DNA of 64,000 nucleotides from Polytrichum commune. Taxonomy: Eukaryota; Streptophyta; Polytrichopsida; Polytrichales; Polytrichaceae. This document shows, piece by piece, positions 1-64,000 of the stretch (positions within the stretch are counted from its first letter, which is position 1; every line of letters begins with the position of its first letter). The stretch lies in NCBI GenBank assembly GCA_950295325.1, contig OX485804.1:38006001-38070000 (forward strand), written 5' to 3'. The position numbers and the translations under genes were made by a program. The notes beneath the pieces are model-generated. The model saw nothing but the letters and a program-made list of their open reading frames with translations, searched no databases and was not told the origin of the DNA.

Positions 1-1264
1 AGAAATAATTAGAATTTCAAAGTTGTAATTAGTGAAGCATACCTTGTGAAAAGCTTGAATGAAGCTACAATTGACAATCCCATTTGCAATTGAAATGTAG
101 AGCTTCTCATTCTTATATGTACCCCTAAACTCTAAGGATTTAGTATCTAGGATCCCCACACTATAAAAGATGAGCACATTAACATATCTTCAATTAGAGG
201 CATGGACACCACCCATTTTGAAATTCCAAACCCTAATCCATTTAAGTTTTTTTCAATATAGACTAATTTTAGTTGTCATGTGGCATTCCTTCCTACTTTT
301 AAGCTATAATAATAAAAGTCGGCATCATGGCAAGTGGAGCCAAAAAGATATGCTCCAATATAGTTATTTTAACACATGCCAAAAAAAGCTAGAGTGTTTT
401 GTCTACTCCAACTCTTAACCATGGTTAAGTCCACTTGGGTTGGGAAGTGGATGAGAATTGGATGGCACCATCCACTGCAATCATCCGATAAGGTACCAGT
501 GTACTTGTCGGTTCGCCCTCCCCGAAAGAAAGGGGCTTCCGTGTTTCCAAGGTACAACATTATTATTCCCCAGATCACACGAAGAACGTTCATAAGTTCA
601 TAGATTCAGGCTGATTTGAGGGTTTTGACGCTCATTCTTACAGCCACCTGTGGGTGAAGACCGTCCCCGAAACAGGCCAGGGCTGGACACCGCAACATTA
701 GCTGGATGCTTATCTGCACACAGGAGGGAAAGAAAATCTACCTTCACACAAGTGTGAAACAGAAAGCGGTTTCACTGATATGCATGTGCATGTTGAATTA
801 CTACAAGCTCAACCATAGTTCTTGAATTTTGGAGCAAATGCTTGAGATATGGTAGGTTCACAAAGGGCACTGAAATTGCCATGCATTCATGCAGATGGAT
901 CAAAGGTGACCACATACCCTGAACACACCTAAGTTGTAGTTTCTCGAGCAATGCTCTGCCCACCTTCAATGGTTACAAGTGAGGACTCTCGAGCAACACC
1001 CACAAATCACTGACCTGTAAATCATTTTCCTAACTGAATCCTGACATTATTACACAGCGAGAGATATTGTCCAAGCTCGCAAATGTGGCAAAATGGAGCA
1101 TCAAAAGCATGGGTGTAGGTCCATAGGAAGAGGCCACTGTTGTAACTAAACCCCAAAAAATTCTCAACCTCCACCACATCTGCTCTTTGAATGATTGATG
1201 GATCGACTGACAATGCCCTGTGCTTGGGCGGGCCATGGAACAATTGGTATGCAACAAACCTAGT
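1..1264. other. Intergenic DNA, no gene recognised
   Basis: Short ORFs here are all below 85 codons, with no recognisable domain. The stretch 495-524 resembles one end of the 93 bp element described at 55370-55462 (shared ACCAGTGTAC and GGTTCGCC), so it may be a half copy. Nothing else was identified. Confidence 0.5.
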
Positions 1265-1475
1265 AGGTAGGAGGGGAAGGGCTAGTTGTGCTAGCCTCTA
1301 TATTCATGCCCCGCCTTTTGCATGGGGTAATGTGCTTACTAAGATTCTGCCTAACACCTCATGATTGTGAGAATATGGGACCGCAAGTTACATATCCCAT
1401 GCTTGTTTCTAATACCCTCTGTATACCTGGTTCATTGAAGTGTAAAATTGGGTATCCATTTAAGTAGATCTGTAG
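1265..1475 (+). repeat. Dispersed repeat, copy 1 (partner at 3345-3545)
   Basis: This stretch shares an ordered set of matching blocks with 3345-3545 in the same orientation. Examples are the segment around CATCATGATTGTGA (CCTCATGATTGTGA here), then GGGACCGCAAGTTACAT, then CCCATGCTTG. The two copies lie about 2.1 kb apart and are clearly diverged. Direct repeats at this spacing could be remnants of long terminal repeats, but no coding sequence lies between them and no TG..CA ends were verified. A dispersed repeat is the safer reading. Confidence 0.5.
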
Positions 1476-2627
1476 CTCTTCAAGGAATAAAAACATCAAA
1501 GTGGATGTGAGGACCTCCCTTGACACATGGTCCACCGTTCACTAGAACCCATAAGTCAAATTTTGAGAGATGGTGCAATTATGCTTCTCGAGGTTGCAAT
1601 CATTGTGGATGCATAACAATATGCAAATGACAATTTTAATTTCCAAATGTTGACAACTTTAAGGAATTTCTACTTTCGTTAGTAGCAAACATGCCTCCAA
1701 AAGATACGATCCCAAACAACATGTATGTCAAAATGTTGTTTTGACAACGCATATTATTTGGGAAGCCACGTTTGTGACTTGTGATTGCATGGACTCAAAT
1801 GAACACATAAATCACAAATTATATTATTAGGAAGCTTATCATATGAGTAAATTCTTAGATATTCAAAGACAACCGAAAACTAAGTATTGAATCATTGTTA
1901 ATTGGGTGAATCCGGGACAATTGGGTGGACCATGAGAGGCTGACTATTGGACACAATTTGCTTGGGAAAGAGATAATGAATTCTGTAGACAATTTGTTGG
2001 ACCATGTAACAAACTTGAAGTGAGATACATGTGGTTGAATATGTGGTTCAACCTAAGAAACTTTAGGTGGAGGGCATAATCTCTTCCTTATGAGACAAAC
2101 GTAATGCCTCCATGTAGGTGACATCCCATACATGTAAATGAATAGGGGATTCTCAAAAAGAAAAATAGCAATTATGTGCACCCAATAGAGTGGCCAAGCC
2201 TAGTAAAATTCCGCATGTAGAATGGGGGGGTGTGCGATACTTGTCGAAAGAATGTTGGCATCTTGCATGAAATGCATATTCATGCTAAGTCTGGGGCCAT
2301 CATCGAACTCGGGAAAATATCGATAAGCTCATTTGGCACGGCTTTGGGCTATTGGCTGTCGGGACTTGGGCCTTTTTTTCTTCCTTGGGTTGCATCAGCC
2401 AATAAACAAAGGATCTTAAGGAACATCAACCCCTAAAGACCAAAGCAAAATTCGTCCTATAATAATTTAAAATAGTTTAGTCCAATTCATTAGCTCATTG
2501 ACGAAATTTGGCATCTTTCATGGTAAATTTGACCGTACGGATAGAAGCATTGTATGGTTTGGATTGGTCACACATATTTTTAGCAGTTTGTGTGTCTCAA
2601 ATTAGAAGACTATGACGTAAGCATATA
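1476..2627. other. Intergenic DNA, nothing recognised
   Basis: AT-rich, with only one short ORF (2230-2436), which shows no domain and no support as a gene. Confidence 0.4.
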
Positions 2628-2910
2628 CTCACTATGTTTTAAAATGATTGTATGTGTTCTTAACTTTGGCGAGATATGGTCTGTTGACCATTGATCAAAT
2701 AGTCGTAAGTATGACTCTTAGAATAGAAAATAGAAACTACTCCAAAATGCCCCCCGAAGTTGTGGTGTTGAAAGACTTCTTAATGATGAAAGTTTGGCAT
2801 GAAAATATTTGACTTTAAGCCTCAAATTTTTAACCGAGCAGATCAACCGGACAATCATTTTGGGACAAAGAAATCTGGGAGGTGCGACAATCATTTTGGG
2901 ACAGAGGGAG
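2628..2910. mobile_element. Mariner/Stowaway-like MITE flanked by TA
   Basis: The right end reads, on the minus strand, CTCCCTCTGTCCCAAAATGA, the typical start of plant mariner/Stowaway-type ends. The left end, CTCACTATGTTTTAAAATGA, is a diverged inverted copy. TA dinucleotides flank both ends at 2626-2627 and 2911-2912. The 283 bp body has no coding capacity and repeats part of the end internally near 2850, where CAATCATTTTGGGACA occurs twice. This is a non-autonomous, decayed copy. Confidence 0.6.
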
Positions 2911-3344
2911 TATGATGGTATTGTCGGACGAAGGTGTCTGCACAGACAAAAATGTCTGCCTTGGCCTTTATGGGGTTAAGTTAACCCTCCACCCCTGACG
3001 ATGCATAAACTTTTGAATTTGTGCATAAAGCTATTGGTTGGATGCACATTGATTAGTAGGGTCAAAGTATCAAATACATAACATTTTATAGAGTTCATAG
3101 AGTGTTTCCATCTTTATTATTGGAGTTTGAGGTGATGATCTAAAATAACTGCTCTTATTATGGACATTTTGATGAGTGTGGGTACTAACTCAAAGTGATC
3201 CAATGTAAATGCCGATTATCTCGTTGAATCAGGATTTCAAAGTGGATTTAAAACCCATGGCATTTAAAAACAATTAGAGCATATCTCAATTTCTTACAAA
3301 ATTTCAAAGTGGAATGTTCCCATGACCCATTGTGGTCACATAGG

Positions 3345-3545
3345 TGCATTTAATTGTGCTATCCATCATAGTCATGCCAAGCACCACTTGCATGGGAAAA
3401 TGTCCTTCTTGATTAACCAATTATGAACTTGTCTAGCACATCATGATTGTGAAATGTAGGACCATAAGTTACATGCCATGCTTACTACCAATGCCCATTG
3501 CCTTATATATAGTTTAGTCAATAATAAAATTGTCTAATTTCATGG
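3345..3545 (+). repeat. Dispersed repeat, copy 2 (partner at 1265-1475)
   Basis: Direct partner of 1265-1475. Shared landmarks are ATCATGATTGTGA, then GGACCATAAGTTACAT, then CCATGCTTAC and CCAATGCCC. The two copies differ at many positions, so the duplication is old. Confidence 0.5.
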
Positions 3546-4778
3546 CCTTACTTATGTTGGAGCCTTCATTCAATTATTTATGTCACGGTGTGCTATATAA
3601 TGGACTTGCCATGTGTGTGCATTAGTCATGCTATGGCTTCACTTATTTGATCATTTAATTATTTATCATTTGGGGGGGGGGGGGGGGAGGACCATTTAAC
3701 ATATGCTCTATGTCCACTATATCCTTAATTGTAGGAATCTACAATAAGTGACATCACAAAATAGGTGCACCTACCTTAATTGTTATGTCATATTGGCAAG
3801 TCCTACTGACAACTTAAGGTGTTGCTAAATAGCAAGCCCAATGGTCAAACTACCCTAGTATTGGCTTATGACATCCTTGGTATGTTGTTTGTAGTTTGAC
3901 ATCAATGTACTAGGCACTTGGCCCCACCCTCATTACGACACTGTTTATGCTATTTAGTGCCACATGACAAATAGTGCCATTTACCCTATTTTGAAGTGTA
4001 TGCTTGGTTACATTGATGATTAACAACTTCACCAAAACTTTCACCTCATGGCACTTGGCATTCAAGTGCTAATATCTTAGCATAAGTATGTTCAATATTG
4101 TTATGAGGTGGATGCCTATGTTCCATAATGGTCTACAAGTTGACAAAAGTGTACACAAATGACAGTGGCCATTAGTAAGCTCAAGAATATATTTGCCTTG
4201 CATACTAGAACACAAGACTATCATCTAACATATTCCAATGTGCTACTCTAAATGTCATAATAGAGATATTTTTTCCCTTGAATAAGTTACTTATGTTGAC
4301 AAATGGAATCATATTGGCAATTAGTGGCAATTAGGTGACACTTTGAGACCTCTAGGCATCTAATTTAGGCCCTTTGCAAACAATGTACATGACACTAAAT
4401 ACCATAAACGGTGTAGTGGTTGCCGATGCTTTATCTTGGAGCTTCACTCAAATTAAGACTGAGTGAAGCCAAGATTCGTATCCCATGACATTGTTTTGAC
4501 ATTGTAGGGGAATTATATCATATTCATTATGTAGGTTGAATGGATGTCCAAAGAGCCTATTCTTAATATGTAGTTAAAGGTTAACGGTCAAGGGTGCATC
4601 TTGAAAATTGTGATGACTTGGGATGAATGTTTTTTTTCCAACCTCATGTGTTATTTACATTTTCTCTTTATTATTGCAAAACACTTGATCATTATATCAA
4701 ATTGCTTGGAAGCTAGATTTAACATCTTGACGTGCTGCATATCAAGTATACAATTTGATTGCATCAAGTAATCATAAA
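3546..4778. other. Intergenic DNA with a 16-base poly-G run
   Basis: No gene was seen. A run of 16 G lies at 3672-3687. Around 4392 the phrase GACACTAAATACCATA appears; close relatives occur near 52573 and 55128. This motif resembles the ends of the TA-flanked CACTAAAT-type elements elsewhere in the window. Confidence 0.4.
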
Positions 4779-4781
4779 TAA

Positions 4782-5279
4782 GGGTCACTTCACACACGAG
4801 CCAAGAGCCGTGACCATGGAATTGTGAGAGTTCAAAGAACGTGTCCAAAGGCTGTCTTAACACACCTCCAAAATCATGTAGTGTGGTAACAAATCCTCAA
4901 GTGTAGTGTGAAGTCATGTGTGACTGGGCCCTCAACCAAATGCTATTTTAATGAATTTCTATTCATGCGGGTCTTCAGACATGATAAGATAGAATAAATC
5001 AACGGTTGTGAGCGTTCAGAGTGCCACGGTCTCCCGGTTTTGTGTTAGGCCTACCTCCAAGTAGTGGTTTTTGAAAATAGTCCAAGTGACCATAAAACAT
5101 GATCCATTTGATGCCATGTAGGAATCCATGTAGACTTTACATCCATCTTGCATTCACATACTCCGCTGGTCCCCCAAGCGCAGCGTGAAGCGAACTTGGA
5201 CCGGCTCCGCCTTTTCCACCAATGAGAGTGCTTGAAGTGTAATGGTCACGGGCTCTCAGTCTCGTGTGTGAAGTGGCCC
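4782..5279 (+). mobile_element. PIF/Harbinger-like MITE, family A copy 1
   Basis: This is a 498 bp element. Its start GGGTCACTTCACACACGAGC and its end (minus-strand reading GGGCCACTTCACACACGAGA) form inverted ends of about 38 bp, running into a shared GTGACCAT. A TAA trinucleotide flanks each side (4779-4781 and 5280-5282). TWA duplications with G-rich ends are the hallmark of Tourist-type PIF/Harbinger MITEs. Three further copies lie at 46660, 56703 and 58187. The ORFs crossing it are not genes. Confidence 0.85.
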
Positions 5280-5282
5280 TAA

Positions 5283-8200
5283 ATCATAGCAAGTTAGTAT
5301 GTCATGAAATTGTGTCCCGACATCCACAACATACCAACTTGTGCACATTATTGTGTGAAAGATACAAAAAGATGCATATTGAAATGGTGCTTAAAAATAC
5401 TAGATATTGTAAATTGAACTTCACGCATTTGACTGTATTTACATCCCATTTCAAGTCATTTCCCTATCATAGGACCTCATTAGGAAGGCTAATCTATTTC
5501 AAGAAGGGTTACTTTTACTCTGAAAGGACTGAAGATGAAACACGATCCATTTATGAACAACAAGGTGTTGTTTTTCTTGTCTCCGAGGTCCCGTCCGTGT
5601 TTTGTTGACATTTACATGTTAACCCCTAATAGCTCAAATGCACATTTTGGTCCACTGGAATATAGGAAGGGTGTGAATAGGATACAAAGGGATATACTAA
5701 CTTCTTCTTCTTCTTCTTCTTTTCCTTTTCCCCTCATAGTTTTGTATGATGATAGATTGCATATGTGGCTGCTTTTGAGTGAATTGACTCAAAGTTCCAA
5801 CAATAAATTCTTTCTTTCTTTCTTTAGGTTAGCTTTATATCTTGAAGAATGCGTTGTGTGCATGTCAAATATGGGTTGTTCTGAAATCTATGTCTTAGGA
5901 AGCTCATTCCCCAAGTACTTGATCTTGATGGGTAGATAAAAAGATGCATGTATTAAAAAAACAACTGATATACTTTTGAAGTTTTTAGTCTATTTGATTT
6001 CCAAGTGGATCTATTCACATGTTCTTGCCTCAATGCCAAAACTCTACTATCCAAATACACTCCCAAGATTGCAAGATGTCAACATGTTTCATAAAGTAAC
6101 ATAGAAAATTCCATCAATGCTATTATTTCTAGCCAACATTATAGAATGTGCCAAGACCTATTTCAAACTCTTTATATGAATTATTATTTGGGTGTGAAAC
6201 AAGACACAATCTGTGATCTTAATATAAAATGTGCAAAGAACCAGATGTGACTTGATGGTCCTTAAGGGGTGAAGCCTTTCATCTTATGGTTCAATAAAAA
6301 GTCCCTTGGAACTTTAGGGGTTTGAATTATACAAACAACTTTGCTTCAACAAAATCCTACTTTCAAACCTTGCACCTAGTTCTATAGCAAATGAGTTGTT
6401 ATGTGTCAAAAAGACACGAGCATCTAAGGGTTAAGGTACGTGGGCCTCTTGTTTTAGCCCACACTTCTAGCTCTATAGATGTTTAGAACAATGGATTAGT
6501 CTCAAGACTAGTCTCATCTGATTTGTAGTTGCGAATGTAAAGACTATCATTTCAGTTTCTTGGAATTCATATTGAGATGCGAAACTTATATAAGAGTGCA
6601 AAGCGAAGACTCAAGTGAATTTAGATAATTACCTTTGAACCAAGAATGGTGTCTATATTTTTAGCACATAGACCAATCTTATTGCAACACATTTGTGTTT
6701 CAATGTTCTTCTTTAACTACAATCTTTGCCATATAGGGTACCACTCAAATATAAAATATTTGACTAAGAAGAACAAAAATTGTCTGTGGAGTTGGAAGTG
6801 CCCACAATTGTCTATGGAGATGGACCACACTCTTCACTTCGGCCTCTTATAACTTTTCGTATGTAGGGGCAAGGAGGGGGAAGGGAAAGGGGGGGGGGGG
6901 GGGTAAATCCTTTGTAAAGGTATGAACCACTTGAGATAAAGGGCTATTACTAGAAGGACCTATGAAGTAATGCGCATATTCATGGGATAGTTTGCACATT
7001 CAATAAATACTATGGAAATATACCTAATATAATTTGAAAGTGAATTTCCAATACCATATTTTTTTTCTAATGTATTGTGATTATTTAAAATATGGAATGG
7101 GTTCCTATCTTCTATTGCACCGCATTGTCCAGTGAAAAACTTTACCCCGCCTTCTAACGTTTGCTTTTCAACTTCAAATTTGAAATCTAAATCATTGTCA
7201 TTCACAATTGCACCTTAGTTGAGACAATCCCCGGTCCGATACAATTGCCGAAATCGTGTGTGGAGTTGGAAGTGCTCACAACATGGCTATAGTAAGGTGG
7301 GGATGCTAGTCAACAAACACGCTAGAATATTGCACAATCAATACATATTTATTTTGACAATGCCCACCACTTTAACATCATATTCCCGTGTTGATTTCAG
7401 GTAAATTCATACTAACATAACTTAAAATCCTTAGAATGTTTGCATTCAAATCTCAAATCAGACAAGTCATTTGCGTTGGAGACCCCTATCAACAACTGAC
7501 AATAACCATGAATTCAAAGATCATGATAATAATATGTGCTTAGCGATGAACATGACGGTTATAGCACCATCTACATCAGAGAAACTTATTCACTTGATTC
7601 AACCTCGACTTCTTGTAAGATCCCTAAACATGAAGACACCGTGATTGGCGAGGCGGGTCGATTCCCACCATCTTCGTCCTACTGGCAACCCCTTTGTTTG
7701 TTCTAAAGCATAACATTAGTCAACAACTACCCCGAGTTCCATGTATGGGCCATGGAATCATGATGCTAAATATCTGCAACATCTTACCTACAAACCGCTA
7801 CAATATCAAATTGAACTCGCAATTGGACATGGAAACCTCCAAGGTTGTTGACCAATGTTATGAGTGTGTAAGTGCTTTTGACACCCAAGGAACTAAATAA
7901 GTTCTAAGGTGCAAATCGAAGGCCCGGCACAACGAAGCCCACAAGATACTACTTGAGAATCATGTGTGTGGCACTGTGAGAACATAATACGACAATCTTG
8001 CCTCGAGCCCATTTCTTCCATCATTGTGGCCCTTTATAAAAGATCTTACGTTATCGGTGCCCATCCTCTCCTCCTACAATACAATGCGAGTTAAAAAAAA
8101 AAGCACCAAAAGAGTTTGTTAGACGTGCATGTTGAGGTGGTGGGTTCCCACTGTACTAACATGTTAGGGTCCATGAATTTGGCAAAGGACCGGGAGTTCT

Positions 8201-9794
8201 CGGCCACTCCTCTCCCTTTTTCGTGATTCTAGCCTCCGACCATAAGGTTCACTCCTTGACCGGTTTAGGTAGATGAGGTTAATTCGGTTAGTTTTCTTAA
8301 TCGGAGACGTATTTTTCGTTCCTAATCGGTGGTACAATTGCTCTGATTTGGTGCGTGAGTGATACACGTTGGTTTAGTTGCCAGCTCGATGATGTTTGGG
8401 TTAGTCGTCTTCGCAAAAACCAGACTACACCCAACATCCAGCATGATTAGGAGTGCTATCCACTGAGTTATGACATGCTTGAGTTTTGTGGGTGAGGTGG
8501 GCAAGTTAGGAGGTGGCATGTGGCTGCAAGGTGTTGACCAACTTGTATCGTGGTATGCTATAATGAAGAGCTTGGTTTGGCAACATTTTATCTCACCCGT
8601 GACCACTTTAGAGACACGATGCGGTTAGTGTTGGCATTGAACTTGGTTTTCATTGGCAAATGACTCATGTAGAATCTGCTAGTGATGTTGTCCACTTGCA
8701 CGACATTGAACGATGACTAAGTTCCCCTGATAGCACCAAATTAGGAAGCATGAAGTCCTCGGATTCTAGAGCCTAGATCAACACCTTCCTCACCTCCGAT
8801 TTCAACGATTCCAAATGCTTTGGTCTCCACTCGCAATTGCTAACCGGCTCAAGCTTCTAATGCTTGAATCCATTGGCCGGTTGTTTCCACAAGGCTGGAG
8901 ATGTCCACATTAGCCTCGTCTATCTTAATTGTAATGTTATTCAGTCGTATGGGTGAGTTTTGTTTTTATATTTAGCATCTAACATGGGCCTCCACTGTCT
9001 TATCTTCACATGAAGAACCTTGGATATCAAGAAGAAAATAATTATGATATGAATAGTATGAATATTGTGAACAACGTCGCTATTTTTAGTGAATAGTGTT
9101 GATATGAATAGTATTTTCAATAAGTAGTATCATGATGAACAATGATTCTTGTAAAATGTGGTGGGAATATATCTTCACACAAATGTCTACTTGAATGCGT
9201 AACAATAACCGAACATTATTACTTTGTTCAAGGGGCCCACTTCAATTTATTTTCTTTATTTCCATGATAGTAGAACCGACCCACAAGGTTGAATAATGTT
9301 ATGTTAGTGTCTCATATAGTTATTTAGTAGGTGTTTTTTAGGTCAACAAAGTTATCAAAGTGTAGATCAAAATTGTCCATAAATGGTACCGGTCAGCAGT
9401 GAAACACTCCGGATCTGATGTCATGTTTTGGTCTGACACCATGTTTCGATTTTGTTGAGATAGTTGAAAAGGGGTGGCACACCTGAACCCAGGGTTTAAT
9501 AAAGTTTCCGTATCATTCTAGTCGTGAAATTGTTGAGGATTATGTTGAGAAATAGATATTGGTCCACCACTTTTCACATTATTACAGCCAGACATGCCGA
9601 CACATGGGGCCAGAAGTGGTTGGTATGATCAATCCTCAGACTGCCTCACTAGGTTTTAGGTTCATGACTGTTCCCCTTCATTCCAAGTTAGCTTCCAGCA
9701 TGGGGAATTGTTTCTCACCTTGATACATTGGGTTACTAAACAAATTCAACCAATCATCAACTGTATCAATAAGTAGAGCCTCATCGATTTAGTA
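5283..9794. other. Long intergenic stretch, no gene recognised
   Basis: Several ORFs of 60-134 codons occur (for example 5535-5939), but none shows a domain, a plausible splice structure or coding-like composition. Low-complexity tracts include (TTC)n near 5702-5720, (TTTC)n near 5807-5825 and a run of 15 G at 6889-6903. No inverted ends were found. It probably consists of old, unrecognisable transposon DNA. Confidence 0.4.
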
Positions 9795-10147
9795 CACTCT
9801 AAACTCCGTAATATCAACCTCCTTAATATCACTCCTTCTCTTATATCTTGAAACCCTAGGAAACGGATGTTCTCAGTTTGAATGTCATTCCTTGTTGTCA
9901 CGTTTGCCTCCCATATATTACATGATTTGACATTAAAATAAAGCACCAAAGGATTCCTATCACACGCTCGCACACACCATGTTGTCATCATTGTAAATAT
10001 GATCATTATTGCAATGTTGACTTTGTGTTATTCCATAATGGCACATGCTACACTAATTCTCTTTTATCACGCATCCGTGCTACAAAACTCTTTAATTTCA
10101 CGTGCACTTTGGTTACCACAAAGCATGATATTACGGAGTTTGGAGTG
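9795..10147 (+). mobile_element. TA-flanked MITE, family B copy 1
   Basis: A 353 bp element. The left end CACTCTAAACTCCGTAATAT and the right end (minus-strand reading CACTCCAAACTCCGTAATAT) are inverted copies, flanked by TA at 9793-9794 and 10148-10149. Two more copies occur in this window (15997-16485 in reverse orientation and 56009-56358). Internal landmarks shared by copies are CCCTAGG, CACGCATCC and a cold spot around GCACTTTGG. The TA target suggests the Tc1/mariner superfamily, but no transposase is present to prove it. Confidence 0.75.
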
Positions 10148-11897
10148 TACTTTGGTGCTTGGGCTTTCTTGCGTTTTCGAGGATAGTTTACACCCGACAC
10201 CAAGACCGGAGCACAAGACCACTATCATTCTTAACACTGCTTTGACTGGCAAATTAAAAAGGTTGTGGTCTAGGCTGGGTTTACACTTAGGCCAATTTGT
10301 AGATGAAATGATTACTCGGAACCCTCCATGGTCAAAGTTAATAACGCCTTCGAGCTTTCAAGGACCATTTCCCCTTGCCACGTCTTTGAGGGCCATGACA
10401 TCTCATACCTCACAATTGTGAATTTACTTCATTTAATTGATTAATATATAATAATAAATAAAAGGAATGTCAATGTTTAATTATACCTCATGTGCAATGT
10501 TCGTTCACCATTTCCCATTCTTGTCCACATGGGCCCTGCATGTTGGGTGTCCAATGTGGTGGAAGGGTGTGTGCACGATACGCAACTTTTCAGCTCTTTT
10601 TTGGCTAGTTTGTTTGTTTCATTGTCACCCATGATATTTGTGTGAGCTCTAGTTTTGTTATTGTATTTACAATAGATGTTATGAGGAGTTTATCCATGTG
10701 GTTGTATTGGGAGGAGGGGTTTCTAATATGGTTGAGTAGTAAGTACATACTATTTAGGTTTGTCTGTAAAGATGTATGTGTCAGTAGTGGGTGTTTTGGT
10801 ATGCTATACTGCGAAGAATAAGGGGTATAATTTGGCTCTTAGGATGTTTGGGTAGCCAAGAACTTTCTCTGTGATATTAATGTGGAGGGGGCCGTTGAAT
10901 GTGTAGGAGCTTGCAAAGTATTTCTTGCCTTCACCATTTGGAGGGGTGAAGGAGTTGTTTGTGTAGTATGTAGCAAGTGGGAAATGTAAGGGGAAGATGT
11001 TTGTTATGGATGGCAGGAGGACAAGGGTTTGGTGTGTGGGGGTTATATTTGGTGGTAGGTTGGCTATGTGCTATGCTTTGGGGATTTTGGTGGGTGGCAT
11101 GTTTGATTGTAAATTGGGGGCAGACGGGTAAGTGGTACAGAGTGGGGTGAGTGTGTTTGGGGGAGCGTGTATAAAGGAGGGTATTAGTGATTGATTGGAT
11201 GTGTGGGGGAGAGTTAGGGTGGATGTCAGTAGTGGTTCTTTGCGATTATAGTACGTACAAAGGGTCGGCGTTGGGGTGTTTTGAATGGTGAGTGGTGGTA
11301 TTATGATTATGGGGGTGACGTTGGAATGTTGTAGAGGGTTAATCATGTTGTTGGACTAACATCATGATTGATGATGATAATTGTAGTAGATTGGGGGTGT
11401 ATTTGTGCCGCTATTTGTGCCCATTCTATGACATTTGGAAGGAGGTAGGAGTCCACTATGTGAGCTAAACCTTGGCATTTCCATTGAGTGGAGAAGGCGG
11501 GGCCTAAGGAGCCAAATAGTATGTCTCTCTCGAGTGGGGAGTGATATTGTGGGAAGTTAGGGCCAGTTTACACTATGGACCATGAAGTTGGACCATGGTT
11601 GATAGCCTTTGTCAATAATCTGAGTTCATGGTCCGACTTCCATAATCCGAATTCATAAAAAATTAATTTAGAGAGCCTTGGGCCCCTCACTAGGTGTAAA
11701 CCGAATGTGGACCAAGAAGAATGACCATGCACCAAAAAGTGAAGGTGCTAATTCTTTTAATAAATGCCCAAAAAGGGAAATTTTGATAAAAATTCAAGTT
11801 TGACCATTCTTCTCACAACAATTTTTACAAAAAGTGAGCAATTTAATTTGTACATGTTCAATGTAGTTTACATGTGACATGTACCTTGTGTTGTCAC

Positions 11898-12000
11898 TAT
11901 ACTAAATAGGATATTTAGTGTTTGATTAAATTTAATGTTGTTACCACCCTACCTTGCTCAACACTAAAGTTCAATTCTTTGATAATTAGCGTTAGAAGAT
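11898..12000 (+). repeat. Partial copy of the 53259-53598 MITE
   Basis: Both places read through GATATTTAGTGTTTGATTA, then TACCACC, then GCTCAACACTAA, then TTCAATTCTTTGATAATTAG. The copy here lacks the second half and is nested inside the 11560-12621 element. Confidence 0.6.
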
Positions 12001-12108
12001 TTCCCATTGTGTTTGATCATTCATTTGACCACCCTGGTCTACAATCATTAAACGCCTAAAATTTGTTCTTTTTCATTTTGCAACTGTAATTTTAGGTTTT
12101 TTGAGGCG

Positions 12109-12161
12109 TGTAATATACCGTTGGAAAGGTATTTTCAAGACATTTCCAACGGTATATTACA
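12109..12161. repeat. Hairpin with perfect 19 bp arms
   Basis: TGTAATATACCGTTGGAAA at 12109-12127 is the exact reverse complement of 12143-12161, with a 15-nt loop. Weaker pairing continues outward (GAGGCG against AGCCTC). It sits inside the TTA-flanked element, so it may be part of that element's structure or a small-RNA source. Function is unknown. Confidence 0.75.
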
Positions 12162-12811
12162 AGCCTCCAAATTCCAAACATTGCCGTTGGTAGAGCTAAA
12201 AAAAAAATATGCACTCAAATTCTTGAGTTTTAGATGTCCCACGTTGTTTGGTGAAGCACGTGGGAGCCGGTTTAAGGGGTAGGGCAAGGTAGAAATGGTA
12301 TGTCTCATGGGCTATGATATGATTAAGGCACATAGAGGATAGATTCATTAAAAATTTAGTAAAATGGTATTTCTTTTCCATGGGCCCTTGCCTTTTCCTA
12401 CCAGACCACCTCTCTTGCCTCTCTCACTGCAAAACCCGTTGGACCAGGTCAGTGCATTTATTAGGCCTTAAAAATTATATTTTGGGGACCTCGACCTTCA
12501 TGGTCACTCTGACATTTTTTCCTTAATGTAAACCGAAGTTGTCCCGGGACAACTCCAGCAGCCAATCAACTGCCTTGCAGAGACCTGGTCCAACTTCATG
12601 GCCCATAGTGTAAACCGACCTTTAGTAGGGCATATGAGAAAGCTAGAGAAGTACGAGTGTGTGAGTTGGAAGGTGTGTATGGGGTTATCTAAAATTGATG
12701 ATGGTAGAGAGTGGTGATTATGTGTGTGTGGGGGGATTTTAGGTGGTGCTTGTTTAGGTAGTGGTTTTACATATCGATTGAGTAATAGGAGTATTCCCGC
12801 CACAAACTATT

Positions 12812-12828
12812 GGGGGGGGGGGGGGGGG
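12812..12828. repeat. Poly-G run (17 bases)
   Basis: An uninterrupted run of 17 G within the LINE remnant. It is one of about ten long G or C homopolymers in the window. Confidence 0.9.
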
Positions 12829-13115
12829 AGTGAAAGGTTGGGGGTACACGTGTATAGAGGTATATGTTGAGAATCTTTGCCATAGCCAAGTGAGTATTTC
12901 GAGTGAGATGGTGGATTGGTAATTTCTAAAGTTATCGTGAATCTATGTGAAAGGAGGGTGTATTTGTACTATGGGGGTGGTTGAAATGATATCTTTATCC
13001 ATGTTACATTCCTAGATTTGCAGGGTAAGGTGTAGAATGGAGAGGCTTGGGTGGCCGTATCTTCTATCTTGAAGTTGTAGGGTTGGTTGGAGAAGTTTGT
13101 GTTTCAAGGCTTGTC

Positions 13116-14113
13116 GTTTGGTGTTTTGTGAAAATTGTGTGATTATTACATTCTACATCATTGAGTCTAGAAATAAATTCTCCCCCACCCCCCCTCTCCG
13201 CCCATGTGCGCTAGTCTTTCCTAGGTTTACAACCTTGCAAAATACCCAGAGACAATACCACTACATTATGATTTGTATATTACTATATATAAACAAGGTT
13301 TCATTATTAGAAAAATAAAATAAAAGGTATTGAGAGGGTTTGCAATAGGCTTGAAAGCAGGGTGTAGGAAACGTTTTTCAGGGAAACGGCACTCAATGTA
13401 GTCAATATGCAACCACATGGGTGTACAAAAGGGTCTCCCATAAGAATTTAGCTTACAAGGAATACATATGGGATAAGTATTGTTCCATCTAGTCATGCAA
13501 TATTAAACACCGTATTTTGAATATTGGGATTGAGGTAAGTGTACCCTTAGGGCCCCCTAAGGTTTCTCAAAATAGGAAGTTATTTTAATCAAATGTACCT
13601 TAAATACCCCCTCACAAGTTCATATGTGTTCATCAATGAAGCAATATTTATCATCCTTGTATCATACTTCACTAATTATTTCAATAAAAATTTGAATTTT
13701 TTAATTTTCCAATCTCTTAAATATTATAAACATGATTCCTGCATCTTACTCTAGGAGGTTAAATTTACTGTACGCATTCATGTGTGTGTGTGTGTGTTGT
13801 TGTTGTTTTTGTTTTTTTTGGTTAATTTTTAATTATATTATTTTAATTATAGTTTTTTGTATATAGGGGGATTTATTAAGGGGTTGCATAGACATGGCTC
13901 CCACTCTCAAAGAAGAGTGCCCCTGCCCCCCTATAAATGTGCTTAGCTAATGCATTTAAGTGATAGTAGAAGGGTGTGAGTTGCGTTTAGATATCTCATC
14001 TTTCCTTAAAGTACAACACTTGCAAGGGGTATGGGAAATTCACTACATATAAGGTAGAGGATGCTTAAACCAACACTTTAAGCTATTGCACATGCATATG
14101 GCTATATGGATGA

Positions 14114-14162
<49 letters not shown>

Positions 14163-15433
14163 ATATGCCTTTAGGCTACATATAGGTATAAAGAGAAAAC
14201 ATTTAGCCTCAATTGAATATTTGATGAATATATAAAGTCAAAACCAATCCCTAGGCCATGTGTATGACAACCTTGCATTTGATAAGGACCCCCACCTTCA
14301 TTGCCTAGAACAAACACATGATTGCTTAGAACCAACACAACATAGTTGGGTACTAGACCCAAGCTAGATCAAAGTCTAACTAGTAATGATGCGCAAACCT
14401 ACATGGCCACCTCCATGATCTCATCTGGTGCAATTGCCAAGATCGTCACCTTGTATCTTGGGTATTGACCCCCGTGCATCCCGTCAACCAACCCCCTTTA
14501 TGCCCATAACCGACCCCCTTTGTGCTTTGTGGGTCTACCTCCTTGGCTTTGTGAATATAGTAGATGTGCCTACTCCTGATCAGACCCCATCGGCAATTTA
14601 TAGGGTACTAGAATTTCAATCAGGTCGGAACCGATGCCATGATACATGTCCTTGTTTCGAGTGCTAAAGTGAGGAGGAATGAACAATTAAAATGAGTAGT
14701 TCTAGCATACTCTTTACATTGATAATATGTTTGGGCCAACTTTTGGCTTCAATAATTCATAGTAATTTCAATTTTACGAATAAAAATACTGAAAATTTTG
14801 CACTCCTCTTGATTTCTATCTTCTTACACAAGAAAAATTTGCACTGCCTTATACTTCTCCAAATCTAGCGCATGATTGCTTAGTGGTCGATTATTGGCTC
14901 CTTTACCCTAGAATAGCTAGAAATGTTTCCCCCTCCCTCCTCCTCCCCCCCCCCCCCCGTGAATAGAATGGTTGGAATAGGTATTGACAAGCCACCCTAA
15001 ACCTACCTTGAACCAACCTGACTATACCCTATATGAAGGTAGTGGAGGCTGATATGAGATGGTGCCGCTGATGGCACCTAAAACCATCACTTCATGGGCT
15101 TGGGCACTCCTACACCATTGGGCATAGTTCAAGATAGTAAAGTGTTGGCAATTGGGAGGTGTTTATAGGTGTTGGTTTTTAGCACCCTCTACCTTAGGGT
15201 TCGCTGAGCAAATATTGTATGTATGTAAGGAATATATTATGGTGGAAGGGGGGGGGGGGGGGAGATATTGTGTAATGAAACATTTTGGAAATGTTCCACC
15301 AATTAGTAGGAAAATGTGATAACTTGTAAATTTTTTCATCACATTGTTAGTTAGTTGTATTAAGATAAAAATTTCTATGTTATTTATTTCTAATGGATTC
15401 TAGGAACCCTGCATTTGTTCGTTAATGGTTCAT
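13116..15433. other. Intergenic DNA with microsatellites, no gene
   Basis: Contains (TG)n at about 13781-13797, (CA)n followed by (TA)n at about 14117-14162, a run of 14 C at 14945-14958 and a run of 15 G at 15248-15262. ORFs are short and featureless. A short phrase near 15170 (GTGTTGGTTTTTAGCACC) recurs slightly changed near 20103. No gene was recognised. Confidence 0.5.
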
Positions 15434-15663
15434 AGCGTCCCCACAAGACCGGGCATGGCGCATGACAATGCTATAAATGGCCTCCTTTATCCCGTGTCAA
15501 ATAATATGTGTTGTTATGTTATTGATTGCTTCTTAATTATGGCGAGGGTATGCCTAGGCTTTGGTGGGCTTTGACACATCATGAGTTGCCATGCCCAAGA
15601 TGGAGGGCTCCCCAAAGGTATTAAATATCATATTTGGTGTGTGCCCGGTCTAGTGGGGACGCT
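15434..15663. mobile_element. Small inverted-repeat element (MITE), unclassified
   Basis: The start AGCGTCCCCACAAGACCGGG and the minus-strand reading of the end, AGCGTCCCCACTAGACCGGG, match at 19 of 20 positions, continuing into GCA. The body is 230 bp with no coding sequence. I could not find a convincing flanking duplication, so the superfamily is left open and the outer edges may be off by a few bases. Confidence 0.65.
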
Positions 15664-15996
15664 CTCAATTGTGTAGGGTACTAGGGTGTGTACCTAGGAC
15701 ACCATGAATTTGTTGCACCACATGCAAATCCATATGTAGTCCATATAATCATCTCAAAACGCAAGTGACTAGCATTTGATATTTAATGTTGAGTCATAGT
15801 TGAAGAGCATATAATTCATGTCTTAATATCGTCTTAGTGCAAATTCAAAATTAAGTCTAATGATCAACAATTCAACTCTTAATTCAATATTTATAAGTTG
15901 GGTCTTGGAAAGGTTACCAAATATAGATTCAACAAAAGATAAAAATTAAAAACATGTTTGGTGAGCTACTAAGTTAAGCATTGATTTAATGGTGTA

Positions 15997-16485
15997 CACT
16001 CTAAACTCCGTGGTATCACACATGTGGCAACCAAAGTGCACATGATATTACGGAGTTTTCTAGTGTTAATATGGATGCGTGATACTAGTGAATTAGTGTA
16101 GCTAAACCTTGGTGAGGTCTTCACAGTGAATCATTGTAGCATGTGATACTATGGAATAACACAAAGTGCAACAAATTAAATGGTGTGGTGTGGTCCACTC
16201 CACTTGGCCTTCCCAGGCGATGTGGCACATGGATGCACCAACATTCAACAAGTGGCAGAAGAAGAAGAAGAAGAAGGTGACACTCCACATATTGTCACAT
16301 GGCACAATGCAAGGGTGTGGGTTGACTTCTTTGGTGGTTTGCATTAATGACAAAATTTGTGATATAAGGGAGAGAAAGGTGACAATAAGGAGTGAGATTT
16401 GAACTACAAACATCCATTCCCTAGGGTTTCGGGATATTAGAGAGTGAATGACATTATGGAGGTTGATATTACGAAGTTTAGGGTG
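15997..16485 (-). mobile_element. TA-flanked MITE, family B copy 2
   Basis: Reverse-oriented and longer (489 bp) relative of 9795-10147. The ends are CACTCTAAACTCCGTGGTAT and, on the minus strand, CACCCTAAACTTCGTAATAT, with TA on both sides (15995-15996 and 16486-16487). Shared interior landmarks are GGATGCGTGATA and CCCTAGGGTTTC. The extra length is internal, around a (GAA)n tract near 16258-16277. The two ORFs of about 80-100 codons inside it on opposite strands are not genes. Confidence 0.75.
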
Positions 16486-16487
16486 TA

Positions 16488-17533
16488 GTTTGGTGTGATT
16501 GAATCAACGTGAGCCTATCAATGTCAACTTTATATAAATTTTTTGAAGGTTTACATGAACAAACATGAGTTACAACTCATCGCTCAATCCAACCTAAGTC
16601 CATACCATAGAGGACGTTCTGGTTGTTGATTATCCCAATTAGTGCGTGTTATTATTTGAAGTTACGTAGTGCAATAAAGTCTTAAGTATTCAATTTTTAC
16701 TAATGAAAGTTCAATAGGTTGTTTGGACATTATCGAACATAAATGACTTTTTCTTGGTACAATATTACATTCTCAATTAATAGTTCTAGCACTCTGTAAC
16801 TCTGGATAGTAACACGCATTAATTGGGATGATAATGTTGTGCCAGATTGTAGTTTCCACATGAGATTCAAGTGGGCTCAGCCAATGTGTGAATGGCATGT
16901 GGCAAAAATAGTCGAAGAAATCATTTTTCTTTAAAATCAGATTATAGAGCTCTCTGTGGCACTCTAGTGTAAGTAATGTACGTAGTGAAACCTTACCCAA
17001 AGTACACTTTTGCCTTACTGGAATCTGAAAACCTAGGAGCTGCATTTAAACACACCTTTAAGAATCAACACTTTGATGAAATTCACATGTCATTCATACG
17101 AAATCCCAAATAACTTCATGCTCAACCGCGAATGGAAAAAGAAATCCTACCCACCAAGAAAAACCTAATTAAGATAATAAAAGTCTCAGCAACGGTGCTC
17201 AAATATCTACAAGGACATCAGTTTGAGGTGTAGTAACCGGACAAGTAGAACCCAACAACACAAGTGAGGTCGGAGACACAAATACATAGAACAATTTTAT
17301 TTATACCATTGGTATGAAAGCAAGAGTCAACCCTGAATACAGTAGGTTTCCATGACTTGTGGAAATGTGTTTTCGCTCGCATGGAGGCTGCATGTATGCT
17401 GTTAATTTAGCCGCAACAACAACAACAACAACAATAACTTAGTATTTGTCACTTTTCTTGAAGTTTGTGGTATAATATGTAGCATAAAAATACCCATACT
17501 ACGAAAGTCTTGACGACTCATTCCACGACCTCC
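16488..17533. other. 3' flank of the minus-strand metallothionein, no gene
   Basis: AT-rich DNA with a (CAA)n tract near 17413-17433. The part next to 17534 should hold the 3' UTR of the metallothionein gene, but I cannot fix a polyadenylation site. No other feature was seen. Confidence 0.4.
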
Positions 17534-18684
17534 TCATTTTGTGCCGTGGCATGGACAGGTTGCACAGTTGCAGTTGGTGCCACATGTGCAGTCATTCTCT
17601 GCGTTGTAGCTGTTGCATCAAAAATTAAAAATTAAAAAAAGTTCAGAAACTCATTTCCGACATCACCAACACACACGCACACTAATTTTGAATTCATCGC
17701 GTTTAGGTCGATACTAACATACGAGAGACCCTGAGCACACGCCTTGCACAACGGAATGTTTTTGGCAAATCTATGATAGAATGAGGCCCAGGGCACATGA
17801 CATGCACTTGAATTGCAAAAAAATGTCAGTAATCTGTTGTAGCAGGGATAGATTTGGGGTTTTTTTTATTGGGAGTTAGAGAAACTCACTTGCGAAGGCC
17901 TCCGAAGGTTGGCTCACTCAAGGTCTTGCAGCACCTGCAATTAGCACACAAATTCATCAGCACGCGATTACTGTCATTCTTTGAGTCTTGTGGCTGAAAT
18001 AATCAGAGGTAGGAAATTAGTTGATCGCACTGACTTTGGGACAATTTGACTGGCGCTTTGTTAGATTTGTAGAGGCTTGAACATCAGTGGCAGGGCGGTG
18101 CTCCGAATTTAGACAAACGGATTTCATGTATGATCCAACTCCCCATTGCCAACTCGGAATCACAAATCGGGCTAATACTTTCAGATCACATGCATCAAAA
18201 CATCTTCAAACCCCTGCAAACATCCTGTTTATACATCTATAATTCTAAGACGCTGAAAAGTCTAAATCTAACCACACCTACTTTGCACTAGTATTCGTCC
18301 GTCAAAGTTCTGCAACGTACAAAAATCTGTGTCATAACATTACGTGACACATCTGCTTGCAAGAAGAACTAATTCCTCCCTCGCTGGTATATCAAAAGCC
18401 AGAACCCCACCCCAAAAGAAAACCTCTGTCTAGAGTGCAAACTGATGGGATTCTTGATTGGACCCCAAATCCTGTTCTTCTACCAGATCAAATTCCCCTT
18501 CACCCCAGCTGCATGTCAAGTCCTATCAAAATCAACGTCACCCCAAAATGCACAAAAGCTTCGATCGCCCGACAGCATGGAATGATGAGAGATATATTCA
18601 ACGAAATGAAAGAACTCACGAGCATCCAGGGGTGCACGTGCAGCCGCTGCCGCATCCACAGTTGGGCTTTCCGCATCCTGGCAT
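17534..18684 (-). CDS. Metallothionein, plant type, three exons (61 aa)
   Basis: A small cytosolic, cysteine-rich protein of the metallothionein family, which binds Zn, Cu or Cd through thiolates. Exons on the minus strand are 18684-18620, 17934-17890 and 17609-17534 (65+45+76 nt). Both introns (685 and 280 nt) have GTGAGT donors and CAG acceptors, each at phase 2. The protein has 14 Cys: 8 in the N-terminal domain (residues 4, 9, 11, 15, 17, 21, 23, 24) and 6 at the C-terminus (44, 46, 50, 52, 55, 57), joined by a 19-residue Cys-free linker (KTLSEPTFGGLRNYNAEND). The C-terminal C-x-C-x3-C-x-C-x2-C-x-C spacing equals that of flowering-plant MT1/MT2, but the linker is about half as long and the adjacent Cys pair is at the domain's end. 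Its paralogue is at 60474-62063. Nothing suggests decay. Confidence 0.9.
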
Positions 18685-18816
18685 GGTGACAAGCTTGGAC
18701 TTGGAGAGACCGGGCAAGCTAAAGAGAGATTGCGGCAGATGGAACTTGATGCAAGTTAGGCAGGAGTTGAAGGCAGGAAAGAGTGATGCACTTAGACCCT
18801 GGCATTTAGCCCTTTC

Positions 18817-18824
18817 TTTTATAG
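18817..18824 (-). promoter_or_regulatory. TATA box of the minus-strand metallothionein
   Basis: CTATAAAA on the minus strand lies about 135 bp upstream of the ATG at 18684, implying a 5' UTR of roughly 100 nt. A CCAAT-like motif (AACCAATG on the minus strand, 18976-18983) lies a further 150 bp upstream. These were placed by motif only. Confidence 0.6.
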
Positions 18825-18843
18825 CCCCACCTTTGGGCCTCTT

Positions 18844-18905
18844 CATCCATCCATTCATCCATCCATCCATTCATCCATCCATCCATCTATTCATCCCTCC
18901 ACCCA
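18844..18905. repeat. (CATC)n microsatellite in the metallothionein promoter
   Basis: Imperfect CCATCCATTCATCC repeats sit just upstream of the TATA box of the minus-strand metallothionein, so length change here could affect the core promoter. The ORF running through it towards the metallothionein is not an extension of the protein. Confidence 0.8.
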
Positions 18906-19043
18906 TGGCTCATCCATAGAATTTCTTTTGCATCTCAGGTGTTTCCGGAAGCAGAAATGGTGTGTGCAAACCATGCATTGGTTGGATTCAATCCATGTGA
19001 TTAAGTATTATTCTAACTTAACATAACCTATAAGGTGGAGTGT

Positions 19044-19210
19044 GCCATAGCATCACTCAACGTTCACTTCTCCTTCAATGGGCCCCTAGAATATAACAGT
19101 CGGATGCTTGGAAAGAAAGCCGACTCTCCTTGCTCAGCTTTGTGAGCATCCGACTGTTATATTCCGGGGCCCCACTGAACAAGAAGTGAGTGTTGAGTAA
19201 TGTAATGGCT
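19044..19210. repeat. Foldback element upstream of the metallothionein
   Basis: Two arms of about 66 bp (19044-19108 and 19145-19210) are imperfect reverse complements. Both contain GAATATAACAGTCGGATGCT, identical over 20 bases, then CACTCAAC and a GGGCCCC block. The loop is 36 nt. It lies about 220-390 bp upstream of the TATA box of the minus-strand metallothionein. A small foldback transposon or MITE is likely; no clear target duplication was found. Confidence 0.75.
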
Positions 19211-19212
19211 AT

Positions 19213-19854
19213 ATCGTAGACATGCTACTGACCGTGCAACACCACTTACCGTGCATGTCACGATACTCCACCATGCCACTTACCGTGTACTTTTAATCTC
19301 GGCCGTCAAATTATATCACATGCAATCTCAACCGTCCGATGTCTCTCAAACTCAATCATGACCGCGCCAATGACCTAAAACATCACTGTCAACTCACACT
19401 CATCATGGAGTTTCCTTCAGTCAAATCACATAGCAAGGTGTAGATGTAGCAATTTGATGAAGATGAAAAGAGCAAACCTTGCCAGGGCCAAAAAAGAAGC
19501 AAAAATTCAACAACAACTTGAGAAGAAAATGGCTACACAAGTCAAAAGGACAATATCAAAACCTCATCAATTTCCTATGCCTACAAAGAAGAGGGCAACA
19601 TTTGTAGCTCCTTTAGTGAAACCTAACATGCACGGTTAGTGAACGGCACATTGATCACACATTGATGCATATAGTTGTGAACTTGATTGTAGAAAGGTTA
19701 CAACTTTTCAAATACAATTGTCATTTCATTTTACCACAATACTCTCATCTCATTTACTAATTACAAATTTTTAAAAAAATATAAAAAGGTTTAACCCACC
19801 TTGTGGAAAACCATTTGAAACCCAAATATGCACGGTTAGTAGCATGTCTACGAT
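19213..19854. mobile_element. Candidate inverted-repeat element next to the foldback
   Basis: ATCGTAGACATGCTACTGAC at 19213-19232 recurs as ATCGTAGACATGCTACTAAC on the minus strand ending at 19854, and the match runs on through CGTGCA (25 of 26). The motif ACCGTGCATG recurs inside, near 19248 and 19630. The body is about 640 bp. A 61-codon lysine-rich ORF at 19454-19639 has no recognisable domain. The element abuts the foldback at 19044-19210, so the two may form one composite. Boundaries and target duplication are unproven. Confidence 0.5.
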
Positions 19855-20709
19855 AACCGCCGCTCTACGCGATGAATATACTCTTCTTGTTATTCGATTG
19901 ATAAGTTCTTACATCCGATCTCGTTAGCAAATGAAAGGGCATTTTAACGCACCAAAGCACGCGTTTTTTGGATCCCGTGTGCATAAGGTATAAGGGTTCA
20001 AAGTTCGATTGGTAGACGCTCAAAACCGTTCAGGGGGAGCTTGATGTTCGGGTGTTGGACATTCTTAGTATCAATATGTCCTTAATGTGCGAAGACTTTA
20101 AGGTGTTGGTTTTAGCGCCCCCTACCTTAAGGTGTGTAGCAACCCTCATAGTTATTGTGGGTAGTTCCACATCCACAAACATTTTGACTGTTGGATTGCA
20201 ATACAATTGGGAGTTGTCCCATCCGGTTTTGCGATCGCAGGTCACGGAAATCGTTGTTTCAAGTTTTAGAATTGGTGTTGAGACACAAAACTCATAAGAA
20301 GTCAATTCAAAACGATGATTCTTGGTCTCTTTCAATGTGTCATATGGGTCCTCCCATTTTTGAGTTAAGTGTTGAACTACAAATGGTAACCATTTCATTT
20401 AATAGGTTTCACATAGTACTCAAAAGCGTAACAATCTCATTTTGACGTCCATTGTTAAATACAAGCCTTGCCATATATCACTCAAAAATTAAGAGGTGAC
20501 CGTTTAAGATGAGTGACTACCATAAGGCCACCATATCCCTTGTGGGTCACCTTACCACAAGGCATGTCATTGATTTTGAGATATTCCTATTTGACTCATT
20601 TGGTGAAGCTGGACCGGGTCAAATTACACTTACGTATACAATGACAATCCTCCATAAACCATCCACTTGGACTTTAATAAATGCCTCCTCAAAGATCGCG
20701 GATCCCTAC
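19855..20709. other. Intergenic DNA, no gene recognised
   Basis: Contains overlapping ORFs of 78-122 codons on both strands (for example 20030-20398 minus and 20509-20745 plus) without domain, motif or intron signals. I would not annotate them as genes. Confidence 0.4.
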
Positions 20710-22225
20710 TATTTTGTCACGGGGAGGTCACTTAGTGCATTTTAAAAACGACGTGCGGCATAATATAGGGAGGATTTAAATCATTTGACATAAAAATTAT
20801 AAAAGAATTCCAAATAATGAAGGGTCCATTAAAAGTACATAAGCCCATTACAAGTAAAATAGATAGGTATAAAATATGGGCCATTCCCTTTTAGTAAAAA
20901 TAATATAGGGGCTGAAAATAAGGATCTTAGGATGTATGTTTAGTAGAATCAATTTCGTACGCATGCCTCACGAGGGATGGATGAAAAATTACTCATCATT
21001 CACCCAAAAATGGATGAAATTGGAAGCCTCAGTACAGAGAACCGGAAAATTTTTGCCAACCGTAGAAATTGATGGGCATTCCATTTACAAGTCAACGTTT
21101 GTCTCGCAACTCAATGGTAATGTTTTTCTATCCAAAGATAGATTAGCAAGAATTAAACATAGTATTCATTTCAACAACCATGATAATTGTCTCCACACAA
21201 GATCTTCATGTGGATCAAGTTTGTTATCTATAGGATCTGATTGTGGGGTGCATTTTGTCCAACGGAGCACAACAATGCTATTGTCAATTGTAAAATCCGC
21301 TGCCAAACGAAAAAAGGGACGTTCAATGACTGATGTTAAAGCTGGAAATGCTACTAACATATTGAACGGAGTAGATTCCAGTTCATGGTGGGTGGGTAGG
21401 GTGCAGGCTATGCGGCGGCGCAATGGGAAACACTTTGGTGTACTTAGGCAAGCGGTTGACCTCCTTGCTCGAACGGAGGAATCAGGGAGGAGAAATCCTA
21501 ATAATCCCCACATCGAAGTAATGTTGCAATATTATAGAAAATATCCAGGCCGTAACAAATTTAAGTATGATCACACGGATAGCAAATGGATTGATGTAGA
21601 TTGCATTATATCTACGGTAACCATGACCTACAATTCTACAAATGAGGTGTACACTCTTGATAGGAATGATTCAGAGCAACTGTCCAAGTTTGTGACAGAA
21701 CGAACTATATAAGATTCATGACCAAGCTTAAAGTGTTTCACACTATATGGTTTTGGTCTTCACTAGCATGTAAAGTGATTTTGAATAAAGGATTTGTATG
21801 GAGCGGGTGTTGTGTTTGTGAACACACACACAATCTTGTTGTGTTTGTAAACACACACTTAATCATGTTGTGTTCCATCCTAAGTCTTCTTTTTGTAATT
21901 TCACTTTAAGTTTTTGTACTTGGTTTTTGCAATGGTACGTAATTTTTATATTTTTTTGTTGCCATGCTTTTCCCATCACTTTTACATTGCATACATTCTT
22001 AAATTCAGTTTTTTTAATTAAAAGGAATATAGACTACAAAAAATTTCAATGACATGGGCATTATAAGTAATGGTAGGGTACAAAAAAACAGGCCATTTTA
22101 GAATATTATGTAATTATAGGGAGCTTTTAATTCGTGCCTTGGAGGTAAATAGCCCCTAAACAAATACCCCTCCGCCGCACGTGGTATACAAAAATCCTAC
22201 TGAGTGACCTCCCCGTGTATTTTGT
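20710..22225. mobile_element. 1.5 kb DNA transposon with 8 bp target duplication and an intact ORF
   Basis: The element runs 20718-22217 (1500 bp). Its start CACGGGGAGGTCACTTAGT and the minus-strand reading of its end, CACGGGGAGGTCACTCAGT, match at 18 of 19. A second shared block, ACGTGCGGC, lies 33 bp in from the left end and 35 bp in from the right. The octamer TATTTTGT flanks it exactly on both sides (20710-20717 and 22218-22225). An open frame of 258 codons lies inside (20936-21712), followed by a ~30 bp tandem repeat (GTTGTGTTTGT...) near 21809-21871. Eight-base duplications occur in hAT, P, Novosib and Zisupton/KDZ elements. The CACGGGG end fits none of these with certainty from memory. 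Confidence 0.85.
20936..21712 (+). CDS. Unrecognised 258-residue protein carried by the 1.5 kb transposon
   Basis: The longest clean ORF in the window; it has no stop although almost all neighbouring transposon genes are broken. The ATG at 20936 follows an in-frame TAG at 20906. Splice-acceptor-like CTTAG and ATAAG just before it would also allow an upstream exon, though only about 190 bp separate it from the left inverted end. Visible parts are a basic N-terminus, LPTVEIDGHSIYKS (40-53), a basic patch KRKKGR (124-129) that could be a nuclear signal, WWVGRVQAMRRRNGK (151-165), RQAVDLL (171-177) and FKYDHTDSKWID (209-220). The W..GRV.....R.....R..VDLL pattern is loosely like reader-type beta-barrel (BAH-like) modules. 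No DDE catalytic triad is evident. It may be the tail of a larger transposase (KDZ/Zisupton-like is one guess) or a captured gene. Confidence 0.6.
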   Translation: MFSRINFVRMPHEGWMKNYSSFTQKWMKLEASVQRTGKFLPTVEIDGHSIYKSTFVSQLNGNVFLSKDRLARIKHSIHFNNHDNCLHTRSSCGSSLLSIGSDCGVHFVQRSTTMLLSIVKSAAKRKKGRSMTDVKAGNATNILNGVDSSSWWVGRVQAMRRRNGKHFGVLRQAVDLLARTEESGRRNPNNPHIEVMLQYYRKYPGRNKFKYDHTDSKWIDVDCIISTVTMTYNSTNEVYTLDRNDSEQLSKFVTERTI

Positions 22226-25200
22226 GAAATTCGGTGTTAATTTAAGTTCTCCAAATTTGACCTTAACATAGTTAGAGTGAATTCCAAATGCAACACATTC
22301 TAGCATTTGCTACTTCAATTGTATTTTCCTAGCCAATGTTTTTTGAAGTATTATATGTATATATATTTTGTTATTATGCATGTAATATAATACATTTATT
22401 TTTATTTACTAGTAAAGTATGTATTATCATATATTACTAGCCAGGTAATTATGTATTACACATACTTGTTTCTAATCCTTGAGATTTAAGAGTGATTGCC
22501 AATGTATCATATGTGGTGTGCTTCCTTTTGGGGGACATTAAACTTCCACCTATGAGCTTTTAGGGGGACGTGAATACTAGGGGCCACGGCAGTCCCGCCC
22601 CAAAATTATTCGAGATCTTATGAACCCAACCAGAATTACTGCCCTCTCCGCCCAACCTTGAAAAACACATTGCCCTTGTATTCTTGAAGGCCGCTTGTCC
22701 ACAAAATCCCATATTGAGTGCACTTCACCTTCAAGGTCCAAAATCCAATATATATGTGCACTTCCACTTAATAAATAAGTAATTGATTGGGATTCCATAT
22801 CCAAAGTGAAACTGCCAATAAAACATATAATTAACCTAGAAGTCAAAAACATTACAAAATCCTCATTAGCATTGAGGTTATAAATTTTTTGACTTACCAT
22901 TTGAAGGGGACTTTGTCATTCTAAAATGAACTTTAAGTTAGTGCATTGATTTAGTATGCATATTTTATAATATTTTAGGTAATGCCTTCTACTTTCACAA
23001 GTATTCATACACATTCAAAATAATTAAGTGTGATTAAATGTATTCAAGCATAAATAACTGTAACTGAATCTGATTGAGTGCAAGGCCTAAGTTCCTACAA
23101 GAATTCATACACATTTGAACTAATTAAGCCTGATTAAGTGCAAGTAAGCACATTAAACCTAATCAAGCGTAATGAAGCCTAAACAAGTGTAATTAAGCAC
23201 ATCAATCTTCATCTCTGAATTAAATCATGCTTAATTTAAGTAAGAGCACTTTAGAATTAATTAGAATTAACTAGTTTGGTAAGCATACTTTTTTAATTTT
23301 ATTAGGCTTGATTAGGATTACTTAGGTTCTAGGCTAGAGTTCCAATCAAAGAGACCAAGGAATACAAACCTTTGTCCCAAAAACTTGAATTCAAACAAAC
23401 TATGTTGGAAAGCAATTTGTGAATTATTGGAGGTCAACACACACAGTACAAGCGATGAGAGAAGTGATGAATGACCCGAATTTTGCCAGCCATGAAGATA
23501 TCAAGGCTTATTGTAGTTTCCACGAGATTGTTGTTGTGTGAATATTAGACAAAGAGAAAATGATGTACATGTCCCAAAGTGTTGAGCTTCAAAATTTATG
23601 ACAAAGATGCAAGGCCCACCTACTTTGAGGATGTCACACAAGGTAAAACAATTTGGATCGATTGTGAAAAGCCGCAACCTATGAAATTGGGTGGCATACA
23701 TTCAACATAATGGAATCATGTAAGTTCTATCACCTTCAATTTCTTTGTGGAATGTTTTATTTGTGATGTTTGTCTTTCTAGACGTCTCCAAATGCATAAT
23801 CCAACACACTCGACATTCAAGGACTTCCATATGACATGATTTAGGAGATCGACACTTTAATTTTGATAAGAAAATGTGTTGTAATGTTGTGCTACCTTGT
23901 GTGAAATCTCTTGTATCTCTTGCTGATGTGTGTAACAAAACAAAGGACAAAATTGTTGTCAAGCAAGAGGTCATGACACGGCATGGTTGGAAATGTCCCC
24001 ACAAGGGGAAAGGTTACAAGGCATGGACTTACCAAGACTGAGTGGATGTGTCCAACAAGCACAAATTTGATGCCTCCTTTATGGCCATGATGCGGAAGCT
24101 CGTAAGGGGAACTCACACATGAAAGGCATGGCTAAAAGAGAGGAAAAATTTAATAAAAAATTCCCAAGTACTAGCTCTTCCAAATTTAGGGTTTAGGGTT
24201 TAGGGGTTGAAACCTAGGGAAGTCCTAGATGATAGTTTGAGGGAAAACACATTATTATCAAGACGAAGGAGTTGAATGACATTTTAGGGGCTATGAAGGA
24301 GTGGAGTGTTTGTGATCCTCCACATTGAATTTTTATCACTCCCATAGGTGTGGCTCTTATGCTTCCAATCCAATGCAAAATCATGCAAAAAAAATGAAGA
24401 TGAGGCTGCGCAAAATTCTACACTATTGGGTATACACTAGTTCTTTTGCTCCCTTTAAGTAGTAGCATGATGCATCATATGGCTTCGTGAGATTAGTATT
24501 TGGGATTATCACATTATGGTTGTGTCGCCTAATACTAAGCTAGAGACATTTGTGGTACCTAATCGGGAGACCCATGTCTTGGTGTATGTTTGATGATTTT
24601 TTTGAAAGCTCTCATAGAGGCTAAAAATGCAAAGCATTAGAAAATCTTGTTCAGTGTCAACAAATTGGTGATTTGTTGATTTGAAGACACTAAAGCAATC
24701 TCCTCTAGGAACGGACCAATGATGCGTGCTTAACTCAACGTTTCATCTCTTGACACTGTTAAGGTAGAATATAACACTGTATTTTAAGAACATAAATGTC
24801 CATAGTAAACCAACTTGTCAAAATTTGACTAGTTGGTCACAAATCATCAAAAGGGCAAAAAATGCCAGTTTTCTAGTTGATGTCAAATTTGTCCTTGATA
24901 CAATTAGGTGTTAGAGCGTCCACTAGTTGGGTTATATTGTTTTACTATTGAAGAGTCTATTTAGTAATATTAATTATTTGATGTTAGTAACTTAGTTGGT
25001 CAGAAAATGACTTATAGGTCCAAAGTTATCAAAATGACATTGTGAGTCTTTTACTAGTTAACCATTTTTTATGACCTCAGTGGGCCAGTTGGTCATAAAG
25101 TGGACAGAGGGCAAAAACGTGTCAGGATATCTAGTTGCAATGTTTTGACATGGTGGCCACCTACCAAGTTGACCCACCTAATAATTAGTTGTTTTGAAGT

Positions 25201-25620
25201 ATTTAAGGTTTGTCCTAGAGCCTTTTGGCTCCCTTAGTACACATGTGCGAAGATAGCTTAGACTCTTAGGAGAAGGTGTGTATGCTTGTGAGATTTAGAT
25301 GTGGACAAGTGGCGTCCTGGAAATGTGTGGCAATCCAGACAGACAACAGTCTTGGAAAACAAGCAACAAAATGTTGAAAGAGGGATTTGAGGAGTAGATT
25401 CATTGTTGGTATTCTCCTATTACTGCTCTTCTTGTAAGCTAACATAGTCCTTAGTGTTGACAAGACAAAGGTGTTGAATGTGTTACTGAAAATGTACATT
25501 GGACAACTTGTGATGTAGTACCAAAGAATGCATTAGAAAGTAGAAAGGGTGGGTATGCGTGGACGTGATGCTCATGGGAGGACGTTCAAAGCAAGTAGTT
25601 AGAATGACCTAAAAAATGTA
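22226..25620. other. Long AT-rich intergenic stretch
   Basis: No gene was recognised. The region around 23000-23330 is rich in short variants of ATTAAGCNTGATTAAGTG. The tract 24184-24204 holds three TTTAGGG units (interstitial telomere-like). Around 24820-25170 the phrase AGTTGGTCA recurs at irregular spacing. The region 23460-24130 reads partly like decayed coding DNA, but I could not assign it. Confidence 0.4.
24184..24204 (+). repeat. Interstitial telomere-like repeat
   Basis: TTTAGGGTTTAGGGTTTAGG is three units of the plant-type telomere repeat TTTAGGG. A related degenerate array (AAACCT)n lies near 34279-34301. Such short blocks are common within plant chromosomes and do not mark a chromosome end. 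Confidence 0.7.
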
Positions 25621-25621
25621 C

Positions 25622-25860
25622 CATAGGTTGGTAGAAGGTTAGAGAGTTCGAATCCGGACTCAGTTTCTAAAAACCACCTCCGAAAGTTGGCAGATCTAAC
25701 AAAAGACATGAGCTGATCGGAAATATGAAAGTGGACCTGAAAACTCTATCATAGGTTGGTAGAAGTTTAGAGATGCCAAATCCAAGCTTATAAATGGAAA
25801 TGACTTCCGGAAGTTGGCCGATTGGGCCAAAAAGGTGAGTTGGTAGTAGTGTCCATGGCA
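25622..25860 (+). repeat. Two-copy tandem repeat, period ~128 bp
   Basis: CATAGGTTGGTAGAAG occurs at 25623 and 25750. Each is followed by a similar order of blocks (TTAGAGA, then AAATCCAAGC-like, then GGAAGTTGGC). Identity is moderate. The first unit contains GTTCGAATCC, which looks like a tRNA B box, but no tRNA fold surrounds it. Confidence 0.55.
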
Positions 25861-25876
25861 CATTTTCAAGACTTAA

Positions 25877-27655
25877 ATGGAAGTTTTAGGGGACTATACG
25901 TCATTGAGGCTTTCCATGCATGAAGTATTAGCTTGGAAGGTGTTTTTGCAAGGCTTGGACATGACTAGCGACGAACTAGTTAATGAAGCAAGGAAGGTGT
26001 GGGAAAACCCAATAACAGACACCCTTGTGGAGAGAGCACTAAAACCTGACATAATTCTTCTCAACACTCAATGTGGTGCAAAGTTGACATTATTGGGTCT
26101 CCACAAACGAGTTCCTACTACCGACATTGTCACCAAAAAAACTCCATACATAGATTACTGAAAAGAAGCAACAAGAATCATATTTTTTTTGCAAAGTTCA
26201 ACGCTAGAGAAAATTGATGATGCAACACACAGGGCTAATGACACATAGAAGAGCGTTTCAATGGAGGTAGTTGAAGATGAGATGCCACATGTACAACGAA
26301 AACTAAAGGATGTTGCCATGGAGGAGGTAGAAGATGTGCAAGAGTATGATTCTGATAGATCTGATGATGAGATGGAGATTTATAATCTTGTTGATATAGA
26401 GAACATGGGGAGAAGGGGGGGGGGGGTCCCAAACACTTACAAGGCATCGGGAGAGTTCTCCATGCCCCAAGCTAGATCACATTCCCCAAGTCACTCTCCA
26501 CCTCACTTGATTTTGGTTCCTACACATGAAGCCATAGCCGCACCTACTCTCGACCTTGCATTCTCTATGCCCTCACCTCCACCTCATGCACCTGATGTGG
26601 AAGAAAATATTATGCGCTACGAATCTAAGGAAGACAAATCTTTGGAGGTTATTGCAACAAAACCTAAACCTCTTCAGTTTGAGCACGAGCTTTCTCAACC
26701 ACCTACCCATCCAGTGGTTGGGGGTTCCTTTCAAAAGGTAAGTTTAGCATGAAAGTGCATGAGCACAAGGTCAACATGTAGCAACATGAATGACAAAAAA
26801 TAGAAGATTCTTGAGTCCATTGCAGTAAAGGCAATAATTCTATAGGAGACGCCAACCACGTAGATGTCTCCGAAAGTGTGTTTAAAAAAATTGTATTTAA
26901 ATTCTTAGTTATATTGGTATGTATGAGGACCATGATGCCTCCTGATGCTCAACTAATCACGATAATTTATTAAATGGGAGAGGTTCATGTATCCATATTT
27001 TGAAAAAAATTGTTCTATTGTCTTGTAGCATTGACTAACTTGCCTACCCAATCCATTAGTGTGCAATCAATAAGATATATACTAGTGTTTGATTTGAATG
27101 GGATTTTGTGTTCCAAACCGGTTAATAAAAGAGAGAAGGTTTCATTGCAGGCATGTGCCCGTGGGCTTCTAAACTGGTGCCACAATAAGGTTGACATTTT
27201 GTTTTGGATTTCTATGTGGAAGGTGAAAACCAAGCAGATGATTGATGCCTTGATGGATGAATATAGATATTTCAAGTTTGATGAAGAAGTTGGATTCCTT
27301 TATTAGGATCATTGCATATTTCCAAACACCGTGATAAACCAAAACAATCAATTTTGGTGAAAAATCTTCAACTTAGGGTTTTTAGGAAGTTGAATAATGC
27401 CACATTTGTATAATGTTTTGCTTATAGATGATTCTCTTGATACAAATTGTCCTAATCGTTGGAGTTAAGAAAAACATCCTCCCACTTACAAACCTGAGTT
27501 AAATTTTGACGACAAATTTCTCCTTGGTCCATTGCTTGAGCGGTTGCAATGCCCTTGTGGTCTCAAACATAGCTCTCATGAAGTTTATAGGAAAAACCAC
27601 CCCCATCTAGGAAATCCCAACTTCGTAATTCTGACACTCATTGAGTTTTACTAAT
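25877..27655 (+). pseudogene. FCP1/NIF-like HAD phosphatase pseudogene with acidic leader
   Basis: The downstream part (27010-27655) resembles an FCP1-homology (NLI-interacting factor) phosphatase. LVFDLNGILC lies near 27086 (the acidic motif I position; plant members use DLNG-type variants). DILFWISMW near 27200 follows (the V.IWTS.M motif II region), and after a stop LLIDDS near 27425 (the motif IV DD pair), then NRWS, PPTYKPELNFDD, and LGPLLERLQC. Stops at 27304 and about 27410 plus frame changes show decay. Upstream, 25877-26161 and 26261-26737 are one frame broken by two stops. That second part is acidic, Ser/Pro-rich, and ends at a perfect AAG|GTAAGT donor (26737/26738). The next TTGTAG acceptor (27028) is out of phase. 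Whether the leader and the phosphatase were one gene is inference. Confidence 0.55.
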
Positions 27656-28450
27656 GGACTGCTACTTGAGGAGATTTTTGCCCTCCAAATGTGAATAGAG
27701 CAAAGTAGTTCCAAAAAAAGTAATAACATGAGGAGATCTCCAAGGTCTCACGTTGCTATTCTATTTTTTTGAATTTTCAAGGGGAAGAAGTTTATTGAAA
27801 AGAAATGAAAGAAGTGAATCTCCTTTTCCCAACGGTGTCGTGGAGAAAATTCCCATATTCTTGCTCTAGCTCTAGAGGACATTGTGAAATCAACTTAACA
27901 AGTTCCCAGGTACTACGGGTACTATGGGAGTATCCACACGGGCCAATTACTTTCGGGATGCGGTTTGGGACATCTTCACGAAATGTCCATGTCCTCATGT
28001 TCCCCAAGAGTGTCTTGGAGGGGGGCTTTGGGTTACATATTTATTTGCTCTCTCTGGGTCCCTTCCCCCCCCCCCCCCCCCCGCGCGCGCGCGCGCGGGA
28101 AACGACATTTTGATCTATGACTTTGACATCTTATAATGCTTTGATATTCATCAAGGAAATAGGGACTATGAATTGTATTTGTAAATACTTCCAAGTCCAT
28201 GTAAATTTATTTTTTTGCATATTACCAATAGTGTTTCAAGGTTTCATGAATGAATATGTTTGATATTATTGGTTGTTTGTTCCACTTTTTCCCAACATAT
28301 GTGTTTCTTGATATTGGGATCAGGAGTAGCTCTCCTGATACATTTTCTTTGCAAGATATGTGCGGCCTAAGTACCAACCCTAATGAAGGCCCTTCAAGTT
28401 GGTCATTCTCTGCGTCGATGGTCTATCTTGTAGTCACTCTTTGTTGAGGA
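27656..28450. other. Intergenic DNA with poly-C and (GC)n
   Basis: Holds a run of 18 C (28065-28082) followed directly by (GC)8 (to about 28097). Overlapping frames at 27805-28113 and 27924-28136 suggest one decayed coding stretch (for example ANYFRDAVWDIF), which I cannot assign. Confidence 0.45.
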
Positions 28451-28540
28451 TAAGACAAAAAGCCATTATGCGGTTTAATGGACACGGTTCGACTTTGAGA
28501 TTACCGTGTCCATTAAACCGCATAATGGCTTTTTGTCTTA
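28451..28540. repeat. Perfect 38-bp-arm hairpin
   Basis: Bases 28451-28488 are the exact reverse complement of 28503-28540, with a 14-base loop (TCGACTTTGAGATT). The arm begins TAAGACAAAAAGCCATTATG. Perfect pairing over 38 bp in otherwise decayed DNA implies a recent origin or maintenance. It could be a young foldback MITE, an inverted duplication made by replication slippage, or a precursor-like hairpin feeding small RNAs. No promoter or target duplication was identified. Confidence 0.85.
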
Positions 28541-31230
28541 CATTTATGTCGATGTGTGGTCATGCATGGAGGATGTTGTCCTTCACAATGTGATTTGACG
28601 CCTATTTCTAGAGAATTTCATTTCTAGACTAGTATTTAAATGGGACAAATTGAAGTGCACGAATGCAAATGGGTTCATTAGTAGAGATGTATTTTTCCTC
28701 CTTAAAGAGAAAAAGAATCCTCTTTAGGCACCACAAAAAAATTTGTTTGGTTGTAGGAAGGGCAATATCTTGTTCATTAATGATCGACCTAGCAAACATA
28801 TCATAAACAAGGCCTTGAAGTGTTGCTACTTCCCCCACACTTGGCCAACCCTAGAGTTATAGATAATATCGCCACCTTTGTTACCTCTACATTGATAAAC
28901 ACACACCAAATATTCCACTATATTTGGGTATCTCAAATGGAAAACCCCAATTCCATGTTATCATAAATGCCTTGGGCCATTTGTAGTTGGAAACTGCTTG
29001 CCAAACTTAGTAGAGTCACAGTCACATTAAGTGAGTACTTCCCAATTTGTCTCTATTCATTTCTTTATTTTTTCTTTTCTTTTATGTTACTACCATGGAC
29101 CGGGAGGTCTCCCGATCCATCATTTCTACAATATAGTCTTTCTCTATTTAGTTGCATTGTCACACTCTAATCTTTGTGTTCTTTTTGTATCAAGTGTCTA
29201 TGAGTGTGGCATTGTTAGGCACCACATTTTTTAAACCCAAAAAATCTCTAGAGAAGCTCTTGGACTTGTGACCCAAGAAGCTATTGAAGTAAGACTCCTA
29301 TGTTGCTTACCGCCTAATGCAAATCATCACAACTGATACTTCCTCGCCACAATGCAAGAGGTTGCGATTTAGACGATGTCTACAACTTTCGAGAGGTAGT
29401 CTAACTTTTCATTTAGTAGATCTCTTCTTTCTAATTTTATTATCTTCGTTGTTATACTAATAGAAGCTCTCATCTTTTTTCCCCTTTCACAAGTTCAACC
29501 AACTCATCTCCTTTTAAGTTCTCATCTGCTTCCCACACTTGAAAGTTTTGCCAAGACATAAGTTAGCCAACTCTACAAAGGAGTCACGAATGACTACCAA
29601 GACAATGAGACCTCTCCTGGACCTATGCTTCTTCCACAAAGAAGGAAGGAAAGTCATGAAGAGGCTCTAGAGATGATGGTTGATTCATGATTACTTAGCC
29701 ATTGGAAGCCCTCATGAGCTGCAAGTAAACTACTATAGTCTAGATTTTTGTGTGCTTCTAGATTGTAATTTATTATTTCAGTTACTATGCATTGCAATGT
29801 CATGTTGGAATGTCCGTTATATAACCCCATTACAAATAAGAAGTTATCACTATTTGAGGATGTAATTCCAAGGATCCTCGAGTTTTTCTTTCGGTTAGAC
29901 CATTAATTAGGCATCGGGGAGTGCCCCCGGTCCCATTCTTGATTTGTAGAATGTTTTGGGCTTCAATCATTAATTTCTTGATTAAATTGTGATTAAAAAT
30001 AATTAATTACATAAATTTAGACTCCTTGATTGTTTTATTTTACTTAAATCATTTTTAAACAGCTAATTTATTGAATAAGTTTGGGGAGTACTGAGCATGG
30101 GGTTGGTTTGTGTAAAACAAAGTGGGACCGCCAATCATTTCTCAACCGATGAGATATTTAAGAAGCGGTGATCATGGTCACTAGTCACTAGTTTAAATAG
30201 GTCTTGAGAGCCACATGGGGGATAGTGTTACCAGAAAGGGTGCCCTTAATCAATGTGTAATTAACCCTTAGCTTTATTAAGGTGAAGTATCTGGAAAGGT
30301 TGTAGGTTTAGGAGTTTCAACAATTTTATGATATTCCACTTTGTTATGGCGAAGTATTTTGATGTTTTTAAGGTGTTGATGGTTAGTGAAGGAAGTAATG
30401 CTACATGAATTACATGGTCCTACCACTTGTTCCCGACCATTAAGGTAGTTGAACCTAACACCGAACCTACGAACCACCCAAATGAATGAGAAGGCTTCAA
30501 TTTAAGACGCATTTATAGGACATCCAAGGCTTTGTCGTTAATCACAATTCTCATATATGAGAAATCCTTAAACGTCATATGGGTTCTAACTTGAAGCCTT
30601 CCCATTCAATTGGGAGTTGATGTTGGGTTTCTAAGCTACATCAGCTCATAGATTTTGTAACCATCTAGTGGCCAAGAATGAGTAGTAATTACCATATTAT
30701 ACTACAGTCATTCCAAGTACGGTCAAATGTCTATTTTGTTTTTGGTACACACTAGAGTAGTGTGGTTCGCATTTGAGAAGGTTGTAAATACACAAAAAGA
30801 GGTATTTATGCAGCGATTTCCAACCTCCAAATTATGGCAAGCGAGAGTTATGCAAAGCAATGTGGAGCCCTACAAGGTTGAGTCAATTTCCACTCTCGGT
30901 TGTGTGCCGACCTATGTTCGGGGAAAATCGACGGCTAGTTCATTATCAGCCGATGGATTTCCCCTAATGGCCGGTCCAAATTTCCAACCATCGGATGGAA
31001 ATCCGGCTGTAATTTTAATCCTCCGGCAATTAGCCGATGAACCAGAAAATGTCCCGGAATGTAGCCTATTCTTTTTGTGAGTTACTGGATTTCAACTAGA
31101 AGCATCCAGAGCGCTATTTGTCTGGGGCATATGGTGATGCACTTGAGGAAGTACCCTAAACCTTAAACTTTTTGAATTATGCAACCTTTCCATGACCAAA
31201 TCCAATTGCTTCTATGAAGAATTGGGGGAC
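28541..31230. other. Intergenic DNA, no gene recognised
   Basis: Several short ORFs (up to 67 codons) without motifs. One frame at 30727-31080 reads 117 codons on the plus strand but shows no domain. From 30930 to about 31560 the phrases GCCGATG and ATTAGCCGAT recur at irregular spacing on both strands, which suggests old transposon DNA. Confidence 0.4.
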
Positions 31231-31280
31231 CCTTGGCCTTCAAGCGGTGAAGGCATTGCTAGGTTCAATTCCTGCCAAGG
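31231..31280 (+). other. tRNA-like remnant lacking the anticodon arm
   Basis: CCTTGGC at 31231-31237 pairs perfectly with GCCAAGG at 31274-31280, as an acceptor stem would. Between them are a D-arm-like CTTCAAGCGGTGAAGG (the AAGCGGT loop is typical) and a T-arm-like AGGTTCAATTCCT containing a B-box match. The whole is only 50 nt, so the anticodon arm is missing. It is best read as a tRNA pseudogene or the head of a tRNA-derived SINE, or as chance. Confidence 0.4.
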
Positions 31281-32448
31281 ATATTAACTCTTCAAATTTA
31301 AAGTTTTGAACATGCCTTTCTTTTCACTTATTCAAGATTTTGTACTAAGAAATGATTTCTAATAAATTTTCATACATTTTTTAAACAATTAGTGCCGATA
31401 TGAATTCCATTTAATCGGATGTTGGCCAATGAAAATATGAAAATATAGGCAATTGGCCGATTGATTTTACAAAAGACCGGCTCTTGCCGATGTAAATTGG
31501 AAAAAAATCCGACCCTTCGTAGCAACTACTGGCAATTAGCCACTAAGGCTTCAAAAACCTCCCGAACTCTGGTGCCGACAAGAATTGAAGTAAAAGATGT
31601 TTTATAACTATGACAAAACTTTATGGTGTCTATGTTAGGTCACTTAGAGCTTCCGAGTCTAAGGTATGTGGGTGTTATGTGGTTCCTTCTTCATGTTCTC
31701 CAACTTCTACTGATTACATTTACACAACAAAACTCGCGTTGCATTTGCAAATCTACAATGAAACAGATGGAATAATCGGACCTGCCTAGATTTAGTCAAA
31801 GTTATCGGAAGTGCATGTTTGTTGATTTCTTAACTGGATACATAGGTCCTCCCACTTGTATTCAGTATTGAGCGTAGCGTGATTATTAATATTTGAAGAC
31901 GTCATCCAATCTCTTTTAAACATGTGTCTATATGATGTTTGCTCTTTAATCCTCACCAAACCACATACCAATCGAATCTAGGAGTCCGATTAAGAAAAGT
32001 AGCCACTACCCATGCACCTTACATTGTTCGGGTTGGCCTTTCGTTTTCCGTCTCAAACAAGCAAGGAATTATTCGTAAGAGAGGGGCCCAGGCGGGGCCG
32101 AGGACATGCACTTGCATGTACCCTAGTTGGAGCTTGGCCTTGGAGTTCACCAGAGGCCAAGCCTAGTAGGCTAAGCTTAGGTCAAATAATAAGGCACAAA
32201 ATAAGGAAGCTAAGTGGCCCTTCCCTTTCCATGAGGGGTGGCCCTATTGCCACTCACTTCTCCACCTATGTAAATAAGTTACATGGGGCTCAACCTTCTC
32301 GTCCTTACCGCGATCATCACAAGCTAAAACCAAGTCGTTTGTTTTAAGGCACTAATTTAATTTAGGCCACATTGTTCATGGAGATGGGTAAAATGAAAGG
32401 AAAACATATCTATCTATATAGATAGATAGGTAGGTAGATAGATAGATA
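31281..32448. other. Intergenic DNA, no gene recognised
   Basis: ORFs at 31939-32166 and 32012-32347 overlap in different frames and lack any domain. A (GATA)n tract (about 32408-32449) precedes the next element. Confidence 0.4.
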
Positions 32449-32664
32449 GACCACGTAGTTTGCAAAATGACCACAAAGATGCGTTATGCGGTCACATACC
32501 CTATCAAATTTTGATTTTTTTATCTCACACATGAAGAGGAGCAAGGTATCACCTATGCTTCCTCTTTCTTTACATCTCAAATTACAACTAAAATTGTTCA
32601 AATTTTGACAGGATATGTGACCATGCAACACATCTCTATGGTCACTTTAACAAACTACGTGGTC
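32449..32664. mobile_element. 216 bp inverted-repeat MITE, unclassified
   Basis: GACCACGTAGTTTGCAAAAT opens the element. The minus-strand reading of the end is GACCACGTAGTTTGTTAAAG, and the similarity continues through GACCA, AGATG and GGTCACATA for about 55 bp. There is no coding sequence. It sits against a GATA microsatellite, which blurs the left target site; no duplication could be shown. Confidence 0.7.
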
Positions 32665-33747
32665 AATTTAACAATCCCCTATATGTATATATAAAGTGTG
32701 TTGAAAAGTATCATAATATATCTTATGAGAGATAATTTATGAACCGGTGAAAGTGTAGAGTGTTCTTTTTTTAGGGACTTGGAGGTAATTTTGCCAATAT
32801 TAGAGTTTTTTAAGGTCAAGGTGTTGTGTACCAAAAAGGACAAAAGGAAAAAAAGGATAAAGAAGAAGATATAAGTAGCTCTCATGTTCAAAGCTTGAAG
32901 AAGGGTGTCATTGTACCATCAAAGGATCACATTTATGCAGTTTAAAAGTTTGACACCAACGCTTTTTATTTTCCATAAAGAAAATACATCAAAAATTGAT
33001 CATAATCATGACTCTCATTTGAGTTTTCTGTAGAATCCTTCAAAGAGGGACGCAACCATGGGTTTAATCCTTTTTTTAACTACTATTAATAGCTTGTTGA
33101 TTCGTCATGCATCATAACATGGTTTGAAAGTTGGGTGAAACCTTTTGGACCTCCTCTTGCCATCCCAAAAACTTTGAGAGAACTTTAGGATTGCAAATAG
33201 GGTATAACCCATGGGAGATGCCATCTTAAATTCCATCGGCCTATGCAAGGCTAGCTTGCCCGACTTATATTCCTAGTAGGACAAGCTAGAAAGCTACTCT
33301 TTAATAGCCCAACGCCACTCTTTGAGTATGGTAATTTAAGCATCAAGGAAACTTGAGTGACTTTAGTATGCATAAGCTCTCAAACTCGTCTTATAAGCGA
33401 ACTCAACGGGAGTTTAATGCCAAGACTTTACAAATAACTTTATTGATCTTAAAGGAAACTTGCTAACACTATTGAATGTTGCCGTGGAGGGTCATGAGCA
33501 TGAACTGCTTTTGAAATCATTTATAACCAAATTGTCAAAGTGTCCCTTGAGATGTGAGCACTTCATTGTGGTATAGAAGATAACCATTTTTGTTTTATAT
33601 TTGTGATCAAGATTTTCAAGAATTTGTTAGACATTATTTCAATCACTACATTGAGAAAAACAATCGCCATCTAGATCTAATACTTTAAAATTGAGAGACC
33701 CATTTCGGGACATTTAAGAAGCCCTCAAGAACTAACTTGTTGTTGAG
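32665..33747. other. Intergenic DNA, no gene recognised
   Basis: AT-rich sequence. ORFs are short and without motif. Confidence 0.4.
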
Positions 33748-33749
33748 TA

Positions 33750-34076
33750 TACTAAATAGTCCTATAATTGTGGGCCACAATAATTTTCTAGAGCCCACGT
33801 TAATTTTCATAAGGAGAATTTATGCGGTCCATAATAATTTTCAAAGCACACTAAATTTACATCAAAAAATTAGCATGGGCCATAAAATTTGTTTTTCTAC
33901 AAAATTAGTTTGGATTATTAGTTTTTTTGTGCTACTTTTATCATATAGCTAATATTCAAAGTGTTGGTCGGAAGTCTTCATGAAGACTTGGGAGAAGACC
34001 CACGTCAATTCCACCTTGACTAGAAAATTAGTGTGACCTACACTAATTATTTCTAAACTAATAGGACTATTTAGTG
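33750..34076. mobile_element. TA-flanked CACTAAATAG-type MITE
   Basis: The left end TACTAAATAGTCCTAT and the minus-strand reading of the right end, CACTAAATAGTCCTAT, match at 15 of 16. TA lies on both sides (33748-33749 and 34077-34078). The 327 bp body contains several variants of GGGCCAYAATAATTTTC. The CACTA-like end could hint at the CACTA superfamily, but that group makes 3 bp duplications and only TA is shared here. Confidence 0.65.
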
Positions 34077-34078
34077 TA

Positions 34079-35345
34079 CTTTTTCTTAAAACATGTAGAA
34101 CATTAGATCATGGGTTTTTTTCTATATTCTTCAATCAATATTTTGCATGCTTAGAGCCGCCTACTCTTCATTGCCCATGTGACATATGAACCTTATGGCA
34201 AGATCCCAGGGCCCCGCATAGACTCCGTCTCATAAAGTCATTAATTATTTATTTTGCTGGAGTGTTTGTGTTGCAACATAAACCTAAACCTAAACCTAAA
34301 CATGTAGATGTTGGCTAGAAGTCATTACTGCATTTTGTAACGTACTATTGGATCACTCTTGCTCTTAGCTAAGTTTCCCATTTAATAACTTCACTCAAAA
34401 ATCTATTCTTACTTATTCCTCCAAAAATCAATCTAAAAAATGAGCAACATACCCCTAAAAATGACTACTTACATCATCATTAAAAAGAAATTGACATGAA
34501 TGTCCCCATGTAGCTCATGATGTGAGCAGTCGATTGCCACCTTCGTAGAAAGAATCAAAGTTATATTGACGGTGCTATAGAGTTTATGCGAGAGCCAAGA
34601 GTTTATGGGATCCTAGAGTCCTGCCACATGGTTCCTATGTCCAATGTCGGTTGGCAAGTTAGATAGGTATTATAATCCTCTATCAATAGCCAAAAATATC
34701 AATTAATTTGGATTTTGTATATGTTGATAGGAGCTACTATGTAGGCATGCCCGTGGTGCCACTCCCTAGGCCACTATAATACACTTTATCATTCAAAGTT
34801 TGGAATTCTTCTTTCCCAAGCTTGTGGGAGGACGTCTTTGGCAATCTTTTGTGTGTGTCGTTGGGTTTGGGAACTCACAACAGTTCATCCGTGCACGCAC
34901 TTATAGTAAAATGACAAGGAGCAATAACAAAGAAACACAACATAATAAGCCAAAATTTTGAATGATTTTCTCCAATTTGATGGAGTCGAGTTATCCTCCA
35001 TTGAACTTTCCAAGCAAGCTTTAGGTTAAAATTTAAAGCACATTGATGATAATGATAAAGAAGAAAAGTCAACCTTCATGCACAAATGTCCCATTTAAAG
35101 AGTTAATTTTTCCCTTATAGTGTTAAGGTAGATGAGTCTTAAATGGTTACTTTTCACAACCAACTCACTTCTCCTAGGATATTAAACATGTGATTAGTAC
35201 AAGATGGTTAGCAAATCCAATTGAGGGTGGAATCACTGTCCTCATAATTTTCAGAGTTCATTTGAATATCTTATACATTATCAAAGTAAAGATTCTCATG
35301 TACATTGAATGGTCATATACACCCCTCCCATTATGTTGATTATTA
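34079..35345. other. Intergenic DNA with a degenerate telomere-like array
   Basis: AAACCT is repeated about four times near 34279-34301. No gene was recognised. Confidence 0.45.
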
Positions 35346-35977
35346 ACTCTAGACAGGATTGTCTATTGTGTCGTGACGGAGGCTAATCTCGGCATAATGT
35401 CGTGCCGTCACGACACGTATCCGTCACGACATTATGCCGGATGCTGTCTTTATCCTGATGGACTTGAATTTTACCGAATTCTGTGTGTAATTACATTACC
35501 CCATTTCGGACACGTAGGATGTAAGATGTCCATGTGTGATGACATGTCAGCAAAGTGGAGGTAAAGTGGGGAAAAAATTACTAGCCCCCGGTCCGCCTCG
35601 TTCCCGCCCCGTTCCCCCCCCCCCGGTCCGCCCCGTTCCTGCCCTGTTCCCACCCTACCCCCCTTTCTCACCCCCATTCCCCCCGTCCGCCGTCCGCCCC
35701 CGTCCGCCCCACACGCTCCTTAGTCATATTTTACTACTTTGATTTTAACAGAATGATAACAGAATGGCAAAATGGTTTACCTGGCGCTAGGCATATCCAC
35801 GTCCACGTCGGCCTTTTTTGCCACATAGGACGCCACCTTGGCAAGAAGGTAAGTATTTTACCCACCCTACTAGCTGCCCCCTAGGTTGACCCTACGTGGA
35901 CCCTATTGTGTCGTGACGGAGGGGTCCGTCACGACACGACACGTCATGACGTCGGGATAGACAACCCTGACTCTAGA
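35346..35977. mobile_element. hAT-like MITE with perfect 8 bp target duplication
   Basis: The element spans 35354-35969 (616 bp). The start CAGGATTGTCTA and minus-strand end CAGGGTTGTCTA match at 11 of 12 and follow the CAGRG-type hAT end consensus. ACTCTAGA is duplicated exactly at 35346-35353 and 35970-35977. The motif CCGTCACGACA or its complement is repeated about five times near both ends, as is usual for hAT subterminal transposase-binding repeats. The middle (about 35585-35710) is strongly C-rich. The ORFs across that tract are compositional artefacts. Confidence 0.85.
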
Positions 35978-37379
35978 TAATTGCCATACTTTAAGCACGT
36001 AGTCTAATATCTTACAAACACATGTCCTTTGACCGAAATAAGGGTTGCCTGCCTTATAGAGATATACTCCGTAATAGATTTTGTGCTCTTCATGGAATAT
36101 ACCTCATGGTTCTACAAAAAACTTCATTAATACTTTCGGTGCCTCATCATCATGTATACTTTTCCACTTATTGTGATTAAAATTACAAAACCAACAATTG
36201 GAGGTACCTAAAACAATATAATAGAATTATCTTAGATTACTCTCAAAACATTTCTAAGTTGGTAGAATATTCTCATGGATACCTTTATATTTTAGTCCCC
36301 CCCCCTTCCCTCCCTTCCCTCCCCACATGACATGACACTACAAAGAAAACATAAAAAAATGACTGGGTTTTAATAATTAATATAGGTAAGAAAGTGCATG
36401 GATGACTAGCATCATTTTTAGTCCTCAACTTGGTCATGTCTGACCAATCACTTAAGACAAAATGATTACGATTATATTGAACACCTTTCATTCCTCATGG
36501 TGCGTTCCCCATGGGGTTTTGGGACCTTCTTTTGGGCCATACCTTGACCTTTCATCAATTCTCACTATGTTTAGTCATACCTATGTGGCTATATTTAGTC
36601 ATATGTAGTAATGTCCATTGACTAGAATCAATCATATTCTGTATTTACATGACTATATGGTTTTCACTACGTGTAATTCATATGACAAGTACATTCAACC
36701 AAAAATGACTATTATTAGTCATATTGTGACTTAAAATAGTCATATGATACATGATTGTTTACCAATATAAGTCATTTTTGGCGCTTTGCATTATAAGGGG
36801 CTAGTCATTTATTTCGGTCTAGTAATAAGCCTTTCAATTTTGATGACTACATATAGTCATTCAACATGACTATGAATAGTATATATATATTTTTAAACAT
36901 CATAGGTCACATTCATGACGATTACACTATTCGTGTGAACAAGTAGACTAGGCATAGTCATCAATTTTAATCATTTTATTATAACTTCTAATTAAGCATA
37001 ATTTTCATCCGCAAACATTTAACTCCATGATATAATTACATATGTACACTATATTCAAACAACTTGCAACAAAATATGACTACGCATAGTCATCATATTC
37101 ACTTGGTTGTCGCAACGCTTGCTAGCTCCCTTAACCAACTTCACCCATTTTGAATTCAAGCAAGGGTCACGAGCACTAACTACTGAATGGTGAAGGTAAA
37201 TGTAGAAATTTCACCGAGGGAGAAAAAAAACTGGCTTTCCGTAGCTTCCGAGTAAAATGGAATAAATCCGAAACCTCTTTATAAAAGGTAGGAAATGTAC
37301 CAATTTTTGTATAGAACTCCCATGACTGTGCCTCCGTAGTCAGCTGGATAATGATAGGCTATCATTAGATCAACAATTT
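35978..37379. other. Intergenic DNA rich in TAGTCAT motifs
   Basis: Between about 36570 and 37100, TAGTCAT, AGTCATA and complements such as ATGACTA recur more than ten times, often as near-palindromes (for example TATGACTA...TAGTCATA). No gene was recognised. The pattern suggests a decayed element with many internal short repeats. Confidence 0.45.
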
Positions 37380-37695
37380 TTTTTCATTTTCTTTCTTCAT
37401 TTTCAATCACCTTTCTATCGTACCAGACTCAAGCAAAGCACTAACTTAGTAGGTATCCATCCTTTGAGTTGCTCTTGGCATTCTTTTTGTTTTTCTTCAT
37501 TTTCAATCACCTTTCTATCATACCAGACTCAAGCAAAGCACTAACGTAGTAAAATATCCATCCTTTGAGTTGTTCTTGGCCTTATTTTATTTTATTTTTT
37601 CGTTTTCTTTCTTCATTTTCAATCACCTTTCTATTGTACCGGACTCAAGCAAAGCACTAACTTAGTAGGTATCCTTCCTTCAAGTTGTTGTTCTT
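37380..37695 (+). repeat. Three-copy tandem repeat, period ~100-116 bp
   Basis: TTCATTTTCAATCACCTTTC starts at about 37396, 37496 and 37612. Each is followed by TACCAGACTCAAGCAAAGCA (CCGG in the third), CTAAC.TAGTA and ATCC.TCC.T..AGTTG. The copies differ mainly in the length of the T-rich spacer. Confidence 0.8.
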
Positions 37696-38197
37696 GGGGC
37701 TCACCCCTTTTGACCATTTCTAAATGACAAGGGCATGCAAGAAAGAAAAATCTCCACTTTGAGTGTGACATGAGGTATATCACCTCAACACAGCAATGTG
37801 TGCAGAGTGACGACAACTACTGCACAATTGTCTCTCAACTTCTGGCACTCGTAAATAATTGGGATCAGTGATGGGGAAGATTTTTGGGCATTCATAATCG
37901 GTTGAGGTCATCCTAGTGTTTGCAACTCCAACCGGTAACATGTTGACATCCTCCGGTTTTCGTTTATTAGATTGAGGTATATTCTATGAATTCCTTTAAA
38001 ATGATCGATGATTTTCGTGCAGTCTTGATGAACTTCAATCGGTTAGTTATTTCTCAAACTCAACCGCTTCCCATCTGTAACTAACTGCCGGTTCTCCCCT
38101 CCCCCAGAAAAGAAAAGAAAAAATAACGCCCGTACTATGTACCGGCATGAGTGTGAGCCCGTTAACCCGATGCTGATCATGTTACCCATGATGCAGT

Positions 38198-38422
38198 ATG
38201 GGGCGTTATGCCTCTTTGGGAGGTGGGCTCTGGTGTTGTGACAACCCCTCCCCCATCATTGATTGGGATGCACTTATGAATTACGATCAAGTGATGTTGA
38301 ATCGCTACATGTTGGAACACATGCTTGAATCAATCGTGAAGAGGTTGGGACTAGACACTCCATGGCAGCTGAAGATGAAGTTCTTTCTGATGACATGGAG
38401 GATCAAAGGTGCTGGAGAATAG
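38198..38422 (+). other. Unassigned ORF, possibly an exon fragment
   Basis: 74 codons with relatively complex composition (ending MLEHMLESIVKRLGLDTPWQ and then MKFFLMTWRIKG) and no low-complexity content. A CAG precedes it at about 38193, so it could be an exon of a lost or captured gene. I recognise no domain. It ends just before a (CTAT)n/(AT)n microsatellite (about 38455-38493). Confidence 0.2.
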
Positions 38423-38528
38423 CTATGACCTAATTCTATTCATGCAAACAACATATCTATCTATCTATCTATCTATCTATATATATATATATAACCTTCA
38501 GTTTATGTTTTCCATTGTAGAGTACCTA

Positions 38529-39179
38529 CAGTAATCTCCCGCTTAAGTATGCACCCGTTTAAGTACGCATCCCGGTTAAGTGCGCAATTTCTTTTGACAA
38601 AAATCAAGGTTCGTACTTTATTGTTTGAACCTGTCATGCAATGTCATTTTCCGCGAATGCGTGAATCTTTAACGCTTGACATTTAATGTCAGTTTGTTAG
38701 CGTTTCGCTGAAATGTCTCAAATGGTCGTTGCGTTTCATCATACATATGTTGGACAGCTTCCGTTTGAACATCAGAGCAAAGCAGTTGGTCGTGGATGTC
38801 GAGGACGATGTTGTGTAGAGGTTCAAAGCCTTCAAAGTGAGTAAGGCTTTCAAATTCAACAAAATGTTCGATAGGCTCTTGTAACAAATGGTTCGTTGTA
38901 GTTCTCCTGATTGTCTTAGACTTTCCGGATGGCGCCTTCATTGACTTCATGCTCCGGCCCCAACGCCCGCTTGCTCGGCGCAATCGGCTTCCTCAACTTT
39001 GCAATGATTTCACATCGCTCGGCTTCCGTCAAGCAGGCTGCCTCAAGTTTCATCAGTTTCCCGTGGAGATTCATCAAATCAAAGGGTCTAGAAAGCGATA
39101 TGAGTAAAATACACACCTACCAACTAAGTGCGCACCAATGGCTCTGATTCGAAGTGCGTAGTTAAGCGGGAGATTGCTG
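38529..39179 (-). mobile_element. pogo-like (Tc1/mariner) deletion derivative with transposase remnant
   Basis: The element is bounded by TA on each side (38527-38528 and 39180-39181). The ends CAGTAATCTCCCGCTTAA and, on the minus strand, CAGCAATCTCCCGCTTAA are inverted copies; CAGT-type ends with TA targets are typical of pogo/Tigger elements. Subterminal repeats of TTAAGTRCGCA follow. On the minus strand a frame ending at 38916 reads LTEAERCEIIAKLRKPIAPS and then KRALG...VNEGAIRKV, like the N-terminal helix-turn-helix of pogo/CENP-B-type transposases. After a frame change, 38983-38669 continues open but without a DDD domain. At 651 bp it cannot be autonomous. Confidence 0.65.
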
Positions 39180-39204
39180 TAGTTTTGTCTCATAAACTTG
39201 AGAA

Positions 39205-39860
39205 ATTGGAATACGTCTCTATGCTTGCAAATGTAGTTCAATCGTCACCCACTCTCCTCTCGTTAGTTTTGTAGTTCATAAACGTCGGCTTAAGTAGGTG
39301 CCCAATAAGTAAGATAGTTTGTAATCCACTATGCTCTCGTTGGTCATAGTAGTCCAAGAATAACGGCTTGAATATTACCTAGTTAGTGGATAACATTCCC
39401 ATAAGTTCTCGTAATCGGTTCTCCTCTCGATGGCTATGTAGTCCATAAACATCGGCTTGAGTGAGTGGATTACGTCTCTTTGCAATCACAATTTGATCGT
39501 CGTCCTCCCTCCTCTCGCTAGTTTTGGAATATATAAACATCGGCTTGAGTAAGTGCCTATTAAGTAGAATAGCTCGTAATCCATTGTGCTCTTGCCGGTC
39601 ATAGTAGTCCCTACGCATTGGCTGGAGCACTATCTGGTTAGTGGATAACGACCTCATAACATCTTGTAATCCGCTCTCCTCTTGCTAGTTCCAAAGGCCA
39701 TAAACATCGACTTGAGTGAGTGGATCACATCTCTTTGCGATTGAAGTTTGATCGTCATCCATTCTCCTTTCACTATTTCTTCATAAACATCGGCTTGCGT
39801 AGATGCTCAATAAATGAATATTTTCATCTTGTAGTCCACTCTCTTCTCACCAATTATGTA
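39205..39860 (+). repeat. Tandem repeat, period ~253 bp, about 2.6 copies
   Basis: The phrase CATAAACATCGGCTTGAGTR recurs at about 39277, 39444, 39532, 39699 and 39782, alternating 167/88 bp. This gives a higher-order unit of about 250-255 bp with two sub-units (one followed by AAGTGCC.A.TAAGTA, the other by GAGTGGATYACRTCTC). It begins just after the pogo-like element. ORFs here are not genes. Confidence 0.75.
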
Positions 39861-40039
39861 ATCCATATAAGGTGTAGCCGACAGTGATACAAGCGAGGAT
39901 ATTGCGAAGCCCTTGCACATGCAAATAACAGGGTTGGAGGTGAAGATCCTAAATTGCAAAACGTATTTTTTTGCGTATATAAAGTGAACAGCAAGGCCCA
40001 CCGTCTCCAAGTGCAATTGCGGAGAGGCATATGTCACTG

Positions 40040-41965
40040 CAAAGCCATGCATCCGAACAACGTTGTCGAAGGCAGAAGGTATCCAAGCAGCAGCAAGCCG
40101 AGGTGCTGGAGAGAGATTTGCGCGGCAATAAAAGATACACTGTCGAAGTTGATATAAAGAGAAATCCATGTGGTCAAAATCATCCGTTGTGGTTGATATG
40201 CTTGAGAGTTACTCTTAAGATGTAGATTTCAGCGAAGATAATTATAACGTACACAAGATATCAATGGTGTGAAATATCAAACAACGTATGGACAACACGT
40301 TTCACTATGAGGGAATAATTGGATAAGTTATTGAGAAGACTTTCCATGTAATGTTGAAATGACAGTTGAAAATTAAACGATATCAACTGAAGAAAGTATT
40401 GCAAGCAGGAAGGAACAAACCAAAGCATATCCGTCAAGATCATTGGATGTATTTGTCAAAACTAATCGTAGAATATCGAAAGCTAAAAGAGGTGGGTAAG
40501 CTGAGAGAAAACCAAACACAAGTTAGGAGGCCCTCAATCACAGGTCGTAGTAAGGATGACATTACGACAAACTGGGTGAGTACCAACTCTTGAATTTTGT
40601 GGGAGTAGTTGTAGATCATGTTATGTCGTTATCCAAAAGACATTAATTCAACGAAAGAGAAAACTATTTGAATACAAAGTTGCGAGTTGGATAAAACTCC
40701 AACACGTGAGAAGATAAAGACGGAATTGTAGATGCGGAGGGGGATGAAACACGGAAGGTAGGAATAAACCAAATATCTAATATCTTTTGCGGAGGAAGAA
40801 AATTTGACCGTAGTTCTCTGTCCAACCGCTTCTTCAATATGGGCTAAGATCAAGACCTACATACACGCATGGAAGGGTTAGAAGAGAATATAAAGTTGAT
40901 ATTGGTTGTTCTCAACCTTACAAGGGTGTAGAACACAAGGACTATAAGATAAAATGTTGGAACACTTGTTATAAGCAGTTCAATGGAGAATCCAAGAATT
41001 TTTTATTTTTTTTCTAAAGCTAGAAAATAAATATATGAAACAATAATTGAAGGACGACGAGATATTTGTGGGCACTATGATCATGAAGAAGGTGGTATGA
41101 AAGTGGCAGAAGGAATTTGAAAACATCGAGGAAAATATAGGATTTTCTACAATTATGTTTGCAATGTAATGCGTACTGAAATGTGTGCAGTATTTAACTT
41201 CGAGTAATTTTTTAAAAAAAAATCTCAACAAAGGAAATAGTAAGAAGTGAACAAAGATAACAAGAGAAAAAAAAATGATTTAGCATCAGAACCTGAGGCA
41301 TGTCGAGAAATTTTGAAAAAAAATAAAATCCAAATCACGGATGTGGAGAAGCTTCAAATTGGCACATACGATTAGAAGAGGCCAACACCAAGCAGAGAAA
41401 CCGTAGGGAAACAGGGAAAGCCAATGAAGAAAATTGAAAAATTGAAAAAGTCAAACAGAAATGATATAATGCGCAAAGGGGCCGAAAAAAATAAAGGACG
41501 AAGGAAACAACAAGGAAGAGCCATCAATAATGTAAACTTGTTAATAAAAGAGTGTGATCCTTTATTGTTTTGTCAAATATCATGTTTATTTACGTGACTC
41601 ATCTGTGAGATTCCGATGTATGTTATGATAGCAACTACAGGTAGTCGCAACAAATGAAGAACCCCCACCGTTATATATATTATCAACAAACGATGTTGTG
41701 GAAGTAATGAATCATAAAGTAAAAAATACCAAAAAATCAGTTGCACACAGAAAAATGATACACGTGGAAGGGGGTACATTGTATGGAGTTACAATATATG
41801 AAGGTTATATGTCTCTGGAGATGAAGAAAAATTATATTGATGAGTATATCATCTTCAAAAGTGTAGAACTATATGACCTTCCTCTGCGAAAGATTGGAAA
41901 CACCATAAGAAACTTTATAATGTGGCCTAATGAGTTTATATGCCATGCATGTGTAGAATCGTAGC
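40040..41965 (+). pseudogene. Decayed CACTA-associated ORF (Transposase_24-like), tentative
   Basis: Three plus-strand pieces in different frames resemble, in order, the ORF often found beside plant En/Spm (CACTA) transposases. At 40031-40225 NKRYTVEVDIKRNPCGQN recalls the ..V..D...G.PVG.N opening. At 40366-40593 QDHWMYLSKLIVEYRKLKE and then RRPSITGRS recall the W..L......H..GR stretch. At 41698-41964 ELYDLPLRKIGNTIRNFIMW ends in a ..L..P......I..FI.WP pattern. Many stops and frameshifts intervene, and the DNA is very A-rich. The assignment rests on remembered family patterns only. Confidence 0.4.
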
Positions 41966-43599
41966 TAATGGAGGATATATATGTTGGGTACAAAATGGAT
42001 AGTAGGGCACAATAATTTGTAAACAAGAGTGTAAATTTGTTTTGTGGATGACATATGCATGTGTGATGTCTTGTAGTGAATTGATAAAAAACATCGAATA
42101 TGCTTTGTCATCTATTGTAAGAAATTATTTTAATATATGAAGTACATATATTCATATTTTACAGTTCACCAATATCGTGCACCTCTCTATAGGGAGTGCC
42201 CAAAACACCATGGGCACAAGGGGACCCCGGAGTGACATCCGAGACTTGTGGCGCCGTTGGTGAGACGGCCCAAGTGATCCTAGTGTGAGTGAGGGCCCCG
42301 GGCGTTGGGAACGCCTCCCACTAACGGAGACTAGGAGTCACGAGGGTAAGGCCATCAACTATGCGTAGCTTATAGCGTGCGAATTTTAGAAAAATCAAGA
42401 ACGCCTCAATCGGAGGTGTGAGCTAGGAGATATGGCAATTTGAGTTGGGCGCTATCATGGGATAGCGCCCTGGTACAGCAGGGGCCTGGGAGTGGCTTTC
42501 GGGACTGCTAATGTTTGAACATGCATAACTTCATCAATACTTGCATGAATGGGGCAAGTGAGGAGTTCATCGGCATCTAGGTGAAATGTAGATGACGGTG
42601 GAGTGGGCAAATGGGAGCATCAAAGATCATATAAAGAAGCTATGGTTTCTAAAGCTGTTGGGGGCTTCTAACGACTGAGGGAAAATGTCTACTTGGCCCC
42701 AACTCTTAGTAGAGAGACAAAAGGTTTTTTGACAGTGGGGTAGGGGCCCTGCCAAAAGTCCTATGGCTTATATGGGTGAGGTGGTGTAGCCGCCAAATCC
42801 ACCCGAGGCCGAACGGCACGGCTTCCACGGGCATTGGCCCAACATGGGGGCATAGTTGCATAGGATATTGTTCTAGCAACACGATGATCAATTAAAGATT
42901 GGACTTCTATGAATGGAAGTCCACATCTTATCATTGATTACCAATTAAGCGGTGAGTTCCGAATGCAAGTGTAGAAAGGTTGATCCCCCTCCTATGAACT
43001 AAGAGGTCCGCGGTATGAGGAGCTAACCATTTGCATGACGGAAGTCTCTAAATTTTACTTCGGTATGTTTCCGAAGCTATGTATAGTAAGTCGAGTTTTT
43101 TTTTTGTAATCTAATTTTATGAAAGAAAATTGATGCTATGTTTTTAAGGGGGTGAATTTGTGTTCAAAGAAATCCCAAGTATCCCTAGAAGGAGTTGAAC
43201 CTTGCTAAAGCCCCCACCATCTTGGGGCCAAGGATATAGCCTTTAAAAGATGTATGGATTTAAAGAGGGTGCATCAATGAACGAGGAGAACCGACCGCTA
43301 AGTACAAATGAACCTGTTGAGTTCGGAAATAACCGGTTCAAGGACTATAGGAAAATTACCAAACGTATTGAAGGAAATTATGGAATATATCTCAAATTAA
43401 CAAAGGAAAACCTGAAAGATTACAACATGTAACTAGTTGGAGTTGGAAACACTAGGATTTTGAGTAATTGTGCCCAAAAATCTCCCCTGACACTAGGGTG
43501 CATACACTTTTCAAAGGTTAGTTAGTATAACAATACATACAACCTTTGAACTAATCAAAATCCTCATAATTTGAAAACATAACTAAACAAGAAGCCTCA
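41966..43599. other. GC-richer intergenic block, no gene recognised
   Basis: The stretch 42180-43080 is distinctly more GC-rich than its surroundings and could be a retroelement LTR or leader region, but I found no second copy, no TG..CA ends and no primer-binding site. The segment 43276-43390 shares an ordered ~110 bp match with 54938-55050 (GAGAACCGAC, then AAATGAACC, then GAAAATTACCAA), a dispersed repeat. Confidence 0.4.
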
Positions 43600-45955
43600 C
43601 TTGCAAAAGATATATAACGTGAAGGGTAGGCATATAAGAGCTGGTATTTTAGTTTCATTTTTCCACAAAGGAATTGTGTCTTCAATGATATTATCAAAGT
43701 TCTCATCTGGCCCTTTCAAAGCAATTCTAAGCATAGCTTCATGTATTTGTATTTCTCACTTGCGTTTTGATTAAATTTTGGACATAGATTGTTTTTTTAC
43801 AAGTGGTTGTTGATACACATTGTACTCTAGCCAAATCAACAAGGACAAGCAAATTAGAATACCAGGTTTGCAAAGAACGATTTCATGTGATCATGCCCCA
43901 TAAGTCTCTACAAGTCTTATTATACCCCCATTTGGTAGTGGCCTACAATTTGAAGGCTAATAATTCACACTTATAAGCTACCACATTCACCAGGGAAGGA
44001 ATTTTTTTACATTTTTGTAAGCGATCATGCCCATAGTGAGCTAGTAACTTCTCAAATTCAGTCACATCCCACTTTTGCAGTCTAATCTGCCTTAAATGTA
44101 TGTTAATAGGATTTAAACATAAAATGAGCTCATTGTCTATGAACCTAGCATCCCAGCCTACACAAACAAATGTACATTGGAATTCAAATGTTTTTGAAGG
44201 TCTATTCCTAGCCTAGACCAATCCATCTCAGAACCACGATACATTTTTCCATGAATTCCATTCGAAAACTTCTTGAGATGACTTCCAGGAGGATCATATT
44301 CAAGAATGACATAATAGCCAGTGTTCTCATTGAATGTAGCAACATTCAAATTAGTTGGCTCAACAATGAACAACATTATGATTTGGATTATTTTTGTCCT
44401 AACAATACTACCAATAGTTGTAATATCCACAAATTTGTTTTAAATGACCTTCGACAATAAAGCCAAATAATGTAAAATATTAGAAAAATAATATAAAATA
44501 TAAAATATTTGAATTATTTTAACTTAGGAGAAACTAACTTTGTTTCCTCTCTTTTACATCACGAAAAAAACATAAAACCAATTCTATTGAATCACACAAG
44601 GCAGTCATGACATGTAATCTACTAAACAATTGTATCTTATAATAGCGTTACATGATTTTTTTCGTATCAAAGAAATGTTCTTACAAAGTTATGAGTACAT
44701 GACTTATCAAAGAGAGAAGCAATCGATTTCAAAAGTATGTCAACCTCGCTAAATATTATATTGCAATTTGACGCCTTAGATGCATCAAATGCAACCAGCT
44801 TAGTCTTATGGGCAATATAATGACAAGATAGAAGGAATGGATTCATCTTTTCTACAATCTGTTGTTATTCCACCATAAGAAACCACCATAGCACTAGTAC
44901 CATTACTGGCAAACACTTAAAACTTGCATAAATGAAGCCCTCGAATTTTTAAATGATTAATTAAACAATCAAATATAATAACAACATCAATTTTTTCACC
45001 TTCGATTCTTAATAAACCTAAGAAGACAAGCACAATCAAATCCTCATCTATAATCATAGCAATCATAACAAGATAACCAGTAACATTTATATATGTGAAT
45101 TTATCAATTAGGATACCATAGAAATGAGAGTTTTGAACTCTACATATCATTTTTTCTTGAATTATAATAAACATATATGCAACTAAAGCAACACACAATT
45201 TCTCATTATGGAATATAGATGCAACGATAAGAGCCTTTACACTATCAAACAATGAATACAAAGAAAAAATCTGGAATAAGGGAATGATTGTTTCCTTGTA
45301 AAGTAGACCGCATGAAATAGTGATGCCAAATGATTCATCACATACCTCGGGGGGTTCACTCCCTCTTATATTTTGCATACGCGTGCGTTCATGACCTATT
45401 TATTAGGGGGGTTATTTACCTTGCAGAAAAGATTATAAGGTGATGGTATTTTACATGTAAAAAGCCTGAAAATATTATATGTGATGTTATTTTACATGTA
45501 AACATGTTTCACTATTCTAAAATCCCCTATTTTACATGTACATTTTTTACAAAATTTATCTACAATGAATATATTGGACCCTATTTTTTATCGCACGTTG
45601 TTCTACGATTTTCGCCAGTGAAACCCCCGAGTCACATACACGATGTCCTTGCTTATCCACATTTTTCATTACTCTACTACCACTATGTAAAGCCAAAGAA
45701 AACCTCCTATATTAATTAGAACATCCATACTCTTAAAATGCATTTCCCTTTAAATTTTGTAATCCCTCCTTGACATAGACAAAACGTCCACCCTTCTCTT
45801 TGCAAGCTTTGCAAAACTTTCTTCCCAAATCGAGAGAAAAATCTAACAAATCAAATTGACTATACCATTGATCTTTCCATATATTTTATGCAATCTCAGC
45901 TTGAGAAAAGGGAGGCATATCAACATGGGACTCATCAAATCTAGATATCCCAAAT
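43600..45955 (-). pseudogene. hAT transposase pseudogene, TTF-finger (ZNF862/ZMYM-like) type
   Basis: Read on the minus strand, the order matches hAT transposases with a TTF-type zinc finger. First, at 45955-45740, W.....FDLLDFSLDLGRKFCKACKEKG and then VKEGLQNLKGNAF form the finger. The core follows at 45378-44917, with NSHFYGILIDKFTYINVTGY and FLGLLRIEGEKIDVVIIFD, in which ILID.FT replaces the usual IlIDeST. After a frameshift, 44880-44700 reads NPFLLSCHYIAHKTKLVAFD and EVDILLKSI, then TALCDSIELVLCFFRDV. At 44430-44158 comes DITTIGSIVRTKIIQI. Finally, near 43850-43790, TTTCKKTIYVQNLIKTQVRN is the C-terminal dimerisation motif with a degraded CER. Stops and frameshifts throughout make it nonfunctional. 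No flanking hAT ends were found. Confidence 0.75.
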
Positions 45956-46189
45956 GCTTCAGGTTCTATTATGTTTGAAACGCTTAGGTCAATATTTTGA
46001 GAATTGGCAAAAAAAAAGGTCCCTTAGTGAGATCTATCGTTTTGCCATACCTAGCCCCACGCCCAACTTACCACCAACAATGACAACAACTATAAGAATT
46101 CAACAGAGGCTTTTGATCATCGTATTACACATTCATTGTTTAGTATGAGTATTCTACCAAGACCACATCATAGCAAAAACGGGGCAAAA

Positions 46190-47320
46190 GCACGGACACA
46201 ACACATTGTTGTTCCAAAATGTAGCTCCTAAGTTTTGGGGCTAGGTAATGTTCTTGGATAAGGTGGTTCAAGTAGCTATGGCATTCGCATGATAGATACA
46301 CACCTAGTCGAACCGTGATGTTAAGGACTGTGAACCTCATTAAACATTCTCCTCGAAACTAAAAATCTCTCCAATTACCCAAGATCCTTCAACTCAACAT
46401 ACGGTCAAGGATTAAATCACTACAAAAGATTTCACGAGCTCCAATGAGGCCACATACTAATAAGAGAGACTCTTGCATTCCAACTAGAATCACTTATGCA
46501 CATAAAACCACATGGACGACATATTGTTGTTTCAAAACTAAGTTAACCTCCAAAGGTTAAGTGAAATCGCTCATGCAAAGTATTGTTCCTAGGTAAAATC
46601 ACTCATGCAACTATGGCATTGACAATATAGACACACACCTAGTCGAACCGCGGTGTTAAGGGCCACCTCACACACGAGCCAAGAGCCGTGACCATGAGAT
46701 TGTGAGAGCCCAAAAGAAAGTGTCCAAAGGCCGTCCCAACACACCTCCACAATCACGTGGTCTAGTCACGGACCCTCGAGTATAGTGTGAAGTCATATGT
46801 GACCGGGACCTCAACCAATATACTATTTCAATGAATTTCTATTCATGCGGGTCCTCACACATGATAAAATAAAATAAATCAACAGTTGTGAGCGTTCGGA
46901 GTGCCATGGTCTCTCAGTTCTGTGGTAGACCTACCTCCAAGAGTTGGTTTTAGAAAACAGTCCAAGTGACCATGAAACATGATCCATTCGGTGCCATGTA
47001 GAAATCCATGTAGACTTTACATCCATCTTGCATTCACATACTCCATTAGTCCCTCAAGCGTAGTGTGAAGTAGCGAACTTGGACCGGCTCCGCCTTTTCC
47101 ACCAATGAGAGTGCTTGGAGTGTAATGGTCACGGGCTCTCAGTCCCGTGTGTCAAGTGGCCCTAAGATTCTGTGAACCTCATCAACATTCTTCTCGCAAC
47201 TGAAAATCTCTCCAATTAGCCAACATCTCTTTGTTTAAAATACAGTCAAGGAGTAAATGACTGCAAACGATTTCCCGAACTCCAATGAGACCATAGGCTA
47301 TTAAGAGATACTCTTGCTTA
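46190..47320 (+). repeat. Tandem duplication (~330 bp unit) with a MITE in the second unit
   Basis: Blocks in 46194-46500 recur in the same order in 46513-47315: GACACA/GACGACATATTGTTGTT, CTATGGCATT, CACACCTAGTCGAACCG, CTGTGAACCTCAT, AATCTCTCCAATTA, and AAGAGA.ACTCTTGC. In the second unit a family A MITE (46660-47162) splits the sequence after GTTAA. The first unit keeps the unoccupied site GTTAAGGACTGTGAACC at about 46319-46335. Confidence 0.75.
46660..47162 (+). mobile_element. PIF/Harbinger-like MITE, family A copy 2
   Basis: 503 bp, same orientation as copy 1. It starts GGGCCACCTCACACACGAGC and ends, on the minus strand, GGGCCACTTGACACACGGGA. TAA flanks both ends (46657-46659 and 47163-47165). 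The tandem unit just upstream shows the empty target, which confirms TAA as the duplicated target. Confidence 0.88.
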
Positions 47321-48349
47321 ATTTCCACCCCGGCCACCTTTGGACCTCTGCTACATACCTCAGGGATATCTCTACTACGTACTCAACAATGTCCGTTCCT
47401 TATTACACTCGACAATGTGACGCACTCCTAAACATTCAATCAAGAAGTCAATCCACAACAATAACTTTACTAAACCGGATAACCATACAAATGCAAAGGT
47501 TAAGTCGAGACCATTCTAAGAATGCAACACAACATGTGCCTCCCAATAGATTGTTGTCATTTTGTTTCATTTCTTCCCAAAACAAAAATGCAGGCGGCTA
47601 CAACAAATATTTTTAAAAATAAAAAATAAAAAATAAAAAGTTTCTACACCAATTTCTTTACACCTTGACGATGCATTTTTGTTTGCAGATGCAGAACCTT
47701 GACGTCGAAACACTCAAAATGTCACAATCCTAAACCTTGACATTAGGACGAAGACACCCACTGAGCTTAAAGCTAAACACGGAGCTTGAAAACACCACCG
47801 AGCTTGAAATTACCAATTGAAAACACAAGAGCATAAGCAAAAGCTTTGACCAGGAAAGGGTAGAGAGATTAACCCCAATGGAGGAGTGAGGTGTTTTGCC
47901 CAAGGGACTCAAACTCTTCTTATACTCGTGATAGAAGGTCCCTAGCTACTTAGAGCCTCAAAACCCTAATCGGCTCAGTAACAACGGAACCAATCATAAA
48001 TTAGCCTTCATGGTTTTTGACTTTATGACTCTAGTATTACCCTAGTAAGAAATAGAAAAAATACACCTATCCCTAGCCCTTTGGCTACTTGCCTAAAATA
48101 AAAAAAATTACTCTTGGTAAATATCTCAAACTATGATGTCTCAACCGGCCATATTGCCAACCTATTCTCCCTTGAACTGGTCGATTTTCGACCTCGACAA
48201 TTTTACATCAGTATCTCATCCCAATCGTTGAGAACTCATTTGAAATCTCTGAAAAAAATTCGGCTAGCTCGTAATAAACCTCGGTACTCTCCGTACATTG
48301 GTGCGGTATAGTAGAATGGTGATTGAAAAAAATGTGAGTTTAAAGATAT
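47316..48349. other. Intergenic DNA, no gene recognised
   Basis: ORFs 47314-47616 and 47730-47912 lack domains. An A-rich tract lies at about 47612-47640. Confidence 0.4.
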
Positions 48350-48535
48350 CCATAACATTATCTAGCTGACTACGCAAGGTGGGTGGGATTGAGAATAAGT
48401 TAGATACTATTCGGGAACTACACTAGGGTTATTCTCTTAACAACACTGTCATCTAAACCTAATAAACTTAGGTGAAGCATTGTCACTGAATATTATTAGA
48501 ATGGGACGGTTGATAGCAACTGAATATTGTCTCCC
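48350..48535 (+). repeat. Dispersed repeat, copy 1 (partner at 59937-60110)
   Basis: CATAACATTATCTAGCTGA and then CTACGCAAGGTGGGTGGG parallel CATAACATTATCCAGCTGA and TATGCAGGGTGGATGGGG at 59938. Later both have TTAGGTGAAGCA/TCGGGTGAAGCA, AATGTCG or its variant, and TATTATTAGAATG/TATTATTAAAATG. The copies are diverged, and in the same orientation. Confidence 0.6.
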
Positions 48536-48540
48536 TCTTT

Positions 48541-50954
48541 AATATGACATGTTTGGTTTTACAAGAAAGTGTCGTATTATGCAAATGTTGTATTCTCAAT
48601 AATATGAAATTTTGGCCTCAAATGTTGTATTATCGAGGTTTTTCAAGAAAATGACCTATTTTGATGTAAAATGTCATTTTGCATACACAATGAAGACACA
48701 AAGGTATGAAAGGACATTTTATATTGAAGAAACATGCTCACAATGTCACACAAAATGGAGTTTAAAAGTATATAATCCCATGATGATGTCGTCACCATAT
48801 CACACACTACGAAGCAAGAATCTATTGTCTTCTGAAGATGTTTGTTGATGTTGGAGATTAACATCTTGTTCAAATTATCCATAAAAGGTGGCATGTTCAT
48901 CACTTAGGGGTGGACTCTTCATACCACGTACAAACGAACGTGAGTGTAAGAAGGGGTGTTATTTGAGGCATTAGTGTACAAAGTATACATAAGTGAGAAG
49001 TGCTATTTTTCTCTATTGTGTACATTCAGAAAGTCTATTAAGAATTTTTGAAGTAATTGTAGATGTACAAAAGGGGGCCTTGAGGACTTGAGAATTAACT
49101 TGACAATAGATATGTTAGTCTCATCAAATTCACTTTTTCATCTAATGTTGTCATATGGTGATAGTTCTCAATGACTACCTTGTCCGTTTTTGTTAGGGTT
49201 TGCATTTGGATTCTAGGATTCTACCAATTGGAGGCTCTTTGAGCACTCATGGGCTCCTTGAGTTTTGCTTTGTGGAATGTGGCTAAGTTCTTGTGCTCTT
49301 GTCTTTGTTTGTTTGATGCAATTGTTGAGTTACATGTTGTGCATGAAAAAATGTTCAATGACTTTCTCATTGAAAAGGAAAAGTGGATTTTATATGTAAT
49401 AAAGGTTTATATCATTCATGATTTGAATCTTGTATATGTCGTGGAGGCATTTATCACATTAAATTGAAAAAATTAATATAAATACTTAAGTCCATTGTCT
49501 AGCCTACCATTGGTACATATGCATTTGTTTTTCTCTACAAACTGCCCCCATATAGGGGGGTTAATTTCATAGTAATCCATGCACGTCATTTAGGGTTTCA
49601 ATGAAAAGTCCACCCCCAACAGTTCATCACATCTACCATAAAATTTATTTATTAAAAAAAAAAAAAAACCCAGAATAATGCTCCACTACAAAAATTTGAT
49701 AGTACTTGGGCATACTCACAGGCTTGAGGAATCTTGACTATTGGTGTTGGCTACTTATCCACATCATTCTCCTTCATTGGCTTTTCATTCAAGTCTAAAC
49801 CCAAATGAACTTCTCTACCCGATGCCAAATCCACCAACTCACCCATGCCTTCAACACATCCCTCCCACTACACCAAAATTTCAAGATTAAACCTAGGCTA
49901 CAAAATTGATCGATGCAACTGCAATCCCTTGATCAATCGCAAGATTCAAGAGATTATTACCCAATTATCTTAATCATCAGCAAATAACACTCCCCTATCA
50001 TGACTTTGAATCTAAACCTAATTTGGAGAAGAGAGGAGTCCTTATACCCAAAACCGCTAACCCAACTCAATTTTGTTCAAATACCAAACACCACCTCACC
50101 ACCTCACCACCAAAACTCTAATATGAAACTCTCCCCACCTTAGATGTTACCAAGATTCCACCACCTACCGCTAGACACTTCCAAAACATATGAACAAATT
50201 CCCCTAACCCCACCAACATGCTAAATAACAAAACTTCTACCCTTCAAACACCTTTACGAACTCTCACCTACCAATTAGTGTAAGTAAGCCACCTTCACCC
50301 AACTTCCAACCAACCTTCAACCAAAACTCGGCAAGAAATTAGTGACAACTACTTAAGCTTACTTGAATCTTCTTCAGTTTCCATCCAGTCCCAAAGATCG
50401 AACGTGCAACATATCCTTTGGAACCAAGGGTTAACAAAAATAACTTGAGGTAAGTTCCGCTAACCCACCAATGATCATGAATCATGTTCTTCTACCAATT
50501 CATTTGGTACTTGAAACAACTCCCCGATCCCCAGGCACATCCTTAGTGTGGGTCCCATCACATATGCACATAAATTACGTCTACTATATGACAAATCGGC
50601 CTCAAAACGTCATATTACGAGCATCGTAGTCATATTATGAGAGTAAATTAGCACTAGAATGTTTGGTTGACAAGAAATATGCCGTATAATCAAGTGGCGT
50701 AGTATCAAGGTGAGACTTGTAATAAAGTGGTCCACTTTGTTTGTAGATATCCATATCGAAATCATGGAAGCTCACGGACAAGTTCTTCCAAAGATGCTCA
50801 GCTGGAATCAAGGACCCAATATAATATTACATGCAACTAAAGTGGGGGAGAAGGATTCCATTCAGTAAGGGCATTGTTTAACATGAAAGCCATTAGACAA
50901 CAAAGATATCGACAAGGTATTATCAAATGACTTCTAGAAAAAACCCTACCATTA
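48541..50954. other. Intergenic DNA, C/A-rich in part, no gene
   Basis: The stretch 48546-48600 resembles 50660-50715 (ATGTTTGGTT....ACAAGAAA...GYCGTATWAT), so one repeat family appears twice. From 49700 to 50450 the plus strand is rich in C and A, like the coding strand of the LINE remnants, but I could not find reverse-transcriptase motifs in it. ORF 49249-49467 shows no domain. Confidence 0.4.
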
Positions 50955-51729
50955 CATATAAACAAAAAACATGCCTAGTAAATTTTCGAAATGGTCAGTG
51001 TATGGGACATGTTCGGAAACAACTCTTCTTTGGTAGAGAAGCGTACGCATCAAATACATGCCCTATTTGTAACTCATTAGATGCAGATACATAATTACAT
51101 GTACTTCTTAAATGCAAACAACAACACATTCATGCGCTAATAACAAAAAGGCATAACAAAGCTTGGAAATATGTAAACTTATCATTTCAAACAAAATATC
51201 AAGACATTACACACTTATGAATACATGCACATATAATGGACTACCTCAAGGAAACACAGTACCAACATGGCTATCGCCATGCACATGTGGTACCCAAAGG
51301 TGCCATTACAATGCCAGGTTCAAACCTGACATATTGTGCACCATAAGTCACCCATACAATTATCCGCCACCTGAAGCCCCTACACTAGAAATCACCATAC
51401 AATTTATAGAATTAACATATTGTAACAACATATTTACTACAGAAACTCGAGAGAGAAAAACCACAAAATATCAACCACTCACCGACAGTGTCACATTGAG
51501 AGGATGGAATGTAGCACCACTTATGGTCTTAGTCGCAAGTGCAAGAGCCACAACTCACATCCCATCAATAAAAGAACTAGAAACAAAACTTAAACTCCCT
51601 ACCATGAAAATCAAAAACACATTTAAACAAATCAACATAATTGCCATACAATATGCACATTCAGTATTAGTTCATAAAAGGTGGCTAGAAAATAGACTAC
51701 CTATCACAGACCTACATGATCTAGCATAA
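50955..51729 (+). pseudogene. LINE C-terminus: CCHC finger, RHN and PD..E nuclease-like domain
   Basis: From about 50968 one frame reads CLVNFRNGQ, RKQLFFGRE, then CPICNSLDADT, a TAA stop (51091), LHVLLKCKQQ and TKRHNKAW. This is the C-x2-C...H-x4-C finger followed by RHN that closes many non-LTR reverse transcriptases. A one-base shift near 51160 leads into a 188-codon open frame (51163-51729, opening at TTG, not ATG). It contains PCTCGTQRCH, then FKPDIL (the PD of a PD-(D/E)xK-type nuclease), then IQFIELTYCNN and KTTKYQPL, then GWNVAPLMVL. CCHC + RHN + PD..E is the order seen in restriction-like endonuclease LINEs (R2, Dualen/RandI). The RT core is absent. Codon use is AC-rich, as in 10430-13115. 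Confidence 0.65.
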
Positions 51730-53256
51730 CTAAACACTTACAAACCCGATATACCCCTCCCCCGTAGTAGTGCCACGATGACTACCGCTACTAAAGGTCA
51801 CATATTGCCGGTTACCGGTATAGGCTATTAGTCACTAATGTAGTGTCTACTCCCTGCAAAGGGTGAAGTAGCTTCACATCTAACGCCATTGCCCTAGGGT
51901 GTGGCCAAGGATGTTTTACGAACATACACTCTATTCACTCCGGCTTCCTTCGGAGACCAGAGTTCTTCTTCTTCTGAAAGCCATTAGGCCATGGCTCTTG
52001 AGAATCCTTGTACTCTCATTGGTTGAGAAGTGTTGGGGCCCCCTGCTTTAGGTTAACAGGAGGGTAGTTTTGGACTACAACCCAAAACATTCTAATGGAT
52101 GAAAAATCTACACGGAATCCAACACATGGTAAGTATGGATAGTGTTGGTTGGGATTGTAGGGGGGTTTTTTTGGGACAACTTTTGAAGGTCGGCATAGCG
52201 GAATGTGCGGCAAGAATTTAGGAATCTACACTAAGGGTTATAGTCCTCCAAATGAATTTGGGCTATAGTCCATGGACTTCTTTGTGCACATATCCAAAAA
52301 GTAAGGTAGCATGATCATTTCAAAGCCATGGCCTAATGCCTTTAGTGTTAACATGCCCTAAGTAGTAATTGAAGTAGGCCTAAAGTTTTACCTTTCAAGT
52401 GTATTATAAAGGGAAGTATGTACACCTACCTCCAAGAGTATTATAGGTAGGCGCATTGTTTCTAGTATTTACTACACCATTGATGGTATTTAATTGTCAC
52501 TTACTATTTCAAATTACACAGGGTTATAACTTCTTACCCATAATATATTGCATTGCGTAACTCCAAATAGTGAGTGACACTAAACACCATAAAAGTTGTA
52601 GTTGTACTAGGTTACGATGTAGAGAGGTTATATTATGTGACACCCATGTTAGAGGTCTAACCATGCTAGTCATGTGAACTTGCAATGGCATTTGTTCTTA
52701 TGTGTGTGCTTGTGTGGAGGGAGGGAATTATTGCATATGAACGTGCCTCTCATACCCCGGCCACACCGGGGGTAAAGCTAGGGCCCAGCCAGACCCCCCC
52801 AGTGTGGTTGGGGTATCATTCATGCAACACGAAAGCCTTGAAAAATAGTATGCAACCGAGAGGTTGCAAAGTTTGGGTGGGTTGACACCAGACTTAGCTT
52901 TGAAGACCTCCAATTAACCTAGGCCAGGTCATTTGGGATCAACTAGCGACAAACTTATTAGGGGGTCAAAACTTGTCAAACATTTACTAAAGTGCACTAT
53001 ATAGGACCTACTAGACTGTGAATAAATTTCTACACAAATCATGCGATCTCTTCACCCAAATTGAGGTAGAGGAGGTATTGTGGAATTCCATTATAGATTT
53101 TGGCGGGGTAATGCCTCAAACACAATCGCGCAATCCTCGCTAAGTGTCCTAGTGGATGAAAATGCTTAGGCGTGCATGTGCTCAGGTTTACCGCTTTTAA
53201 GACAAACCATTGCGAAGACATTATCTTGGAAAACCTGCTTGGCAAATGGGAAAGAG
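51730..53256. other. Intergenic DNA, no gene recognised
   Basis: The first ~250 bp may be the 3' UTR of the LINE. The segment 52720-52760 (GGGAATTATTGCATATGAAC, then GTGCCTCTCA) resembles 57579-57607. No gene was recognised. Confidence 0.4.
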
Positions 53257-53258
53257 TA

Positions 53259-53598
53259 CACCAAATATGATATTTAGTGTTTGATTAGTTTTAGTGTTTT
53301 ACCACCTTATTATGCTCAACACTAATTTTCAATTCTTTGATAATTAGTGTTAGACATAAATGCGCCGCCGCCGCCGCTTTCCTTGTTGCCACCTCTTTCC
53401 TGGAAACAGTCAATCGCCTTCCTTGTTGCCACCTCTTTCCTACTAAACACTAAATTCGTGCATGTAACTTTCACATATTACCATAGATGATATTTAGTGT
53501 TTGAGTTTACATTTAATGTTACTTACTTTCATAGGGTTAGTGATATTTAGTGTAGTGTTCGTATTTAGTGTATCTAACACTAAATATCATATTTTGTG
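53259..53598. mobile_element. TA-flanked MITE with CACCAAATATGATATTTAGTG ends
   Basis: The left end CACCAAATATGATATTTAGT and the minus-strand reading of the right end, CACAAAATATGATATTTAGT, match at 19 of 20 and run on into GTTTGA/GTTAGA. TA lies on both sides (53257-53258 and 53599-53600). The 340 bp body contains a (GCC)n tract and a 25 bp direct repeat (CCTTCCTTGTTGCCACCTCT...) at about 53378 and 53417. A partial relative lies at 11898-12000. Confidence 0.75.
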
Positions 53599-53600
53599 TA

Positions 53601-55359
53601 GTTGTCTTTGGAGATCTTCACCGAAAGTAAACATGGTTTTTGTTTCTCAGAATTTGAGCCGACTGAACAACTTTATTTCGTTGCCCAAAAATAAACAAAC
53701 AAGGTCACTGTGACCCAAACTTAAGAAGAGAGCAGGTAAACTCTCTTAGAAACACCTAGTGAGAGGTGGAAAGGTCCAAGATGACCCTAAACTAATGTGT
53801 GATAGTGGAGAGGTACTCATTTTTGAACGGAATGGTTGGCAGTTTGACTCCTGCTGTGAAATCTTTTCTCTACTTGATGGGAAAAAACGAGCGTGGTAAG
53901 TAGGAAGCCAAGAGCCCACCCACCGCAAGGTAGGCAGTAAACCCCACCCAACACCAAGAAGAACCTTGAGCAGGGTAAGGCCAACAGGCTCAAATTCATG
54001 TTGGATTACCCGACGTTGGTTGTTTACTTACGTAGCTATTTGAAAAGTGAAACCACAACCCTCCAAGGAGATTCTGCAATTTGTCAAGAACTTGATAATG
54101 TTATGAGTATATTTGTTAGAAATCTTGCATAGCATGTTGACAATATACTACCGTAGAATTGGAATTTTTCTTCTTTTTGATGCAAGGATAGGGGAAAATG
54201 TAAAAAGTTTTGCGTAAAGAAGTGTGCCATTCACTTTGGTGCCCTTCAATAGGAAATGCAAGTGAGGACTTCAACCTTGACTGGGGATCGAGATTCCAAC
54301 ACATAATGGAGGATACCAGAGGATATCCTATCCGAAGTCAAGATATAGCGCAAAGATTCCTCACAAAATAGGAAAGTTTAGATATTCGGCTATCTTTAAT
54401 GACCTTTCTGCTTACATGATCAATTTATTGACAAACTACCCCTTGGCCCACCAGAGATTCTAAAGCCCCTCCAAGCTATTATAACCTCATTCTTCAGCTC
54501 AAGTGGAGGCTGAAACCGGAGGTTTTCATAAAGAATCGTCTCGGATCGAAGTGGTGAAACCATATGTTTTGAAACTTGCGGTCACATTACATGTGCAAAT
54601 GAATCGTTATTTTCATTAGTTTAGTGACATTTGTCGGGTTGAAGAGCCGCCGGCCGGGCCTCGCTCACTTCAAAGTTTGACTAGTTAACAAATAAACTAA
54701 AGTATTGATTTCAAACGTGTACAACCCGATGTTGCATTCTCATTGGCTCCCAAAATGGTGGGTCGTGTTTTTCCCGCATCATTTTTCAAGAACTAGCAGT
54801 CTAATGGGGAGGCAAACCCATGTTCCCAGCTACCAATTCACTAGAAAATCAACTTTTTTAAGCTCCTGGAATGTTAGGGCAGTGGTGCCAGTGGGGGAAA
54901 CCAACAAACTCGGAGCTTGTGTACCCCCCCCCCTTTTCAATGAACAAGGAGAACCGACTGTTAGTTACAAATGAACCAGTTAAGTTTAAGAAATAACTAG
55001 TCGAAATTCAAGACTCCAAGAAAATTACCAATCGTTTTAGAGCTATATCTAAATTATGCCCCAATTCAATAAAGAAATAGCCTAACATACGCCTCAAAAT
55101 AAGAAAAGTGACAGTATGGCGCATGTGACACTAAATACCATACACGATGTACTTTCTTATTGTTTTTAACATCACTCTTAGTAGTCTAATTGCTAGTAGA
55201 CACTAACAATAGACTTTGGATGAAGCATTACAAAGGGATAAAATGGACTAATGTACAAAATTGAGATGAGAGTTGTATTGTTACCCTTCGGCATGAATAT
55301 GGGCCTCTAGAATCCCAGTCGGGGCAAGAAGCTCAAAGTACAGTAGGGTGAATGTGTAA
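53601..55359. other. Intergenic DNA, no gene recognised
   Basis: Contains the second copy (54938-55050) of the repeat at 43276-43390 and a run of nine C near 54926. ORFs are short and featureless. Confidence 0.4.
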
Positions 55360-55472
55360 GCTAAGTGGCGATTTGGACGAATCAACCCATACACTCGTTC
55401 CTTGTTGGATGCCTAAACCCTTGCCTCCAAGGAACCAGTGTACAGGTTGGTTCGCCCCAGCCGCTAAGTGCC
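55360..55472. mobile_element. 93 bp Mutator-like MITE, copy A, with 10 bp target duplication
   Basis: The element spans 55370-55462 (93 bp). The start GATTTGGACGAATCAACCCA and the minus-strand end GGCTGGGGCGAACCAACCTG are imperfect inverted ends meeting TACACT. GCTAAGTGGC (55360-55369) and GCTAAGTGCC (55463-55472) flank it, 9 of 10 identical. A second copy of identical length lies at 58950-59042. Duplications of 9-11 bp point to the Mutator superfamily. Confidence 0.75.
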
Positions 55473-56008
55473 CTTATTAATCAGTTACCGTTTTATGGGT
55501 GCCCCCTACAAGAAGCCCCACAACTGGCAAGATGAACATGTATATCAGCCCCAAAAAATCGAAAATTGGCTAAGAAAGGTATGCACAGTTTCACTAAGTG
55601 TTTGAGTACGTATTCACACTACACAGTGTCTTCATTGAGAGCGCAACATGCACATCTCATGTACATGGGTTGCTAGTATTGAAGTAGCAAGATTCTTGTT
55701 GCTTAAAACTACGATGTCTTTGTGAAATGCACAATCCCTTGGTCATTGAAATATCACAACATTTACATACGTAATGCTCAAACCTTGAAACAAAAAACGT
55801 TTACAACGAACCCTTGCATGCTTTTGCTATGCGTGAACATGTACACACTTGAGTTGTTGGAGACCGTGTATGTGTATAATACGGTCACATAATACGTTGG
55901 GTTATAGGATTCATGACAACGATGGTAGAGGTTTAGGACGCAGGTTATAACAACATGTCCACCGTAAATCCATGGTTGATTCATCCCAAATTTAATTTCA
56001 TCAAACTA

Positions 56009-56358
56009 CAGGTCTAAACTTCATAATATCAACCTCCTTGATTTCACTCCTCCTTTGTATCCCTGAACCCTAGGGAACAAGTGTTCTCGGTTCAAATCTT
56101 CCTCCTTGTTATCACACTTCCCTCCCATAATTCACAGGTATTGACATCAAAACAACCAACCAAAGTATTCAAACCACACGCCCGCACGCATCACGTTGTC
56201 ATCGCTGTAAGGACTATCAATGCCGACTTTGTGTTGTTCCATAATGCCACATGCTACACTAACTCTCTTTTATCACGCATCCACGTTCACACTACCTAAC
56301 TCCTCCATATCACGCGCACTTTGGTCGCCACAAGCGTGACATTACGGAGTTTAGAGTG
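56009..56358 (+). mobile_element. TA-flanked MITE, family B copy 3
   Basis: 350 bp, same orientation as 9795-10147. The left end is CAGGTCTAAACTTCATAATA (one extra base) and the minus-strand right end CACTCTAAACTCCGTAATGT. TA is on both sides (56007-56008 and 56359-56360). The interior shares ATCAACCTCCTTGAT, CCCTAGGGAACAAGTGTTCTC and CTCTTTTATCACGCATCC with copy 1. ORF 56081-56299 lies inside it and is not a gene. Confidence 0.75.
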
Positions 56359-56702
56359 TAATTCAGGGCCTATGATGCTAATTAATATTTCTACGTTCAA
56401 ACCGTTTTCATGTTCAACTCCTTATAACATCTCAACCTTCAACTTTCCCACGGATCTTTGGCCTTACAAGGAGGAGCTGTAAGCCTGTAGACCACCCACC
56501 CAAACAAATAATTTGGGTGCGGAATCTGGAAGTTTCTGAGATCGTTCAAGCTCATAACAGTACATGTGGAGTACAAAGCATGTGCAGATTCAGTAAAATG
56601 TTAACTTACTGCTCGTACTACAATCTACATATTATATATAACTCATGGGATTGTGTGGAAGAGGAACTTGGGGGAAAGGGGGGGTGGGGGGGTGATATTG
56701 AA

Positions 56703-57205
56703 GAGCCACTTCACACATGAGCCAAGAGCCGTGACCATGAAATTGTGAGAGCCCAAAAGAAAGTGTCCAAAGGCCGTCCCAACACACCTCCAAACTCATG
56801 TAGTGTGGTCACGGATCCTCAAGTGTAGTGTGAAGTCATATGTGACCGGGCCCTCAACCAAATATTATTTCAATGAAATTCTAGTCATGCGGGTCGTCAC
56901 ACATGACGAAATACAATAAACCAACGGCTGTGAGCGTTCGGAGTGCCATGGTCTCCCAGTGGTTTTGTGTTCGGCTTACTTCCAAGAGACGGTTTTTGAA
57001 AAGAGTCCAAGTGACCATGAACCGTGATCCATTCGATGCCATGTAGGAATCCATGTAGACTCGACATCCATCTTGCATTCACATGCTCGGTTTGCTCCCT
57101 CAAGCGTAGTGTGAAGTGAACTTGGACCGGCTCCGCCTTCTCCACCAACAAGAGTGCTTGAAGTGTAATGGTCACGGGCTCTCAGTCTCGCATGTGAAGT
57201 GGCCC
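56703..57205 (+). mobile_element. PIF/Harbinger-like MITE, family A copy 3
   Basis: 503 bp, same orientation as copies 1 and 2. The left end starts GAGCCACTTCACACATGAGC (G to A at base 2). The flanks are GAA and CAA rather than a clean TWA pair, consistent with point mutation of an older TAA duplication. The ORFs on the minus strand inside it are antisense to nothing real. Confidence 0.8.
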
Positions 57206-57480
57206 CAAGTTATTGAGTTAATTGTTCGAGAGTGATCACAAATCTGCCGAGCCTGCATGCATCTGTATCCAAACCAAGAAAATTGTTGATCCAGAATGGA
57301 ACAATTTTGTTAGGCACGGATCACACTTGAGAGCGGTGCCGTAGCAAAATGCATTATAGTACATCACACGGACGATCTAGACATGAAGGGTGATGAGCCC
57401 GGCTGACTAGTTCTAATACATTCGCATCCCATCATTGAGTCCCATGCAGGTACCACGTCACCTTTAGATTGAATAAATTA

Positions 57481-57518
<38 letters not shown>

Positions 57519-58186
57519 CAACACTTTCCCTTGACAAAAGCTTGAATTTTAATACATCAGTACGTCTCAAGGAGAAAGGGAATTGTCGCATACAAGCGTA
57601 CCTCTCAATCCATGCAACATTAAAAATTTGACGTACTATAAGGTCGTGACCGATTCATCTCAAATGAGTTGGGTTAGATGAAGCCAGGGTTTTTAAGAAT
57701 ACTTCCCGTGTGAGATCAACTAAATAAGGTGACTTCTGGACTGCATATTATTTCAGGGCTTTTACGTTGGATGAATGAGAGATAGGCTTGTATGCGACAA
57801 TTCTCTCTATCTCTCTCTCCATGCCTCACCGTGTAGATTTTAACATAATCGGTGCATCGGTGATCTCCAAGGCATTGAATATATATATATATATATCATT
57901 GTTTGCAGCATCTACTCTTTCTCATTGTTCAACACATGCATACAACATAAACACTTGTTCCCTCTTCCAAGTATGGAATAGTACTCTTTGATCCTTAAGA
58001 GCATGATTTGTGGTAATCCTTGAGTTAATCGAATGGTTCGAGTGGTTGACTGCAGTAAGGTTCCGGAGTGTTGGTGCACTGAATTGCAATTAAGGAAAGA
58101 AATTACATCCTCATAGTGGATGTAGATTTTACCCCCCCTTTACTTTCTGCCCGCCAACTTTAACGTAGTGCGTGTCTCCTACCTTA
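57206..58186. other. Intergenic DNA with microsatellites and an inverted-repeat candidate
   Basis: (TG)n then (TA)n lies at about 57481-57518 and (AT)n at about 57880-57897. GGAATTGTCGCATACAAGC at 57579-57597 recurs inverted at 57785-57803 (GCTTGTATGCGACAATTCTC), bounding a ~228 bp candidate MITE (57579-57806) without a proven target duplication. No gene was recognised. Confidence 0.5.
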
Positions 58187-58691
58187 GGGCCACTTCACAC
58201 ATGAGACTGAGAGCCCGTGACCATTCCACTTCAAGCACTCTCATTGGTGGAAAAGGCGAAGCCCGTTGAAGTTTGCTTCACACAACCCTTGAGGGACCAA
58301 CGGAGTATATATATGTGAATGCAAGATGGATGTAAAGTCTACATGGATTCTTCCATGGCATCGAATGGATCATGCTCCGTGGTCACTTGGACTATTTTCA
58401 AAAACCACCTCTTGGAGGTAGGCCTAACACAGGACCGGGTGACCATGGTACTCCGAACGCTCACAGCCGTTGATTTATTTTATCTCATCATGTGTGAGGA
58501 CCCGCATGAATAAAAATTCATTGAAATAGCATTAGGTCGAGGGCCCGGTCACATATGACTTCACACTACACTTGAGGGTCCATGACCACACTACATGATT
58601 TTGGGGGTGTGTTGGGACGGCCTTTGGACACTTTGTATTGGGCTCTCACAATTTCATGGTCACGACTCTTGGCTCGTGTGTGAAGTGGCCC
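58187..58691 (-). mobile_element. PIF/Harbinger-like MITE, family A copy 4 (inverted)
   Basis: 505 bp in the opposite orientation to the other three copies. It starts GGGCCACTTCACACATGAGA and ends, on the minus strand, GGGCCACTTCACACACGAGC. TTA flanks both ends (58184-58186 and 58692-58694), a TWA target like the TAA of copies 1 and 2. It contains one 64-codon ORF (58319-58513) that is also seen, mutated, on the minus strand of copy 3. Confidence 0.88.
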
Positions 58692-58939
58692 TTACTGGTC
58701 TTGAAGTGACAAAAATCGGTTGTTGCAACTGGATCCAACTTAAAGCAAGCCATAAGCTAAGCAGCAAAATAGACGGGATGGCTAATTCGGTTGCTTATCT
58801 TAAGATTCTGACATTCACTCTGACATCTGCTTAATTTTCTATACACACGAATTCTGACATGAGCTTCAAGAGGTCGAATCTCCATGCACACATACACGAG
58901 TCAAGAATTCGGACACCACTTTCTTGTTATTACAAGTGG

Positions 58940-59052
58940 CTTATGGGAGGATTTGGGCGAACCAACCCATACACTCGTTCTTTGTTGGATGCTTAAACCC
59001 TTGCCTCCAAGGAATCAGTGTACGGGTTGTTTCGCTCCAGCCCTTATGGGAG
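58940..59052. mobile_element. 93 bp Mutator-like MITE, copy B, with perfect 10 bp duplication
   Basis: The element spans 58950-59042 (93 bp). CTTATGGGAG flanks it exactly on both sides (58940-58949 and 59043-59052). It starts GATTTGGGCGAACCAACCCA and ends, on the minus strand, GGCTGGAGCGAAACAACCCG. It is about 90% identical to copy A at 55370-55462. ORFs that read through are artefacts. Confidence 0.85.
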
Positions 59053-59560
59053 GCCAGAGTCAGACACTCACCCCTTTGAGTTGGGCCCCTACCACTATTA
59101 CCCGAGGCGAAAACGCATGCAATGCTATTATAGCTTCTTTTCTTTTCTTTGCTTTGCTTTGGGAAGCTTGATCTCAAAATTAGCATCAAAGGCCCCTAAA
59201 TTAGTGTAGAGGGACCTACTTGAGTTGAATAAACCACAAACCTATGATAGAAAATGAAAATGATATTAAAGTCCATGTAGCCAAAAGGCTTATGGGATTA
59301 AAAGTCCATCAAGATGGTGTCAAACTAGCCCTAGAGTGGTAGATTGTGGCAACGGCCTCCGTGAGATAGAGATTAATATCAAACTTGATGGTCCGGTTGA
59401 AAGAAAAACTTGAGGTTCCCTAATACTACATTCTTAAATAGTGATCATTGAAAATAATTTCAATGGAGTTATAAACTAGGGGACACTATGACACAAAGTG
59501 TGTCTCATTTTCAACTACAGTATGAGAGCAAAAGTGGCATATTCTATTGTCTCTAGAGAT
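59053..59560. other. Intergenic DNA, no gene recognised
   Basis: Contains the first GAATAAACCACAAACC phrase (about 59227) of the array that follows. Nothing else was seen. Confidence 0.4.
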
Positions 59561-60245
59561 AGAGATAAACATGATCCTATGGAGGTCATGGTTTTACTAG
59601 ACCCCCTTTACCCTTGGTAATAGCGGTGGGAGCCCAACTCAAAGAGGTGGGCATCTAGCCATGGCCAACTTGTCACATGTCACATGCCAACTTGTCATAG
59701 TTGAGGTGAATAAACCACAATCACATGGAGTCCATGTTTTTGCCTTTCGTAAAAGTGATGGGGCCCATCTCAAGGAGGTGGGTGTCTAACTCTAGCCAAC
59801 TTGTCACATGTCACAGCTGAGGAGAATAAACCACGATCCTATGGGGGTCGTGTTTTACCAGACCCCCATTTAACCTTCGTAATTATAGTGATGGGGGGCC
59901 AACTGAAAGAGGTATGCATCTAGCCTTGGCCAACTTCATAACATTATCCAGCTGAGTATGCAGGGTGGATGGGGCCGGGAATTGGTCAAAATGTACTCAG
60001 TATCTATCCCACGATTAGTTTCTTAGCATAGCATATTCAGCGTGATAAACTCGGGTGAAGCAATGTCGATGGTATTATTAAAATGAAACAACTGACAACA
60101 TGTGAAGCATGTTACGGTCACATGTCAACTTCTCACAATTGAAATGAATAAACCACAATCCTATAGGGGCCATGTTTCTACCTTTGGTAAGAGTGGTGGG
60201 GGAGTGGTGGGGGCCCCAGCTCAAAGTGGAGAGTGTCTAGTCTGG
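59561..60245 (+). repeat. Degenerate tandem array upstream of the plus-strand metallothionein
   Basis: Units of roughly 110-130 bp share GAATAAACCACRATCCTATGG, then a short T-rich block, AGACCCCC.TT.ACC, GTAAT.G.GRTGGGGGCC, CAA..GAGGT, and CTAGCC..GGCCAACTT. They start near 59571, 59711, 59826 and 60144. A segment at 59937-60110, homologous to 48350-48535, interrupts the array. The array ends about 100 bp before the TATA box of the metallothionein gene. Confidence 0.7.
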
Positions 60246-60342
60246 CCACCGTAGATGCGATGCGAGGGGCGATCATCGCAGCCGTCGGCCGCGCAACCAA
60301 TGAGCTGCCCCGCCTGCCCATAAAACGCAAACCCACTGTGAG

Positions 60343-60349
60343 TATAAAG
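60343..60349 (+). promoter_or_regulatory. TATA box of the plus-strand metallothionein
   Basis: TATAAAG lies about 130 bp upstream of the ATG at 60474, a spacing almost equal to that of the minus-strand paralogue. An alternative CATAAAA is at 60319-60325, and a CCAAT motif (AACCAATG) lies at about 60295-60302. The surrounding ~100 bp is GC-rich. Motif-based only. Confidence 0.55.
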
Positions 60350-60473
60350 CACGCTTGCGTCCACCGGATTCCTCATTCTCCATTCCCACAGCTTCCCCAA
60401 CCTCCCTCCCCTGCTCATAATTCTCCTGCATCTCATCCTTCCCTCTCGAATCTCTTCCATCCAGCCTTGCACA

Positions 60474-62063
60474 ATGTCAGGATGCGGAAAGCCCAGCTGC
60501 AAATGCGGCAGCGGCTGCCAATGCAGCGCTGGATGCTCGTGAGTCATCTGCTCCTTCAATTCTGATCTCCATCATCTTGTTGTACCCATTCTGGTTGGTT
60601 TCTAGGCTTGTCCGGGTACACGAATCAAGTCGAGAAGTCCATCGTCGAGTGTTGTAGGAATTGGGAGGAGGAACAAGCTAGCTACAGATTTGTCTGTTGT
60701 GATTCGGATGCCATATATGGGAATCGATCGTCTTCGAGTAGTAGTAGTAGTAGTAGTAGTAGTTGGATGCGGTTGTTGCAACTTAGTGGGGATGGTTGTA
60801 AATGGGCTGGTTGATCACTGAGTTTGGGGGGTGATTACTGTTGTACCCATCATTATTTTATTGGTTTGGGATGTTTGGCTCACGGTGGGATGGTGAATTC
60901 TGTGCAGATGCTGCAAGACCTTGGCTGAGCCAACCTTGGGCGGCCTCCGCAAGTGAGTGCAATCTCATTTCCTTCATTCATTTCGTTACGGTCATGCGTC
61001 TGTATAGGCCCAAATTGTCGCAGTATTTCTGAATTTGATGAGAGCTGCGTTTTGTTCTCAGTGCCTGAAACTGCTACTTAGTAACTACTAGTCACGTCAT
61101 GTCATGTCCTCCGAACCTCCGAGTCTGTCCTTCTTGCTTGCAAGTAGACTAGCTATATAGGAGTCTGGAGGCACATGAATTAGTTAATGTGCCTCCCGAG
61201 TGGCATATAGCTCTGATCCCGTCCCTTTAGAATGCCATCAGCTGTGCATAAAATAATCGCTTCTCATGCTTTGACAACGGAACTTGGGGTTAGGAGTATT
61301 AATGTTCATCATGGCCTGGAATGAGGTCTCCAGGTATATATACGACCAGTTATGTCTGAATCAGACAAAGCTTGATGGTCATGTTTTCAGAACTATGAAA
61401 TATAGAAGCAAATTTCCTAACGTAGGGGTCACCATCCACATCCCTAGGTGGAATAATCTAAGTTTGTGTGTCTACTTTAAGGTAGACGCACCTCAGATAG
61501 ATACTTTTTCATCTGATGTCACCCACTTTGGCCATTGTAGGATATGAATAATGAACTGCGACATTGCAAGTAGTGCGAGATGATTAGCAAATCTGTGTTG
61601 TGCTCGTAGCCATTTGCCTCATATTTTTCAAGCTCTTACGAATTATCATATTCACTATCAAAGTGAAGATTCTCGTGCTCGTCAAGCCTCCAATCATGTT
61701 AACTAATGAGCCTAGTAGAACTCTAGCGATTAGCATATTTTGAGCACGTAGTCTTATCTTTTTTTTTTAAAACACGTCATCGTCATTTTGGTGCTAGTTC
61801 TTGTAAGATCCACGCCTAACCATATATCACTCAAATTATAGATGTTAACATTATCGTTGTGTTCAATTCTCATAGGCACGTCTACCTTACCTTTACCTCA
61901 GAGATAAGAAATTGAATTACTAGTATTTCTGCACACGCACAACTGAAGAAATTAAACCTCTGACATGCTGTATGCATTTCTTGTGGTGGGCAGCTACAAC
62001 ATGGAGAACGACTGCAAGTGCGGCTCCAGCTGCAACTGTGCCACCTGCACATGCCACAACTGA
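60474..62063 (+). CDS. Metallothionein, plant type, three exons (59 aa)
   Basis: Cysteine-rich cytosolic metal-binding protein. Exons are 60474-60538, 60908-60952 and 61994-62063 (65+45+70 nt). Introns of 369 and 1041 nt have GTGAGT donors and CAG acceptors at the same phases as the minus-strand paralogue. It has 14 Cys: 8 at residues 4, 9, 11, 15, 17, 21, 23 and 24, a 19-residue Cys-free linker (KTLAEPTLGGLRNYNMEND), and 6 at 44, 46, 50, 52, 55 and 57, followed by His58. It is about 75% identical to the 61-residue paralogue, with every Cys conserved. The paralogue adds Gly-Thr-Lys after the shared CH (this copy ends in Asn). Intron 1 holds an (AGT)n tract. The ATG is the first after the TATA box. 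Metal- or stress-responsive expression is typical of the family but not shown here. Confidence 0.9.
60737..60763 (+). repeat. (AGT)n microsatellite in metallothionein intron 1
   Basis: About nine AGT units inside the first intron of the plus-strand metallothionein. Frame-independent, so not coding. It could be a length-polymorphic marker for the gene. Confidence 0.85.
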
Positions 62064-62374
62064 AAATTTACATCAACCTTTGGGAACCTTGCCATCCCTC
62101 GACTTAATTAATTGATGGCGTTCGAACCAAAAGTCACAAGGAAAGCCAATCGTATTAAAGGAGGATGAAGAAGTTAGACATGGTGGCATCGCTGGCTGGC
62201 TGCGGTTGGTTATAAGCAGCAGGCAGGGACATTCATTGTGTGCCTTAAAATAATGTGTTCAATTTATGCAATCTGGGGCTGACAAGCCCTTACATATATG
62301 TTTGTGAAAAACTGGTGAATATTCAGTGACGATCTTGATCATTTTGTCATACATTCATTCTCTACGAGTGTCTG

Positions 62375-62765
62375 GTGGGCATGCCATTCTACACAAGTTG
62401 TTAGTTGAGTTGTTGGGTTATTGCATCCACTTTGCAAAATCTAGTTGAATGTCTGTTGCTTTGACTAATCAGTACAAGTTCACACAATGAACTTTGAGGT
62501 AGTAACCACCCAGGGTGAAATGGACAAGACCTGGTGGATAGATGGATAATTTATTCATTGGTTTTTTCTTCATATTTGTTTTGTGCTGACGCTAGGCTAT
62601 CATTCCATGCAAGTTGAATCGTCGCACTATTGTATCCAGTTGAGGATTCTTGAAAGTATTGATATTACACTGACTTAGTATGAATTCGCACAAGCAACTC
62701 TGGGCAGTTAGTTAATTACCACCCAAGGAAACATGTGATAAAGTGGACAAAACCTGGTGAATAGG
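62375..62765 (+). repeat. Two-copy tandem duplication, period ~220 bp
   Basis: Downstream of the metallothionein, blocks in 62375-62540 (CAAGTTG, TTATTGCATCCA, GTTGA, GACTAAT, CACCCAGGGTGAAATGGACA, ACCTGGTGGATAG) recur in order in 62590-62765 (CAAGTTG, CTATTGTATCCAG, TTGA, GACTTAG, CACCCAAGG...AAAGTGGACA, ACCTGGTGAATAG). Confidence 0.6.
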
Positions 62766-62788
62766 CCTCAGTTCACCAGGTTTTGCCC
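62745..62788. repeat. Hairpin, 17 bp arms
   Basis: GGACAAAACCTGGTGAA (62745-62761) pairs with TTCACCAGGTTTTGCCC (62772-62788) at 16 of 17 positions across a 10-nt loop. It lies about 680 bp beyond the metallothionein stop codon, at the end of the tandem duplication. Function unknown. Confidence 0.7.
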
Positions 62789-64000
62789 AATTTAGTCTTG
62801 ATTACATGAGGTTTGTTTCCCTACTAAATGATAACTTGCCCAAAGGAAAACAGTTCCTTTGTGTCAGATAATTATCTTCATTCATTTCGGCGTTTGCTGT
62901 CCGTGATTGTACTGTTGAAAGTTCCTTGCCTTTCTTTATCAGTACCATTCTCTCATCTTGTTGAAATCTCATGCCATACCATTCATCCATCATGCACAAC
63001 TAGAATTTCGTTTGTTGAAATAAATCAATAATCCAAGAATATTTTTAAAAAAATCTGAGAAAGTGAAAGGTCATGCCACATCCCCATCTTCAGGAAGTTA
63101 GGTTTGGGTAGTTATACTTTGAAGTGTACTCAACAAGCCAAATTCTACAAAAAGACTCCAATAAGGTCAATGGGCCTAAATGGGTTACTTATCTAAATCA
63201 TACACATGTATTCGAGTGGGGGGATGGTTAGGTGCAGAATTAAGAACAGACACCAGAAAGACCTATATTGAAAGCTATTGGAATACGTGCTCAAAATTTG
63301 TTAACCATTCTAGATTCAATAGTCAACATAATTGAGGGGGGGGGGGTGACCACCTTATGGTTCACTGTCAGTAGACTTTGATAATTCACAATTATTCTAG
63401 ATTAGCTCCATTTTTGGGGATTAACCTTGGCTTCTTCATACGCAATTGCTACGCACAGAAATTTCAATTTTGAAAAGTCGAGTAGTATAAAGCTAGCCAA
63501 AAGCAACAAGTAAACAAATGAGGCCCATCTACCTTGGTTTGGAGCTGGGCCATCATCTCAGTTGCAGAACCCAAACTGGAAAACTTTCCTCGAACCCAGA
63601 AATTCCATATTGTGTACTTCAGAAGCTAATTCCATGTCTAATTGTGTGTTTGGGTGGTCCTCCCAAATGCCCTTCAAATAAGTACCATCTGCAAACTTGC
63701 ACTGACAGTGGTGTTTGCATATTTGAAGCATCCTGTTGAGTATTGAGGAATGTATGTATGATATATTTGGCTCAGGGTTCTTGCTGTTCTTGTAAGAGGT
63801 GCAGTAGAACCTATCCTTTTAGTCATCGCAGCTTAATCTCACTAGATTAATCTGGGATCTTTGATGATGTTTTCAGAGTCAAATCTGTCTTAAAGTGGAA
63901 ACTTTCGTGCCATAAGAAAGGTCCAACATTTTCACTTTCAACTTAAGGTATGAGGATTTTACTAGGTTACTTTTCGCGATCAAAGATGTATATTTGAGCG
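62789..64000. other. Intergenic DNA, no gene recognised
   Basis: Short ORFs only. A poly-G run lies near 63335-63347. Nothing else was seen to the end of the window. Confidence 0.4.

Follow-up and report, generated by a model that had tools for sequence, protein, structure and literature searches.

A stretch of 64,000 nucleotides of the Polytrichum commune genome (contig OX485804.1, positions 38,006,001 to 38,070,000; hereafter the window) holds a compact repeat-flanked element with an unbroken open reading frame (ORF) of 258 codons, and the locus raises the question of what kind of transposon this is, where it came from, and whether its frame encodes a working protein. An earlier note, made from the sequence without database searches, had described a young, possibly undescribed DNA transposon and had left its superfamily unassigned. 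Here, the element was compared with its copies through the genome, with longer relatives sharing its ends, and with characterized transposases.

Structure, copies and age of the window element

The element occupies positions 20718-22217, exactly 1,500 bp, between two copies of the octamer TATTTTGT (20710-20717 and 22218-22225) that form a perfect 8-bp target site duplication (TSD). Its terminal inverted repeats (TIRs), CACGGGGAGGTCACTTAGT at 20718-20736 on the forward strand and CACGGGGAGGTCACTCAGT at 22199-22217 on the reverse strand, are identical at 18 of 19 positions, and were supported by comparison of the two arms, a motif scan of the window and a genome-wide 24-mer search; within the window the end motif is found at just these two sites when up to 3 mismatches are allowed, with a shuffle expectation of 0 (100 shuffles). 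Internal to the TIRs lies a second symmetric block, ACGTGCGGC, at 20751-20759 (forward strand) and, inverted, at 22174-22182 (reverse strand). The same block is present at the left ends of three full-length elements described below (A, B and C), and it is a possible transposase-binding site. Thus, the size, TIRs, symmetric block and TSD given in the earlier note were all borne out by sequence comparison. No Rfam family was found at gathering thresholds over positions 20000-23000. In the left flank, a short ORF (20509-20745) crosses the insertion point into the element.

Copies were searched for in the 407.8-Mb assembly, constituted by 64 contigs, seven of them large (42-78 Mb), a number that would fit a moss with seven chromosomes; an rbcL of plastid type and a short accD, both bryophyte-like in appearance, lie on contig C8. 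Allowing up to 2 mismatches, the left-end 24-mer CACGGGGAGGTCACTTAGTGCATT gave 1,253 genome matches and the right-end 24-mer gave 149, with 0 matches for each reversed control. Among the matches listed (100 of the 1,253 and 100 of the 149), 67 of 100 left ends were paired with a right end, and the resulting sizes were often about 680, 850, 1,050 or 1,460-1,500 bp, with others between these values and a few longer. Left-type ends far outnumber right-type ends, an excess that points to many short elements with a left-type end at either side, or to ends standing alone.

Further, a DNA search in which the best 40 of 1,676 candidates were scored returned 44 matches including the window, 37 of which span the query from base 1 or 2 to base 1499 or 1500 with at least 96% identity. 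From the 40 further copies that were fetched, 37 were complete (the incomplete ones being L040, L052 and L053), and these displayed perfect 8-bp TSDs in 36 cases and a 7/8 match in the remaining one, with no 9-bp duplication. The family is dispersed in the genome as multiple copies, each with its own TSD. Across 38 TSDs, T occupies position 2 in 18 and A occupies position 7 in 11; the 8-bp duplications of hAT elements are biased to nTnnnnAn. Relative to the majority consensus, the window copy carries 16 differences (1.07% of sites), and the other 37 copies diverge from this consensus by 0.67 to 2.87%. Plant substitution rates lie between 5e-9 and 1e-8 per site per year, which places the window copy at roughly one to two million years of age. 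The window element is therefore a true and young DNA transposon, as had been claimed; its ends are paired elsewhere in the genome, and the octamer match is not a coincidence. A search with the joined flanks for a paralogous empty site found none, the two window flanks being the sole matches. Directly behind one copy (C5:23996380-23998447), extra partial copies of the element ends are found in the same orientation, perhaps a nested or tandem insertion.

Probable origin by internal deletion and nature of the 258-codon frame

One of the full-length relatives is element C, which has a length of 8,496 bp and the TSD AAAGGTGC. Its sequence aligns to the window element with 98.4% identity over bases 1-312 of the latter and 97.2% over bases 310-1500, and the two matches overlap by 3 bp, CCT, at the join. 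The window element is thus made of the two outer parts of a family member of about 8.5 kb, joined at 3 shared bases. It comprises, on the forward strand, the retained 5' leader (20718-21029, 98.4% identity to element C), the retained C-terminal domain of the transposase (21029-21712, 83% identity to the L003 C terminus), and the 3' non-coding part of the parent with its right end (21713-22217, within the 97.2% match); the deletion junction with its shared CCT lies at 21027-21029, and about 7 kb was lost there relative to element C. Element C itself has its coding part split into two open stretches, one of 342 and the other of 1,086 codons. Just beyond the right end of element C (L004:6201-7195) lies a cluster of spaced repeats, whose 24-bp unit resembles a palindrome (GGTTTGGGTCGACCGACCCAAACC) and also occurs in a variant form.

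As a young deletion derivative, the window element is of an ordinary kind. Our main reading, to which we assign a probability of about 0.8, is that it constitutes a Ds-like non-autonomous derivative of a large cut-and-paste DNA transposon. A parent of about 8.5 kb would have lost its middle by deletion, leaving a 1.5-kb element that keeps both ends and the C-terminal end of the transposase, and the transposase of a full-length relative would then drive its spread in trans. Maize Ac/Ds is a two-component hAT system, and the present family resembles it in its short, internally deleted and spreading copies, most of them devoid of a working gene, as well as in its 8-bp TSDs; however, the family transposase displays no hAT dimerisation domain by Pfam. 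The family has supplied dozens of young non-autonomous elements measured here, and perhaps hundreds, given the 1,253 left-type ends.

The ORF at 20936-21712 (forward strand, 258 aa) is the sole ATG-initiated ORF of at least 200 aa in the window. In protein searches, its residues from about 32 to 258 match the ends of far longer open frames, for instance one of 1,502 codons with 83% identity to that part of the ORF. Since element C matches both outer parts, the frame is best read as a chance in-frame fusion of 31 leader codons with the last 227 codons of the transposase. The earlier note had stressed that the frame is intact, and a functional small protein, such as a repressor acting in trans or the product of a captured chromatin-reader gene, would be the alternative; we consider it highly improbable. 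The majority consensus of 36 copies is indeed open over the 258 codons, three copies stop just four codons early, and a precedent is offered by the interference of inactive P proteins with their active counterparts, in the passage of a review citing Misra and Rio (PMC9033089). Against this, the frame is kept in only 7 of 38 copies, window included (one more has 259 codons), and in the 36 core copies we counted 349 replacement changes relative to the consensus, 40 of them stops, and 86 silent ones, an observed-to-expected N:S ratio of 1.36 by a simple weighted count; the divergent copies L051 and L054 entered the frame count, and the consensus and N:S count were made without them. Replacements are not depleted, the copies show no trace of purifying selection on the ORF, and its intact frame is no evidence of function.

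The gene-capture version of this alternative, also raised in the earlier note, fails on different grounds: the same domain forms the transposase C terminus in the full-length relatives, where the ORF sequence runs on into transposase ORFs of about 1,500 aa, and capture is therefore rejected. The ORF is a passenger, and its translation is putative. The note's other proposal, the C-terminal part of a KDZ-type transposase, was right as to the transposase C terminus and unsupported as to KDZ, no Pfam KDZ match having been obtained among the relatives scanned. Structure prediction of the 258-aa protein alone, as had been suggested, was carried out and was uninformative (mean pLDDT of 32). A profile of the C-terminal domain gave a best E-value of 0.069 against PDB and of 0.021 against Pfam, neither convincing, and a BAH-like reader identity for the domain was unsupported by these profile searches.

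Full-length relatives and their transposase

Full-length relatives were found in sizes of 5.8-9.7 kb, with ends of the form CnCGGG and, in the main clade, transposases of about 1,500 residues. Element A (9,703 bp, TSD CATAGACT) contains an unbroken frame of 1,491 codons, and that of element B (8,621 bp, TSD ATTGTGAC) is broken by a deletion. A family of 6,351 bp is present at two places, G and H, with TSDs AAAGAAAC and CTCTTCTA, and the ends of element D fit the TSD GTGATTTC after a one-base shift by hand. A distant clade with ends CCCGGGGTGGCAAC is represented by L063 and L064, elements of 6,034 and 5,800 bp with TSDs CTCAGCTC and GTAACGAG, whose proteins have a length of 1,150 residues and share 28-30% identity with L003. 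An exact 8-bp TSD was present in all eight full-length elements with both ends found (A, B, C, G, H, D, L063 and L064); the left end of the L013 copy was not closed. In element A, assembled by joining L006 and L003, the long 5' leader carries a tandem duplication of about 216 bp (2621-3060, 80%).

Six unbroken frames of the main clade encode 1,491, 1,490, 1,499, 1,496, 1,509 and 1,493 aa (the last being L067); the families outside that of L003, which include the frames of 1,490, 1,499, 1,496 and 1,509 aa, have about 48-63% protein identity to it, and L013 and L014 have shorter frames of 1,333 and 1,115 codons. A comparison of L003 with L004 over 1,086 codons gave a dN/dS ratio of 0.10, and the ratio for the C-terminal 230 codons was 0.16; of six pairs, two gave finite values and four had saturated dS, and the members of the pair L063-L064 (0.57) are too close for interpretation. 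With single exceptions, the transposases share the conserved blocks AEDET, GHASDGDSRRR, QDxxHxxKKLxNPL and GSDxCExFFS. The distant clade displays a second, Cys-rich ORF upstream of the transposase (L063:925-2157, 410 aa; L064:6205-7296, 363 aa), and a Pfam scan of the 410-aa protein gave no credible match.

The parent group thus looks coherent in its ends, duplication and protein, and undescribed in the libraries used. Pfam was scanned 18 times, with 16 distinct proteins or protein pieces, and returned just weak matches to unrelated models (best E-value of 0.015), NCBIfam gave no match for two proteins, and PDB sequences gave none for L003 or for a profile of seven transposases. The window element leads to a coherent full-length set whose transposases of about 1,500 residues are unrecognised by the Pfam, NCBIfam and PDB sequence searches made here. 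Both these elements and the short copies derived from them would probably go unclassified in repeat pipelines that depend on known transposases. Outside the host genome, 55 pattern matches in viral contigs and 74 in prokaryote genomes were obtained, none of which was confirmed as a relative by tblastn.

The element could also belong to a described plant superfamily that our searches missed. hAT elements make 8-bp duplications too, and the duplications of Mutator (9 bp), CACTA and Harbinger (3 bp) differ from the 8-bp TSDs of the complete copies and the eight full-length elements examined. Zisupton, of the KDZ group, combines a large transposase with an 8-bp duplication, both of which recur in the present family; however, the KDZ catalytic domain (PF18758) found no match among the relatives scanned, and a KDZ search of the genome gave 0 matches, its search controls being silent as well. 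The terminal inverted repeat superfamilies of land plants are given as Tc1-Mariner, hAT, Sola, MULE, PIF-Harbinger and CACTA in the part of a review consulted (PMC9033089), and none of the 16 proteins or pieces scanned gave a match to a model of hAT, Mutator, PIF-Harbinger, CACTA, Tc1-Mariner or Sola, although Pfam covers most of these superfamilies; we regard an overlooked member of any of them as very unlikely. No description of the element family was recognised in the titles and abstracts searched, full text being covered for open-licence articles, and the DNA transposons discussed in the consulted part of a Physcomitrium study are the mariner-like PpTc1 and PpTc2 (PMC7466625).

Likeness to the P element

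The P element displays 8-bp target duplications, subterminal inverted blocks and internally deleted non-autonomous copies, according to the section consulted of PMC7776569, and the present family is similar to P and THAP9 (Drosophila transposase structure 6p5a) in these three features. The likeness may extend to the order of acidic residues, D-D-D(2)H-D-E, with similar spacing after the second D, and to an insertion that precedes the catalytic Glu and measures about 190-200 residues. In the P superfamily, this string corresponds to D230, D303, D339 in D(2)H, D444 (a GTP contact) and E531 in the excerpt consulted of PMC8230255, to which we matched D696, D815, D862-x2-H865, D964 and E1057 of the family, five residues picked after the P likeness had been noticed. 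With those five fixed, the best ordered D-D-D-D-E series in P was exactly D230, D303, D339(2)H, D444 and E531, a result that 0 of 300 shuffles reached; reciprocally, the five residues ranked 1/86, 3/86, 1/86, 1/86 and 2/99 among the residues of the same type in L003. The spacings are 119-47-102-93 in the family, 120-42-106-85 in L063, 73-36-105-87 in P and 70-40-105-94 in THAP9, with the P and THAP9 residues as given in the parts consulted of PMC8230255 and PMC7776569. The distance from D(2)H to E is 195 in the family, 192 in P and 199 in THAP9 (P and THAP9 residues from the same excerpt of PMC8230255). Agreement with P in the putative insertion domain consists of its length (195 residues) and Asp964 alone, and D964 is replaced by Glu in the distant clade.

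By hhalign against P, E-values of 0.14 were obtained both with 7 sequences and with a 13-row core (11 used), neither significant, and in the core controls shuffles scored equally high in 7 of 60 local and 14 of 60 global alignments. With the five family residues left free as well, the optimum fell off the published sites; at the three window sizes of the test it was reached by 3, 25 and 1 of 100 shuffles, and for one of these sizes the reversed P sequence scored higher. A chain of PSSM blocks against P reached a score matched by 6 of 3,000 shuffles, and two of the five blocks singly scored best at D230 and D444; the chain itself missed the catalytic sites, and for that reason we do not count it in favour of P. 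The near-duplicates L004, L064 and L065 were dropped from the profile for the PSSM chain, spacing, and fixed- and free-residue tests, and L013 was dropped from the alignment behind the conserved blocks, the 13-row hhalign comparison and the site tests.

We judge that the family probably works like a P-type DDE element. The transposase (1,490-1,509 aa in the main clade) would bind the inverted ends and the subterminal block, cut through a D-D-E site housed in a split RNase-H fold, and join the two ends to the target at positions separated by 8 bp. Its insertion of about 195 residues, which has the size of that in P and includes a conserved Asp, may serve to bind a nucleotide, as happens in the P transposase; nucleotide use by this insertion is the least certain step, and we propose it tentatively. 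Kinship with P is plausible, though unproven, and the family is not filed as a member of the P superfamily: because the hhalign and free-residue controls were weak and the five residues were picked post hoc, membership is not claimed. Several traits also set the family apart, namely elements of 5.8-9.7 kb versus 2.9 kb in P, a single long ORF (1,490-1,509 aa) in six unbroken copies, ends beginning CnCGGG, a spacing from the first to the second Asp that is 46 residues longer, an extra conserved C-terminal domain, no THAP domain detected, and no significant sequence or profile match to P.

Alternatively, the full-length elements may belong to a new superfamily that has converged on P in its 8-bp TSD and order of acidic residues, its true kin being hAT, KDZ or none. 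This is possible, if somewhat doubtful: the profile match to P is not significant, the unrestricted site control is not selective, no THAP domain was found in the relatives scanned, and the first two Asp lie 46 residues further apart than in P, but the reciprocal ranks of the five residues in L003 and the near-identical D(2)H-to-E distance (195 in the family, against 192 and 199 in the excerpt consulted) argue against it, as does the lack of any match to a hAT dimerisation or KDZ model among the relatives scanned. The most far-reaching reading sees in the family an undescribed superfamily of land-plant cut-and-paste elements, sister to P/THAP9, with a P-type insertion domain (possibly GTP-using) and a single transposase of about 1,500 residues with an extra C-terminal domain, a proposal to which we give an even chance.

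With regard to previous reports, the portion consulted of a 2015 survey found the P-element superfamily in all groups studied, land plants included (PMC4438587), so that P annotations exist in plants, and a survey of RNase-H folds places P transposases near hAT and recognises distant P homologues outside insects, in the part consulted (PMC3985635). If the sister relationship is true, the P architecture would greatly exceed the animal elements in age and diversity, and if the P-like reading holds, the family would provide a plant counterpart in which to test the P mechanism, including the insertion domain and its possible use of GTP. The P-family and THAP models of Pfam had no match in the relatives scanned, and a P-family search of the genome had none either, its search controls being silent too. 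In the protein alignment, two Cys/His-rich blocks, rather than an N-terminal THAP domain, can be recognised by eye.
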